From: a virus
IMG/VR virus record: IMGVR_UViG_3300049215_000041
Coordinates: 1-39,685 of that record
DNA length: 39,685 nt
Direction: 5' to 3' (one strand)
Shown here in pieces: positions 1-39,685 of this stretch. The notes under the pieces were generated by a model. It did no database searches. It saw only the letters and a program-made list of their open reading frames with translations, and was not told the origin of the DNA. Every line of letters starts with the position of its first letter. The stretch's first letter is position 1. The position numbers were made by a program, and so were the translations under genes.

Positions 1-172
1 GGCATTAGCCATATTGTTGATTTGCTGCGAAGTATAGCCCGCCGCGCCACCCGTCGATTGGATAACCGCGTTTGTCTGCGCCATAACCTTTTGGCTGTCT
101 GCCGCTTCATTGACAGCATAAGCCAGCCCGGCCCCAACGGCGGCAAGGCCAGCGGCGGCGGCACCCACGGCG
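1..172. repeat. Terminal direct repeat, left copy
   Basis: Bases 1-172 are repeated at 39514-39685 with a single difference (C at 108, T at 39621). The repeat lies wholly inside the tape-measure coding sequence and both copies keep the same reading frame. The sequence therefore represents a circular or circularly permuted molecule cut at an arbitrary point, not a biological terminus. The unit genome would be 39513 bp. Confidence 0.95.
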
Positions 173-276
173 ATACCTCCCAGGGTTTCGAGTGCCCCGC
201 CCACAGATTGAAGGGCGGATTTTGTAGCCTCCGCCCCCTCTGCGGCTATTTGGATTACGGCATCACCAGCGGCCAT
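1..276 (-). CDS. Tail tape-measure protein, N-terminal part (gene continues at 39513)
   Basis: The ATG at 276-274 follows the stop of the upstream gene with no gap (TAAATG). These 92 codons run off the contig start and continue in frame at 39513. The full protein is about 701 aa (92 + 609). The visible N terminus is Ala/Gly-rich with a hydrophobic stretch at about residues 34-54, typical of tape-measure proteins, which are threaded through the tail tube and set its length. The two copies of the terminal repeat differ at residue 57: Glu here, Lys in the copy at 39621. By the usual rule of about 0.15 nm per residue the tail would be near 100 nm; that is an inference. The assignment rests mainly on the C-terminal part, gene size and position after the chaperone genes. 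Confidence 0.92.
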   Translation of the reverse strand, partial: MAAGDAVIQIAAEGAEATKSALQSVGGALETLGGIAVGAAAAGLAAVGAGLAYAVNEAADSQKVMAQTNAVIQSTGGAAGYTSQQINNMANA

Positions 277-615
277 TTACAATCCAATCCTGTCAAAGAA
301 TGCGGCAATCACCCGCCCCCAGTCCAGCGATTCAAGCGCTGGACGGAGATAGGGCTGTGCGGCCATTTTCCGTGTCCCGAATTCCACATATCCGGCATAG
401 TTGGCCGTGGCTGTAACAATCCATGACGCACCACTGCCCACCTTCTGAATAGTGGATTTCAAGAAGCCTGTATCTACCGGCACATTTCGCCGAGCATCGG
501 TGGCGATTGCATCGGCGGCAAGCTCGGCCACGTAAGATTGTGCCGGGCCTAGCCGCGCGATTATGTCATCTAGCTTGCTGTGATGTACAGATACACGCAC
601 ATTTATTCCGGGCAT
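277..615 (-). CDS. HK97 gp10-like head-tail/tail component
   Basis: 112 aa. The central part reads NVPVDTGFLKSTI and later YAGYVEFGTRKMAAQPYLRPAL. This is the hallmark of the HK97 gp10 / tail-completion family (a 'VDTG.L..S' block, then 'Y...VE.GT...A.P.LRPAL'). Family members act at the head-tail joint or on the tail tube. The gene starts 2 nt after the stop of the frameshifted chaperone reading frame and ends directly in front of the tape-measure ATG. In most siphophages this family lies between the head-closure and tail-terminator genes. Here it sits after the tube and chaperone genes, which is unusual. Confidence 0.85.
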   Translation of the reverse strand: MPGINVRVSVHHSKLDDIIARLGPAQSYVAELAADAIATDARRNVPVDTGFLKSTIQKVGSGASWIVTATANYAGYVEFGTRKMAAQPYLRPALESLDWGRVIAAFFDRIGL

Positions 616-617
616 GA

Positions 618-1090
618 CTATCTCAAGCTCTCGTTATTCTTCTGCTCGGCGTCCAGTATCGCCAGCCATTCGCTGACGGTATGCAAATCCAGGGCATCGA
701 TATATTCCAGCGTCCATCCCGTATCCCTGGCAAGTCGCCACCTGTTATAAGTCCAGGCGTCATCCATATGAAGCGTCGCGCCCCAGCGCAGCGCCATATA
801 CAGCGACTTGCTTAACCTGCGTTTGGGCGGAGGACTTCCTGCACGACTTCACCCACCGCCGCATCGATGGCGGCGTAATCCTTGATATCCAGGTTTTCAA
901 CCGTCTCGAATTCAAGCCCCGTCAGGTTGGCGAGGAATGTATCGTAATCGTCGCTCTTGGGATCGAGGCGGGCGGTCGCTTTAAGCTGTTTACGGGTGCG
1001 GATCATCGCCCGCACCCGCTCAGGATCAATCGTCACTTCCGTACCATCGCTTAATACAACCGTGGGCTTCTTGCTCTCGGCGTCAGTCAT
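618..1090 (-). CDS. Tail assembly chaperone GT, -1 frameshift product
   Basis: Reading from the ATG at 1090 to the slippery heptamer CCCAAAC (827-821) and slipping back one base, the frame stays open for 67 more codons to a TAG at 620-618. The product is about 157 aa. The T part has protein-like composition: it begins RRLSKSLYMALRWG and contains WTYNRWRLARDTGW and EWLAILDAEQKN. It has no start codon with a ribosome site of its own. It ends just before the gp10-like gene. Programmed -1 frameshifting that fuses G to T is nearly universal in siphophage tails, and the extended product recruits tube subunits. The alternative, a separately initiated small gene, is unlikely. Confidence 0.82.
812..1090 (-). 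CDS. Tail assembly chaperone (G-type, unshifted product)
   Basis: I choose the ATG at 1090 because an AGGAGG sequence sits 5 nt upstream. An in-frame ATG at 1114 has no comparable site. The product is 92 aa, acidic and helical, beginning MTDAESKKPTV. It lies between the tail tube gene and the gp10-like and tape-measure genes, the canonical place of the lambda gpG-type chaperone that coats the tape measure during tail assembly. Near its 3' end, at 827-821, the minus strand reads C CCA AAC, a perfect -1 slippery heptamer in the correct frame, two codons before the stop region. See the frameshifted product. Confidence 0.8.
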   Translation of the reverse strand: MTDAESKKPTVVLSDGTEVTIDPERVRAMIRTRKQLKATARLDPKSDDYDTFLANLTGLEFETVENLDIKDYAAIDAAVGEVVQEVLRPNAG

Positions 1091-1117
1091 TTTGGCCTCC
1101 TGGGCCTGCTGCATAGG

Positions 1118-1525
1118 TTAGGCGTATGTCCCATCCGAAACGGCAGCGCTGAACTGGAATTCGAGCGACAATTCTGTCACGTCATCATAGGGCGATTTAG
1201 TTTCCTGCGACTTCACAAACGCGCTCGATACATAGTGCCGCACCTTGCCGCTTGCGCTGCCTTCCGGTGCCCATTCCAGCGTCCCGGTTGCGCCTTCGAC
1301 GCACAGTACGGGTACATCAGTGGTGGCCGTGGCGCTTGTCTGAAGCAACGTCACCATTTTGGCCGTGCCGTCCTTCAGGGTGGTGAGGTAACTCCGAGCC
1401 GCGTCCGCGCCCGCGCTGGCGTCCACCAGGCCCATTTCGCGCTTGTTACTGAATTCGCGCTGATTGCCGCTGATCAGCGTGCCCTTGAAATAGACTGCTA
1501 AGTTACTGCCGGTAAATTCTGCCAT
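1118..1525 (-). CDS. Major tail tube protein
   Basis: 135 aa; ATG at 1525 with AGGAG 9 nt upstream. It contains the sequence NKREMGLVDASAGADAARSY and a C-terminal half rich in alternating hydrophobic residues (VRHYVSSAFVKSQETKSPYDD, TELSLEFQFS). Such beta-sandwich features are seen in short tail tube subunits. Its position between the tail terminator and the chaperone pair fits the tube subunit, which polymerises around the tape measure. Its size matches the single-domain tube proteins of small siphophages. I do not see an added Ig-like domain. Confidence 0.78.
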   Translation of the reverse strand: MAEFTGSNLAVYFKGTLISGNQREFSNKREMGLVDASAGADAARSYLTTLKDGTAKMVTLLQTSATATTDVPVLCVEGATGTLEWAPEGSASGKVRHYVSSAFVKSQETKSPYDDVTELSLEFQFSAAVSDGTYA

Positions 1526-1537
1526 CTGTGAATACTC

Positions 1538-1948
1538 CTATTTGTCGAAACGAATTCGATACATGCCGCCCGTGTGGTAGATAATCAGGCCACGCGGATC
1601 AACTTCCTCATATGCGATATCCTGCTCACGGGCTACCCAAAACGTCGCCCACCCGCCCGTGCTGATACTGATGGTTTGCATGTGCAGCAGCGCGTCGATT
1701 GCGCTGTCGATTGCCCCCGCCGCGCCCAGCGTGGTAGCGACGGCCTTCACCGTATATACCAGGTTACGGCTCCGGCGCGGGGTGATATTGGCGTCCCCGC
1801 CGCCCTGCCACTGATAAATCACATAGGGCAGCGCTTGATTCTCCGGGGCGATCCGGTTAAATACGCCCGTGGCTCCCGCGCCCGTCACGCTGGCGACGTT
1901 GAGCTTGGTATACAGCGCGTCCTCGATATCAATAACCGGGCTTGTCAT
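1538..1948 (-). CDS. Tail terminator / tail-completion protein (DUF3168-like)
   Basis: 136 aa. The start ATG overlaps the TGA of the preceding gene (ATGA). The N terminus (VIDIEDALYTKLN), the central LPYVIYQWQGGG and later 'DALLHMQ' resemble the gpU/DUF3168 tail-terminator fold: an N-terminal helix, 'P.v.y....g' and then a beta sheet. These proteins form the hexamer that caps the tube and binds the head connector. Order supports this: connector, stopper, terminator, tube. The exact family name is tentative. Confidence 0.68.
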   Translation of the reverse strand: MTSPVIDIEDALYTKLNVASVTGAGATGVFNRIAPENQALPYVIYQWQGGGDANITPRRSRNLVYTVKAVATTLGAAGAIDSAIDALLHMQTISISTGGWATFWVAREQDIAYEEVDPRGLIIYHTGGMYRIRFDK

Positions 1949-2322
1949 GGTTTCAACCGTGCCAATTCTGCGCGCTTGGCAATCGTCCAGCTTTGCTCAC
2001 CCATTACGGCAGTCACTTCATACGTTATCCCTCCAAATACAACCCTGTCCTTTTCGGTGATGTCCTGATCGTGCTTGAAATACATGGTATAGCGCGCCAC
2101 CACGTTGAGCGCGCCATTAATCGCGCCTTCCGTCATGGTAGTAATCTCACGATCCCGCACGTCCAGACGGCATACACAAGTGGCGTAATTGCTCCACGTC
2201 GGCACCATGCCGCCATGCCCATCAGCGGCGGCACTGGCACGCTGGATTACCACCGTACCCGGCAGAATGCTATCGGCGGTATCTCGCATGGCTGTGATTT
2301 CGCCGTCTGATAACAGGCTCAT
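1945..2322 (-). CDS. Head-closure (stopper) protein
   Basis: 125 aa. The start overlaps the end of the preceding connector gene (ATGA). The sequence has an N-terminal segment (SDGEITAMRDTADSILPGTV) followed by beta strands typical of small head-tail joining proteins: CVCRLDVRDREI, ARYTMYFKHDQDITEKDRV and GGITYEVTAV. The pattern 'D.....RV...G..YeV..V' is characteristic of SPP1 gp16 / phage head-tail joining families. The protein likely seals the portal channel after packaging. It is transcribed with the connector and terminator genes. Confidence 0.7.
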   Translation of the reverse strand: MSLLSDGEITAMRDTADSILPGTVVIQRASAAADGHGGMVPTWSNYATCVCRLDVRDREITTMTEGAINGALNVVARYTMYFKHDQDITEKDRVVFGGITYEVTAVMGEQSWTIAKRAELARLKP

Positions 2323-2900
2323 GCTAAATCGCTCCGGCTAAAAGGCACGGTAGACAACCCGCCCTGACGGGTAAACCGCTCGTACATATCCTTATAGTGA
2401 TCGTAAAGCTGCGAGCGGCTAAACATCTGATCCTCGGCCTTGAAGTCGTAAGCCTGTGCCACGTGGGCCAGCTTGCGGCTCCATACTTCCGCCGCCGCGT
2501 CGCTGACGTTGTACGAGCGTGCCCAGTTAAGGAATATTACCTTACCCAATTGATCGGCGGTGAAGCGGATAATGCCCGTCTGATAGTCCACCGAATACAG
2601 CGTATTCGAGATGACGACGCCGTTACTGTCCGTGAGTAACCACTGTGGCGATCCGCTCGGCTCTTCTTCCAGGTTGCCATAGCCGATAAAGTAACTGTGC
2701 CACTCGGTGACGCCTGCCACCCATTCGCGCTGAGGTACGAGCGTCAGCATATGGATAACCTCGACTTGTAAATCGAGGATATCTTCGAGCTGATCATCGC
2801 TCCAATACGTCACCGATCCCACCGTATAGTCTGCCGTGGTGGTTTCGGTGAGCATTCGCAGACGGGCGATCAGCGTCGCCATTCCGGTACGGGCTGCCAT
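2319..2900 (-). CDS. Head-tail connector (adaptor) protein
   Basis: 193 aa (187 if the second Met is used). The start overlaps the previous stop (TAATG). The N-terminal region is helical and includes YWSDDQLEDILDLQ, where 'yWsDeql...Ld' is frequent in phage adaptor proteins. It then has a central beta region with VDYQTGIIRFTADQLG and a C-terminal helix. It sits directly upstream of the stopper gene, the place of gp6/gp15-like adaptors that dock on the portal. A role as neck adaptor is inferred from order and shape; no catalytic motif is seen. Confidence 0.65.
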   Translation of the reverse strand: MAARTGMATLIARLRMLTETTTADYTVGSVTYWSDDQLEDILDLQVEVIHMLTLVPQREWVAGVTEWHSYFIGYGNLEEEPSGSPQWLLTDSNGVVISNTLYSVDYQTGIIRFTADQLGKVIFLNWARSYNVSDAAAEVWSRKLAHVAQAYDFKAEDQMFSRSQLYDHYKDMYERFTRQGGLSTVPFSRSDLA

Positions 2901-3100
2901 TATTCGGCCTCGACGCCTTCCGCGCTCTTGCTCTTCTTGCTCTTCTTGCTGGCTTTGATTGCATCGTCATACACAATCACGGGATTATCCGTGTAGCCGT
3001 CAATCAATTCCCAGCCGTGGGCAAAATAGAATTCCTCATTGGCATCGCTAAGAAGCTCCACCGTCTCGCCCGTCCTCGGATCACGATACTTAGGCATCAT
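2900..3100 (-). CDS. Small structural-module protein, Lys/acidic C terminus
   Basis: About 66 aa from one of two adjacent ATGs at 3100 and 3097, preceded by AAAGG; a GTG further upstream (3106) would add two residues. The N-terminal half reads KYRDPRTGETVELLSDANEEF. The C-terminal part holds a run of KK/SKK pairs and then acidic residues. Short proteins of this kind often sit between capsid and connector genes in siphophages, and function is not established. The gene overlaps both neighbours by a few bases, so it is translationally coupled. Confidence 0.6.
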   Translation of the reverse strand: MMPKYRDPRTGETVELLSDANEEFYFAHGWELIDGYTDNPVIVYDDAIKASKKSKKSKSAEGVEAE

Positions 3101-4002
3101 TACCACCTTTCGCCATTTGCGACACGCTCGAATAGTTTCTCGTACTGCGCGGCCATCCCGTCAGCGCTCCGGCATTCGGCAATCCAGGCCCGCGCCCGCT
3201 TCGGATCAATTTCTTTCAGGTGATTACAGCATTCCGCCAGCTCGCCGGGAGTATCCCGCACAAACCCGGTAATCCCATCCTCGATCATGCCGTCGTCCGT
3301 CAGCCCCAGCGACGGCGTACCACAGGCCGCGCCCTCTAAAAAGCTCGTAGCCGGTACGGCAGATATCACCGCACCCGCGTGGGCCAGCGTGTCAAAGAAT
3401 AGGAGCCTGTCCTCGATTTGTAACTGCTTGTCGGCGCTCACCGGGGCCGGGCCTTCGCTGCCGATCAGCCACAAGGGACGCCCGGCGTTTATGGCCGTCT
3501 CAGATACCAGATCGAAACGTTTCCAACTCGCTGACAGCAGTCCGACACACACTAAATGCTTGCCGCGCACACCATCATAAAAAGGCAGCGTGGTGATATC
3601 CAACCCCTCCGGTATCACCATGCCATCGGGATCACCAAACCGCGCCGGGTGATTTTTGCAGCCATATACCCGATTGCGCGGGGCATGTCCTTCCGCATCT
3701 ACCACCTTGCACACAATCGGCAAATCGTCGCGCAGCTTGGCAAACTCGAAATGATGGGAGCCGTCCAGGTAAGCGTCGTAATCCATCGCGCGGGTTGCCA
3801 TCGATAGCGCCCGCTGATCTTCGTCCTGATGGATCACCATCTGACAGCCCGGAACGCGGCTGCCTGGCCCCGCGTATACCGTCACGTCATGCCCGCGCCG
3901 CTCAAGCGCCCACGCCAATCGATAAATCGCGCGCCCCAATCCGTGCCCTGGATAGTTGATATCGGTAGGCAGCCGCGTATCAGACAGGATCGCCAATCGC
4001 AT
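3100..4002 (-). CDS. Glycosyltransferase, GT-B fold (GT4-like)
   Basis: 300 aa. The start overlaps the stop of the larger glycosyltransferase (TGATG). The N terminus is a Rossmann-type beta strand and loop (MRLAILSDTRLP), followed by GHGLGRAIYRLAWALERRGHDVTVY, the nucleotide/acceptor half seen in GT4 enzymes. The C-terminal half contains HLVCVGLLSASWKRFDL and SFLEGAACGTPSLGLTDDG, the 'E..A.GtP' sugar-nucleotide-binding block of retaining GT-B enzymes. The protein is shorter than usual (350-400 aa). It probably transfers a sugar from a nucleotide donor. Its place among virion genes suggests virion or tail-fibre glycosylation, but host surface modification is also possible. Confidence 0.82.
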   Translation of the reverse strand: MRLAILSDTRLPTDINYPGHGLGRAIYRLAWALERRGHDVTVYAGPGSRVPGCQMVIHQDEDQRALSMATRAMDYDAYLDGSHHFEFAKLRDDLPIVCKVVDAEGHAPRNRVYGCKNHPARFGDPDGMVIPEGLDITTLPFYDGVRGKHLVCVGLLSASWKRFDLVSETAINAGRPLWLIGSEGPAPVSADKQLQIEDRLLFFDTLAHAGAVISAVPATSFLEGAACGTPSLGLTDDGMIEDGITGFVRDTPGELAECCNHLKEIDPKRARAWIAECRSADGMAAQYEKLFERVANGERW

Positions 4003-6140
4003 CAGTTAGTCCCTACCCCACGACGGCGCGCGGCCTTATGGTTGGGCTTTTCAACCACTGCGCCCGCCATATATTCAGAAGCGTTTATTTCCCACGCAGG
4101 CTCATGGGCATATTCCGGCTTGTGACCGTTTGTCCCTTCCGGCAGATTGGGCACGGGGCATATCGTAATCCACACGTTAGGCACAACCTTGCGAAGCTCC
4201 GCTATCAGCGCCTCAGCCCTTGCGCGGGGCCACTGCTTGTTAATGTGGAATTCGCCAATCACATATCGCACGCCGTCCAGGAGCGCCGTTTTGCCTTCCA
4301 GGATTTCATACTCTGCGCCCTCACAATCAATCTTGAGCAGGGCAGGGTGATCCACGTTGATGATAGTATTCAGTGTTATGGACGGTGCGAATGCCAGCGT
4401 CGATGTATATATATTGTTGCCGCCCGTATTTTCGCCCGGCGTATCTGCCATGAATACGTCGCGCCCGTCTTTGGTTACGGCTATCGCATAAGCGATTGTA
4501 TTGTCTCGCACGCCATTAGCCTGCCGGTTGTGCTGCAACCGCTCAAAGTTGGCGTCCATCGGCTCATAGGCCACCACCGCACAGTCCGGGAAGCGCTTCG
4601 CAAGGTAGCACGTCACAATCCCGACGTGCGCACCGATGTCCACCGCAAAATCGCCGGGCCGCAAGTCCACCATATCCAGGTGATAACTCGCGGTAACTTC
4701 CCGCTCGATAATCTTCGACACGCCACCTTCGGGATCATCCTCGAATTCGAGCGCCTGGCCGTTCAGCATCAGCGGCGGGAAGGCATTCGGGAAGATACGG
4801 CCATCCGTAGCTTTCCCGGCGCGACACTTGCTATCAAGGCACGGCGTCACGATCTGCCCCTGATAAGACAGTCCCACTTTGCCCCACTTGTGCGTGTGGT
4901 CCGCTGCCGCCTTCGCCCTGTCAAGCCCCAATTCGGCCTCAACCCGTTTCAGAGCCGGGAGCATATAGTTAGCGAATACCGCGTCGGCGTCATAGTCCTG
5001 CACTCGCAATCGTGCAAGCTGGCGCGGGTTGGCGTGCCACATACCTACTTCATCCGGGCCGACGATTTGGGGTGCGTGCGCCGTCTCGTAGCTTTTTTCC
5101 AGCGCATCCACAATCCCCGGAATGCTGGGTATCCGCCATATCAGGCCCGCATGGCGAGGGTAGGGCGCAACCGTGGGCACTTTGATCCCGCTGTAGCACA
5201 ATTCCGACATGCTGCTGCTGTCAGAGACGATCACGGGTGTGCCACAAGCCTGCGATTCAATTATGGGTATCCCGAAGCCCTCCGCATAGGAAGGGCACAA
5301 CAGCACGTCAGCGGCGTTATACAAATCCGCCATCGTCTCAGGGCCAATCATGCCCATATGGTAAAAATACTGATTGGGATAGACGACGCTGCCCACCGGA
5401 TCGACGCCTGCCGTTTCCATAAAGTCGAAGATACTTTCGCCCCGCGCGCCCGTCATGTCCGTGTGCAGATAAAGCACGCTGTCGGGGTGCGCCGCGTGAA
5501 ATTCCTTCCAGGCACACAGCGCCTCATAGAAGCCCTTCCGATTGTCATTGTTGGCCGAATTCATCAGCACAACAAATTTATCTTCGAGCTTCACCGGGTA
5601 TTCGCGCTCCGGCTCATCGGCGTCAATCGCCTGCTGGATTAAGCGCCGCGCCTCGGCACTGTCGCCCGGCTTGTAAACCTTCATATCGACGCCATGCGGT
5701 ACATAGTCACATTCGAAGCCGGCGTCTTTGAGCTGCTGCTCACCAAACCGCGAAATCGCCCACACCCAGCGCGCGCCCACCCGGAGCGCCTTGGCTAAGT
5801 CAGGCCGCAGCGGCGAGCTATCGACAACCGCCATTTGTATATGCGGGTGCTGCTGATAGGCCGTCACATCCGCGATAAAGAAATCAAACAGGCCAAGTGA
5901 TACATCCGCCTGCGTCCAGCGCATGTGAGCATCGTATACGTCATTGCCCCATGCGTCGAAACGCTGCATCACGGCCAGCGTTTCATCTTCGCCGCGATAG
6001 GACGGCGCACCGTTACGATCCGTGAAGGCAAACTCGACAGGCTCATAGCCCGCCGCCTTCATGCGCGGGATAAACAGGTTGATTTGATTACCGTAGCCCG
6101 TTTTCCACTGCCGCCCATTCGATACCGTCATTATTTTCAT
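4002..6140 (-). CDS. Two-domain glycosyltransferase (GT4-like) - FkbM methyltransferase
   Basis: 712 aa. Residues 1-400 form a GT-B glycosyltransferase. VPHGVDMKVYKP lies at about 147-158, and EGFGIPIIESQACGTPVIVS at about 287-306 carries the E-x7-E motif (E287/E295). A linker near 413-452 contains His/Cys residues (HTHKWG, PCLDSKCRAGK). Residues 480-712 are an FkbM-family methyltransferase: VDIGAHVGIVT (about 500-510) is the SAM-binding motif I, YEPMDANFERL follows, and LKIDCEGAEYEIL (602-614) is the family signature. FkbM enzymes O-methylate sugars. A coupled glycosylation plus sugar-methylation function is therefore likely. The gene lies right after the decoration protein gene, separated by a strong hairpin (6178-6200), and overlaps the second glycosyltransferase. 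Confidence 0.88.
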   Translation of the reverse strand: MKIMTVSNGRQWKTGYGNQINLFIPRMKAAGYEPVEFAFTDRNGAPSYRGEDETLAVMQRFDAWGNDVYDAHMRWTQADVSLGLFDFFIADVTAYQQHPHIQMAVVDSSPLRPDLAKALRVGARWVWAISRFGEQQLKDAGFECDYVPHGVDMKVYKPGDSAEARRLIQQAIDADEPEREYPVKLEDKFVVLMNSANNDNRKGFYEALCAWKEFHAAHPDSVLYLHTDMTGARGESIFDFMETAGVDPVGSVVYPNQYFYHMGMIGPETMADLYNAADVLLCPSYAEGFGIPIIESQACGTPVIVSDSSSMSELCYSGIKVPTVAPYPRHAGLIWRIPSIPGIVDALEKSYETAHAPQIVGPDEVGMWHANPRQLARLRVQDYDADAVFANYMLPALKRVEAELGLDRAKAAADHTHKWGKVGLSYQGQIVTPCLDSKCRAGKATDGRIFPNAFPPLMLNGQALEFEDDPEGGVSKIIEREVTASYHLDMVDLRPGDFAVDIGAHVGIVTCYLAKRFPDCAVVAYEPMDANFERLQHNRQANGVRDNTIAYAIAVTKDGRDVFMADTPGENTGGNNIYTSTLAFAPSITLNTIINVDHPALLKIDCEGAEYEILEGKTALLDGVRYVIGEFHINKQWPRARAEALIAELRKVVPNVWITICPVPNLPEGTNGHKPEYAHEPAWEINASEYMAGAVVEKPNHKAARRRGVGTN

Positions 6141-6170
6141 TGCAGGTTTCCTTGCCGTCTCTTACGGCGT

Positions 6171-6200
6171 GGTGAAAGGGGCGGGGCACATCCCCGCCCC
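6171..6200 (-). terminator. GC-rich hairpin between capsid and glycosyltransferase genes
   Basis: A perfect 9-bp inverted repeat, GGGGCGGGG (6178-6186) and CCCCGCCCC (6192-6200), with a 5-nt loop, is followed on the minus strand by TTTCACC. The U-tract is short, so it is probably a partial terminator or attenuator that lowers expression of the glycosyltransferases relative to the abundant capsid proteins. Confidence 0.6.
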
Positions 6201-6208
6201 ACAATCTG

Positions 6209-6610
6209 CTAGACGCTGCGCGGAAGCTCGAATGCGTACACCTTGCCAGCCGAGAAGCCCGCGAAAGTCATGCTGTAGCTCGTGCCGGTGGCATCCAGGA
6301 AGCGCGCCGGTTCAAGCACAAACCAGATTTTATGCTCGCCCGACGTACCCACCGCCGAAGCCAGATTGCCGATACCGCCCTGGACGTTGACGCCGGGGTT
6401 TGCGCCCGCCGTGGTTGATGCTGCCGGGTTGGCGGCGATAAACGTCACGGTGGAGGCTGCAACCGTCCCGGTGTTGTCCACGAGGATCAGCACCGCGCGG
6501 CCCTTCGATGGCGTCACGGTAAAGGTTGAAGACGTATCAACGGCAGTGCCCACCGGAGTAACCCCGGTGTTAAGGCCGAACGTCTGCGGTACAACTGCAA
6601 CAGTAGCCAT
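6209..6610 (-). CDS. Capsid decoration-like or accessory head protein
   Basis: 133 aa, preceded by AGGAGG. It is rich in Thr, Ala, Gly and Val, with strands such as RAVLILVDNTGTVAASTVTFI and a C-terminal TSYSMTFAGFSAGKVYAFEL. It has no catalytic motif. It comes immediately after the major capsid gene, a usual place for decoration or cement proteins with a beta-sandwich fold. I infer this from composition and position; it could also be a head fibre. Confidence 0.55.
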   Translation of the reverse strand: MATVAVVPQTFGLNTGVTPVGTAVDTSSTFTVTPSKGRAVLILVDNTGTVAASTVTFIAANPAASTTAGANPGVNVQGGIGNLASAVGTSGEHKIWFVLEPARFLDATGTSYSMTFAGFSAGKVYAFELPRSV

Positions 6611-6628
6611 AGTTTATTTACCCTCCTT

Positions 6629-7504
6629 TTAGGGGTGCGTCGCGCCCAGCGAGGCCAGCGCGTTGGGCAGGACAACCTTCGCCCCATAGACGTGGAGGCC
6701 CTTCACCGCGTCGGCGAAACGGTACTGCGGCTCGTAGGCCGTCAGGTTGACGAGCTGCTGTGCAAACGTGGTAGCCCACGGATGCCCGGCCACGACGGTG
6801 GCGACGCTGTTCTGCGCCACGCCGTTGGTAGCGGTGACGTTATTGCTGATCATGATATCGAAGCCCGCAGCGCGGCCCACGACACCATTCTGAAGCACGT
6901 CATCCTGCCCGGAAGTCTTGACGGTGGAAGTCGTCGCCGATACAAACCGCTGATCCTGAAGCAGGAGATCGTGATACCAGGGCGGAACGATGCACCAGCG
7001 CCCATCGCGCGGCACATTCGACTGTGACAGCACAGTGCCCAGGGCCACCAGATGCACGTAGGCATTGGTAGCGGTGCCCAAGTCGGAAACCGTGCCCAGT
7101 GCATTGGCGGTGGGGATGGCTGCCGTCATGGTGGTATTCACAAACTGATCGATGGTATCCGCGACGGCGTAGGCCGCGCGCTCCATCGCCGTTCCCATGA
7201 CTTTGGGGTTTGTCTGTGCCTGATCGATGCTGTCGATTGCGAAGTTAACATACTTCGCCTGATCGATGACAAGCACCTGCTGTGCAGCGGTGAGGGCGTC
7301 CGGTGCAACCATGTCCGTATCTTTGGTATAGTCGCGGACGGTGATCGGCCCCACCTGATTGATTTTTACGGTATCGCCGTAAGCCGAGATGTCTCCCTCA
7401 TAGTCACGGTTGATCGTGCTGGGGGCTGCGAAAACAAGCGCCTTGTCCAGGTAGCGCAGCATAGCAGATGACCAGACTTGAGGAATAAAAAGCGCAATAC
7501 TCAT
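6629..7504 (-). CDS. Major capsid protein (P22 coat / HK97-fold type)
   Basis: 291 aa; the ATG at 7504 has AGGAAT upstream. It has a typical N-terminal arm (IPQVWSSAMLRYLDKALVFA), then YGDTVKINQVGPITVRDYTK and the P-domain/spine helix region FAIDSIDQAQTNPKVM and RAAYAVADTIDQFV. The later RWCIVPPWYHDLLLQDQRFV and GFDIMISNNV are typical of P22 gp5-like and related HK97-fold capsid proteins without a maturation protease. No protease gene is present nearby, and a separate scaffold gene lies just upstream. The last portion (QLVNLTAYEPQYRFADAVKGL) also fits the family. Confidence 0.9.
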   Translation of the reverse strand: MSIALFIPQVWSSAMLRYLDKALVFAAPSTINRDYEGDISAYGDTVKINQVGPITVRDYTKDTDMVAPDALTAAQQVLVIDQAKYVNFAIDSIDQAQTNPKVMGTAMERAAYAVADTIDQFVNTTMTAAIPTANALGTVSDLGTATNAYVHLVALGTVLSQSNVPRDGRWCIVPPWYHDLLLQDQRFVSATTSTVKTSGQDDVLQNGVVGRAAGFDIMISNNVTATNGVAQNSVATVVAGHPWATTFAQQLVNLTAYEPQYRFADAVKGLHVYGAKVVLPNALASLGATHP

Positions 7505-7524
7505 TGCCTATTCCTATCCTTTTC

Positions 7525-8178
7525 TTAGCGCTTGAGCGCCTCTTCGATTTCAGACATGGGAAGTCTGTCTATCTCTTCCCGTGTCATTTTACGAAGCCCG
7601 TCCGCCGTCAGCGTAGAAGCGCTGCTCGGATTGGTAGCGGGGAGTTTAGGCGCGCTGGGCGCGGGTGTTGGCGTCGGTGCGCCTGTCCTGACTAGATATG
7701 GCTTTGCGGCCACAAGGGCGGCAACGGCTTCAGCCACGCCCGTGATTGTGTCGTTGTCGTCTATCGCCGCCTTCGACAAGTCCGCCAACTGATAGGCGTC
7801 TGCCGGATCGGCGATATTCAGCCGCGTGGCTTCCAACAGGACGGCATTCCGAATCGCTGATTGTCTATGGGTTTCCCGAAGCGTTTCTAACTCTTCGGCT
7901 CGTTTGTCGGCAAGCTCTTTGAATTTCTTCTGATCTTCAAGTGCCTTGTCCGCTTCCTCTGCCTGTTTATCCTCGATTGCCTTCAGGCGGCGGCGCGTCT
8001 CCGCTGCCTCGCCTCTGGTTTTCTGGATTTCGGCATAAGCGGCCTGTGGGTCTTTGACCCAATCGGGAATGGCGCTAGTTTCATGGGCCGTATCCGGTAC
8101 GGCTGGCGTTACTGGCGCGGCGGGCGGCGTCTGGCCGTCCGTGGGGTTGGGCGTCTGGCCCGGTGTTTCGTCTGGCAT
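7525..8178 (-). CDS. Scaffolding protein
   Basis: 217 aa; start ATG at 8178 with AGGAG upstream. It has a Pro/Thr-rich N terminus, a long charged coiled coil at about residues 50-110 (AEIQKTRGEAAETRRRLKAI and a following EEADKALEDQKKFKELADKR), an Ala-rich middle segment and a low-complexity PTPTPAP linker. It ends with a short helical tail (TREEIDRLPMSEIEEALKR). This is the layout of phage scaffolds, whose C-terminal helix binds the coat. It precedes the major capsid gene by about 20 nt. Confidence 0.82.
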   Translation of the reverse strand: MPDETPGQTPNPTDGQTPPAAPVTPAVPDTAHETSAIPDWVKDPQAAYAEIQKTRGEAAETRRRLKAIEDKQAEEADKALEDQKKFKELADKRAEELETLRETHRQSAIRNAVLLEATRLNIADPADAYQLADLSKAAIDDNDTITGVAEAVAALVAAKPYLVRTGAPTPTPAPSAPKLPATNPSSASTLTADGLRKMTREEIDRLPMSEIEEALKR

Positions 8179-8192
8179 GGTTGGCTCCTGGC

Positions 8193-8432
8193 CTAGATAC
8201 TTCCGTCTTTTTCGTCTGCCTGTCTAGCTGCTTTCGCCTCGGCTGGTGCCCAGCGAGCAGCGGCGTTAATGATTTTTCTGCGCTCGTCTTTTGACTTTGC
8301 GCGGCCCCTCAGCTTGAGGGCGGCGAGTGCACTCTTGCGATCCCCGATTGGAAAACGTCCGCCCGACAATACGGCTTTCTTGTCTCGCGCCTCTGCACTG
8401 GGCGCTCCGCTCGGCGTCCTATCTAATGCCAT
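8193..8432 (-). CDS. Small basic protein upstream of scaffold (DUF6582-like)
   Basis: 79 aa from the ATG at 8432, chosen because GAGGTG lies 5 nt upstream; the in-frame ATG at 8459 falls inside the terminator hairpin. The core 'GGRFPIGDRKSALAALKLRG' followed by 'KDERRKIINAAARWAP' resembles a short motif found in phage proteins, often fused to or next to capsid-morphogenesis genes (DUF6582-like). It is the first gene behind the structured leader at 8441-8608. Its function is unknown; a nucleic-acid or capsid-interior role is possible given the positive charge. Confidence 0.62.
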   Translation of the reverse strand: MALDRTPSGAPSAEARDKKAVLSGGRFPIGDRKSALAALKLRGRAKSKDERRKIINAAARWAPAEAKAARQADEKDGSI

Positions 8433-8440
8433 ATTCACCT

Positions 8441-8608
8441 CGCAAAATAAAAGCGGCACACTCGTTATGAGTGTGCCGCTGGCTTCCCGGTGGCTGATAT
8501 AAAGTTAGAGGCGCTTGATTTACTTGTAACGCCTCAGCAAACAAGGTTTCTCAAGTTAGCGGCTTGAGTGGATGGCATCTATCTCAGGTGGATGCCAATA
8601 GGTAAAGC
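8441..8608 (-). promoter_or_regulatory. Structured 5' leader A of the capsid operon with terminator
   Basis: From the promoter at 8615-8625 an RNA of about 170 nt can fold into successive hairpins: GGCATC (8596-8591) with GATGCC (8579-8574), TCAAG (8567-8563) with CTTGA (8555-8551), and GAGGCG (8535-8530) with CGCCTC (8513-8508). Next come CCGGGAAGCC (8490-8481) and a perfect 12-bp terminator stem (8480-8469 with 8463-8452), followed by TTTATTTT (8451-8444). The ribosome site for the next gene comes directly after. GCCGCT at 8563-8558 is complementary to the 5' strand of the terminator (AGCGGC, 8480-8475), which suggests an antiterminator. It could be an attenuator or riboswitch, or a stand-alone small RNA. 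Confidence 0.6.
8444..8480 (-). terminator. Intrinsic terminator/attenuator in leader A
   Basis: The minus strand shows AGCGGCACACTC and its exact complement separated by a 5-nt loop (8464-8468), then TTTATTTT. It is a strong rho-independent terminator located between promoter and first gene. Confidence 0.8.
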
Positions 8609-8631
8609 ATATATAGTATATCACAACAATT
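8608..8631 (-). promoter_or_regulatory. Promoter of the capsid operon (extended -10)
   Basis: The minus strand reads ATTGTTGTGATATACTATA, with TATACT at 8620-8615 and an upstream TGTGA extended -10. The first 12 bases match the promoter at 13537 almost exactly (ATTGTTGTG-TATACTATA). No convincing -35 box is seen. Confidence 0.65.
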
Positions 8632-8760
8632 CTAATCGTGCCTATCGTGTTTTGGTACGACGCTGCGCGGCAGGCCCAGGAATTCCTCGACGGCCCCAAG
8701 AGCCACGAGTAGCGCCTGGCGAATACCAAGCCACAAGGCGCGCTGTTTGTCGTCAATCAT
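8632..8760 (-). CDS. Small conserved-looking protein after MuF gene
   Basis: 42 aa; ATG at 8760 with GAGGA 6 nt upstream, stop at 8634-8632. The sequence MIDDKQRALWLGIRQALLVA is followed by EEFLGLPRSVVPK. Very short proteins of this 'KQRALWLGIRQAL' type occur between portal and scaffold genes of siphophages; function is unknown. The competing longer frame at 8556-8756 runs into the promoter region and lacks a ribosome site, so I reject it. The stop codon abuts the capsid-operon promoter. Confidence 0.7.
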   Translation of the reverse strand: MIDDKQRALWLGIRQALLVALGAVEEFLGLPRSVVPKHDRHD

Positions 8761-8768
8761 AATAATCC

Positions 8769-9377
8769 TCAAGAATATTCAAAGGTACAGCGGCAATTAG
8801 AGCCACATTGCGAATCGCCTATATCCGGTAGGCTATTGATTGGCGACCAATGGCCAGCCGCATCTTCACAGTCTATACAATGCTTAGCCCCGCCCTCTAG
8901 CACTCGGATTTCCTGAGTATAACCTGCCTCCTGCATACTGTTACGCTCGGAATCATAGTAGCCGCCCCAAATTCCTGAAGCATACATATTGAGACGCACT
9001 TCTATCTGTCCTTCGGTAAGCGTGCCGTCCGCAATCTCTTGCGCGAAACCCGCCATGTATTTATATTCGGCGGCGAGACGGCTCCCGATATCGCCCCACG
9101 TCTGATTGCTGACGTTTTCCCAGCCACCGGAGCCGAGCGCGGCCATCTGTGTATAAGCGCGTCGCAGCTCCACCATTGCGGCCTGCTGGAATTCGGCCAG
9201 GCTTACGCTGCCGTCCGCCAGACCTTTGGACATATCCGATAGCCGCTCGAATGCGGTATCAATACGCCCCTGCATAACGGCCTGCACGTCAGCCGCGCTG
9301 ACATACTGCCCCGTGGCGAGATCGCGGTAGCGCTGGGCGGCGGCATCCCAGCCGTAGGAGGGGCCATTATCGGACAC
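8769..9377 (-). CDS. MuF-type head morphogenesis (minor capsid) protein
   Basis: 202 aa from a GTG at 9377 (AAGG upstream) that overlaps the end of the preceding gene. The C terminus contains HCIDCEDAAGHWSPI and later SQCGSNCRCTFEY. This Cys-rich 'C..C......G.W.P......G...C..NCRC' block is the hallmark of Mu gpF/SPP1 gp7 proteins, which associate with the portal and enter the capsid interior. The N-terminal part is helical. The position after the portal gene agrees. No toxin or nuclease domain is appended. Confidence 0.82.
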   Translation of the reverse strand: MSDNGPSYGWDAAAQRYRDLATGQYVSAADVQAVMQGRIDTAFERLSDMSKGLADGSVSLAEFQQAAMVELRRAYTQMAALGSGGWENVSNQTWGDIGSRLAAEYKYMAGFAQEIADGTLTEGQIEVRLNMYASGIWGGYYDSERNSMQEAGYTQEIRVLEGGAKHCIDCEDAAGHWSPINSLPDIGDSQCGSNCRCTFEYS

Positions 9378-9549
9378 GCTTCACCCTTAGTTTCCGCGCC
9401 ATCAGCAGCGCGTTTAATTCGCCGCCGATACGGCGCGCGTCTGCGATACTGTCCGCAATGACGGCAGGCGTAATCGTCGCGGCCTTTTCGAGCGCGGCAT
9501 CGTCCAGGGGCAGCGGCGCGCCGGTAGGCTTGATTGGGGCGTCACTCAT
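9367..9549 (-). CDS. Small hypothetical protein between portal and MuF genes
   Basis: 60 aa; I choose the ATG at 9549, which overlaps the preceding stop (AATGAGTGA) and has GAGG upstream, instead of the longer frame from 9591. The sequence begins MSDAPIKPTGAPLPLDD and has a helical Ala-rich centre and a basic end (MARKLRVKRVR). I do not recognise it. Its overlaps with both neighbours imply coupled translation in the portal block. Confidence 0.6.
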   Translation of the reverse strand: MSDAPIKPTGAPLPLDDAALEKAATITPAVIADSIADARRIGGELNALLMARKLRVKRVR

Positions 9550-9754
9550 TTGATTGCCTCGAATGCTTGAACATCCAACCACGCGACACAATATCTAAAT
9601 CCCTATCCCAAAAATCGTACAGGCCGCGTCCATCCGAACCCGTGCAATTCACCATACCGTCAACATAAAGCCCTAAACTATTAACCTTATAGGTGGTTTC
9701 TGGCTTTCCTTTTACACACACAATATCATCGGGGTATATCTGTATATCATTCAT
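9542..9754 (-). CDS. Small hypothetical protein after portal
   Basis: 70 aa; the ATG at 9754 overlaps the portal stop (ATGA). It looks like a small all-beta domain: IQIYPDDIVCVKGKPETTY, then KVNSLGLYVDGMVNC. Beta-barrel proteins of this type regulate or accompany DNA-binding proteins in phages, but no family is recognised. AT-richer than its neighbours by eye. Confidence 0.58.
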   Translation of the reverse strand: MNDIQIYPDDIVCVKGKPETTYKVNSLGLYVDGMVNCTGSDGRGLYDFWDRDLDIVSRGWMFKHSRQSNE

Positions 9755-11415
9755 TTAAATGTCTGCTCCTGACTATTCCCTTGATTGGTAAACGTCGGGC
9801 CTTTGACGGCGGGAATGGCCCCGCCCTGCGGCGCGCCCGCATTGCCCAGCGCGTCGCCAGGCTCCTGGCCGCCGCCGCGTATCTTCTTCAGCATACTGCC
9901 CAGCGTCTCAACCATGCCCGCGCCTTGCGACTGGCTAGTCAGCGTGGCATTCTGCTGATCTTCCATCTGCTCTGATTGGCGCAACATACGCTCCTGATCA
10001 GGATCGTAGCCGCGACGGCGCAGGTAAGTATCCTTACTCAGCCCACCCACCGCAACGTCGATTTGCAGCGCCTGTGCCGTCGGAAGCGGATCGGATGGCA
10101 GCGGATCAGGCCACTCGACATTAATGTCTTCACACATAAAGCCGTCCAATTCCAGCACGTATTGGCACACCCGCCGGAGACCGTCGCCATAGTGCAGGCG
10201 CTTGGTAGTATTCTTGCCCAGCGTATCCTTAAACAGCACGCGCAGCCCGAAGTTTGTAATCGCGCCCAGCTTGTCCTGCACCGTGGTGGGATCAAGCTCG
10301 CGCGCCCCGGCAAACATCGCCCCGCGCACCATATTGGCGAAGTTGAGCGACGATACTAAATCGCTCTGCATTTCAAGGTTGGTGATCTTCGCATTCTCAT
10401 TCCGAATAACCCACAGCCCGCCGATATCCGCCTCCGCCATTTCGGAAGCGCTGAAGCCCGTGCCTACCGTCTTGGGCGTGGCGTGATGCTTGAGAATGCG
10501 CTGAATATTCGAGGCAGTGAAGTTGAGGCTGTCGTTTAAGCGCTGCCCCGTCTTGCCCAAATCGGGCGCGCCATAGAATTGGTTGGGCTTGGGCAAATTC
10601 TTCCAATCGATAATCGGTGCCCAGGAGTAAGGCCAGGCCGTCCGGTTGCGTTCTATCCACTGCGCTTTGCTCTGCCCGCCGTTGGGCTTGCGCTCGCGGG
10701 TGTATTCGATAATCTCCCACGTTGCTCCGCCGGGGCCGTCGCGGCGCACGGTGTCTTCGCGGCGCGTCTGTGTAATGCCCTCGTACTCAATACGATACCA
10801 CAGCACCCTATCGATATCACCTTCATCCCAGAATACGCCCACGTACTTGGGATCGAGGTTAACCAGCCGGATATACTTGCATTCATCATCGGCGGGCTTA
10901 ATCTTCACAAAGCAGTGTCCGGCATTGCTGCCATTGAGGCCGATATCGTGCAGAAGCGCATTCTTTTTGTTGGCCTTCCAGAATGCCTCAAGCGCTTCTG
11001 TCATGGGCGTCTCCGGCTCTTCGTCGGTGGTTTGCGTGCCCATGACTTTAGCCATTGCGCCCTTAGCGCCTGCCACCATCCGCGATACCGCGCCCTGGAT
11101 ACCCGTCTTCGGCGGTTCTTCTTCTATCTCTTCTTCGGCAATGCGGAATTCAAGCCCCTCGACTTCGCCGATTTCGTCCGTACCAAACAGGAAGGATACG
11201 GACTTTTCGACAAGCAGGCCGCACAGATTGACGATGACGTTGTCGTTGACTTTGCTCTTGTCGGGCTTTAGCGGTTGAAGCTGCTCTCCATTAAAATAGT
11301 TCCACGCCGTCTCGATATCGGACTGGCGCTGCTTGAATTCCTTGAGCCATGCATCCTCAATGGGCTTGCTTTCTTTACTGTTTATGTCTAATGGGTAACT
11401 CTGCGCACCTGGCAT
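9751..11415 (-). CDS. Portal protein (SPP1 gp6-like)
   Basis: 554 aa. An N-terminal helical segment contains WNYFNGEQLQPLKPDKSKVN and then NLCGLLVEKSVSFLFGTDE, the typical 'iv..~vsyl.G.p' block of gp6-like portals. The middle part has KYIRLVNLDPKYVGVFWDEGD and IIDWKNLPKPNQFYGAPDLG. After it comes the wing/crown region with SNIQRILKHHATPKTVGTG. The C-terminal tail is Gln/Gly-rich and variable, as in this family. It forms the dodecameric DNA channel. The order terS, terL, portal, MuF is canonical. Confidence 0.92.
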   Translation of the reverse strand: MPGAQSYPLDINSKESKPIEDAWLKEFKQRQSDIETAWNYFNGEQLQPLKPDKSKVNDNVIVNLCGLLVEKSVSFLFGTDEIGEVEGLEFRIAEEEIEEEPPKTGIQGAVSRMVAGAKGAMAKVMGTQTTDEEPETPMTEALEAFWKANKKNALLHDIGLNGSNAGHCFVKIKPADDECKYIRLVNLDPKYVGVFWDEGDIDRVLWYRIEYEGITQTRREDTVRRDGPGGATWEIIEYTRERKPNGGQSKAQWIERNRTAWPYSWAPIIDWKNLPKPNQFYGAPDLGKTGQRLNDSLNFTASNIQRILKHHATPKTVGTGFSASEMAEADIGGLWVIRNENAKITNLEMQSDLVSSLNFANMVRGAMFAGARELDPTTVQDKLGAITNFGLRVLFKDTLGKNTTKRLHYGDGLRRVCQYVLELDGFMCEDINVEWPDPLPSDPLPTAQALQIDVAVGGLSKDTYLRRRGYDPDQERMLRQSEQMEDQQNATLTSQSQGAGMVETLGSMLKKIRGGGQEPGDALGNAGAPQGGAIPAVKGPTFTNQGNSQEQTFK

Positions 11416-11425
11416 CGGCTAATCC

Positions 11426-11605
11426 TTAGATAGAAATCCATACTAATACAATCACGCCAATACAAAACAACAAAAACAAGATCGCCGCTCCGACAACGAA
11501 GAGATTACCAATCAAGCTGTCCTCATCGAATAGTTTTGCTATTATCCAAAGGGCAGGCATTAAAACCAAATCAGTAATCAAGAGCTTGACAATTATCGCA
11601 ATCAT
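11426..11605 (-). CDS. Small two-TM membrane protein between terL and portal
   Basis: 59 aa; ATG at 11605 with AGGA 8 nt upstream, stop TAA at 11428-11426. The residues form two hydrophobic segments (IIVKLLITDLVLMPALWIIA and, after a short charged loop KLFDEDS, LFVVGAAILFLLFCIGVIVL). It looks like a helical-hairpin membrane protein. It is AT-richer than its neighbours. The gap between terL and portal (about 200 bp) is otherwise unexplained. Function unknown; possible roles are lysis control or superinfection exclusion. Confidence 0.62.
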   Translation of the reverse strand: MIAIIVKLLITDLVLMPALWIIAKLFDEDSLIGNLFVVGAAILFLLFCIGVIVLVWISI

Positions 11606-11617
11606 CGGTTAATCCTA

Positions 11618-12961
11618 TCAAGAATAAAAGGGGTTGACGTGGATTACTTCCACTTTGCTATTCCCAAGCATCAAATCTGTCAGCGCCCATACGAGCGCAT
11701 CCATCCTGTCGGGGCTGTCTTCGCCGGGCAACCAACTACACATTTCGTCTTCAAGCGCCGTCAGCATACCGACGTGGTGGACATGCCCCTGCTCATAGAG
11801 CGCTGCTATAGGTTCTGCTCGCGTGCGCTTTCCTCGGCTGGCGTGTACCGGGCGTATAACGATATGCGTGTCCTCGGCTGAAGCCGCCGTATTGAGGACG
11901 GCGCTAACCATTTCGCCTCCCTGATTTGTCTCAGGAATAATGGCGTCTGCTTGATAATCCGCGTAGGCTCTGACGACTCGACGGCCCCAGGTATCGGGAC
12001 TTCCTTTGATTGTCCTATCTTCGAATACATAAGCCTCACCATCCATTGCCACGCCGGCCACAATAATCCCCGTATCATTGCTGTCCTCGTTGCTAGTCGC
12101 GGCAGGATCGACGCCCACCACAATGCGCCGCATCGATTGTATAAACGCCTTCAAATCGCCCGGCTCTATCCCCTTGCGACTATTCTCTATCGTGGCCCGT
12201 GTCCACAGCGCGCCGGGCACATCGTCCAGCATTTCGGCGTATAGCTCCTGCCGTCCCAGCGTCGTGCCTTCGTACTGCCGCGCGATCTGCCCGAAAAATG
12301 CCGGGGCAAGGTTGGCACGGTTATCGTAGGTACTGCCCCGCGTCATAACCACGCCGGGAATAGCCAACAGCTTACGTATAAGCGCCGTCCGGCTGGGCGT
12401 CGTGGTGAATACCCAGCGCGGGTGCGGCCCCAGGCGCAGGCCGAGCATTGCCATGTCGAATGCTTCCGGATATCGCCACGAACGCGGCTCATCGCCCCAT
12501 ATGAATTCACACTGCGGCCCGCGCAGGCGCTCCGGCTCATCGGCGCTGAATAACGTAGCCATTGCGCCATTAGGCCATGTCACCCGCCGTTTAGACGGCT
12601 CGTAAAGCGGCCTATTCCACGGCGGGCACACACTCATCAGGCCGCTCTCGCCTTCCACCATCACGTCGCGAGCGTCCGCCGCCGTTGGTGCTATCAGGTG
12701 GAAGCGCCCATAAACGCCGCTCTCGGCATAGTGGCGCACCGTCTCGGCCCCCGTGCGCGTTTTTCCAAATCCGCGCCCACACATGAGAAGCCAGCCCGGC
12801 CAGTCGCCGTCCGGCGGCAGTTGGTTGTTGCGCGCCCAAAAGGGCCAATCATACACAAGCTCGGCGGCTTGCTCATTAGTTAGGCCGCTGAGTAGGGCTG
12901 TCCGTTCCGAGGGCGGCAGCGCGGCTATCAAGTCCGCGTGCAAGTCTATCCCTTGCGTCAC
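11618..12961 (-). CDS. terL: Terminase large subunit
   Basis: 447 aa from a GTG at 12961, chosen because GAGGAG lies 7 nt upstream; an ATG at 12976 precedes that site and would lack one. The ATPase domain shows Walker A (LMCGRGFGKTRTG), Walker B (CEFIWGDEPRSWRYP) and a coupling motif (VFTTTPSRT). The nuclease domain shows VVGVDPAATSNEDSNDTGI as the first acidic strand, a later PETNQGGE, and the C-terminal MDALVWALTDLML. It translocates DNA into the prohead and cuts it. The gene overlaps terS by 86 bp. Confidence 0.94.
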   Translation of the reverse strand: MTQGIDLHADLIAALPPSERTALLSGLTNEQAAELVYDWPFWARNNQLPPDGDWPGWLLMCGRGFGKTRTGAETVRHYAESGVYGRFHLIAPTAADARDVMVEGESGLMSVCPPWNRPLYEPSKRRVTWPNGAMATLFSADEPERLRGPQCEFIWGDEPRSWRYPEAFDMAMLGLRLGPHPRWVFTTTPSRTALIRKLLAIPGVVMTRGSTYDNRANLAPAFFGQIARQYEGTTLGRQELYAEMLDDVPGALWTRATIENSRKGIEPGDLKAFIQSMRRIVVGVDPAATSNEDSNDTGIIVAGVAMDGEAYVFEDRTIKGSPDTWGRRVVRAYADYQADAIIPETNQGGEMVSAVLNTAASAEDTHIVIRPVHASRGKRTRAEPIAALYEQGHVHHVGMLTALEDEMCSWLPGEDSPDRMDALVWALTDLMLGNSKVEVIHVNPFYS

Positions 12962-13322
12962 CGTTGCGCTCCTCATTAATGGCCGTCGGTTTTCCTTCGA
13001 GCAATTGCAGCTTGTCAGTGAAGATTGCCGCCGCCGTCGCCAAATCCTTATAGCTGGCCCCGTCGCGCGCCGTTTCCATTGCCGGGAATATGGCAGCCAA
13101 TTCGTCCTTGATGGCCGCTACCAAGTCTACCCTTTTTCTGTGCACCACTTTGTGCGGTGGTGGATTGCTTGTGCCAATGCACCAACGACGCAAGGTTTCG
13201 CGCGGAATGCCCAAATGGGCAGCCGTGCGATCTAATGCGCCTGGACTATTCGGCCAGCCTGCGGCTTCGGCCATAAGTATAGCGCTGGCGCGGAATTCGT
13301 CGTCATAACGAGGTTTAGCCAT
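12876..13322 (-). CDS. terS: Terminase small subunit
   Basis: 148 aa from the second ATG (13322), which has AAGG 8 nt upstream; the first ATG (13328) is too close to that site. The N terminus (KPRYDDEFRASAILMAE) is followed by a helix-turn-helix region (TAAHLGIPRETLRRWCIG). The C-terminal part is helical and charged, suited to ring formation. It recognises the packaging start and stimulates TerL. It is the second gene after the leaderless promoter at 13537. Confidence 0.8.
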   Translation of the reverse strand: MAKPRYDDEFRASAILMAEAAGWPNSPGALDRTAAHLGIPRETLRRWCIGTSNPPPHKVVHRKRVDLVAAIKDELAAIFPAMETARDGASYKDLATAAAIFTDKLQLLEGKPTAINEERNGDARDRLARGLDSRAAALGTDSPTQRPN

Positions 13323-13530
13323 CAGCATCCTTCGCTATGTGTCTCAATACAATGCGCTGCTGCGCCGCCACATTACCCCGCTTGGCCCACCACCACAGCC
13401 GCAGCCGATCCCAGCGCGAAAAGCGCAAAGCGCCAACACGGCGCAGTGCCCGGAAGCCATGAATGGGATTGGTTAATGCGGTAGACAATTTTTCGGCCAG
13501 GATATATTCAGGCTGACTGTATTTGCTCAT
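13315..13530 (-). CDS. Small basic protein upstream of terS, probably leaderless mRNA
   Basis: 71 aa from the ATG at 13530. The -10 box TATACT (13542-13537) ends only six bases before this ATG, so transcription should start at or next to the A of the ATG. No Shine-Dalgarno sequence is present. A longer frame from 13599 would run through the upstream terminator and is rejected. The protein begins MSKYSQPEYILAEKLSTAL and has a basic, Trp-rich segment (RFSRWDRLRLWWWAKRG). It is unrecognised, possibly DNA-binding or membrane-associated. Confidence 0.6.
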   Translation of the reverse strand: MSKYSQPEYILAEKLSTALTNPIHGFRALRRVGALRFSRWDRLRLWWWAKRGNVAAQQRIVLRHIAKDADG

Positions 13531-13550
13531 GGCTATAGTATAGCACAACA
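13531..13550 (-). promoter_or_regulatory. Packaging-operon promoter with palindromic operator
   Basis: The minus strand reads ATTGTTGTGCTATACTATAGC. TATACT (13542-13537) is the -10 and TGTGC an extended -10. GCTATA-G-TATAGC (13532-13544) is a perfect palindrome over the -10, a likely operator or strand-melting signal. Confidence 0.65.
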
Positions 13551-13572
13551 ATTTAGGTTTGGCGCAGACAGC

Positions 13573-13596
13573 AAAACCCCCCGCGTGTGCGAGGGG
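13573..13596 (-). terminator. Intrinsic terminator before packaging operon
   Basis: The minus strand shows CCCCTCGC (13596-13589), loop ACAC, and GCGGGGGG (13584-13577), followed by TTTT. Eight pairs including one G-U. It would stop the early operon and the short RNA starting near 13651. Confidence 0.75.
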
Positions 13597-13651
13597 CATT
13601 GCCGGAGAGAAGAAAGTGAAGCATGGACAGAGACTGCTAGCCAGCCTACTG
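13573..13651 (-). ncRNA. Putative small RNA D between early and packaging operons
   Basis: The promoter-like TGTGGTATACT (-10 at 13663-13658) lies after the stop of the last early gene. About 75-80 nt downstream there is an intrinsic terminator. No open frame with a ribosome site lies between. A short transcript of about 79 nt is predicted. It may be a regulatory RNA or a decoy; it could also be just a promoter remnant. Confidence 0.4.
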
Positions 13652-13657
13652 AGATAG

Positions 13658-13671
13658 AGTATACCACAATT
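13658..13671 (-). promoter_or_regulatory. Extended -10 promoter, small RNA D
   Basis: Minus strand AATTGTGGTATACT, the same TGTGnTATACT box as at 8615, 13537 and 34224. Confidence 0.5.
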
Positions 13672-13684
13672 TCAGCGCGGCGCA

Positions 13685-14041
13685 TCAGTCATCGCCCTTC
13701 TCCTCCGCCACTATGGTTAGCCATGCCTCAATGGCTTCTGATAAGTAGTCGTCATATATGCCGGGGTGCGTATCTTCAAATTCCTCTGCGATTGGCAACG
13801 CCTGGCGCAACAATTCGTCTGCCCGTTGAAGTCGCGCCGCCAGCGCGTCCCGCTCGGATTTCAGCCGCGTCACCTCCGCCACCAGTCCCATGAATTCCTT
13901 GTTGTGGCTATTCTGCCCCGCCGCATAGGCGAAGGCCAGCGCGTCGCCGCTGATAATCCGCGTCTCTCCCAACACGCCCGCGTTCTGCAGCCGCTCGATT
14001 TGCGCGGGCGTTAGTGCGTTGTGGTGTCTGCGCTTAGTCAT
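13685..14041 (-). CDS. Hypothetical coiled-coil protein
   Basis: 118 aa; the start overlaps the preceding stop (ATGA). It begins with basic residues and a helix with ALTPAQIERLQNAGVLGE. A central coiled coil follows (VAEVTRLKSERDALAARLQR), and the end is acidic. Coiled-coil proteins of this type are common in early regions of actinobacterial and related phages, without known function. It is the last gene before the early-operon terminator. Confidence 0.62.
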   Translation of the reverse strand: MTKRRHHNALTPAQIERLQNAGVLGETRIISGDALAFAYAAGQNSHNKEFMGLVAEVTRLKSERDALAARLQRADELLRQALPIAEEFEDTHPGIYDDYLSEAIEAWLTIVAEEKGDD

Positions 14042-14334
14042 GGTAATATGCCTTCCGCTTTTGCGGCTTCTATCTCACGTTCAAACCAATAATCGTGAGT
14101 GCCACGAAAACCGCAGTAGGGGCATTCGATAAGCTCAACCATTTGGTGCCACCGCACATTATTGGGCACTATGCGCCACAACCAATTAAACAGCGGGCGC
14201 GGGATAACCACACGGCCCAACACGGGCCTATCAATCTGCGGCAATTCGCCTTCGGGGATTAATTGGTAGCAAGCGCAATTCTTATCGCCACAAACGGCGT
14301 GCTGCTGCTTATTGCACTTCGGACAGGTAAACAT
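14038..14334 (-). CDS. Zinc-ribbon protein
   Basis: 98 aa; ATG at 14334 with GGAG upstream. The N terminus is a treble CxxC motif (MFTCPKCNKQQHAVCGDKNC). A Trp-rich middle segment (LFNWLWRIVPNNVRWHQM) and a second C-x2-C (ELIECPYCGFRGTHDYWFE) follow. Two zinc-binding knuckles are likely. Nucleic-acid or protein binding is inferred; no catalytic residues are seen. Confidence 0.65.
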   Translation of the reverse strand: MFTCPKCNKQQHAVCGDKNCACYQLIPEGELPQIDRPVLGRVVIPRPLFNWLWRIVPNNVRWHQMVELIECPYCGFRGTHDYWFEREIEAAKAEGILP

Positions 14335-14343
14335 ATGTCTCTC

Positions 14344-15234
14344 CTATGCCGCGCCAGTGCCGCCACCCAGTACCAGCGCGATCTCACGATCAATCGGATT
14401 GATTACCGCATGGACGCCCCCCGTTGCGCGGATGGGCAGGCCTTTGAGCTGCGCATAATTGACATTGGGCCGTCCGTTGGCGTCGTCGGGAATAAAACCG
14501 CCCAGGTACGATCCTCCCCACGCTCCCCAGCGCTGTTTGAGCTTGTAGCCGCGTTTGACATCGGGACAGACGATAGTCTGCGGGAAGCCCATCAGCATAT
14601 GGCGGTGGCCCATCAGGAATAAATCCGCTTCATAGCGCCCCATTGTGTCCTCCATCGTCAGCGCCGGGCTGCCCATTTTGCGCCCACCGCCGTGGCCGTG
14701 GTGGGCATACACGGACAGCCGCCAGTTGTGGCCGGTGGTATTCCCCTTCGGGCTGTAGTGGAAGCGCAAGTCCAAGAAGCCTTCATAGCCCAGCGCCAGC
14801 GTATGCGCCCGCGTGGCGTCCAGCCCGGCGGCCCGCCCGATACGCATCACAAAATCGCTGAATACGTCGCGGGCGTTATGCTCAAGCTGCGCGGTTTCGT
14901 GATTGCCTTCCAGGAGTGCCAGGCACTTAGGCGCGATTGGGGCCAGCAATTCTTCTAGCCTGTCCAACTGCGCCAGAATGACATCAGACTTGTCGATACA
15001 CCACGGGGCCAGTGCGTCGGTGCTGCTGCGCTTGTCATTCTTGCGGCCCACAAAATCACCGTAGTCACCTCCGCCAATCCAACGGGCCAGCGGATCGGCA
15101 GCGATGCGGGCGATATCGGCCTGAAGCAGCTTCTCATCACACGCCGAATGGCCCAGGTGAATATCGGTGATGTGGTAAAGGCGTATCCTGTCGTATTCGT
15201 GCGTGTAGGTGATGTCATGCTTGATTGTCTTGAT
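14344..15234 (-). CDS. Calcineurin-like metallophosphoesterase with no canonical start codon
   Basis: About 296 aa if translation starts at the ATC at 15234 (or 15237). The metal-ligand motifs occur in order: HITDIHLGHS (D-x-H), GGGDYGDF (G-D-x-x-D variant), ALLEGNHE (G-N-H), YAHHGHGGG and LFLMGHRHM (G-H-x-H). An AAGGAG ribosome site at about 15246-15241 is followed by GAC ATC ATC AAG with no ATG, GTG or TTG. The next canonical start, a GTG at 15051, would remove the first two metal motifs. A rare AUC start, a recent mutation or a base error explains this. Phosphoesterases of this class act on DNA ends, nucleotides or phosphoproteins. Confidence 0.82.
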   Translation of the reverse strand: MKTIKHDITYTHEYDRIRLYHITDIHLGHSACDEKLLQADIARIAADPLARWIGGGDYGDFVGRKNDKRSSTDALAPWCIDKSDVILAQLDRLEELLAPIAPKCLALLEGNHETAQLEHNARDVFSDFVMRIGRAAGLDATRAHTLALGYEGFLDLRFHYSPKGNTTGHNWRLSVYAHHGHGGGRKMGSPALTMEDTMGRYEADLFLMGHRHMLMGFPQTIVCPDVKRGYKLKQRWGAWGGSYLGGFIPDDANGRPNVNYAQLKGLPIRATGGVHAVINPIDREIALVLGGGTGAA

Positions 15235-15332
15235 GATGTCTCTCCTTACTAGCGCCCGATTGCGCCCTGCCTCGCCCCCGGTACGATGTCCCTTCCTCGC
15301 CCGTGCGTAGCATCACAATTATACGAACTAAT

Positions 15333-15581
15333 CTACCATTTCAAGATCGGATCGTTCTCGGCCAACTCTTCCTCCGAAAACTGGGCTTCGATGCGTGGGT
15401 TTTTGCGTCGGCCGCCGCTGCTCATCTTGTCGGATAAGGCATCCGGACTCATGCGGCGTACCAGATACGCCTCGTGCGTGCTGGCGACCTTGATCAACCG
15501 TCGCCACGGCTGTGTGATTGACATCGCTTGCCCTGCAATGCCATCTGGCCCATCATCCGCATACAGTAGATACACTTCCAT
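15333..15581 (-). CDS. Hypothetical small protein
   Basis: 82 aa; ATG at 15581 preceded by GAGTGAGAG. It begins MEVYLLYADDGPDGIAGQAM, contains RLIKVASTHEAYLVRRM and ends acidic (EEELAENDPILKW). It is unrecognised. The opening 'vYLLYADDGPDG' looks like a small alpha/beta domain. A 98-bp gap without a gene separates it from the phosphoesterase. Confidence 0.55.
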   Translation of the reverse strand: MEVYLLYADDGPDGIAGQAMSITQPWRRLIKVASTHEAYLVRRMSPDALSDKMSSGGRRKNPRIEAQFSEEELAENDPILKW

Positions 15582-15631
15582 CTCTCACTCGCCTTTCTTG
15601 AATGGTTCCGATAACTCTGAATTATCGGTAC

Positions 15632-15865
15632 TTATTTCGAATCCATATTCCGACGCTGCTCTCCTGCCCATTTTCCAATCAGTTTCGGAATCCACATTTC
15701 TTCCGGCGCAAAAAAGATGCAGGCACATGGCGTGACATGTGTCTTCACAAAACCTGTTTTGTCGTTAAACTGATATTCGCCCTCTCCGTGGCACCGTTCG
15801 CAATCAGGATCAGGTGCACGATGAGCAGAAGGGTATTTCAGTCTAATTTCTTCAAGGGTGATCAT
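15632..15865 (-). CDS. Small Cys-rich (DnaJ-type CxxC) protein
   Basis: 77 aa from the ATG at 15865, chosen for AGGAGG 6 nt upstream; a longer frame from 15907 lacks a ribosome site and overlaps the neighbour further. It contains DPDCERCHGEGEYQF and later TPCACIFF, a CxxCxGxG half-site like that of DnaJ zinc domains plus a second Cys pair. A single zinc site is likely. Function unknown. Confidence 0.6.
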   Translation of the reverse strand: MITLEEIRLKYPSAHRAPDPDCERCHGEGEYQFNDKTGFVKTHVTPCACIFFAPEEMWIPKLIGKWAGEQRRNMDSK

Positions 15866-15891
15866 TGTCGTCCTCCTGGAATTATCTGAAC

Positions 15892-16299
15892 CTATCGCTT
15901 GTTCCACGGCTTGAACGTCCGGAGAAACTCCACATCAGGCCACATGCCGGTGAATGTGATCGCGCGGTCATCAATCGAGACGGCGGCAGCTGGCTTCTCG
16001 GTCGGAAATGAAACCTCAATGATCTGTGTGAAGCCTTCGCCACCACCAGATGCGCGCCACTTCCGACGCTGATCCGCAAACCAAAGCGCCATTGCATCCG
16101 CTCCGCCTGGCTGGTTGCTCCGGCTCGAAAACACCTGGATGTCGAAATAGGGCGCGACGGCTTCCAGGAACTCGAACAGGCCGGGTACGTAGTCATCTGG
16201 GATGACATCAGCACCCTTCCAGCCGCTGGTGTACATATGGCATACGCCGTCAAAGTCCAGACACAGGATAGGCTTGTACCGCTTCTTTTCTTCTGACAT
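15892..16299 (-). CDS. HAD-like phosphatase/kinase domain protein
   Basis: 135 aa. Motif I is KPILCLDFDGVCHMY (DxDGV), with nucleophile and acid Asp. Motif II is IQVFSSRSN (a Ser after a hydrophobic strand). A Lys in PTEKPAAAVSIDDRAITFTG supplies motifs III/IV (K and DD). Small HAD enzymes of this type in phages include nucleotide phosphatases and polynucleotide 3'-phosphatase-like proteins. The short length (no cap domain) suggests a substrate that is nucleic acid or a small sugar phosphate. It sits next to the phosphoesterase, which could form an end-processing pair. Confidence 0.78.
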   Translation of the reverse strand: MSEEKKRYKPILCLDFDGVCHMYTSGWKGADVIPDDYVPGLFEFLEAVAPYFDIQVFSSRSNQPGGADAMALWFADQRRKWRASGGGEGFTQIIEVSFPTEKPAAAVSIDDRAITFTGMWPDVEFLRTFKPWNKR

Positions 16300-16356
16300 T
16301 TCGTCTCCTTAATAATTGATTACGTCAAGTGTCATCATATTGCCTGATACCGGAAC

Positions 16357-16620
16357 TTACGAAAATACTGCTTTTCTTTTGAATTTGTCCGGCAGGCTGG
16401 TGATCTGCGTGCCGCCCAGGTAGAGATACCCGCCGACAGACAGACCGTCCGGCAGGCTGGTGATCTGCGTGTCACTCAGGTCGAGCGAGCCGCCCACGGT
16501 CAGGCTGTCCGGCAGGCTGGTGATCTGCGTGCCGCCCAGGTCGAGAGTACCGCCGACAGACAGACCGTCCGGCAGGCTGGTGATCTGCGTGTTCCGCCAA
16601 TTATGCGCAATAATCGACAC
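16357..16620 (-). CDS. Short leucine-rich-type repeat protein
   Basis: 87 aa; the ATG at 16620 directly follows the stop of the upstream gene. It contains about 3.5 repeats of 20 residues with consensus TQITSLPDGLSVGGTLDLGG. Each repeat pairs an LP turn with an LDL strand, like the simple LRR-type solenoid repeats seen in BspA-like and other bacterial repeat proteins. The short tail KFKRKAVFS is basic. At DNA level the repeat is an almost exact 60-bp tandem. It is too short for a full solenoid, so it may be an expanding or contracting binding module. Role unknown. Confidence 0.65.
   Translation of the reverse strand: MSIIAHNWRNTQITSLPDGLSVGGTLDLGGTQITSLPDSLTVGGSLDLSDTQITSLPDGLSVGGYLYLGGTQITSLPDKFKRKAVFS
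16387..16591. repeat. 60-bp tandem repeat within LRR-like gene
   Basis: Units start at 16387, 16447, 16507 and 16567, each opening with gtccggcaggctggtgatct; the last is partial. Units differ by only a few bases, so copy number probably varies by slippage or recombination in 20-residue steps without breaking the frame. Confidence 0.92.
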
Positions 16621-16809
16621 CTACAAGCCAGTACGAACAACCACGTCTCCAGCCGGATTAAACGTAAAAACGTGCCCGCATACATGGCAGATATATTTGT
16701 GCTTCAACTTGCCGCTTGATTTCAGATAAGGATACTTCGCCCCCCATTGCGATCCTGAAATTAAGCCGCGGCATCTTTCACACCGTATAGTCTTGTTTAC
16801 ATGCACCAT
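16621..16809 (-). CDS. Zinc-ribbon protein
   Basis: 62 aa. It begins MVHVNKTIRCERCRGLISGS and later has KYICHVCGHVFTFNP, two CxxC knuckles about 30 residues apart, a classic zinc ribbon. The basic middle (KSSGKLKHK) supports nucleic-acid binding. Adjacent to the LRR-like gene and probably co-translated. Confidence 0.65.
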   Translation of the reverse strand: MVHVNKTIRCERCRGLISGSQWGAKYPYLKSSGKLKHKYICHVCGHVFTFNPAGDVVVRTGL

Positions 16810-16852
16810 CTCTCAATTCCTTTCCAGTGCGCATATCGCCAATTATGTGAAG

Positions 16853-17002
16853 TTATTTCTTGCAATTCGGGCAGCGCTTGAACTGGCCCGGTATCGGCTT
16901 TGCATAATCTCGGCCATCGCTGGGCGGCTTGGCGCTGCTGCCTGACCACGCCCACCATATAGGTACAACCTTGCTGTCATTGCATCGCTTACACTTTGGC
17001 AT
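16853..17002 (-). CDS. Small zinc-ribbon protein
   Basis: 49 aa; ATG at 17002 with AAAGGA 5 nt upstream. The frame starts MPKCKRCNDSKVVPIWWAWS and ends FKRCPNCKK, giving two CxxC motifs. The longer frame upstream of this ATG overlaps the neighbouring zinc protein and is rejected. Confidence 0.62.
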   Translation of the reverse strand: MPKCKRCNDSKVVPIWWAWSGSSAKPPSDGRDYAKPIPGQFKRCPNCKK

Positions 17003-17048
17003 GTTGATCCTTTCGTGAGGAATATCGTTACCTACAGCCGCCCGTAGC

Positions 17049-17234
17049 TTACGGCTCGTCCTGCGCCCTGTCGGGCGGCTCGCTCGGATCACGCATTCCT
17101 TCATGCCATCCGAAGATACAACCACCGCACACCATATCTTCTCCGACGACATGCGCGGTGCAGGCGCATTCCGGGCAGGTGCAATAATACGGATACAATT
17201 CGTCCAACTCGTCCCATTCGTCCCAATCATCCAT
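17049..17234 (-). CDS. Acidic Cys-rich small protein
   Basis: 61 aa; the start overlaps the end of the ASCH gene region. A very acidic, aromatic N terminus (MDDWDEWDELDELYPYY) is followed by CTCPECACTAHVV and VCGGCIFGWHEG. Four to six Cys residues could bind one zinc. The acidic front may mimic DNA, a trait of some anti-restriction proteins, but this is speculative. Confidence 0.58.
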   Translation of the reverse strand: MDDWDEWDELDELYPYYCTCPECACTAHVVGEDMVCGGCIFGWHEGMRDPSEPPDRAQDEP

Positions 17235-17239
17235 TGCTA

Positions 17240-17770
17240 CTATCCTCCTTCGGCTTCAACCAACTCGAAGCTGATAACCCAAACGTCTGGGCTGGCTTCC
17301 CATCCCTTCACCGGGTCATTGGCGTAGAGGCCATCCCATATGGCTTTGAAGGCATCGTGTATTTCATTACGGAAAACCCCGCGCCATTCGACGCCCTCGC
17401 GAACACAATCCTCTGTACTGATATCCTGCAACTTCTCCCGCCGTATCGCGGTGATACGCAACCGGGCCAGATGCCAGCCATTCGCCAGCAGCGCCTTCTT
17501 TGTCCAGTGCTTATACTTTTCGCGCACCTGCGGATCTAGCGTGGAAACGCCGTCCTTGATAAATATCGTGCGCTGGCCGCGGCCCGGCTGGATGGCGTAG
17601 GTTTTGCCAACTTCATATGCCGTGCGCCCACCGGGATATCCCTGACTGATTCGGATGATAGAGCAAGATTTATCGGCGCGCACAAGGCCATCTTCCGGTT
17701 TAACAACCCGCCGCGTCATCGTCTTTGCCCCGCTCAATATCAGCGTGCAATTCTCAGGTGTAAATTGCAT
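17240..17770 (-). CDS. ASCH-domain protein
   Basis: 176 aa from the ATG at 17770 (sharing TGATG with the preceding stop). The N terminus MQFTPENCTLILSGAKTMTRR matches the ASCH opening ('...i..G.KT.T.R'), and LARLRITAIRREKLQDIS and EGVEWRGVFRNEIHDAFKAI match the later part. VWVISFEL gives the last strand. ASCH domains are PUA-like RNA-binding or base-modifying hydrolase folds and are common in phages. Likely an RNA or nucleotide binder. An upstream extension from 17881 is rejected because it overlaps the TM gene in another frame. Confidence 0.8.
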   Translation of the reverse strand: MQFTPENCTLILSGAKTMTRRVVKPEDGLVRADKSCSIIRISQGYPGGRTAYEVGKTYAIQPGRGQRTIFIKDGVSTLDPQVREKYKHWTKKALLANGWHLARLRITAIRREKLQDISTEDCVREGVEWRGVFRNEIHDAFKAIWDGLYANDPVKGWEASPDVWVISFELVEAEGG

Positions 17771-17901
17771 CACATCCCCCTCACGGCGCGCCACAGCCAC
17801 ACCAGCATCACGGCGGTGGCGACGACACTCAGCGCGGCCAGCGCGAAAGCGATTGCGCAGCCGACGCGCGACAAGTCCCACGGGTGGCTAGTCGGTTTCA
17901 T
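17770..17901 (-). CDS. Single-TM small protein upstream of ASCH gene
   Basis: 43 aa; ATG at 17901 with CAGGAG 8 nt upstream; the stop overlaps the ASCH start (TGATG). After a short polar N terminus (MKPTSHPWDLSRVG) comes one hydrophobic helix (AIAFALAALSVVATAVMLVW) and a basic end. A small membrane protein of unknown role. Translational coupling with the ASCH gene supports that it is real. Confidence 0.6.
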   Translation of the reverse strand: MKPTSHPWDLSRVGCAIAFALAALSVVATAVMLVWLWRAVRGM

Positions 17902-18113
17902 TGTCCATGCTCCTGAATAAACCGTATATATTCGCGCTCAGTCTCATCTAGCACTTTTTCGGGCTTGTCGCCCCTGCATACATGGCAGTTATAACCCATT
18001 CCGATTTCATGCCCTTTAATGCGGCAAATATCACAGCAATTTGTAATACAATCGCCTTCCAAGTGCCCGCGCCCACAATGTAAACACGTTACGTAATGTT
18101 GTCCTATTGGCAT
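17898..18113 (-). CDS. Zinc-finger-type small protein
   Basis: 71 aa from the ATG at 18113 (TGGAG upstream). Cys pairs: VTCLHCGRGHLEG, NCCDICRIKGHE and YNCHVCRGDKP. The arrangement suggests two zinc sites. A charged helix ends the protein (DETEREYIRFIQEHGQ). Unrecognised family. Confidence 0.6.
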   Translation of the reverse strand: MPIGQHYVTCLHCGRGHLEGDCITNCCDICRIKGHEIGMGYNCHVCRGDKPEKVLDETEREYIRFIQEHGQ

Positions 18114-18130
18114 ATCTCCACTCTCCATTG

Positions 18131-18427
18131 CTATAACTCATACCACCCGCGCTGATAGTCCCATTCCTGTGCCAGGGTTATCAGCTTGGCCTCAGACTGC
18201 TGCGTGCTGTGGCTGTCGTTGTTGACGCGGTACACGCACCCCGTCCGCCAACAGCGCAGGCACGTCCAACACATGACGCCGTACTCCATGCGGTTATCTA
18301 ATCCTAGCACGATAACCACGACTTCGCGACCACAGCACATGCGGCCAACAAGCGGCCTTTCAGCCGGGCGCAGGTGCCACGCGCGCATGTCGGCGATGGT
18401 GATTGCTTCGGGTAGCACGGGTGTCAT
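18131..18427 (-). CDS. Small Cys-containing hypothetical protein
   Basis: 98 aa from the ATG at 18427, which overlaps the preceding stop (ATGA). Begins MTPVLPEAITIADMRAWHLR; contains GRMCCGREVVVIVLG and a Cys cluster CWTCLRCWRTGC. Ends in SEAKLITLAQEWDYQRGWYEL. A zinc-knuckle domain with a beta core is likely. Function unknown. Confidence 0.58.
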   Translation of the reverse strand: MTPVLPEAITIADMRAWHLRPAERPLVGRMCCGREVVVIVLGLDNRMEYGVMCWTCLRCWRTGCVYRVNNDSHSTQQSEAKLITLAQEWDYQRGWYEL

Positions 18428-18621
18428 GCTATGGCCTCGAATTTTGGAGCCATGACAAGTCCGCGATTGCACTGTCGCTTCCATTCAATTTGCATATCCA
18501 GCATTTTATCGAAGTGCTTCTCTGAAGTGGCACGATTACGACATGCTAACATGCGGGCCAAGTCATTATCATCCGCGTGCATAATCAAGGCCCATTCATT
18601 AATCCGCAGATAGTCACTCAT
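18424..18621 (-). CDS. Small hypothetical helical protein
   Basis: 65 aa; begins MSDYLRINEWALIMHADDND and continues with a charged helix (EKHFDKMLDMQIEWKRQCNR). Overlaps both neighbours (ATGA junctions). No family recognised. Confidence 0.55.
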   Translation of the reverse strand: MSDYLRINEWALIMHADDNDLARMLACRNRATSEKHFDKMLDMQIEWKRQCNRGLVMAPKFEAIA

Positions 18622-19052
18622 TCCTTCATCCCTCCAATCTCGAATATCTCATAGAATGCCTCTTCAAACGGGTGCATCACACGCGCCGTGCTGCGATTGC
18701 TCGGCATCAGCGGCAGGCCAAGCGCCGCGTCTTCAATCTCGCATAGTAGGCCGGGTGTCGCCTCCCACAGTACCGGGCGCGCGCAGACGGCGTACAGCGG
18801 GCAGTACACCAGCGTCGTGCCGTTGCCGCCCGTCACACAGCCCGCCGGTATCCAGCCGATGCGGGCAGTCATAATCTCGGCGTAGGTGGCGCGGCGCTTG
18901 CCGGAAGTCTCGACGGCCTTGTGATTGCGGTGGCGGCTGCGCGAATTGGTGCAGGCGCGGCACCATGACTGCCGCTGGCCGCGATCCGCCCGCACGTCGA
19001 AGGCGGCTTCGGGCTTCGTCTTGCCGCAGTGGACACAGCGCTTATTATTCAT
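18618..19052 (-). CDS. HNH-like zinc-finger protein (no clear nuclease motif)
   Basis: 144 aa; start overlaps the previous stop (TAATG). The N terminus (KRCVHCGKTKPEAAFDVRAD, then WCRACTNSRSRHRNHKA) is a two-knuckle zinc domain like that in front of many phage HNH nucleases ('C..C.k..p...F......r...C..C'). A second half with YCPLYAVCARPVLWEATPGL has more Cys. I see no intact HNH triad, so this is probably a DNA-binding relative rather than a working nuclease. Confidence 0.6.
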   Translation of the reverse strand: MNNKRCVHCGKTKPEAAFDVRADRGQRQSWCRACTNSRSRHRNHKAVETSGKRRATYAEIMTARIGWIPAGCVTGGNGTTLVYCPLYAVCARPVLWEATPGLLCEIEDAALGLPLMPSNRSTARVMHPFEEAFYEIFEIGGMKE

Positions 19053-19777
19053 TATTCCACCTCACCGCGTAGATATTGCATGAGCCTGTCCGTCTGCCAT
19101 TGAATCTCGGCGTCCCTGGCGGCGGCCCAGGCGGCGTCCATGGCGGCGTCCCCGGCGGCGGCCCAGGCGGCGTCCCAGGCGGCGTCCCCGGCGGCGGCCC
19201 AGGCGGCGGCCCAGGCGGCGGCCCAGGCGGCGTCCCTGGCGGCGGCCCAGGCGGCGGCCCAGGCGGCGTCCCTGGCGGCGGCCCTGGCGGCGGCCCAGGC
19301 GGCGTCCCAGGCGGCGTCCCTGACGGCGTCCATTTCTTGATCTGTGACGTTACCATTGGCGAAGGCGCGAGCAACGACAATAGCATTAATGCTTCTCTCG
19401 TCCGGCTTATCAATTAACGCCAATGCACGTTCCGCACAATCACAAGCAAACAACCGCGCAGTTTTATCATTCCAGGTAGTCAAGCGATATAAAAGCCGCG
19501 CCTTGCGTACAACAATCTTATCTGGCGCGGCCTCAACGTCGCCCTTATATTCTGCGACAAACAGCGCCGGGCCAAGCCATTGAAGCACGTCACCCACTCG
19601 GAACAGATGATAGCCATTCTCACAAGCAACCAAAACACCTTCAATAGGCTTCATCCATTTTCCGGGCTTCGTGGCCGTTGGCAAATGCCAACCACCGCGC
19701 CCCGCATGGTGACAGCTTCCGTCCTCATTAAGCACTTTGAACAAGGTTGCGTCCGTCAAATCGTAATGCGTAGTCAT
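19052..19777 (-). CDS. Phage/actinobacterial-type protein with Ala-Trp helical repeats
   Basis: 241 aa; CGGAGAG upstream of the ATG at 19777. Residues 1-110 form a globular part: a Trp-rich 'GGWHLP' turn, GKWMKPIEGVLVACENGYHLFR and VLQWLGPALFVAEYKG. A helical domain follows (RLFACDCAERALALIDKPD). Residues about 150-225 are repeats of AAWAAA/ RDAAWDAAW with a periodic Trp or Arg, then WQTDRLMQYLRGEVE. Similar globular-plus-Ala-repeat proteins are known in phages and actinobacteria without assigned function. The repeats likely form a long amphipathic helix or coil. Confidence 0.68.
   Translation of the reverse strand: MTTHYDLTDATLFKVLNEDGSCHHAGRGGWHLPTATKPGKWMKPIEGVLVACENGYHLFRVGDVLQWLGPALFVAEYKGDVEAAPDKIVVRKARLLYRLTTWNDKTARLFACDCAERALALIDKPDERSINAIVVARAFANGNVTDQEMDAVRDAAWDAAWAAARAAARDAAWAAAWAAARDAAWAAAWAAAWAAAGDAAWDAAWAAAGDAAMDAAWAAARDAEIQWQTDRLMQYLRGEVE
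19108..19334. repeat. GC-rich short tandem repeats coding Ala/Trp helix
   Basis: Units of about 9-15 bases (gcggcgtcc, ctggcggcggcccag) repeat across roughly 225 bp. All three frames on both strands stay open, which creates collagen-like shadow frames (Gly-Pro or Pro-Gly repeats). The real frame encodes the AAWAAAR/DAAW repeat. Copy number is expected to vary. Confidence 0.85.
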
Positions 19778-19808
19778 TTCTTTCTCTCCGTGATAATGAT
19801 GGCGCGGG

Positions 19809-20081
19809 TTAATCCCGCCCCATAATAAACATATCGTCCGGTTTCGCCGTCAGGCTTTCCGCCAGCCATTCCGGCCCTGTCGTCGCGCCGCAGTCCGGGC
19901 AGCGCGTCACAATCGTCAGCCGCCCATTCACGTGCGTGGCGGCGCTGACAAACCACCCGCTGCGGGCATCGAGCTGTACATTGAATAGCCGGTGGCAGCC
20001 GTCAGTGCCACAGAAGCGCGTGGCGAATGTGGAGTCCGGCTGTTTGCGCGGGATTGGCGCGCGGAGATCTGCGCTAGGCAT
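19809..20081 (-). CDS. Zinc-finger-type small protein
   Basis: 90 aa. Contains FCGTDGCHRLFNVQLDARSG and later VTRCPDCGATTGPEW, two Cys pairs about 35 residues apart. This zinc-ribbon pattern resembles TFIIS/com-like proteins. It overlaps the end of the replication gene and may be coupled to it. Its stop lies inside a short hairpin. Confidence 0.6.
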   Translation of the reverse strand: MPSADLRAPIPRKQPDSTFATRFCGTDGCHRLFNVQLDARSGWFVSAATHVNGRLTIVTRCPDCGATTGPEWLAESLTAKPDDMFIMGRD

Positions 20082-20931
20082 TGGCGGCCTCCGATTCAGC
20101 TATGACGGTGAATGGCGCGTCAGCAAACAGTTGCGCAGCCGCCCGATTGAATACGATAGACACTCGCTTGTTAAATCTCTCGGCCTGGCGGGCGTCGATG
20201 GCGGTGATTACCATAACGCCATTCTCAAATCGCAGCGCCTGGGCTTTCTTGTATTCGTTGGCAACCTCGGAAGGTAATTGCCGCAAAGTGTCAGAAAGAA
20301 GAGCCGCCCATTTCTGGTTAATCTCAGGGGAAATCTCTGGTGTATTCTCAGTATTTGTATTGGCTTCCAATCCAATAGCCTGTCGGTTTCCATTCGGCGG
20401 CCTATCGGTTTCAAATCCTACACCGTCCCCGATTCCAATCGCATGCCTATCGGTTTCAATCCCAATAGGGGGGTATGTTATTTCGATTACTTTATCGGCA
20501 AACAACTGCACGAATAATACGTTTCCCAATTTGACGCCACCCACATTCACAGTAAGAAAATGTTTTTTAATCAGCGCTTTATCTTCAAGCCTGTCTGTGG
20601 CGTCTGCAACTTGAAACTTAGTAAAACCAAACAGGTCAGCGAATGCCTGATAACTACGCTGCAACATTTCGCCCTTGAATTTCTTTCGATAGCCGATATG
20701 TCGTCCTGTGTCCTCATCTCTGATTTCAATAGGGCGATACCAGTACACAATATCGGCCAGGATCATCATCGCCACAAGGTCAGGCTTGCCGCGTGTCTCA
20801 CGCTTACCAATGGGCAAGCGAAGCTCTGGCGCGTTATACCATGAATGCGGGATAATGTTGCCGACAAACTCCACGCCCGTCAGCGCCATTACGGCTTCAT
20901 TGCCCTTGATATCATAGCCACGCTGTTTCAT
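20074..20931 (-). CDS. Replication initiator (winged-helix + DnaA-N-like domain)
   Basis: 285 aa; the start overlaps the preceding stop (ATGA). Residues about 30-150 form a winged-helix region: YRKKFKGEMLQRSYQAFADL, TKFQVADATDRLEDKALIKK and a beta wing VGGVKLGNVLFVQLF. A low-complexity linker (about 155-195) is encoded by tandem iterons. The C-terminal 80 residues (WAALLSDTLRQLPSEVANEY, then GVMVITAIDARQAERF) resemble the DnaA N-terminal domain that recruits helicase. This is the design of lambda O-like/phage primosomal initiators, where the origin lies inside the initiator gene. Confidence 0.72.
   Translation of the reverse strand: MKQRGYDIKGNEAVMALTGVEFVGNIIPHSWYNAPELRLPIGKRETRGKPDLVAMMILADIVYWYRPIEIRDEDTGRHIGYRKKFKGEMLQRSYQAFADLFGFTKFQVADATDRLEDKALIKKHFLTVNVGGVKLGNVLFVQLFADKVIEITYPPIGIETDRHAIGIGDGVGFETDRPPNGNRQAIGLEANTNTENTPEISPEINQKWAALLSDTLRQLPSEVANEYKKAQALRFENGVMVITAIDARQAERFNKRVSIVFNRAAAQLFADAPFTVIAESEAANA
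20361..20463. repeat. Iteron array, candidate replication origin
   Basis: Five direct copies related to TCGGTTTCAATCC start at 20361, 20383, 20405, 20428 (weak) and 20450, a spacing of 22-23 bp (two helical turns). They lie inside the replication initiator gene, as lambda ori iterons lie in gene O. AT-rich sequence flanks the array on both sides. Confidence 0.7.
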
Positions 20932-21359
20932 TTGGCACGTCCAAAATATCTATTCCAATCAAAAGTATTGGCGGCCCTTTTGGCGGTCAGTTTTTTTTGC
21001 TGCTGAATAAACCATTCTTGAGATTTATATTCGAGAGCCAATCGGGCAATGTTATCCATTAAAACCGGATTGGTAATCTGTGCTTGTACCTTTAATGCTT
21101 CGTGATATACAAAGCTATACCATTCTCCCTTAACGTGGCAGTGCCGATATTCTCCCAATAACCAACGTTCAATTTCTTCTGCCTGTGTAGACATTGGGTA
21201 TTCCAGAGGATCGGAATGGGCCACCAGGACAAGATCGAATGGTATTCCGGCACGTATGGCTTGAATTCTTTTTTCTGGCGCGCCGCTTGTAATTCCCAAC
21301 TTGTACCAATTATTTATATCAGCCATTGCCATATAGACAAACATTTGTTGTATATACAT
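20928..21359 (-). CDS. GIY-YIG-superfamily protein (T5orf172/MUG113-like)
   Basis: 143 aa. The N-terminal part has FVYMAMADINNWYKLGITSG (vYm....WYKiGiT), PEKRIQAIRAG, PFDLVLVAHSDP and a Glu-containing helix (STQAEEIERWLLGEYRHCHV), then KGEWYSF. These match the T5orf172 and MUG113 families of the GIY-YIG fold. The catalytic Arg (EKR) and Glu (AEEIE) appear kept, so nicking or cleavage of DNA is plausible. It lies right upstream of the replication gene in the same operon. Confidence 0.72.
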   Translation of the reverse strand: MYIQQMFVYMAMADINNWYKLGITSGAPEKRIQAIRAGIPFDLVLVAHSDPLEYPMSTQAEEIERWLLGEYRHCHVKGEWYSFVYHEALKVQAQITNPVLMDNIARLALEYKSQEWFIQQQKKLTAKRAANTFDWNRYFGRAK

Positions 21360-21376
21360 ATTCTCAATTCCTCATG

Positions 21377-21402
21377 GGGCCGCACACCGCAGCGCGCGGC
21401 CC
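21377..21402 (-). other. Intergenic GC-rich hairpin upstream of GIY-YIG gene
   Basis: GGGCCGC (21377-21383) and GCGGCCC (21396-21402) form a 7-bp stem with a 12-nt loop in the spacer just before the ribosome site. No U-tract. One of several similar hairpins (see findings). Confidence 0.5.
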
Positions 21403-21409
21403 TGGGGAT

Positions 21410-21628
21410 TCAGTCGTTGGCTTCTTCTTTGAATGGGTACAGTTGAAGCATTTCCGCTTCGAATTTGCGGAACTTCTCCTGCATTTCCTTGACGAACTTC
21501 ACATACGCCATCGTCATGGCGGCACTTTCGCCGTCTGAAATTTCGTCAATAAAAAGCTCGGCTGACATTGACATTTCAACATCGGCCCCGTACCACCCAC
21601 CTGAAATCGTTTCATTATGCTTCCACAT
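21410..21628 (-). CDS. Hypothetical small acidic protein behind leader B
   Basis: 72 aa; ATG at 21628 with GGAGG 8 nt upstream. Begins MWKHNETISGGWYGADVEMS and has a helical C terminus (MQEKFRKFEAEMLQLYPFKE). It is the first gene after structured leader B. No family recognised. Confidence 0.6.
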   Translation of the reverse strand: MWKHNETISGGWYGADVEMSMSAELFIDEISDGESAAMTMAYVKFVKEMQEKFRKFEAEMLQLYPFKEEAND

Positions 21629-21643
21629 TGCGTTTACCTCCGC

Positions 21644-21765
21644 AAAATAAAAGCCTCCGCAAATGCTAGGGGGCTACCCGGTTTCCCGGCCCTAGCGCCT
21701 GCGAAGGCGCGGTACACATTATACTCGGTGGAGTAGCCGTCCGCCGTCAGTCATTTCACTGATAC
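21644..21765 (-). promoter_or_regulatory. Structured 5' leader B with GAAA hairpin and terminator
   Basis: The minus strand folds as outer stem GCCTTCGC (21708-21701) with GCGGAGGC (21660-21653), then GCTAGGG (21671-21665) with CCCTAGC (21696-21690). Inside is CCGGGAAACCGGG (21689-21677), where CCGG-GAAA-CCGG is a GNRA-tetraloop hairpin. TTTTATTTTGCGGAGG follows, so the ribosome site comes right after a terminator-like U-tract. GGCTAC (21738-21733) can pair with GTAGCC (21677-21672). A regulatory leader (attenuator or riboswitch type) is inferred. Confidence 0.6.
21718..21723 (-). promoter_or_regulatory. -10-like box B2 (GAGTATAATGTG)
   Basis: TATAAT on the minus strand; ATAATGTG is shared with leader C at the same relative position. 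No good -35. Confidence 0.5.
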
Positions 21766-21770
21766 CATTA

Positions 21771-21780
21771 ATTATAACAA
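21771..21780 (-). promoter_or_regulatory. -10-like box B1 (TTGTTATAAT)
   Basis: TATAAT on the minus strand with TTGT upstream, placed just after the preceding gene. A start here would include the full leader B with its pairing arm at 21738-21733. Confidence 0.45.
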
Positions 21781-21805
21781 ATCGCGCCCCGCCGCGCCAC
21801 CTGCG

Positions 21806-21988
21806 CTATCGCTCCCGCGTCGTGCGGGCCGTCAGCACAACGCGGCCGTCCTGTGCGTAATACTGACAGACCCCGCAGTGCGTGCACCGGGCCTTCGGGC
21901 GCTTGCCCGCCCAGTCCTCGCGCAGAAGGACGCGGTGGCAGGTGGCACAGACGGGGATTGTGTCGGGTAAGGTGATTATGTCAGTCAT
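21806..21988 (-). CDS. Small zinc-ribbon protein
   Basis: 60 aa. Contains IPVCATCHRVLLREDW and ARCTHCGVCQYYAQDGRVV, two CxxC knuckles about 20 residues apart. Overlaps the VRR-NUC gene by 4 nt (ATGA). Probably a nucleic-acid-binding ribbon; it may assist the nuclease, but this is inferred from proximity only. Confidence 0.62.
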   Translation of the reverse strand: MTDIITLPDTIPVCATCHRVLLREDWAGKRPKARCTHCGVCQYYAQDGRVVLTARTTRER

Positions 21989-22266
21989 AGCATTTCCAGC
22001 CTTTCTAAGACTTCCTCCGCCGTCCGCGCAACCATGCGCAGATCAGCGGGCCACTTCGCAAACCACGCCACCTGCTGCTCTCGCAACTTGCCCCTGCGCG
22101 TCTTGACTTCCACGAATACCATCCGCGCGCCGGACGGGGACGCAACGACTAAATCCGGGACGCCCCGCCCGACAGCCGACAAGTCCTCGACGTGGCAACC
22201 GGCGGCGCGCAGCTCCGCGACGATTTGCGCGTGATTGCCATCAACGCGCGCAGCGCGTCTAGTCAT
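21985..22266 (-). CDS. VRR-NUC-domain nuclease
   Basis: 93 aa from the ATG at 22266, which overlaps the preceding stop. The core GRGVPDLVVASPSGARMVFV continues into EVKTRRGKLREQQVAWF. This is the PD-(D/E)xK pattern of stand-alone VRR-NUC proteins ('G.pDL......f.EVK...G.l...Q'). Such phage enzymes are linked to structure-specific cleavage of DNA. Key residues D, E and K are present. Confidence 0.85.
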   Translation of the reverse strand: MTRRAARVDGNHAQIVAELRAAGCHVEDLSAVGRGVPDLVVASPSGARMVFVEVKTRRGKLREQQVAWFAKWPADLRMVARTAEEVLERLEML

Positions 22267-22513
22267 CGTCGTCGGCCTCCGTGCGGGGTTGCCACTGATT
22301 GCAGCCGAAGTCAAATTGTGTATCGAATGTCGGCGCCTCGTCACAACTACTAGATGATAATGCTACAGGCGACAAAGGATCGTCAGGCAATCCGCATGTG
22401 ACCCATTCTTCTTGAGGCGAATTAGATTCCCAATACCAACACGTCCGGCAAACGTGCGGCGTGTCGGTTGGCGCGGGCGTCAGTGCGGGCAGCGTGGTGT
22501 TATGCGTTATCAT
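22259..22513 (-). CDS. Cys-containing small hypothetical protein
   Basis: 84 aa from the ATG at 22513 (GGAGG 6 nt upstream, overlapping the preceding stop). Contains VCRTCWYWESNSPQEEWVTC and a Ser/Asp-rich C terminus ending in four Asp after DFGCNQWQPR. The spacing of Cys residues resembles short 'C..C.yw......g.C' phage proteins that bind a metal. Unrecognised function. Confidence 0.58.
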   Translation of the reverse strand: MITHNTTLPALTPAPTDTPHVCRTCWYWESNSPQEEWVTCGLPDDPLSPVALSSSSCDEAPTFDTQFDFGCNQWQPRTEADDDD

Positions 22514-22877
22514 CGGTGGCCTCCAGGAATTTACGGGCACGAGTAATCGTGCAATAGGGATCATGCGCGAATGTATCAGAGTTGCCGATAGCCCCGCACA
22601 TGACACAGGAATAACGGCGTCCTTCGGCTGTCAATTCGTGCATTTCCAAATAATCAAGCTCAAACATCTCCTCGATAATTCTCCGTACTTCCGCAATGTG
22701 GGCCGCCTTGTCGCGCAACTCCGCGACGCATTCCGCATAATCGCGCTCCATCGCGTCGAATGCCCGGCGCTGAATGGCGGCTGCGCCTTCGAGGGCGGAC
22801 ACCTGGGCGCGGGCCTTCTCCAATGCGGCTACAAGCATTTCGAAGTCCATATCTTCATATGCGCGATAGTCTTTCAT
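22500..22877 (-). CDS. Coiled-coil protein with C-terminal zinc knuckle
   Basis: 125 aa. N-terminal coiled coil (LVAALEKARAQVSALEGAAA, DYAECVAELRDKAAHIAEVR) and C-terminal SCVMCGAIGNSDTFAHDPYC. The CxxC...H..C pattern suggests one zinc. Overlaps the upstream gene (ATGA). Similar to early-gene coiled-coil/zinc proteins of other siphophages; no function known. Confidence 0.6.
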   Translation of the reverse strand: MKDYRAYEDMDFEMLVAALEKARAQVSALEGAAAIQRRAFDAMERDYAECVAELRDKAAHIAEVRRIIEEMFELDYLEMHELTAEGRRYSCVMCGAIGNSDTFAHDPYCTITRARKFLEATDDNA

Positions 22878-23098
22878 TTCGTCTCTCCTGTGTCGGCGTC
22901 CGCAAGCGCAACGTCTAGTGCGGCCTTAATCGCCTGTGCTGCCCGATTGAATGCCGCCGCCCGATCTTCGTGCCGCTTCTGATAGGTTGGCATGTCGGCG
23001 GCGCGCTTGGCGTCAAAACGCGCGCCCTCTTCGGATTCGCCCAATGCTATAAGCGCGGCACGAGCTACTTTAACTGATATCGTCACTACGTTTTCCAT
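22874..23098 (-). CDS. Small helical hypothetical protein
   Basis: 74 aa, Ala-rich and helical: MENVVTISVKVARAALIALG, then DRAAAFNRAAQAIKAALDVA. The first segment resembles short proteins that count as 'DUF' in many phages. No family recognised. GGAGAGTGAAG precedes the ATG. Confidence 0.58.
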   Translation of the reverse strand: MENVVTISVKVARAALIALGESEEGARFDAKRAADMPTYQKRHEDRAAAFNRAAQAIKAALDVALADADTGETK

Positions 23099-23133
23099 GT
23101 CTTCACTCTCCTCGCGTCACTTGCGCGGCGCGG

Positions 23134-24036
23134 CTAGTCGATCCTCGTGATTGTCACAGTATATGTGCCGGGCGGCAGATCGCGCCCGACGAATTCTCGC
23201 AGCGTGGCCGGATTGTTTATCACCCACGTTCCCACGGGCTTACCGGCTTCGGTGGCCGCTGATTGGGCCTGCGCACAATAAGCGCGAAACTTCGCCACGT
23301 CCAGCCCCAGCGACACCGCCGCGTCGAGCAATTCCAGGGCATTGTCCAACACGCCCCCGCTTGCCTTCCTGGCGATTGCGAAATGCAGCATGTCTAAGTC
23401 CTGATAGCGCTTGTCGTGCAGGACGGCGGGCGGGTAGAATCGCAAATTGCCGAGATAGTCTCCAAACATATCGCTGCTGTAATGTTTGGCGGCGCATTGC
23501 TTCAACAGCGCGACGGCCATCGGGCGCAATTCGGGATCGCTGTTAACGTGGCGGCGGGCGATAGCGAAATGCTCGAAGTGCAAATTGTCCGGCAAAGTCA
23601 CGGACGCCCGTACCTTTGCAGGCCAATAGGCGGCGTTATTGCGCCATTCTGAGACGCGCTGCGGCGAAGCTCCGGCCTCCCGTGCCAAGTCGTTAAGCGT
23701 CGGTGTGCCCGTCTCGCGATCCTCGTTGGTGGGGCGTCCGATTGTAATCTCGAAGTGCAGCGCAATCTCGCCCAACGTCCAGCTATTCTTGTCACGCTTT
23801 CCAAGTTCCGCCGTCATGGCTGCGACGTGATCGCCGAAGTCTTCCAGGCTTTCCACGTCCAGGGCGGGATCGGCGGCGACTGGCTCCGGCTTGGGCGCGG
23901 GCTTGCCGTCGCGAGGACGTGCGCCTAAACCGACGCCACGATCAGACGGCGGTATCCATTCCGACGCGGGGCGAATGCCGGTAAGGATTGGGCGTCCGGT
24001 CTGGTCATCGATGCCGCGAATGTTTCGGTCGGTCAT
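23134..24036 (-). CDS. HTH-containing hypothetical DNA-binding protein
   Basis: 300 aa from the ATG at 24036 (AAAGGA 7 nt upstream). A Pro-rich N terminus is followed by a helical domain with TLNDLAREAGASPQRVSEWR, a helix-turn-helix of the ParB/KorB or XRE style. The long helical C-terminal half (FEHFAIARRHVNSDPELRPM) contains two similar 'HFAIAR' segments, and the end is a beta hairpin (DLPPGTYTVTITRID). Likely a sequence-specific DNA-binding protein; the target is unknown. It follows the helicase-methylase gene. Confidence 0.62.
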   Translation of the reverse strand: MTDRNIRGIDDQTGRPILTGIRPASEWIPPSDRGVGLGARPRDGKPAPKPEPVAADPALDVESLEDFGDHVAAMTAELGKRDKNSWTLGEIALHFEITIGRPTNEDRETGTPTLNDLAREAGASPQRVSEWRNNAAYWPAKVRASVTLPDNLHFEHFAIARRHVNSDPELRPMAVALLKQCAAKHYSSDMFGDYLGNLRFYPPAVLHDKRYQDLDMLHFAIARKASGGVLDNALELLDAAVSLGLDVAKFRAYCAQAQSAATEAGKPVGTWVINNPATLREFVGRDLPPGTYTVTITRID

Positions 24037-24049
24037 ATGATAATCCTTT

Positions 24050-24068
24050 GGGGCCATCGCACGGCCCC
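24050..24068 (-). other. Intergenic GC-rich hairpin
   Basis: GGGGCC (24050-24055) and GGCCCC (24063-24068), 7-nt loop, in the spacer between helicase-methylase and the HTH gene, directly before the ribosome site. No U-tract. Confidence 0.5.
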
Positions 24069-24075
24069 ATGATGG

Positions 24076-26343
24076 TTAGTCCTGCCAAAGCGTATCGGCG
24101 AACAACGGAAGGGCGGTCTGATAACTACCCTCGTCTGCCGCCAGCGCCATGTGTTTTTGCATCTGGCGATAGTAACTGGGCTTTAGCTCGCACATCACCG
24201 CGCGGCGCTTATTTTTAACGGCTACATAACCCGTGCTGCCCAATCCGCCGAATGGGTCAAACACCAATTCGTCAGGATTGGAAAACAGGATCACAAGACG
24301 GCGGATAACCTCAAGCTGCAGAGGCGCGACGTGCTTCTCGTCCGGCGTCTCTTTGGCGACGCGGGTATTGAGCGTTTCGGTTTCTTTGATGCCGTACCAG
24401 ATAGGACGTGCCCATGAAATCCAATCATCCTTTGTCGCCTCGCCATTATCCAGGGGCTTCACGGGCGTTTCATTATCGCCGGGCTTGTTGAAAATAAGTA
24501 TATAGTCGGCCAGTGCCGGGCGCAGCATCAGGCTATCGCGCTCCATTGAAGCGAACAACAGCCCGCGTGATTTAGTGCGGATAGCCTGGGCCTGGGGATC
24601 TTTATCGATACACACCTCGCCATAGTAAACCCAGCCCTTATCAATGAACTGGCGAATGACATCACCGCGAAAGTCTTTCAGCCCGATATAACCATCATAG
24701 ACTTTCGTGGCCGGAACCTGAGCCACATGCACGCAGCAATTGCGGCCCGGCTTTGTCACCCGAAGAAGCTCTTCGATGATAATCTGAAAATGCTCAAAGA
24801 ATTGCTCGGCGCTGCGGCTGTTACCAAGATCGCGCTCGGTCGGGCTGTAGGTATACAGGCTCATAAATGGCGGCGAAAAGATAGACAGCCCCACAGTATC
24901 GCTGGCAATTTCGCGGATACGCTCACAGCTATCACCCAGCATGATCCGGTAGCGATCTGTTGTTTTGTCCTCGGTTGTATATTCGAAATTATCTGATGCA
25001 CCTTCAAGCTCCGCCATTTGATCGGCCTGGACTTCGTTGATCAATTCATCGCTCATGTTTTTAGCCTCAGTTTCTTTCCGTTTGACATTTTCAAGGATAA
25101 CGCTCTCGACATGCGAAAGCACAATATAGATATTGACGGGCTGTTTCTGGCCGAAACGATAGGAACGGCGCACCGACTGATAATAGCTTTCATAGCTATC
25201 ATTCATACCCATGAATATCTGATTGGCGCAGTTCTGCAAATTGATACCAAAACCGGCGATCGACGACTTGGTAATCAGCACGCGATATTTGCCATCCTGG
25301 AAATCCTCAATGCCCTGAGCCTTGACTTCCGGCTTATCGCTGCCGGTAATCACCAGCGCGTCCGGGATAGCCTGTTTCATGGCCTGTTCTTCTTCATTGA
25401 GGCCAACCCATACAATCCATTGATCGTCCGGACTATCATTTACCAATTCAGCCGCCAGTGCTACCCGGTCAGACAACGAACCGCGCCGCACGTTATGCCG
25501 ATCCTGAATACCCTTAAGGCCGGTATTGAAGAGCTGGCCTTCCGGCGTATATTCAAAATCAACCCACTGGGGAATGATGTTAAGCGGTGGCAGGATATAT
25601 CCATCATCATCGAAACCGATATCGCTAGGATGGCGTACACTCATGCCCCACTGCGCCAGCCATTTAAAGAAGGGACGACGCGCATGGGATTTAAGCCGCC
25701 AGCTATCGGTAGACTGTTTGCCATTGGTACGCTTATCTTTTTCATCCTGGGCGTGGACAAAGAAAGACGCCAGCATATCCGCACGGCTCATCACACCCAA
25801 GAATTGAGAATGCATACCCAGCTCGACGATATCATTCGGGGCCGGTGTTGCGGTGCAGCACAACCGATACGGCACGCCGATAAACATCTCGGTGAGCAGC
25901 TTGCGCGTTTTTCCATCCAGCGATTTAAGGATGCTGCTTTCATCCAAAACCACCGCGCCGAAATCGGAGGGATTGAAGTGCTGAACCATTTCATAGTTGG
26001 TGATTGTGATCGTGGTTGTGGGTTGTCCTCCGCGACTGTAGACAATCTCAAGTCCGAGTTTTGTAGCCTCGCGTACCGTCTGACGTGCAACTGAGAGCGG
26101 CGCGACAATCAAAGTCGTCTGACCAATGAGCCGCGCCCATTCGAGCTGCATCATGGTTTTTCCAAGTCCGGTATCGGCAAAAATGGCGCACCGACCGCGC
26201 TTGACGGCCCATTTAACCAGCGCCTTCTGAAAGTCAAATAGCAGTGGATTGACATCGGCAACTTCAATATCAAAGCCAGATGGGGCGATATCAAAGCGCT
26301 TTGTCCTCAAAAACTCATGATAGGCTTTCGTTCGTTTGTCCAT
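24076..26343 (-). CDS. SNF2-type helicase - DNA methyltransferase fusion
   Basis: 755 aa. Residues 1-430 form an SF2/SNF2 ATPase: Walker A FADTGLGKTM (55-64), VVLDESSIL (131-139), CCTATPAPND (162-171) and motif VI VRRSYRFGQKQP (391-402). Residues 460-755 form a beta-class DNA methyltransferase: GLSIFSPPFMSLYTYS (motif IV, SPPF at 490-493) and VFDPFGGLGSTGYVAV (motif I, about 694-709), in the permuted order IV then I. SPPF suggests N4-cytosine or N6-adenine methylation. No nuclease domain is seen, so it is not a complete type ISP restriction enzyme. It may modify phage DNA while tracking along it, or act in replication. It follows the MazG-like gene in the operon. Confidence 0.88.
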   Translation of the reverse strand: MDKRTKAYHEFLRTKRFDIAPSGFDIEVADVNPLLFDFQKALVKWAVKRGRCAIFADTGLGKTMMQLEWARLIGQTTLIVAPLSVARQTVREATKLGLEIVYSRGGQPTTTITITNYEMVQHFNPSDFGAVVLDESSILKSLDGKTRKLLTEMFIGVPYRLCCTATPAPNDIVELGMHSQFLGVMSRADMLASFFVHAQDEKDKRTNGKQSTDSWRLKSHARRPFFKWLAQWGMSVRHPSDIGFDDDGYILPPLNIIPQWVDFEYTPEGQLFNTGLKGIQDRHNVRRGSLSDRVALAAELVNDSPDDQWIVWVGLNEEEQAMKQAIPDALVITGSDKPEVKAQGIEDFQDGKYRVLITKSSIAGFGINLQNCANQIFMGMNDSYESYYQSVRRSYRFGQKQPVNIYIVLSHVESVILENVKRKETEAKNMSDELINEVQADQMAELEGASDNFEYTTEDKTTDRYRIMLGDSCERIREIASDTVGLSIFSPPFMSLYTYSPTERDLGNSRSAEQFFEHFQIIIEELLRVTKPGRNCCVHVAQVPATKVYDGYIGLKDFRGDVIRQFIDKGWVYYGEVCIDKDPQAQAIRTKSRGLLFASMERDSLMLRPALADYILIFNKPGDNETPVKPLDNGEATKDDWISWARPIWYGIKETETLNTRVAKETPDEKHVAPLQLEVIRRLVILFSNPDELVFDPFGGLGSTGYVAVKNKRRAVMCELKPSYYRQMQKHMALAADEGSYQTALPLFADTLWQD

Positions 26344-26354
26344 TATCTTCTCTC

Positions 26355-26582
26355 TTAGTAGTTGGTATTTTCAAGCCACTTGACAGCCACCGCGATCACC
26401 TGGACAAGCTCGTCGCGGATTTCAAGTTGGTGATCTTCATTAATGGCTTTTGCAACCTCGCCCACTTCTTCGGTCAGGATGGTCAGCCATTGGAAGTCCG
26501 GCAGCGATTGAGGTGTGCCCCATTTATCATCCTGGGCGCGGCGCTCCCGAATAACCGCATTCACTATCTTCACGAAGTCCAT
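26355..26582 (-). CDS. MazG-like nucleotide pyrophosphohydrolase domain protein
   Basis: 75 aa; ATG at 26582 with GGAG upstream. The sequence RRAQDDKWGTPQSLPDFQWL, LTEEVGEVAKAI and IRDELVQVIAVAVKWLE shows the family pattern: QD.KWG, an EExxE-type metal motif and a later xxDEL.QV. The length fits a stand-alone MazG-like domain of phage type. It likely hydrolyses nucleoside triphosphates, perhaps (p)ppGpp or non-canonical dNTPs. First gene after leader C. Confidence 0.78.
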   Translation of the reverse strand: MDFVKIVNAVIRERRAQDDKWGTPQSLPDFQWLTILTEEVGEVAKAINEDHQLEIRDELVQVIAVAVKWLENTNY

Positions 26583-26591
26583 AAGTCACTC

Positions 26592-26715
26592 CAAAAGGAA
26601 AGCCCTCCGGTTTGGACTGGCGATCCCGGTTTCCCGGCAGTCCGCCCCGGAGGGCAGTTTCCACATTATTAGCACAGTCCCGGATCGCTACGCGACTGCT
26701 CAGTATTCACTGATG
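26592..26715 (-). promoter_or_regulatory. Structured 5' leader C with GAAA hairpin and terminator
   Basis: Outer stem GCCCTCCGG (minus 26655-26647) with CCGGAGGGC (26610-26602), inner stem GGACTG (26643-26638) with CAGTCC (26619-26614), and CCGGGAAACCGGG (26637-26625) containing CCGG-GAAA-CCGG. The U-rich TTTCCTTTTGGAG follows, with the ribosome site merged to it. GCGATCC (26688-26682) can pair with GGATCGC (26626-26620). The architecture matches leader B although the stems differ in sequence, which is the signature of a conserved RNA structure. Confidence 0.6.
26665..26671 (-). promoter_or_regulatory. -10-like box C2 (TAATAATGTG)
   Basis: Minus strand GCTAATAATGTGG; ATAATGTG is shared with leader B. 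Confidence 0.4.
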
Positions 26716-26720
26716 ATGGT

Positions 26721-26728
26721 AGTATACA
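26721..26728 (-). promoter_or_regulatory. -10-like box C1 (GTGTATACT)
   Basis: Minus strand AGTGTATACTACC just after the preceding gene; TATACT is shared with the other phage promoters. A start here includes the full leader C. Confidence 0.5.
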
Positions 26729-26753
26729 CTAGCTCGAATTAAAGCGCCACCCG

Positions 26754-27116
26754 TCACGCTTCCGGTGCGTCCACGTCCTGCGCAAGTGCGGCTTCCGCAT
26801 ACATGGCAATCTTCATTAGTGCCGCAGCATATAAATCGCCCTTAACCGGGGCGTCCGCATAGTCGCGAATGTATGTCAGCGCCTCTCGCAGCCGCTTGCA
26901 CTCGGCCTCGGCGGCGTCGGCGCAGACAAGCAACTTTATGCCAATGCCCACGGTGCATGTGGTGGTGTGTACAATCATTTCGGGAGTTTTCGCATCCGCG
27001 TCACAAACTCCACAATACCAAAATGTGCAATTGGGTATAGCTTCACCATAACCATCTTCACAATCGGCTTCATCTATGACATGTCCGTAATGCTTCAAAA
27101 TAGATTCGTTATCCAT
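26754..27116 (-). CDS. Cys-containing hypothetical protein
   Basis: 120 aa from the ATG at 27116 (GGAGAGTGAAGCA upstream). Contains DEADCEDGYGEAIPNCTFWYCGVCDADAK-type Cys spacing in residues 15-45, VHTTTCTVGIG, and a helical end (AEAECKRLREALTYIRDYAD). One or two zinc sites are possible. Similar 'coil plus Cys' proteins occur earlier in the operon. Function unknown. Confidence 0.6.
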   Translation of the reverse strand: MDNESILKHYGHVIDEADCEDGYGEAIPNCTFWYCGVCDADAKTPEMIVHTTTCTVGIGIKLLVCADAAEAECKRLREALTYIRDYADAPVKGDLYAAALMKIAMYAEAALAQDVDAPEA

Positions 27117-27136
27117 TGCTTCACTCTCCACGAATG

Positions 27137-27164
27137 GCCCCGCGCGCCACTCGACACGCGGGGC
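27137..27164 (-). other. Intergenic GC-rich hairpin
   Basis: GCCCCGCG (27137-27144) and CGCGGGGC (27157-27164), 8-bp stem, 12-nt loop, between the ERF gene and the next gene's ribosome site. No U-tract. Confidence 0.55.
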
Positions 27165-27181
27165 GGGTTGCTCTATTGCGG

Positions 27182-28057
27182 CTAATTCAGCGGATCGCCC
27201 GCTTCACGTACTCCATCGAGGGACGCGAGGTAATCCTGCGCTTCCTGCCGCGCCGACTTCACATCCTTCAACCACGAGGCCATCGCATTGGCGGCGGCGA
27301 CAGACAAATCCTTGAAGCTGTCCACGCCCATCATCGCCTTACCAAACGCGCGCCGATCTTCATCGTGCAGGCCGGTATTTTTGAAGGCCATAGCAAGCGC
27401 CTTCGCGGCTTCCGTATCAATGGCCGTATTCCGCTCGGCTTCCGTGGCGGCCTGTAGCTGAAGGCCAAACCACTTCACAAGGCTCTTGGGCGCGTAGGGG
27501 CGTCCGGTTGCACTGGGCTTGCTACCAGACGCGGGAAGCGCTTTTGACGCGTCCTGGGGCGGCTGGGGCCGTGTGGCGGGCTTACTGGGCTTGGGCTTGC
27601 TATATTCCTGGCCGTCATCCATGCCGCGCTCAAAATCCGTGCTTGGGTATTTGTCTGGATCATCGCCCGTTTCAATGCAAAAAGTTTCGCGCAGAGCGTA
27701 TTTATAAGCCGCAGTCATGGCCTTATTCGCTGCCTTGTCGCCACTGTCTACACCCTCACCAACCACCGTTACATTAAACCCCGTCTGCGACGGCCCATGA
27801 TAGAAGGTGAAGGTAAAGTCCGCGATCACGCGCGTCATCACTGTGCCGTTTTTATTAGTATATTGCTCAGTCATACGATTGAGTACCCCGGACGGGTGGA
27901 CAACCAATCCATTTTCAACCATTGACGGGCGAATGGCAGCAATCAGCGCGGCTTCTCCAGCATAGGTGTAATTCAGATTGGGCGATGATTGTTTAACTAC
28001 ATAACCCACTTCCTGCATTACAGCATTAACGGCCTCATAAACATTCTGGTGTGTCAT
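27182..28057 (-). CDS. erf: ERF-family single-strand annealing protein
   Basis: 291 aa from the ATG at 28057 (GGAG upstream); a longer frame to 28171 overlaps the HIRAN gene in another frame and is rejected. Core: VVGEGVDSGDKAANKAMTAA, then YKYALRETFCIETGDDPD, the hallmark of ERF proteins ('G...DsGDKa..KA.taA.KYaL...f.i.t.dDpd'). The linker is Lys/Pro-rich and a C-terminal helical domain follows. It anneals single strands for recombination and genome circularisation or concatemer formation. Confidence 0.9.
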   Translation of the reverse strand: MTHQNVYEAVNAVMQEVGYVVKQSSPNLNYTYAGEAALIAAIRPSMVENGLVVHPSGVLNRMTEQYTNKNGTVMTRVIADFTFTFYHGPSQTGFNVTVVGEGVDSGDKAANKAMTAAYKYALRETFCIETGDDPDKYPSTDFERGMDDGQEYSKPKPSKPATRPQPPQDASKALPASGSKPSATGRPYAPKSLVKWFGLQLQAATEAERNTAIDTEAAKALAMAFKNTGLHDEDRRAFGKAMMGVDSFKDLSVAAANAMASWLKDVKSARQEAQDYLASLDGVREAGDPLN

Positions 28058-28397
28058 TGTCTGTCTCTCCTTGTAAGAATATCCTGATCTGCATACCGTA
28101 GTTTGCCACGTCACCCCATTCGGTTTCAAAGCCGCCTGTAATGGCCTTGATCCGTACCATGATAGCTTCACCGTCCAGCAGGGGCGCTACCTCGCGGGCC
28201 AAGTCGCGCGGCACATAGCCGACATGGGCAATAGTGCCATCGGGCATGGCGACGTGGACGGCCAGGGCGTTTTTGTCGTATGGGTTGGTAGGCTCTGGCA
28301 CAATCCTGCATGGCTCATCGCCGCGCAGCTTGGCAATTAATGCCTGTCGTCCTTCGAATGTGACACCTGCTACTTTGACAGTCAGATTAAGCGACAT
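28035..28397 (-). CDS. HIRAN-domain protein
   Basis: 120 aa. VAGVTFEGRQALIAKLRGDE, PCRIVPEPTNPYDKNALAVH and IAHVGYVPRDLAREVAPLLD match the HIRAN domain ('V.G..fe.rq......g......EP.NpyDknAi.V......iGyvP..lA'). HIRAN binds 3' DNA ends or stalled forks. Here the domain stands alone next to ERF, overlapping its start by about 22 nt, so a shared role at replication forks or free DNA ends is likely. Confidence 0.85.
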   Translation of the reverse strand: MSLNLTVKVAGVTFEGRQALIAKLRGDEPCRIVPEPTNPYDKNALAVHVAMPDGTIAHVGYVPRDLAREVAPLLDGEAIMVRIKAITGGFETEWGDVANYGMQIRIFLQGETDNDTPECL

Positions 28398-28581
28398 TAG
28401 CTCTCTCCGTTATATGCGCCATAATCAGCGCGTCAATCATGCCAATCAGCGCCCGGCGCGTCTCGTTGCGCCGCCGCAACGCTTCCCGCGCCTCCGGCGT
28501 TGACGGCCAGGCGGGGAATTCTTGCGCGCTGATAAGCGCCGTGCGGTTGTCGCGCAGTTCCGCGAATGTGGCGGGCGTCAT
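28387..28581 (-). CDS. Small helical hypothetical protein
   Basis: 64 aa: MTPATFAELRDNRTALISAQ, EFPAWPSTPEAREALRRRNE and a helical end. Overlaps both neighbours by a few bases. No family recognised. Confidence 0.55.
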   Translation of the reverse strand: MTPATFAELRDNRTALISAQEFPAWPSTPEAREALRRRNETRRALIGMIDALIMAHITERANVA

Positions 28582-28793
28582 GATTCCGGCCCAATCCGCG
28601 CTGCGCGGTTGTCGTCATCGTCGGCCCGTTCGGCCATCGCCGCCCATTTGTCGCGAGGCTCAAAGATTGCCTCATTGTAACGGTTAATCTCGCGCGTCAA
28701 CCACCACAAAGCCTCATGGGTGCCATTGGCCCAAATGTCCTCGCGGAGATCACACAGCGCCTCGCGGCGCGCCTTCATTTCTTCAATCGTCAT
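28578..28793 (-). CDS. Small helical hypothetical protein
   Basis: 71 aa from the ATG at 28793, chosen for GGAGAGTGAAGCA upstream (same leader as at 27116). A much longer frame from 29021 overlaps another gene and is rejected. Begins MTIEEMKARREALCDLREDI; Trp-rich middle (ANGTHEALWWLTREINRYNE). Unrecognised. Confidence 0.6.
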   Translation of the reverse strand: MTIEEMKARREALCDLREDIWANGTHEALWWLTREINRYNEAIFEPRDKWAAMAERADDDDNRAARIGPES

Positions 28794-28809
28794 TGCTTCA
28801 CTCTCCTTG

Positions 28810-29082
28810 TTATTCCCGTGTCCCATTTTCCGGGAAGTTGTCTGCATACGTTGCGCGGTGCTGGGCGCTCTCGCGGAGGCCGTCGGCGTCCTGGATTGCG
28901 CGGCGCACAAATGATTCGGGCTTGCCTTCATACTGTGAGGCGAGTGTACTGAAGCGGACGGCGCTGTTACGCCATGCCCACTGATACTCGGCCCACAAGT
29001 CGTCACTGATACGCCCGTCACGGTACATATACTCCATCTGCTGATACGACTTGTCTTTAAGGCTTTCGAGGGTGTATTCCAT
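28810..29082 (-). CDS. Hypothetical protein
   Basis: 90 aa; AGGAGAGCAAGTA upstream of the ATG. Begins MEYTLESLKDKSYQQMEYMY with acidic and aromatic residues, RISDDLWAEYQWAWRNSAVR follows. Helical and Trp/Tyr-rich. No family recognised. Confidence 0.6.
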   Translation of the reverse strand: MEYTLESLKDKSYQQMEYMYRDGRISDDLWAEYQWAWRNSAVRFSTLASQYEGKPESFVRRAIQDADGLRESAQHRATYADNFPENGTRE

Positions 29083-29294
29083 TACTTGCTCTCCTGTTTC
29101 CGCGCTTCAATCTGAAACCACATATCAATGTAGCTCTCGCGATTCAGCGCGGTGTAAAATTCGCGGTGATCCAGCGTCACGTCATTGCGCTTCAGCTCGA
29201 CGTGAAACGGGCGCTTGAAGCCGTGAATGTACTGCAACTTGACGATAACACCGTCTCGCTCGAAGGTGTGACTGCCCGTGAGTGCGTTAGCCAT
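29082..29294 (-). CDS. Hypothetical small beta protein
   Basis: 70 aa. Alternating strands: FERDGVIVKLQYIHGFKRPF, HVELKRNDVTLDHREFYTAL, then a helix. Overlaps its neighbours by 1-8 bases. Unrecognised. Confidence 0.55.
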   Translation of the reverse strand: MANALTGSHTFERDGVIVKLQYIHGFKRPFHVELKRNDVTLDHREFYTALNRESYIDMWFQIEARKQESK

Positions 29295-29496
29295 TGCACA
29301 CCTCGCTCACAGAATCTGCCGCCGCATATGCCCTCGCCAGCGTGTCGATTGCCGCGTCGCGCTCGGCCACCGTGCGGAAGCCCAGGTTGCGGCCCGTCGT
29401 GTGATTGACGGCGCGGAAGTGCCAGATACGCGATATGTCCGTGTAAAGCTCCCACGTCTGCCCGTTGATTGTGACTGTCCTGGTTGTGTTGTCCAT
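29287..29496 (-). CDS. Hypothetical small protein
   Basis: 69 aa; CGGAGAGAAGCA upstream. MDNTTRTVTINGQTWELYTD, FRAVNHTTGRNLGFRTVAER. It looks like a small beta-sheet domain with a terminal helix. No family recognised. Confidence 0.55.
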   Translation of the reverse strand: MDNTTRTVTINGQTWELYTDISRIWHFRAVNHTTGRNLGFRTVAERDAAIDTLARAYAAADSVSEVCNG

Positions 29497-29514
29497 TGCT
29501 TCTCTCCGTTAGTC

Positions 29515-29724
29515 CTAGAATAACTCGCTGATATCGGCCCGCAGGAATGCGGCAATCTTCTGCTTCTGCTCTTCCGTAAAGTGGAAGCGCTGCCCGCGTG
29601 GGCTTACGTATTCGCGCATCCGGTTATGGAAGTCGCTGCGGGAGGCCAGCCCGATTGCACGGGCCACACCTGCGATCTTGATCTCGTGCGTGCGAATGTA
29701 CCGTGCAAGTTTTGTTTCCTCCAT
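29515..29724 (-). CDS. HTH regulator (Cro/XRE-like)
   Basis: 69 aa; ATG at 29724 with AGGAGA upstream. MEETKLARYIRTHEIKIAGV, ARAIGLASRSDFHNRMREYV and FHFTEEQKQKIAAFLRADIS show a five-helix XRE/Cro fold with the recognition helix around 'SDFHNRM'. It is near the start of the early operon, the usual place for a regulator. The palindrome over the early promoter (30001-30015) is a plausible target, which is inference. Confidence 0.75.
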   Translation of the reverse strand: MEETKLARYIRTHEIKIAGVARAIGLASRSDFHNRMREYVSPRGQRFHFTEEQKQKIAAFLRADISELF

Positions 29725-29780
29725 AGTGTGTCTCCTGTGTGCTGTAGTCTCATCAGCGCCGGTTACAGCTTACCGGACAG

Positions 29781-29797
29781 ACGGGGCATGGCCCCGT
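29781..29797 (-). other. Intergenic GC-rich hairpin
   Basis: ACGGGGC (29781-29787) and GCCCCGT (29791-29797), 3-nt loop, between the first early gene and the HTH regulator. No U-tract. Confidence 0.55.
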
Positions 29798-29802
29798 TTC
29801 GA

Positions 29803-29973
29803 CTAGCGGCAGAATTCGTATTGATAATAGGCTGCCATTTTTTCCATTTCTGCTATTTCGGCCTGCGCTGCTTCCTCGATAGCTTCACTCTGATAGGCTT
29901 CCATCTCATAGGCCAGGGCGGTTTCAAATCGGACGAAAATCATTTTGTAGATATATTCTGCGTAGCTTTCCAT
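29803..29973 (-). CDS. First early gene: small acidic helical protein
   Basis: 56 aa; ATG at 29973 with AGGAG 8 nt upstream, TAG at 29805-29803. Highly charged helix with many Glu, Ala and Tyr residues (MESYAEYIYKMIFVRFETAL, EAIEEAAQAEIAEMEKMAAY). It lies about 30 nt downstream of the strong early promoter. Small acidic first-expressed proteins often bind host factors or block defence. This is a guess from position and composition. Confidence 0.65.
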   Translation of the reverse strand: MESYAEYIYKMIFVRFETALAYEMEAYQSEAIEEAAQAEIAEMEKMAAYYQYEFCR

Positions 29974-30000
29974 TGTCTTGTCTCCTGTGCTTTCTGTTAT

Positions 30001-30034
30001 GCTTATAGTATAAGCCCATTTGCGCTATTTGAAC
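30001..30034 (-). promoter_or_regulatory. Early promoter with palindromic operator
   Basis: TATACT (minus 30012-30007) is the -10; GTTCAA (30034-30029) is a weak -35 with 16-bp spacing. GCTTATA-G-TATAAGC (30001-30015) is a perfect 7-bp-arm palindrome over the -10, a strong operator candidate for autoregulation. It drives the early operon starting at 29973. Confidence 0.7.
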
Positions 30035-30071
30035 CTTAAATCTTTCCGAAATTACAAAGTTGTTATGTGGA

Positions 30072-30177
30072 ATAAAAAAGCACCGCCGGGGAGCGGTGCT
30101 TAGGTGCTGCGCGATGGTGGCGATCCGCAGCCGATATCTGGTCATGACAAGGCCGCCCCACAGGCCACGCGGGCGGT
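30072..30177 (-). ncRNA. Putative small RNA E between lysis and early modules
   Basis: TATAAT (minus 30189-30184) right after a terminator gives a start near 30177; the transcript ends at the terminator 30101-30073. The about 105-nt RNA can form CCGCCC/GGGCGG and a terminal hairpin. An open frame starting at 30145 runs through the terminator and is not convincing. A small regulatory RNA is possible. Confidence 0.4.
30073..30101 (-). terminator. Intrinsic terminator upstream of early promoter
   Basis: Minus strand AAGCACCGC (30101-30093), loop TCCCCG, GCGGTGCTT (30087-30079), then a T-run to 30073. It stops the small RNA E or the lysis transcript before the early operon. Confidence 0.85.
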
Positions 30178-30183
30178 AAATCC

Positions 30184-30190
30184 ATTATAA
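30184..30190 (-). promoter_or_regulatory. -10-like box for small RNA E
   Basis: Minus strand TTATAATGG, directly downstream of the terminator at 30221-30194. Confidence 0.4.
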
Positions 30191-30193
30191 TGC

Positions 30194-30221
30194 AAAACCC
30201 GCCAGCAGCGCCAGCGGGTTT
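30194..30221 (-). terminator. Intrinsic terminator at end of lysis operon
   Basis: Minus strand AAACCCGC (30221-30214) and GCGGGTTT (30202-30195), 11-nt loop, followed by TTGCATT. Two further hairpins, CCTACC/GGTAGG and GCCCC/GGGGC, lie just upstream (30225-30271). Confidence 0.7.
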
Positions 30222-30332
30222 CGAGCCTAGCCTACCGTTGGTAGGTAGGAATCGCCCCTGACAGGCGGGGCTAGTCCAGCGCGGCTCTCGTCCGACTATC
30301 CGCGCGAAACGTCATAGGTACGGCGCGTCTTC
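30222..30332 (-). other. Structured non-coding 3' region of lysis operon
   Basis: After the holin-like gene stop there is no gene for about 230 bp. The first part folds into short hairpins (GCCCC-GGGGC at 30254-30271 and CCTACC-GGTAGG near 30228-30245) ahead of the terminator. I looked for a tRNA and found no consistent cloverleaf. Confidence 0.5.
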
Positions 30333-30599
30333 TCAACCCGCGCCAGCGCTGGGGCCGCTCCCTTTCCCCGCGCTCAGCCCGTCCTCCAGCGCGATCAGCC
30401 CCGCCAGCGCCATCAGTACAGTGTCGATGGTGGGCGCGACTTTGGACAGCGCGTCGGCATACTGCGGGAATAACTGCCCGCCCGCCGCAACGACAATCGC
30501 CAGCCCGGCCAGGACGGCCTTACGGCTCGCAGCCAGCGCCTTCAACGTGCCCCACAGATTACCAAAAAACTGCCCGGCCTCATTAAGAAAAGTCTTCAT
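30333..30599 (-). CDS. Holin-like small membrane protein
   Basis: 88 aa. Residues about 25-45 (SRKAVLAGLAIVVAAGGQLF) and 58-75 (IDTVLMALAGLIALEDG) form two hydrophobic helices; the N terminus is amphipathic and the C terminus Gly/Ser-rich. This resembles phage holins of class II, which permeabilise the membrane. It is the last gene of the lysis operon, after the glycosidases. Confidence 0.7.
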   Translation of the reverse strand: MKTFLNEAGQFFGNLWGTLKALAASRKAVLAGLAIVVAAGGQLFPQYADALSKVAPTIDTVLMALAGLIALEDGLSAGKGSGPSAGAG

Positions 30600-30610
30600 G
30601 GTTGTTGCTC

Positions 30611-30841
30611 CTATTCAGCTAATGTGAAATCGAGATAGTATTCACGCCCCGGCTCAAACAGATCGTCACGCACCGCACCAAGCGTCAAGCTGCCAGTCGG
30701 CGTAGACGCGAAGAATGATTTGTTTACTTCATTGGTTGCGGTGACGGCGATAAACTCATAAGAATACAGAAATGGCGGCGTCCCATTCCAGCCTTTTGAT
30801 TTTTTAACTGACGTGCATGTAAATTTAGCTCTACTTTGCAT
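30611..30841 (-). CDS. Small beta-rich protein in lysis module
   Basis: 76 aa. MQSRAKFTCTSVKKSKGWNG, YEFIAVTATNEVNKSFFAST and FEPGREYYLDFTLAE are alternating strands. Comparable small proteins appear near endolysin or tail-fibre genes of actinobacterial and other phages. Function unknown. Confidence 0.6.
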   Translation of the reverse strand: MQSRAKFTCTSVKKSKGWNGTPPFLYSYEFIAVTATNEVNKSFFASTPTGSLTLGAVRDDLFEPGREYYLDFTLAE

Positions 30842-30853
30842 GTTGGCATTCTC

Positions 30854-32014
30854 CTATACTAGTTTGGTAAATTCAGCGAGTATGCTTACTTCAATCGTAA
30901 CCCGATGCCCATCCGTCGCCAGCACTCGCACGTTAGTGCCGCTGGGGATCGTCGCCAGGAATGGCCCGGTGTCAGACGTGCCCAGCCGCGCGTTAAGGTT
31001 GGCCGTTGTGACGGCGTTATAGGGCGGCGTGGGCGTGGTAGTCGGCGGCGGATCGACGGGCGGTGGCGTTACCGGGGGTGGGGTGCTGCCCGGAAGCGGT
31101 ACGCCAATCCGCGTGTAGTTGAAGTCCAGGATTTTATCGTCAACGCAGGGCGGCGGCGGATTGTGGCCTTTTCCTGCGTCGCGGAATGACGTGGCATAAT
31201 CTGATTTGTCAGCATCGTCAGTATTGCGTGTTGATATGAATACCGTCTCACCTATGACAGTCGGATCTTTGCGGTATTCGCTATCGGCGAAGGTCAGGAA
31301 GGCGGCGTAATCATCTACCGAGATACCCGCCCTTTTCCATCCGGGGCAGTAACGGTTTTCACTCTTGACATTATCAATGCCACATTCGCTGATAACCTTT
31401 TTGCATTTGGTTTTTAGCTTCTTGTTAGGGAATAACCATGGGCTATCCGCAAGCTGGCGATTGTCCGGCGCGGGCAGTAGATTATCATAGCCATGAAGCC
31501 CTAGCAGATAACCGCGCCGCTGACAATCCGCCAATGCGTCTGCGAATTTATCCTCCACGTCCCACAGATTGAATTCATTGGAAAACTCGCCGATCACCAC
31601 CGGCACACCCAGGCGCATGATCGCGAGGTAAAACAAATTCAGCGTGGCAATGAAATCCTTATTAGGCTCATTGAATGCCACACACCAATAGACGCCAGTA
31701 CCAGCTGCCTCAATGGCTGGCTTAAATGTTTTGTACCAAAGGCTTGCCGCGCTATCGTATTTTACCGCTCCCGCTGCCAGTGCCTCTAGTGTTACCTGGC
31801 TCTCGAATTGCTTTTCGAGGACGGTATCGCGGGCGATGACGGTAATATTCGGATAGCACTGTCGCAGCCATGCCGGATAGGTATAGTTGTTCTGAATTTT
31901 GATAACTGTTGGCTGAGACGCGGCGAGATCGCCCAGTCCATTCTCCTGAAGCGTCAACTGCGCAACGTTATCACCGAGGAAGCGATCAAGGTACAGCGAA
32001 AGTCCACTAGTCAT
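30854..32014 (-). CDS. Endolysin-like glycosidase (TIM barrel) with SH3 domain
   Basis: 386 aa. A GH-A clan-like barrel covers about residues 1-290: WCVAFNEPNKDF (NEP at 115-117, acid/base Glu116) and KVISECGIDN (Glu210 as possible nucleophile). A Pro/Thr linker (about 300-335) and a C-terminal SH3-type domain (NLNARLGTSDTGPFLATIPS, then VRVLATDGHRVTIEV) follow. No signal peptide is seen, so it needs a holin to reach the wall, as for phage endolysins. It lies after the lipoprotein hydrolase gene and before the holin-like gene. The exact GH family is not clear. Confidence 0.78.
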   Translation of the reverse strand: MTSGLSLYLDRFLGDNVAQLTLQENGLGDLAASQPTVIKIQNNYTYPAWLRQCYPNITVIARDTVLEKQFESQVTLEALAAGAVKYDSAASLWYKTFKPAIEAAGTGVYWCVAFNEPNKDFIATLNLFYLAIMRLGVPVVIGEFSNEFNLWDVEDKFADALADCQRRGYLLGLHGYDNLLPAPDNRQLADSPWLFPNKKLKTKCKKVISECGIDNVKSENRYCPGWKRAGISVDDYAAFLTFADSEYRKDPTVIGETVFISTRNTDDADKSDYATSFRDAGKGHNPPPPCVDDKILDFNYTRIGVPLPGSTPPPVTPPPVDPPPTTTPTPPYNAVTTANLNARLGTSDTGPFLATIPSGTNVRVLATDGHRVTIEVSILAEFTKLV

Positions 32015-32222
32015 TGATTAAATCCATTCTGCGCCCGTGGCGCTTATATCGCGGATGTTGGCAAATATGACAACTACACCAACGTTTTCTAAACCAATGG
32101 GCCAATAACCATTCTGGCGTATTGTCATTATCTCGCCACTCGCGGCTATAAGCGGCTCGGCGAAAACCAACAGCTCGGCGTCTCAGGAATTGGTGGCGTC
32201 GATAATCTTCTGTGCGTTGCAT
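32007..32222 (-). CDS. Small Cys-motif phage protein
   Basis: 71 aa: MQRTEDYRRHQFLRRRAVGF, DNTPEWLLAHWFRKRWCSCH, then ICQHPRYKRHGRR. The 'W CSC..C..PR' end resembles short phage proteins with the CxCxxCxNPR motif. It overlaps the endolysin start by 8 nt. RNA binding is plausible from basic content. Confidence 0.65.
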   Translation of the reverse strand: MQRTEDYRRHQFLRRRAVGFRRAAYSREWRDNDNTPEWLLAHWFRKRWCSCHICQHPRYKRHGRRMDLIND

Positions 32223-32226
32223 ATCA

Positions 32227-33738
32227 TTAATTCCATGCCCTTACATAATCCACGCGCATTTGTATAGGCAGCGTCGGCACGTTGTTGGCATTCAATCCGA
32301 GATTGACAATCAGGAAGTGTGGCGCGGCTGTGATATCCTTCGTCCAGATCCACACCAACGCGCCGTCATAATACACGTCAATCCGCCCCGCCGATCTCAC
32401 CGCCCCAAACGTATGCCACCCCGCCACGCTGCCTATTCCATGACAGCCGCCCGGCCCACCGGCGGGTGAGTGCCAATGATAGCAGGCCACGCCGCCCAGC
32501 CCCTCCATCACGTCCGCTTCGCCATCGTCGGGCCATGTCTTCCCATCGCTCCACCACGCAGGCCATCCCGCGATAATGTCGCCACTCCCCGGCAGCCATA
32601 TGCGGGCCTCGGTTGCGCCGTAGACAAATGCAAACTTGCCACTGGTTTCAACTAACCCGCTGGCGTAGTGCCACGATAGGCAGTCGCGCCGCTCGGCTGT
32701 CAGCACCAGCGCGCCGCCCGTTACGGCGACGTTTCGCGGGCTGTAGCAGTTGGCCTCTGCGGTGTTGACGGGCTTGCTGTCATTGTTGCCCGCCAGCCAT
32801 GAGGGCGTCCATTTGCTAGTGTCCAGCGCGGTGCCGTTGAATTCGTCGTCAAACGTCAGTGTCCAATTGCCCGGTATCCCCGTGGGCCGGTTGGCGCTGG
32901 GGCTGGTTGTCGGCGTTGAGCTTGGTAAAGAGGTGATCGTAATCGCTGGCGTCGCGGTGCTTGTCGGGGAAGCGATCTTTGTCGGCGACGGCTGGAATGT
33001 GAAACTGGGGCTTGCTGTTGGCGTCCATGTCGGTATGTCTCCGTTATTGAAACCTTCCCGCTGCCCGTTTGGCGCGGTGATAATACAATCGCTGTCATAG
33101 ATCGTGGCGCTATCGTAATACAGGAAATTCGGGCAGGCCGCGCCCGATAAATCGCCATTCAATGCTGCGCGCGCATCGGCCATAAAGTAGGCAATGTCGA
33201 TTGGGTAATTCCAGGGACAGGCGGCTGGCTCTATGCCCTCGCAACCATTCACCACCCATGCCGGGAATTGGCATTCTTGCGTATTGGCCGCACAGCCCCA
33301 TGTGATCGTACTGGCGATTGTGCCCAGGCTGTAGCGGTGCTCCCGCGTTCGGCGCAGCACCGTGCTTATTACCGACAGACAGGCCGCGTCTCGCTGATTG
33401 CCAAACCCACGGGATTCCACAACACACAGCCGTGCGAGTATCGCTTCGTCGCTATCGCCCTCCGGCGTCGCCACTTCGCACGGGCCGGGGCCACATGGCG
33501 TCACTACCACAATAGGCACGGTTGGGGTAGGCCTGGCCGTGGGCGTCGCTGCTAATGTCGCTGTAAATGTCGCTTGCGGCGTTTGTGTGACATATTCCGG
33601 CGTTGGTGTCAGGCTGTCCGCCGTAGCCGCCATTTGTGTAGCGTCGGCGTTGAGCGTGGCTTGCAGCGGCCCGAACGGCTGGCAGGCGGCGAGCAGCACG
33701 CCCAGCACGGTAGCAGCAATTGTGGCGCGTCTAAACAT
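32227..33738 (-). CDS. Lipoprotein with SleB-like and GH16 domains
   Basis: 503 aa. Signal peptide with lipobox LLAAC (Cys19). A Thr/Pro linker covers about 45-95. Residues about 97-230 look like a SleB/cell-wall-hydrolase domain (LARLCVVESRGFGNQRDAAC with Glu108, then SVISTVLRRTREH), with many Cys residues. A second Thr/Ser/Pro linker covers 237-288. Residues 291-503 form a GH16 domain: TLTFDDEFNGTALDTSKW and the catalytic EADVME (407-412, ExDxxE). It is exported and lipid-anchored if processed. Two hydrolases in one lipoprotein inside a lysis cassette is unusual. The linker style matches Chloroflexota surface proteins. Confidence 0.8.
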   Translation of the reverse strand: MFRRATIAATVLGVLLAACQPFGPLQATLNADATQMAATADSLTPTPEYVTQTPQATFTATLAATPTARPTPTVPIVVVTPCGPGPCEVATPEGDSDEAILARLCVVESRGFGNQRDAACLSVISTVLRRTREHRYSLGTIASTITWGCAANTQECQFPAWVVNGCEGIEPAACPWNYPIDIAYFMADARAALNGDLSGAACPNFLYYDSATIYDSDCIITAPNGQREGFNNGDIPTWTPTASPSFTFQPSPTKIASPTSTATPAITITSLPSSTPTTSPSANRPTGIPGNWTLTFDDEFNGTALDTSKWTPSWLAGNNDSKPVNTAEANCYSPRNVAVTGGALVLTAERRDCLSWHYASGLVETSGKFAFVYGATEARIWLPGSGDIIAGWPAWWSDGKTWPDDGEADVMEGLGGVACYHWHSPAGGPGGCHGIGSVAGWHTFGAVRSAGRIDVYYDGALVWIWTKDITAAPHFLIVNLGLNANNVPTLPIQMRVDYVRAWN

Positions 33739-34180
33739 GAAACACCAGCCGCAAAACTAATTCAAAGGCGGCAGCGGCGATGAATACGACAATGGATGAT
33801 ATCACGTCCCATCGCGTCTGCTGAATACGAAGGGCATCAATCTGATCGCCATGCGTCTTAACCCTATCGGCGAGGCTGCGATTGCCATCGATGTACGCAC
33901 GGTTTTCGGCAGCAGTCCGGTTAAGCTCCGTAATCTGCCGATTGATCTGCATAATCTGCTCGCTATGGACTGAGATGAGATTGCCTGCCGTGCGGACTTC
34001 CAACAGCATACTATCCATTTTAGCCGCGTTGGTATCGCCCTGCTTTTCAAGTTGGCGCAATAGTACCTCTGCGCGCTCCTGCGCCTTCAGGATGTCGGCA
34101 GGGTTGATCGTGATGATTAAATCGTCAGGCTGCTTCCTCGTAGTCATGGAATGATGCCCCTCATTGGTGTTTTCAGTCAT
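33731..34180 (-). CDS. Coiled-coil C-terminal-TM protein (XhlA-like)
   Basis: 149 aa. Coiled-coil segment from residue 30 to 115 (LKAQERAEVLLRQLEKQGDT, QIMQINRQITELNRTAAENR) followed by one C-terminal TM helix (ISSIVVFIAAAAFELVLRLV). The layout fits haemolysin XhlA-like lysis partners or spanin-like proteins. It is the first gene of the lysis operon downstream of the 34224 promoter. ATGs at residues 1 and 12 are both possible. Confidence 0.65.
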   Translation of the reverse strand: MTENTNEGHHSMTTRKQPDDLIITINPADILKAQERAEVLLRQLEKQGDTNAAKMDSMLLEVRTAGNLISVHSEQIMQINRQITELNRTAAENRAYIDGNRSLADRVKTHGDQIDALRIQQTRWDVISSIVVFIAAAAFELVLRLVFHV

Positions 34181-34223
34181 AGCCTTATGCCCCCATAGCG
34201 GCTATACAATACATAACATACAA

Positions 34224-34236
34224 AGTATACCACACA
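34224..34236 (-). promoter_or_regulatory. Lysis-operon promoter (extended -10)
   Basis: Minus strand TGTGTGGTATACTTTG: TATACT at 34229-34224 with an upstream TGTGG. Same box as at 8615, 13537 and 13658. The first lysis gene starts about 43 nt downstream. Confidence 0.6.
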
Positions 34237-34273
34237 CGGTGTGCGGGCGGCGGAAGTTACGGACGCCCGTAGC

Positions 34274-35599
34274 TTATGAATAGTTGGGGCCAGTCATCTG
34301 TGCCCGTAGCAATTGCACTTTCGAGTTGGTGGCGGTCGAAAGTGTGCAGTTAATCTTAAACGTCAAGTCAGTGGCGCTATTCTCGGCGGCTGTTTTCTGG
34401 CCGCCGAGTGCTTTATTCAGTGTAGCCAGCGTGGTGGAGTCGGAGCTGTTACCGCCATCGCTGTACAGACAGGCGGCATTCTGCACGGATGCACTGCCCA
34501 CATTCGTCACCGTTCCCTTCAGGTTAACCATGACATAGCGGGGCGTGCTTGCGCCGGTACTGGTGCTGGCCTGGCTGTGCAGGGTGGTACTGCCGAATAT
34601 TACGTCGAATGTACAGCTAACCCCCGTGCCGCCGGTGTTTGAGACAAGAAACCACACATCATAGCTAAAACTGCCATTCGTGCCCATGCTGTTGGCTCTA
34701 ATCGTGCGCGAATAGCCCGCCGTGGGCGTGGTGCTGGCGGCGACGATTGTGGACTGGCTTACGAAGTCTCCAAAGAAAAAGGTTCCTGAATTATCAAAAC
34801 GATCCAGATATGTAAAAAACGGGGCATTCTGATAACTGAGCTGAATGCGGTTTCGATTGTTGGTTCCGGTGCGGCTCGCCGTTATCAGAACATAGGCTTC
34901 GCTAGTGCTGCTTCCAGTTTCCCCAAACGCATCAAGATTTAGATATCCAACCCTATTAGGCGTTGTTCCCGTATATAGGTTGTTGATCTGTGCGGTTTGA
35001 ATGCCGTCGGAGGTTATAAATTTGATTGCCTCCGTGTTACTTCCCAGCGTATCAGAGAGAATAGTCAGCCCATTTGCATCCTGCACCACCGCGCCCGCGC
35101 CCGCCAGTAACTGCGCCAACGTGGCATTCGCGCCCACCGTCACGACGTTGGCGGCGACTTCCATAAACGTATATGACGTGCCGCTGCCCGTCGGGTATTC
35201 CTTCGCAGGGTAGACAATCCACGTACCCGTAAACGGGTTATTGGTGTCGTAGGGATCGCCCGTGCCCCACCGCTGATCAATCAGCGTCACGGGCGTGGCC
35301 GGGGTAGGGGTGACGGCCTGCTGCACGCTGGGCAGGTTGGAGGCGATGCCCACACTGCCGATCACGCTGTTACCGGCCCCGGTGACAATCGCGGCGGTTT
35401 CGAGCTGATCAACCGGCCCGGTGCGAGCGATAATCTTTTCGACAAGCGAGGACGACACCTGATCCGGTAATTCAATCGTCAGCGTAATGCCATCGTCACC
35501 CAGCGCCATTTGTGGCAACTGCCCTGTGCCCGTCAATAGCTCATTGGTGACTTTGTTCAGATTCCAGCCGCCCGCGCGGCGATACTTATAGATTGCCAT
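34274..35599 (-). CDS. Receptor-binding / tail fibre-like protein
   Basis: 441 aa. N terminus MAIYKYRRAGGWNLNKVTNE; the middle contains long low-charge beta repeats rich in Thr, Ser, Gly and Asn (NNLYTGTTPNRVGYLNLDAF, GSSTSEAYVLITASRTGTNN). The C terminus KVQLLRAQMTGPNYS is typical of tail fibre/receptor-binding tips. Last gene of the tail block before the lysis promoter. Adsorption role inferred from composition and place. Confidence 0.65.
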   Translation of the reverse strand: MAIYKYRRAGGWNLNKVTNELLTGTGQLPQMALGDDGITLTIELPDQVSSSLVEKIIARTGPVDQLETAAIVTGAGNSVIGSVGIASNLPSVQQAVTPTPATPVTLIDQRWGTGDPYDTNNPFTGTWIVYPAKEYPTGSGTSYTFMEVAANVVTVGANATLAQLLAGAGAVVQDANGLTILSDTLGSNTEAIKFITSDGIQTAQINNLYTGTTPNRVGYLNLDAFGETGSSTSEAYVLITASRTGTNNRNRIQLSYQNAPFFTYLDRFDNSGTFFFGDFVSQSTIVAASTTPTAGYSRTIRANSMGTNGSFSYDVWFLVSNTGGTGVSCTFDVIFGSTTLHSQASTSTGASTPRYVMVNLKGTVTNVGSASVQNAACLYSDGGNSSDSTTLATLNKALGGQKTAAENSATDLTFKINCTLSTATNSKVQLLRAQMTGPNYS

Positions 35600-35602
35600 C
35601 GA

Positions 35603-36106
35603 TTAGCCTATCATGTGCGCCCATGCTTCGGGCGAGTAGTTGGCGCTGCTGTTTACCGTCTGATTGCCGCTGGGGTTGACGATAAAGGTAATGTAATCGG
35701 CGGCGCTGAATTGATAGACACCGGTGATAAACCCGCGCTTGGTTGATCCCGTCAGGCTGTTCCAGCCGATCTTAGTCGGGGTGGCATTCAGCCATACCTC
35801 GATTTCGGTAGTGGTTGGCGCGGTGGCCCATTCGAAGTTAAAGCCATACAGATACGTGCCCGCCGTGGTGAAGGTGATACGTCCGGTGTTGCTTACCGTG
35901 CTGTGCATGGTGTCGGTGTCCCAGCGCTCCGAATTAAACACAACCACGTTATCCGCGCCGCTGGTCAGCGCCTGGGTGGTATTGTGATAGACGCGGCACG
36001 AGGGACGCCCGTTATAGAGATAGTTGATATTATCGACGATATCGGCATTCCATATGGAGGCCGTGATCAAATCATTGGTACTACGCGATGAAACAGGGAA
36101 TGCCAT
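35603..36106 (-). CDS. Tail protein with C1q/TNF-like beta domain
   Basis: 167 aa. After NDLITASIWNADIVDNINYL comes a jelly-roll-like region: CRVYHNTTQALTSGADNVVV, FNSERWDTDTM, FTTAGTYLYGFNFEWATAPT, then FITGVYQFSAADYITFIVNP. The order 'F....W..d.......tGryt...G.Y......' is typical of C1q-type domains in phage tail fibres. Probably a receptor-binding trimer. Confidence 0.7.
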   Translation of the reverse strand: MAFPVSSRSTNDLITASIWNADIVDNINYLYNGRPSCRVYHNTTQALTSGADNVVVFNSERWDTDTMHSTVSNTGRITFTTAGTYLYGFNFEWATAPTTTEIEVWLNATPTKIGWNSLTGSTKRGFITGVYQFSAADYITFIVNPSGNQTVNSSANYSPEAWAHMIG

Positions 36107-36109
36107 TGG

Positions 36110-37684
36110 CTATGCTCCTAGATAAGTAGTTGTGCCTAGCGCATCGAAACCCGTCGCGCCCAGCATGAAAAACGTCTGTACGGGCTTCGGCTCTAATATC
36201 CACTTCTCATAGTGGATATTCTGCGGCTGTAATTCGATATGCTTACCGATGATGAAGTATTCGTTATTGACGCCGGTTTGCGTCTCAGTCAGGGCTACGC
36301 GGCTCCCGATATCCAGGTCGCGCGCGTAGCCCATCAGCGCCGCGCTCTTGTTGGCATAGAAGCCAACCTCCTCAAGATTGCCCGTTGGCGTGTTATGGCA
36401 AGCCACTTCCCACAGCGCGATATCCTGAGCCAGATCGCCATCCTCCACCATCCGGGCGTCAATTTGTTTATAAGCGCGGCCATATAACCCGCGCGCCGTG
36501 GCGTCGTCATAACTGATCTTCTGCGCGCCAAAATCGCTGATAATCGTGCCCCTCACCTGGACGCGCGAGATATATATTTTGTGGTTTAATGAAGTAGAAA
36601 ACGTCAGTTCGGCCCTATCTCCGAATGCCTTCATCAATACACGCACATATTTGGTTAATTCAGTGCCTTTGCCGTTGGGCTGCCCGGTGGCGGTATAATC
36701 AATCCCGGCCTGTGGGGTGATTACATCGGTGGCCCCGATCCGGTTGCCCGATTCATTGGTAAAGCGTATCGTCACCGTGGCGGGCTTGGTTTTATTAAAG
36801 CGGATAGGTTTATCGGATACCCCAAGCTGCACCCCTACCCCGTCGATTGCGCGCGGATGGTAATTCACATCCGCCGTGGTGATCAACGTGCTGCCGTAAC
36901 TGTACTTAATCGGCGTCACGTCGGTATCGGCGAGCGTGGCGTCAACCGCCGTTACCAAGTCTTTGACAAGGTGCGCCCGTCCCCAAAAATTGAGCTTGCC
37001 ATCGCGCCCCTCGAAAAACCACCCGCGCTCGCTTTCGGTTACGTCGCGCAGCGCACCATAGGGCGAGGCTTTCGCCTGGAAGTTGTCCCCGGCAAAGTCA
37101 TACGTATTGCCGCCCGTCTCGATATTGGCGAAGCTCGCCGCGCCGCCCGACAGAGCGGTAGTGACGCCCAGCACACCCCACACGGTATTGCCGAGATAGA
37201 AGCCCGTCAGCATAGCGGGATATTCATGGACGTTATTCAGGATCGCGGTTATGAGCTGCGAGCTGTTAGCGTTGTTCTGTATGGATATCCCGGTTTCGTC
37301 GTTTTGCAGGCGCACCATGTAACCATTGCTTCTCACCATTGTGTCCTGCGTGCCGATGGTGGCCCCCGGAGCCGGGGCGATGTTATCGATACGCCCCTCA
37401 AACAGCGTTACCGTGGTGGCGCTATACGTCATTTGAAGGCGTATCTTGCGCCCTACCGTAAACCCTGATAGTGCGCTGGCGTGCTGTGGGCTGAATTTGT
37501 GGCTGCCATTATTCAGCAGCACCGTCATCTGTGCCGAGCGCCCGAAATGATCGCCGGGCGCGGCCATGCCATAATCGACAGTAATCGATTTCCAATAGGC
37601 GGATATATCGTCCCCGCTGTCGGCATAGCCAAGATTATTCTGTAAGTCCACCGCCAGCGCATAAGTTGCGGATACCTGTGTCAT
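36110..37684 (-). CDS. Minor tail / baseplate hub protein
   Basis: 524 aa. The start overlaps the tape-measure stop (TAATG). Beginning MTQVSATYALAVDLQNNLGY, it contains SITVDYGMAAPGDHFGRSAQ, LFEGRIDNIAPAPGATIGTQ (as in gp27-like hub domains: 'f.G.i......'), ITAILNNVHEYPAM, SERGWFFEGRDGKLNFWGR and a final strand region ending EKWILEPK. This pattern fits a tail-tip/hub (Tal-like) protein of siphophages. I see no separate Dit-type gene. Attachment of fibres is expected at this component. Confidence 0.7.
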   Translation of the reverse strand: MTQVSATYALAVDLQNNLGYADSGDDISAYWKSITVDYGMAAPGDHFGRSAQMTVLLNNGSHKFSPQHASALSGFTVGRKIRLQMTYSATTVTLFEGRIDNIAPAPGATIGTQDTMVRSNGYMVRLQNDETGISIQNNANSSQLITAILNNVHEYPAMLTGFYLGNTVWGVLGVTTALSGGAASFANIETGGNTYDFAGDNFQAKASPYGALRDVTESERGWFFEGRDGKLNFWGRAHLVKDLVTAVDATLADTDVTPIKYSYGSTLITTADVNYHPRAIDGVGVQLGVSDKPIRFNKTKPATVTIRFTNESGNRIGATDVITPQAGIDYTATGQPNGKGTELTKYVRVLMKAFGDRAELTFSTSLNHKIYISRVQVRGTIISDFGAQKISYDDATARGLYGRAYKQIDARMVEDGDLAQDIALWEVACHNTPTGNLEEVGFYANKSAALMGYARDLDIGSRVALTETQTGVNNEYFIIGKHIELQPQNIHYEKWILEPKPVQTFFMLGATGFDALGTTTYLGA

Positions 37685-39685
37685 TATGTCACCCCCGCAA
37701 ACTTAACGCCCCGCGCCGCGCCTTCGCGCATGATTTCATCAAACATCTGCGCCGCATTGGTGACACCGGGCAGCGTGATATAAAACACCGCTCCGCCACC
37801 AACGCCGCCCGTGGCAGACGGCCCGGCGAGTGATGGCGCTATTCCGGCGGCAAGACTGGGTGCGGCAGCGGCGGGCTTCATCATAGTATTGACGGCATTT
37901 CCCATTGAGGCTGTCATGTCGCCCACGAGGTTATTAACGCCAATAACAAAACCCATGCCGATATCTTCACCAATCGCCATTGTTTTCTTTGATGGCGACC
38001 AGGATTGGGCAGCGGCTTTAGCGGCGGCAATAGCAGCCACCACTGCCGAAACAAGTGCATCGATCAAGCCCTTAGCCACCTTAGCAGCCCCATCTACCAG
38101 CCCTTGTCCAAGCGCTGCACCTGCAGCGGAAGCTGCACCGATAAGGCCATTCACCCCATCAATCGCGCCATTCACATATCCCACCACATCGCCCACAATA
38201 TTTACAAGCGGCGCAGTTAATGCTCCAAGCACGGACGTGGCCCATGCCTGCGCGGCGCTGACGGCATTACCAACCGTGGCCGTGATAATTGTGCCCGCAT
38301 TGGCTAGAATGCCGCCCCACTCGGCAAGCACCTGCGAGAAATCCACCCCGCCGAATGCCTGCGATACGCTGTTGGCAAAACTCGTGAGCGTATTCAGGAA
38401 TGTATCAAGCGCGCCCTTAAAGTTGCCCGCAAGAATTTGCGTAATGCTGGCGACCAGCCCGGAGAATATGCCCACAATCCCCGCGATAGCCTGCCCCAGC
38501 ACCTTACCGGCAACCTCAAGAATAGGGCCGAGTATCGTCAGGATATTAGATATCGCCGGGCCAATATTCTGTAAAAAGGCGTTGACGTTGGCGAGAATTT
38601 GCGGCGATTCGCTGGCGAAGGCGTCCATAAAACTTTTTGCGATACTGCCGCCAATCTCTTGCAGCTTGGGCAACACAAGCGTATTGAAATCGTCCAGTGC
38701 TTTTTTAATAGAGCCGGGCAATTCCATTAATGGCCCTTCGATAGAATGGACAAATGCGCCCAAATCCACGGCACCAATATGAGCTAATGAATCTTCAAGC
38801 GTTATTAATATCTCCTGAATATTGCCACTTGCCAGGGCATTTGCCATATAGCCAAGAGCTTCTGAAAAGTGCATAGTCCACTGTGCGGCATCCATGATCG
38901 CATTCTTGAACCCCGGCAAATACATATTGGCCGCATTCATAATGTGTTCGTTGAATATGCCAGCCCCGCCCAGGATATCGCCCAGCCCTTGCGCGAAATC
39001 GATAACCCCCATCATCGCGCCGCTCATGCTGTCGATAAATTCAAAAATAGCCTCTTTATTCTTGGCCCAGAAGTCGGTAAGGATAGGCAGCAACTTGCCG
39101 CCGATTTCCTCGGCCACATTCTTGAGTGCATTTTGCAGAATTTCAAGCTGGCCCGCGAATGTATCGCCCGCCGCTTCCGCCGATCCGCCAAACTCTTTGT
39201 TGAGTTCGTCCATAATCACCTTTTGCGCGCCCATTAAATCGCCGCTTTCCTGCATTTTCTTTATCATTGCGGCCTGAGCTTCGGTGAATTGCACACCGAC
39301 ACGACGCAGGGCAGTCATACCCGTGATAGGATCATTAAGGGCCTTTCCCAATTGGATAGCACTTGATTTCAAGTCTTGCCCAAGTGCCACACTCATATCA
39401 AGCGCCATTTTGGTGGCCTGTGGAAGCGCATCATGTCCAATCGACGTGAATGTCATTAGTAGATTGGTTGTCGATTGGATAGCCTCATCTGAGAATGGCA
39501 CCATATTGGCATAGGCATTAGCCATATTGTTGATTTGCTGCGAAGTATAGCCCGCCGCGCCACCCGTCGATTGGATAACCGCGTTTGTCTGCGCCATAAC
39601 CTTTTGGCTGTCTGCCGCTTTATTGACAGCATAAGCCAGCCCGGCCCCAACGGCGGCAAGGCCAGCGGCGGCGGCACCCACGGCG
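37684..39685 (-). CDS. Tail tape-measure protein, main part (continues at 276-1)
   Basis: Contig-end part of the tape-measure gene; the last 172 bases duplicate 1-172, so the true continuation is base 39513 to 37684 after 276-1. Features: ADSQKVMAQTNAVIQSTGGA, ALGQDLKSSAIQLGKALNDP, TGMTALRRVGVQFTEAQAAM, several hydrophobic Ala-rich helices (for example AAGAALGQGL, VSAVVAAIAAAKAAAQ), and AQSWSPSKKTMAIGEDIGMG at the C terminus, all characteristic of TP901-like tape measures. The downstream hub gene overlaps its stop. A soluble lytic domain is not seen. Total length about 701 aa. Confidence 0.93.
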   Translation of the reverse strand, partial: AVGAAAAGLAAVGAGLAYAVNKAADSQKVMAQTNAVIQSTGGAAGYTSQQINNMANAYANMVPFSDEAIQSTTNLLMTFTSIGHDALPQATKMALDMSVALGQDLKSSAIQLGKALNDPITGMTALRRVGVQFTEAQAAMIKKMQESGDLMGAQKVIMDELNKEFGGSAEAAGDTFAGQLEILQNALKNVAEEIGGKLLPILTDFWAKNKEAIFEFIDSMSGAMMGVIDFAQGLGDILGGAGIFNEHIMNAANMYLPGFKNAIMDAAQWTMHFSEALGYMANALASGNIQEILITLEDSLAHIGAVDLGAFVHSIEGPLMELPGSIKKALDDFNTLVLPKLQEIGGSIAKSFMDAFASESPQILANVNAFLQNIGPAISNILTILGPILEVAGKVLGQAIAGIVGIFSGLVASITQILAGNFKGALDTFLNTLTSFANSVSQAFGGVDFSQVLAEWGGILANAGTIITATVGNAVSAAQAWATSVLGALTAPLVNIVGDVVGYVNGAIDGVNGLIGAASAAGAALGQGLVDGAAKVAKGLIDALVSAVVAAIAAAKAAAQSWSPSKKTMAIGEDIGMGFVIGVNNLVGDMTASMGNAVNTMMKPAAAAPSLAAGIAPSLAGPSATGGVGGGAVFYITLPGVTNAAQMFDEIMREGAARGVKFAGVT
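39514..39685. repeat. Terminal direct repeat, right copy
   Basis: Identical to 1-172 except T at 39621 against C at 108. It encodes the same part of the tape-measure protein with Lys instead of Glu at residue 57. Confidence 0.95.

Follow-up and report, generated by a model that had tools for sequence, protein, structure and literature searches.

A recurrent phage leader with a predicted intramolecular kissing helix, a candidate transcription attenuator before replication genes

Introduction

In the pT181 repC attenuator an antisense RNA kisses a hairpin of the leader. The RNase III sites of T7 have long stems with an asymmetric internal loop and lie between early genes, and hairpins at the 5' terminus protect mRNA. 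For phages only a few control elements made of RNA alone have been described. The put RNA of HK022 is about 70 nt long, is made up of two stems and a minor-groove triplex as seen by cryo-EM, and binds the beta' zinc-binding domain of RNA polymerase (PMC9378689). The operator of T4 gp32 consists of a pseudoknot of about 28 nt plus UUAAA repeats (PMC535899). In our literature search put and the gene 32 operator came nearest to the leaders described here and neither has their design; the coverage of that survey is incomplete and a prior description is possible.

The present study deals with leader C, a predicted 5' leader RNA in the window, that is, the whole stretch of DNA analysed, an IMG/VR virus record of 39,685 bases. 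Like the intrinsic-terminator attenuator leaders of bacterial operons, including those of the pT181 repC type, it is promoter-proximal and has a terminator-like hairpin and a U-tract before the first gene, and the outcome should depend on an interaction made by a loop. It differs in that the kissing partner is no antisense RNA; it lies within the same leader and the contact would be intramolecular. In the window and in three relatives this partner is moreover the 3' bulge of the hairpin and not its apical loop. Neither a leader peptide nor an antisense gene was found at these leaders. What appears to be new here is the unusual intramolecular kissing design; the kind of element, a cis-acting leader or attenuator, is already known.

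Results

Nearly all genes of the window lie on the minus strand. The two ends of the record carry a direct repeat of 172 nt, 99% identical (1-172 and 39514-39685), and the contig, though classed as linear, probably represents a genome that is circular or has terminal redundancy. Leader C (26726-26582, minus strand, from sequence and fold) sits between a 125-aa ORF (26754-27131) and a 75-aa gene (26355-26582, minus strand) whose product matches Pfam MazG (E 6.7e-5, above the curated cut-off) and PHROG 2831, as expected from the MazG-like gene that an initial annotation of this DNA had placed there. The second gene (24076-26343, minus strand) encodes a SNF2-type helicase/DNA methyltransferase of 755 aa (PHROG 16, E 1e-71). 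Homologues of this gene are preceded by homologous leaders in the contigs or loci G015, L136, L143 and L152, and by a variant leader in G001.

All elements of leader C lie on the minus strand. A promoter-like -10, TATACT (26721-26726, putative promoter), aligns in position with the extended -10 of leader B, a second copy described below, and lies 6-7 nt ahead of ATCAGTGAA in both. It is followed by a 5' hairpin, UCAGU-GAAU-ACUGA (26700-26713), which is seen in sequence and fold and has a counterpart in leader B, and by the hairpin H1 (26674-26699). The 8-nt loop of H1, UAGCGAUC, is unpaired in the minimum-energy fold and contains the kissing strand a, GCGAUC (26683-26688). Behind a conserved linker, AAUAAUGUG (26662-26670), common to both leaders, comes a long hairpin (26602-26655) with an outer stem of 9 bp (GCCCUCCGG/CCGGAGGGC, 26647-26655/26602-26610), an inner stem of 6 bp (GGACUG/CAGUCC, 26638-26643/26614-26619) and an apical CCGG-GAAA-CCGG (26626-26637). 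Both stems had been proposed before and are borne out by the minus-strand sequence and the fold. On the 3' side the hairpin has a bulge a', GAUCGC (26620-26625), which is unpaired in the fold and complementary to the H1 loop at all six positions, seven with the neighbouring C/G. The U-rich tract UUUCCUUUU (26593-26601) directly follows the stem and is weaker than that of leader B; it merges, as had been described, with the ribosome site, running into the Shine-Dalgarno GGAG (26589-26592) and then the AUG at 26582.

Leader B (21776-21629, minus strand, from sequence and fold) contains every element of leader C in the same order, with stems that differ in sequence and pairs that are compensated. 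These are an extended -10, TG-T-TATAAT (TGTTATAAT, 21771-21776, putative promoter), the H1 hairpin CGGCGG-ACGGCUACU-CCACCG (21726-21746) with the kissing strand a, GGCUAC (21733-21738), the linker UAUAAUGUG (21715-21723), a long hairpin (21653-21708) of 11 outer and 7 inner bp with the apical CCGG-GAAA-CCGG (21678-21689) and the bulge a', GUAGCC (21672-21677), and a U-tract like that of an intrinsic terminator, UUUUAUUUU (21644-21652), all on the minus strand. H1 of leader B has one stem mismatch and was placed, with its strand a, by a constrained fold. It is less certain than H1 of leader C since in the unconstrained fold part of its loop pairs elsewhere. Downstream of leader B are a 72-aa gene from the ORF list (21410-21628, minus strand), a MUG113/endonuclease-like gene and a replication-initiation gene (20074-20931), the latter two assigned by PHROG 270 and 681 and Pfam MUG113.

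The initial annotation had noticed that GCGAUCC upstream complements GGAUCGC in leader C, that GGCUAC and GUAGCC stand at the equivalent place in leader B, and that AUAAUGUG precedes the stem in both; all of this is present in the sequence. The upstream pairing is best read as kissing, the H1 loop and the 6-nt bulge on the 3' side of the long hairpin being complementary. A related 'leader A' had also been listed, but no third copy appeared: every scan of the window gave B and C alone.

As a promoter for the leaders TATAATGTG was considered and rejected: TTGACA is well placed in G001, but leaders B and C have no -35. For this reason, and because a conserved hairpin and the kissing strand lie upstream of TATAATGTG, the RNA probably starts upstream of it. 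HDV, twister and pistol ribozymes were also set aside, as their layout differs and Rfam gave nothing.

Minimum-energy folding recovered the outer, inner and apical parts of the hairpin, with the bulge unpaired, in both copies (z -3.2 and -2.0). In an energy-ranked scan that demanded H1, a kissing match, a long hairpin, a U-tract and a ribosome site, leader B scored -52.9 and leader C -51.5, beyond the best value of -46.8 in the control of 11.5 Mb of first-order Markov shuffles. The arrangement of the leaders is above chance. The 13-mer, CCGGGAAACCGGG, is present at just two sites of the 39,685-base record, in leaders B and C as had been stated, and it was feared that it might be a common mobile repeat without structure. 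Common it is in part: CCGGGAAACCGG is frequent in viral DNA, with at least 120 matches in viral contigs, and the 13-mer on its own is weak evidence. The sampled occurrences of CCGGGAAACCGG outside the window did not have the arrangement that was applied to the leaders, none combining a bulge, upstream pairing and an outer stem. The 13-mer is local to this phage, and the apical loops of the relatives are AUAAC, GAAA or UUUC. TAATGTG with CCGGGAAACCGG was tried as a signature of the family and rejected, its 1 strict and 43 relaxed matches being nearly all chance. Loose genome-wide kissing descriptors and a descriptor based on score only were not specific, with no clear excess over their controls.

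Two loci outside the window are uncertain. One, L083:960-1125 (plus strand), came top of the energy-ranked scan (L083:1083) with a strong hairpin and a 6-nt match, and overlaps a 57-aa ORF. The other, L329:736-860 (plus strand), has a 6-nt loop-loop match, and the product of its next gene reads like a ParB-type protein.

The bulge-type design was found in three other IMG/VR phages: G015, with two copies, L346 and L458. A descriptor scan of loci chosen for their similarity to helicase or terminase yielded the first copy in G015 (locus L090), which ends directly at the start of the homologous helicase gene, and the copy in L346, which lies between the helicase and the next gene. Because of this position in L346, the equivalent gap after the helicase of G015 was inspected without any demand for pairing. 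The second copy, G015-2, was sought there by position alone, and when folded by itself it shows the loop UGUAGAAC, 8 nt long, and GUUCUAC bulged out on the 3' side, the two being complementary at 7 of 7 positions; the counterparts in L346 are UGUCGAAC and GUUCGAC. The genes that follow G015-2 and the L346 copy are O-like initiators and DnaC-like loaders. In sequence, both G015 copies and L346 have TTGACW-17-(-10) with H1 near +1. A pattern scan for promoter plus H1, in which the partner strand was not required, gave 53 viral matches, and the three with an 8-nt partner were two copies already known and L458. In this unrelated phage the fold shows the same loop and bulge (8/8 complementary), and the likely start codon is about 90 nt from the element. 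In bacterial genomes, none of the 120 matches listed for this type of pattern, with H1 as in G015, had a match of at least 7 nt. The leaders gave no blastn match among isolated phages, and the class was not seen in the scanned parts of two Flavobacterium phage isolates and a Pseudomonas phage.

Over the six bulge-type copies 36 of 36 kissing pairs are Watson-Crick, and five of the six positions vary. When loops and bulges were re-paired in every permutation, the true pairing alone out of 720 reached 36 of 36, a figure that overstates the independent evidence because complementarity had served as a condition or filter in finding G015-1, L346 and L458. The cleaner tests of the kissing pairing are G015-2 and the two window copies, which were found through the 13-mer. 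The motif AUAAUGUG is absent from G015, L346 and L458, so that what the bulge-type relatives keep is the architecture, not AUAAUGUG or the 13-mer.

A broader form was sought from the terminator side, by taking intrinsic terminators in noncoding DNA that are followed by ATG in the fetched viral loci (n=170). An upstream hairpin loop with complementarity of at least 6 nt to the terminator interior was present in 22 of these 170 against 6.9 expected, a proportion that says nothing on phages at large, since most of the loci had been chosen for helicase similarity. Chance should account for about a third of the 22, and one match, in L586, was judged to be chance on inspection. Random re-pairing of loops and terminators reached at most 17, with none of 1000 rounds at 22; at 7 nt there were 8 matches against 1.6 expected, a number reached once in 1000 re-pairings. 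A direction control, complement without reversal, gave 4 matches against 20 in the true direction. In L136, L143 and L152 a leader of the broader form immediately precedes the helicase and has a fold more stable than shuffles; in L143 and L152 another copy follows the helicase, as arranged in G015. In most members of the broader class the partner is the apical loop, and the bulge form of the window is thus one of two layouts. The leader of G001 (L063:14426-14560, minus strand), which is the strict signature match, stands before a helicase homologue with TTGACA-16-TGTAAT and CCGGGAAACCGG. Its H1 loop GGAGAAAG and terminator loop CUUUCUCC are complementary over 8 nt; judged from sequence, it is likely to be a loop-loop variant only, with a different layout.

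Discussion

The computation establishes the architecture of the leaders, their recurrence, the covariation and the position before helicase and initiator genes. On balance we favour, with some reserve, the reading of leader C as a 5' leader RNA that acts in cis on a replication operon of the phage and attenuates its transcription via kissing. We infer that an RNA is produced here, that it can terminate at the U-tract and that kissing shifts the outcome in one direction, possibly with a trans-acting factor. Downstream of the promoter the RNA would fold H1 with an exposed loop and then the long terminator-like hairpin, which ends at the U-tract and the ribosome-binding site. The H1 loop and the 3' bulge of this hairpin would form an intramolecular kissing helix of 6-8 bp, and in many relatives the partner would be the apical loop of the terminator. 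The strand a' would leave RNA polymerase ahead of the closing 3' arm and meet the waiting H1 loop, and H1 could capture its partner strand at the moment when termination is decided. Whether the kissing helix has formed or not would then set the odds of a stop at the U-tract against read-through into the replication genes. Capture may help or hinder termination.

The leaders precede the first genes in window B and C, both copies of G015, L346, L136, L143 and L152, where the promoters are consensus-like only. Window B, G015-1 (after 2 nt), L136, L143 and L152 have a strong U-tract; that of window C and L346 is weak, and G015-2 and L458 have none. Termination therefore cannot be the whole story for every member, and the weak or missing U-tracts of some bulge-type members leave room for a role like that of put or for a translational one, both of which deserve to be taken seriously. 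No mutually exclusive alternative fold is evident, since kissing and stem formation are compatible on paper. Attenuation is the simplest working model.

Because relatives of the same design precede the replication genes of other phages, the leaders look like an undescribed RNA-switch family that times replication proteins. It is a tentative proposal, which may well not hold, that such 'kissing attenuators' are widespread in phages, with a matched, copy-specific pair timing each replication operon by RNA folding alone or together with a phage factor. Rfam has no family that matches the leaders at its gathering threshold, and its other matches were at chance level. From the window alone a phage-encoded riboregulator family acting on three operons had been suggested; the recurrent structured leader, the covarying arms and the cis position at operon starts agree with this, and two such operons were found. 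If the proposal is true, a terminator loop or bulge matched to a 5' hairpin would be a compact, programmable form of transcription control. Its recurrence before helicase and initiator genes would give a handle on replication timing in poorly known environmental phages, and the copy-specific covarying pairs make compensatory-mutation tests simple.

Other readings were weighed against attenuation. The folded leader could bind RNA polymerase, as put does, and make it ignore later pauses and terminators, the hairpin then not being a regulated terminator. This is rather unlikely for leader C. In HK022, putL and putR are also two cis-acting copies per phage with two stem-loops near early transcript starts, as here at two operons, and members without a U-tract (G015-2, L458) fit better than under attenuation. 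However, put is about 70 nt of two stems with a minor-groove triplex and no kissing helix, as compared to about 110 nt with a covarying kissing helix in the leaders. In many relatives a complete intrinsic terminator immediately precedes the start codon, which is odd for an antiterminator, and the leader sequence varies freely among phages.

It is also unlikely that the kissing fold is a translational operator, where a phage replication protein would bind its own mRNA and repress it. In favour of this, the genes concerned serve replication, the Shine-Dalgarno follows immediately on the fold in window B and C, G015-1 and L346, and the hairpin of G015-2 reaches the AUG. The pseudoknot recognised by T4 gp32 lies 5' of the ribosome site of its gene (PMC535899), and the T4/RB69 gene 32 operator resembles the leaders in that it has tertiary pairing and immediately precedes the ribosome site of a gene for phage replication. 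That operator, however, is a pseudoknot of about 28 nt with UUAAA repeats, whereas the leaders have two hairpins over about 110 nt, a terminator-like 3' end and several operons; UUAAA repeats are absent from the sequence after the hairpins of leaders B and C. The Shine-Dalgarno region offers the outer 5' strand of leader B a second possible partner (-15.8 against -17.5 kcal/mol), but this alternative exists in leader B only, and a switch by Shine-Dalgarno sequestration was rejected as energetically plausible there alone. Moreover, the likely start codon of L458 is about 90 nt away, and the loop sequences differ between the copies of one phage.

Protection or cutting of the replication mRNAs by a passive 5' stabiliser or an RNase III processing site is quite improbable. 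Stems of such length, with an asymmetric internal loop and placed between early genes, do recall the T7 sites, but neither role requires a conserved, covarying helix between a loop and a bulge or between two loops, nor a terminator U-tract. A metabolite riboswitch, as the initial annotation suggested from the compact fold, the unpaired AUAAUGUG conserved between the two copies and the MazG-like gene downstream, is very improbable, as the Rfam riboswitch matches are at chance level, the unpaired sequence is not kept across G015, L346 and L458, and the downstream genes have replication in common, not a metabolite.

Some further observations concern other parts of the window. At 30200-30075 on the minus strand a promoter-like sequence, TTGCATTATAATGG, is followed about 100 nt on by a strong terminator (10-bp stem and T6, 30101-30078), and a short sRNA of the phage could arise here. 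A 9-mer shared with the bulge of leader C, GGATCGCCA, lies within it, so that pairing in trans with the H1 loop of leader C is conceivable in principle. Three repeats of CCGGCAGGCTGGTGATCTGCGTG at 60-bp spacing are found at 16386-16592, in a short ORF region. A 12-bp tandem repeat of about 18 copies (19072-19379) lies within the ORF 19052-19777 on the minus strand and gives a 4-residue repeat in the phage protein.
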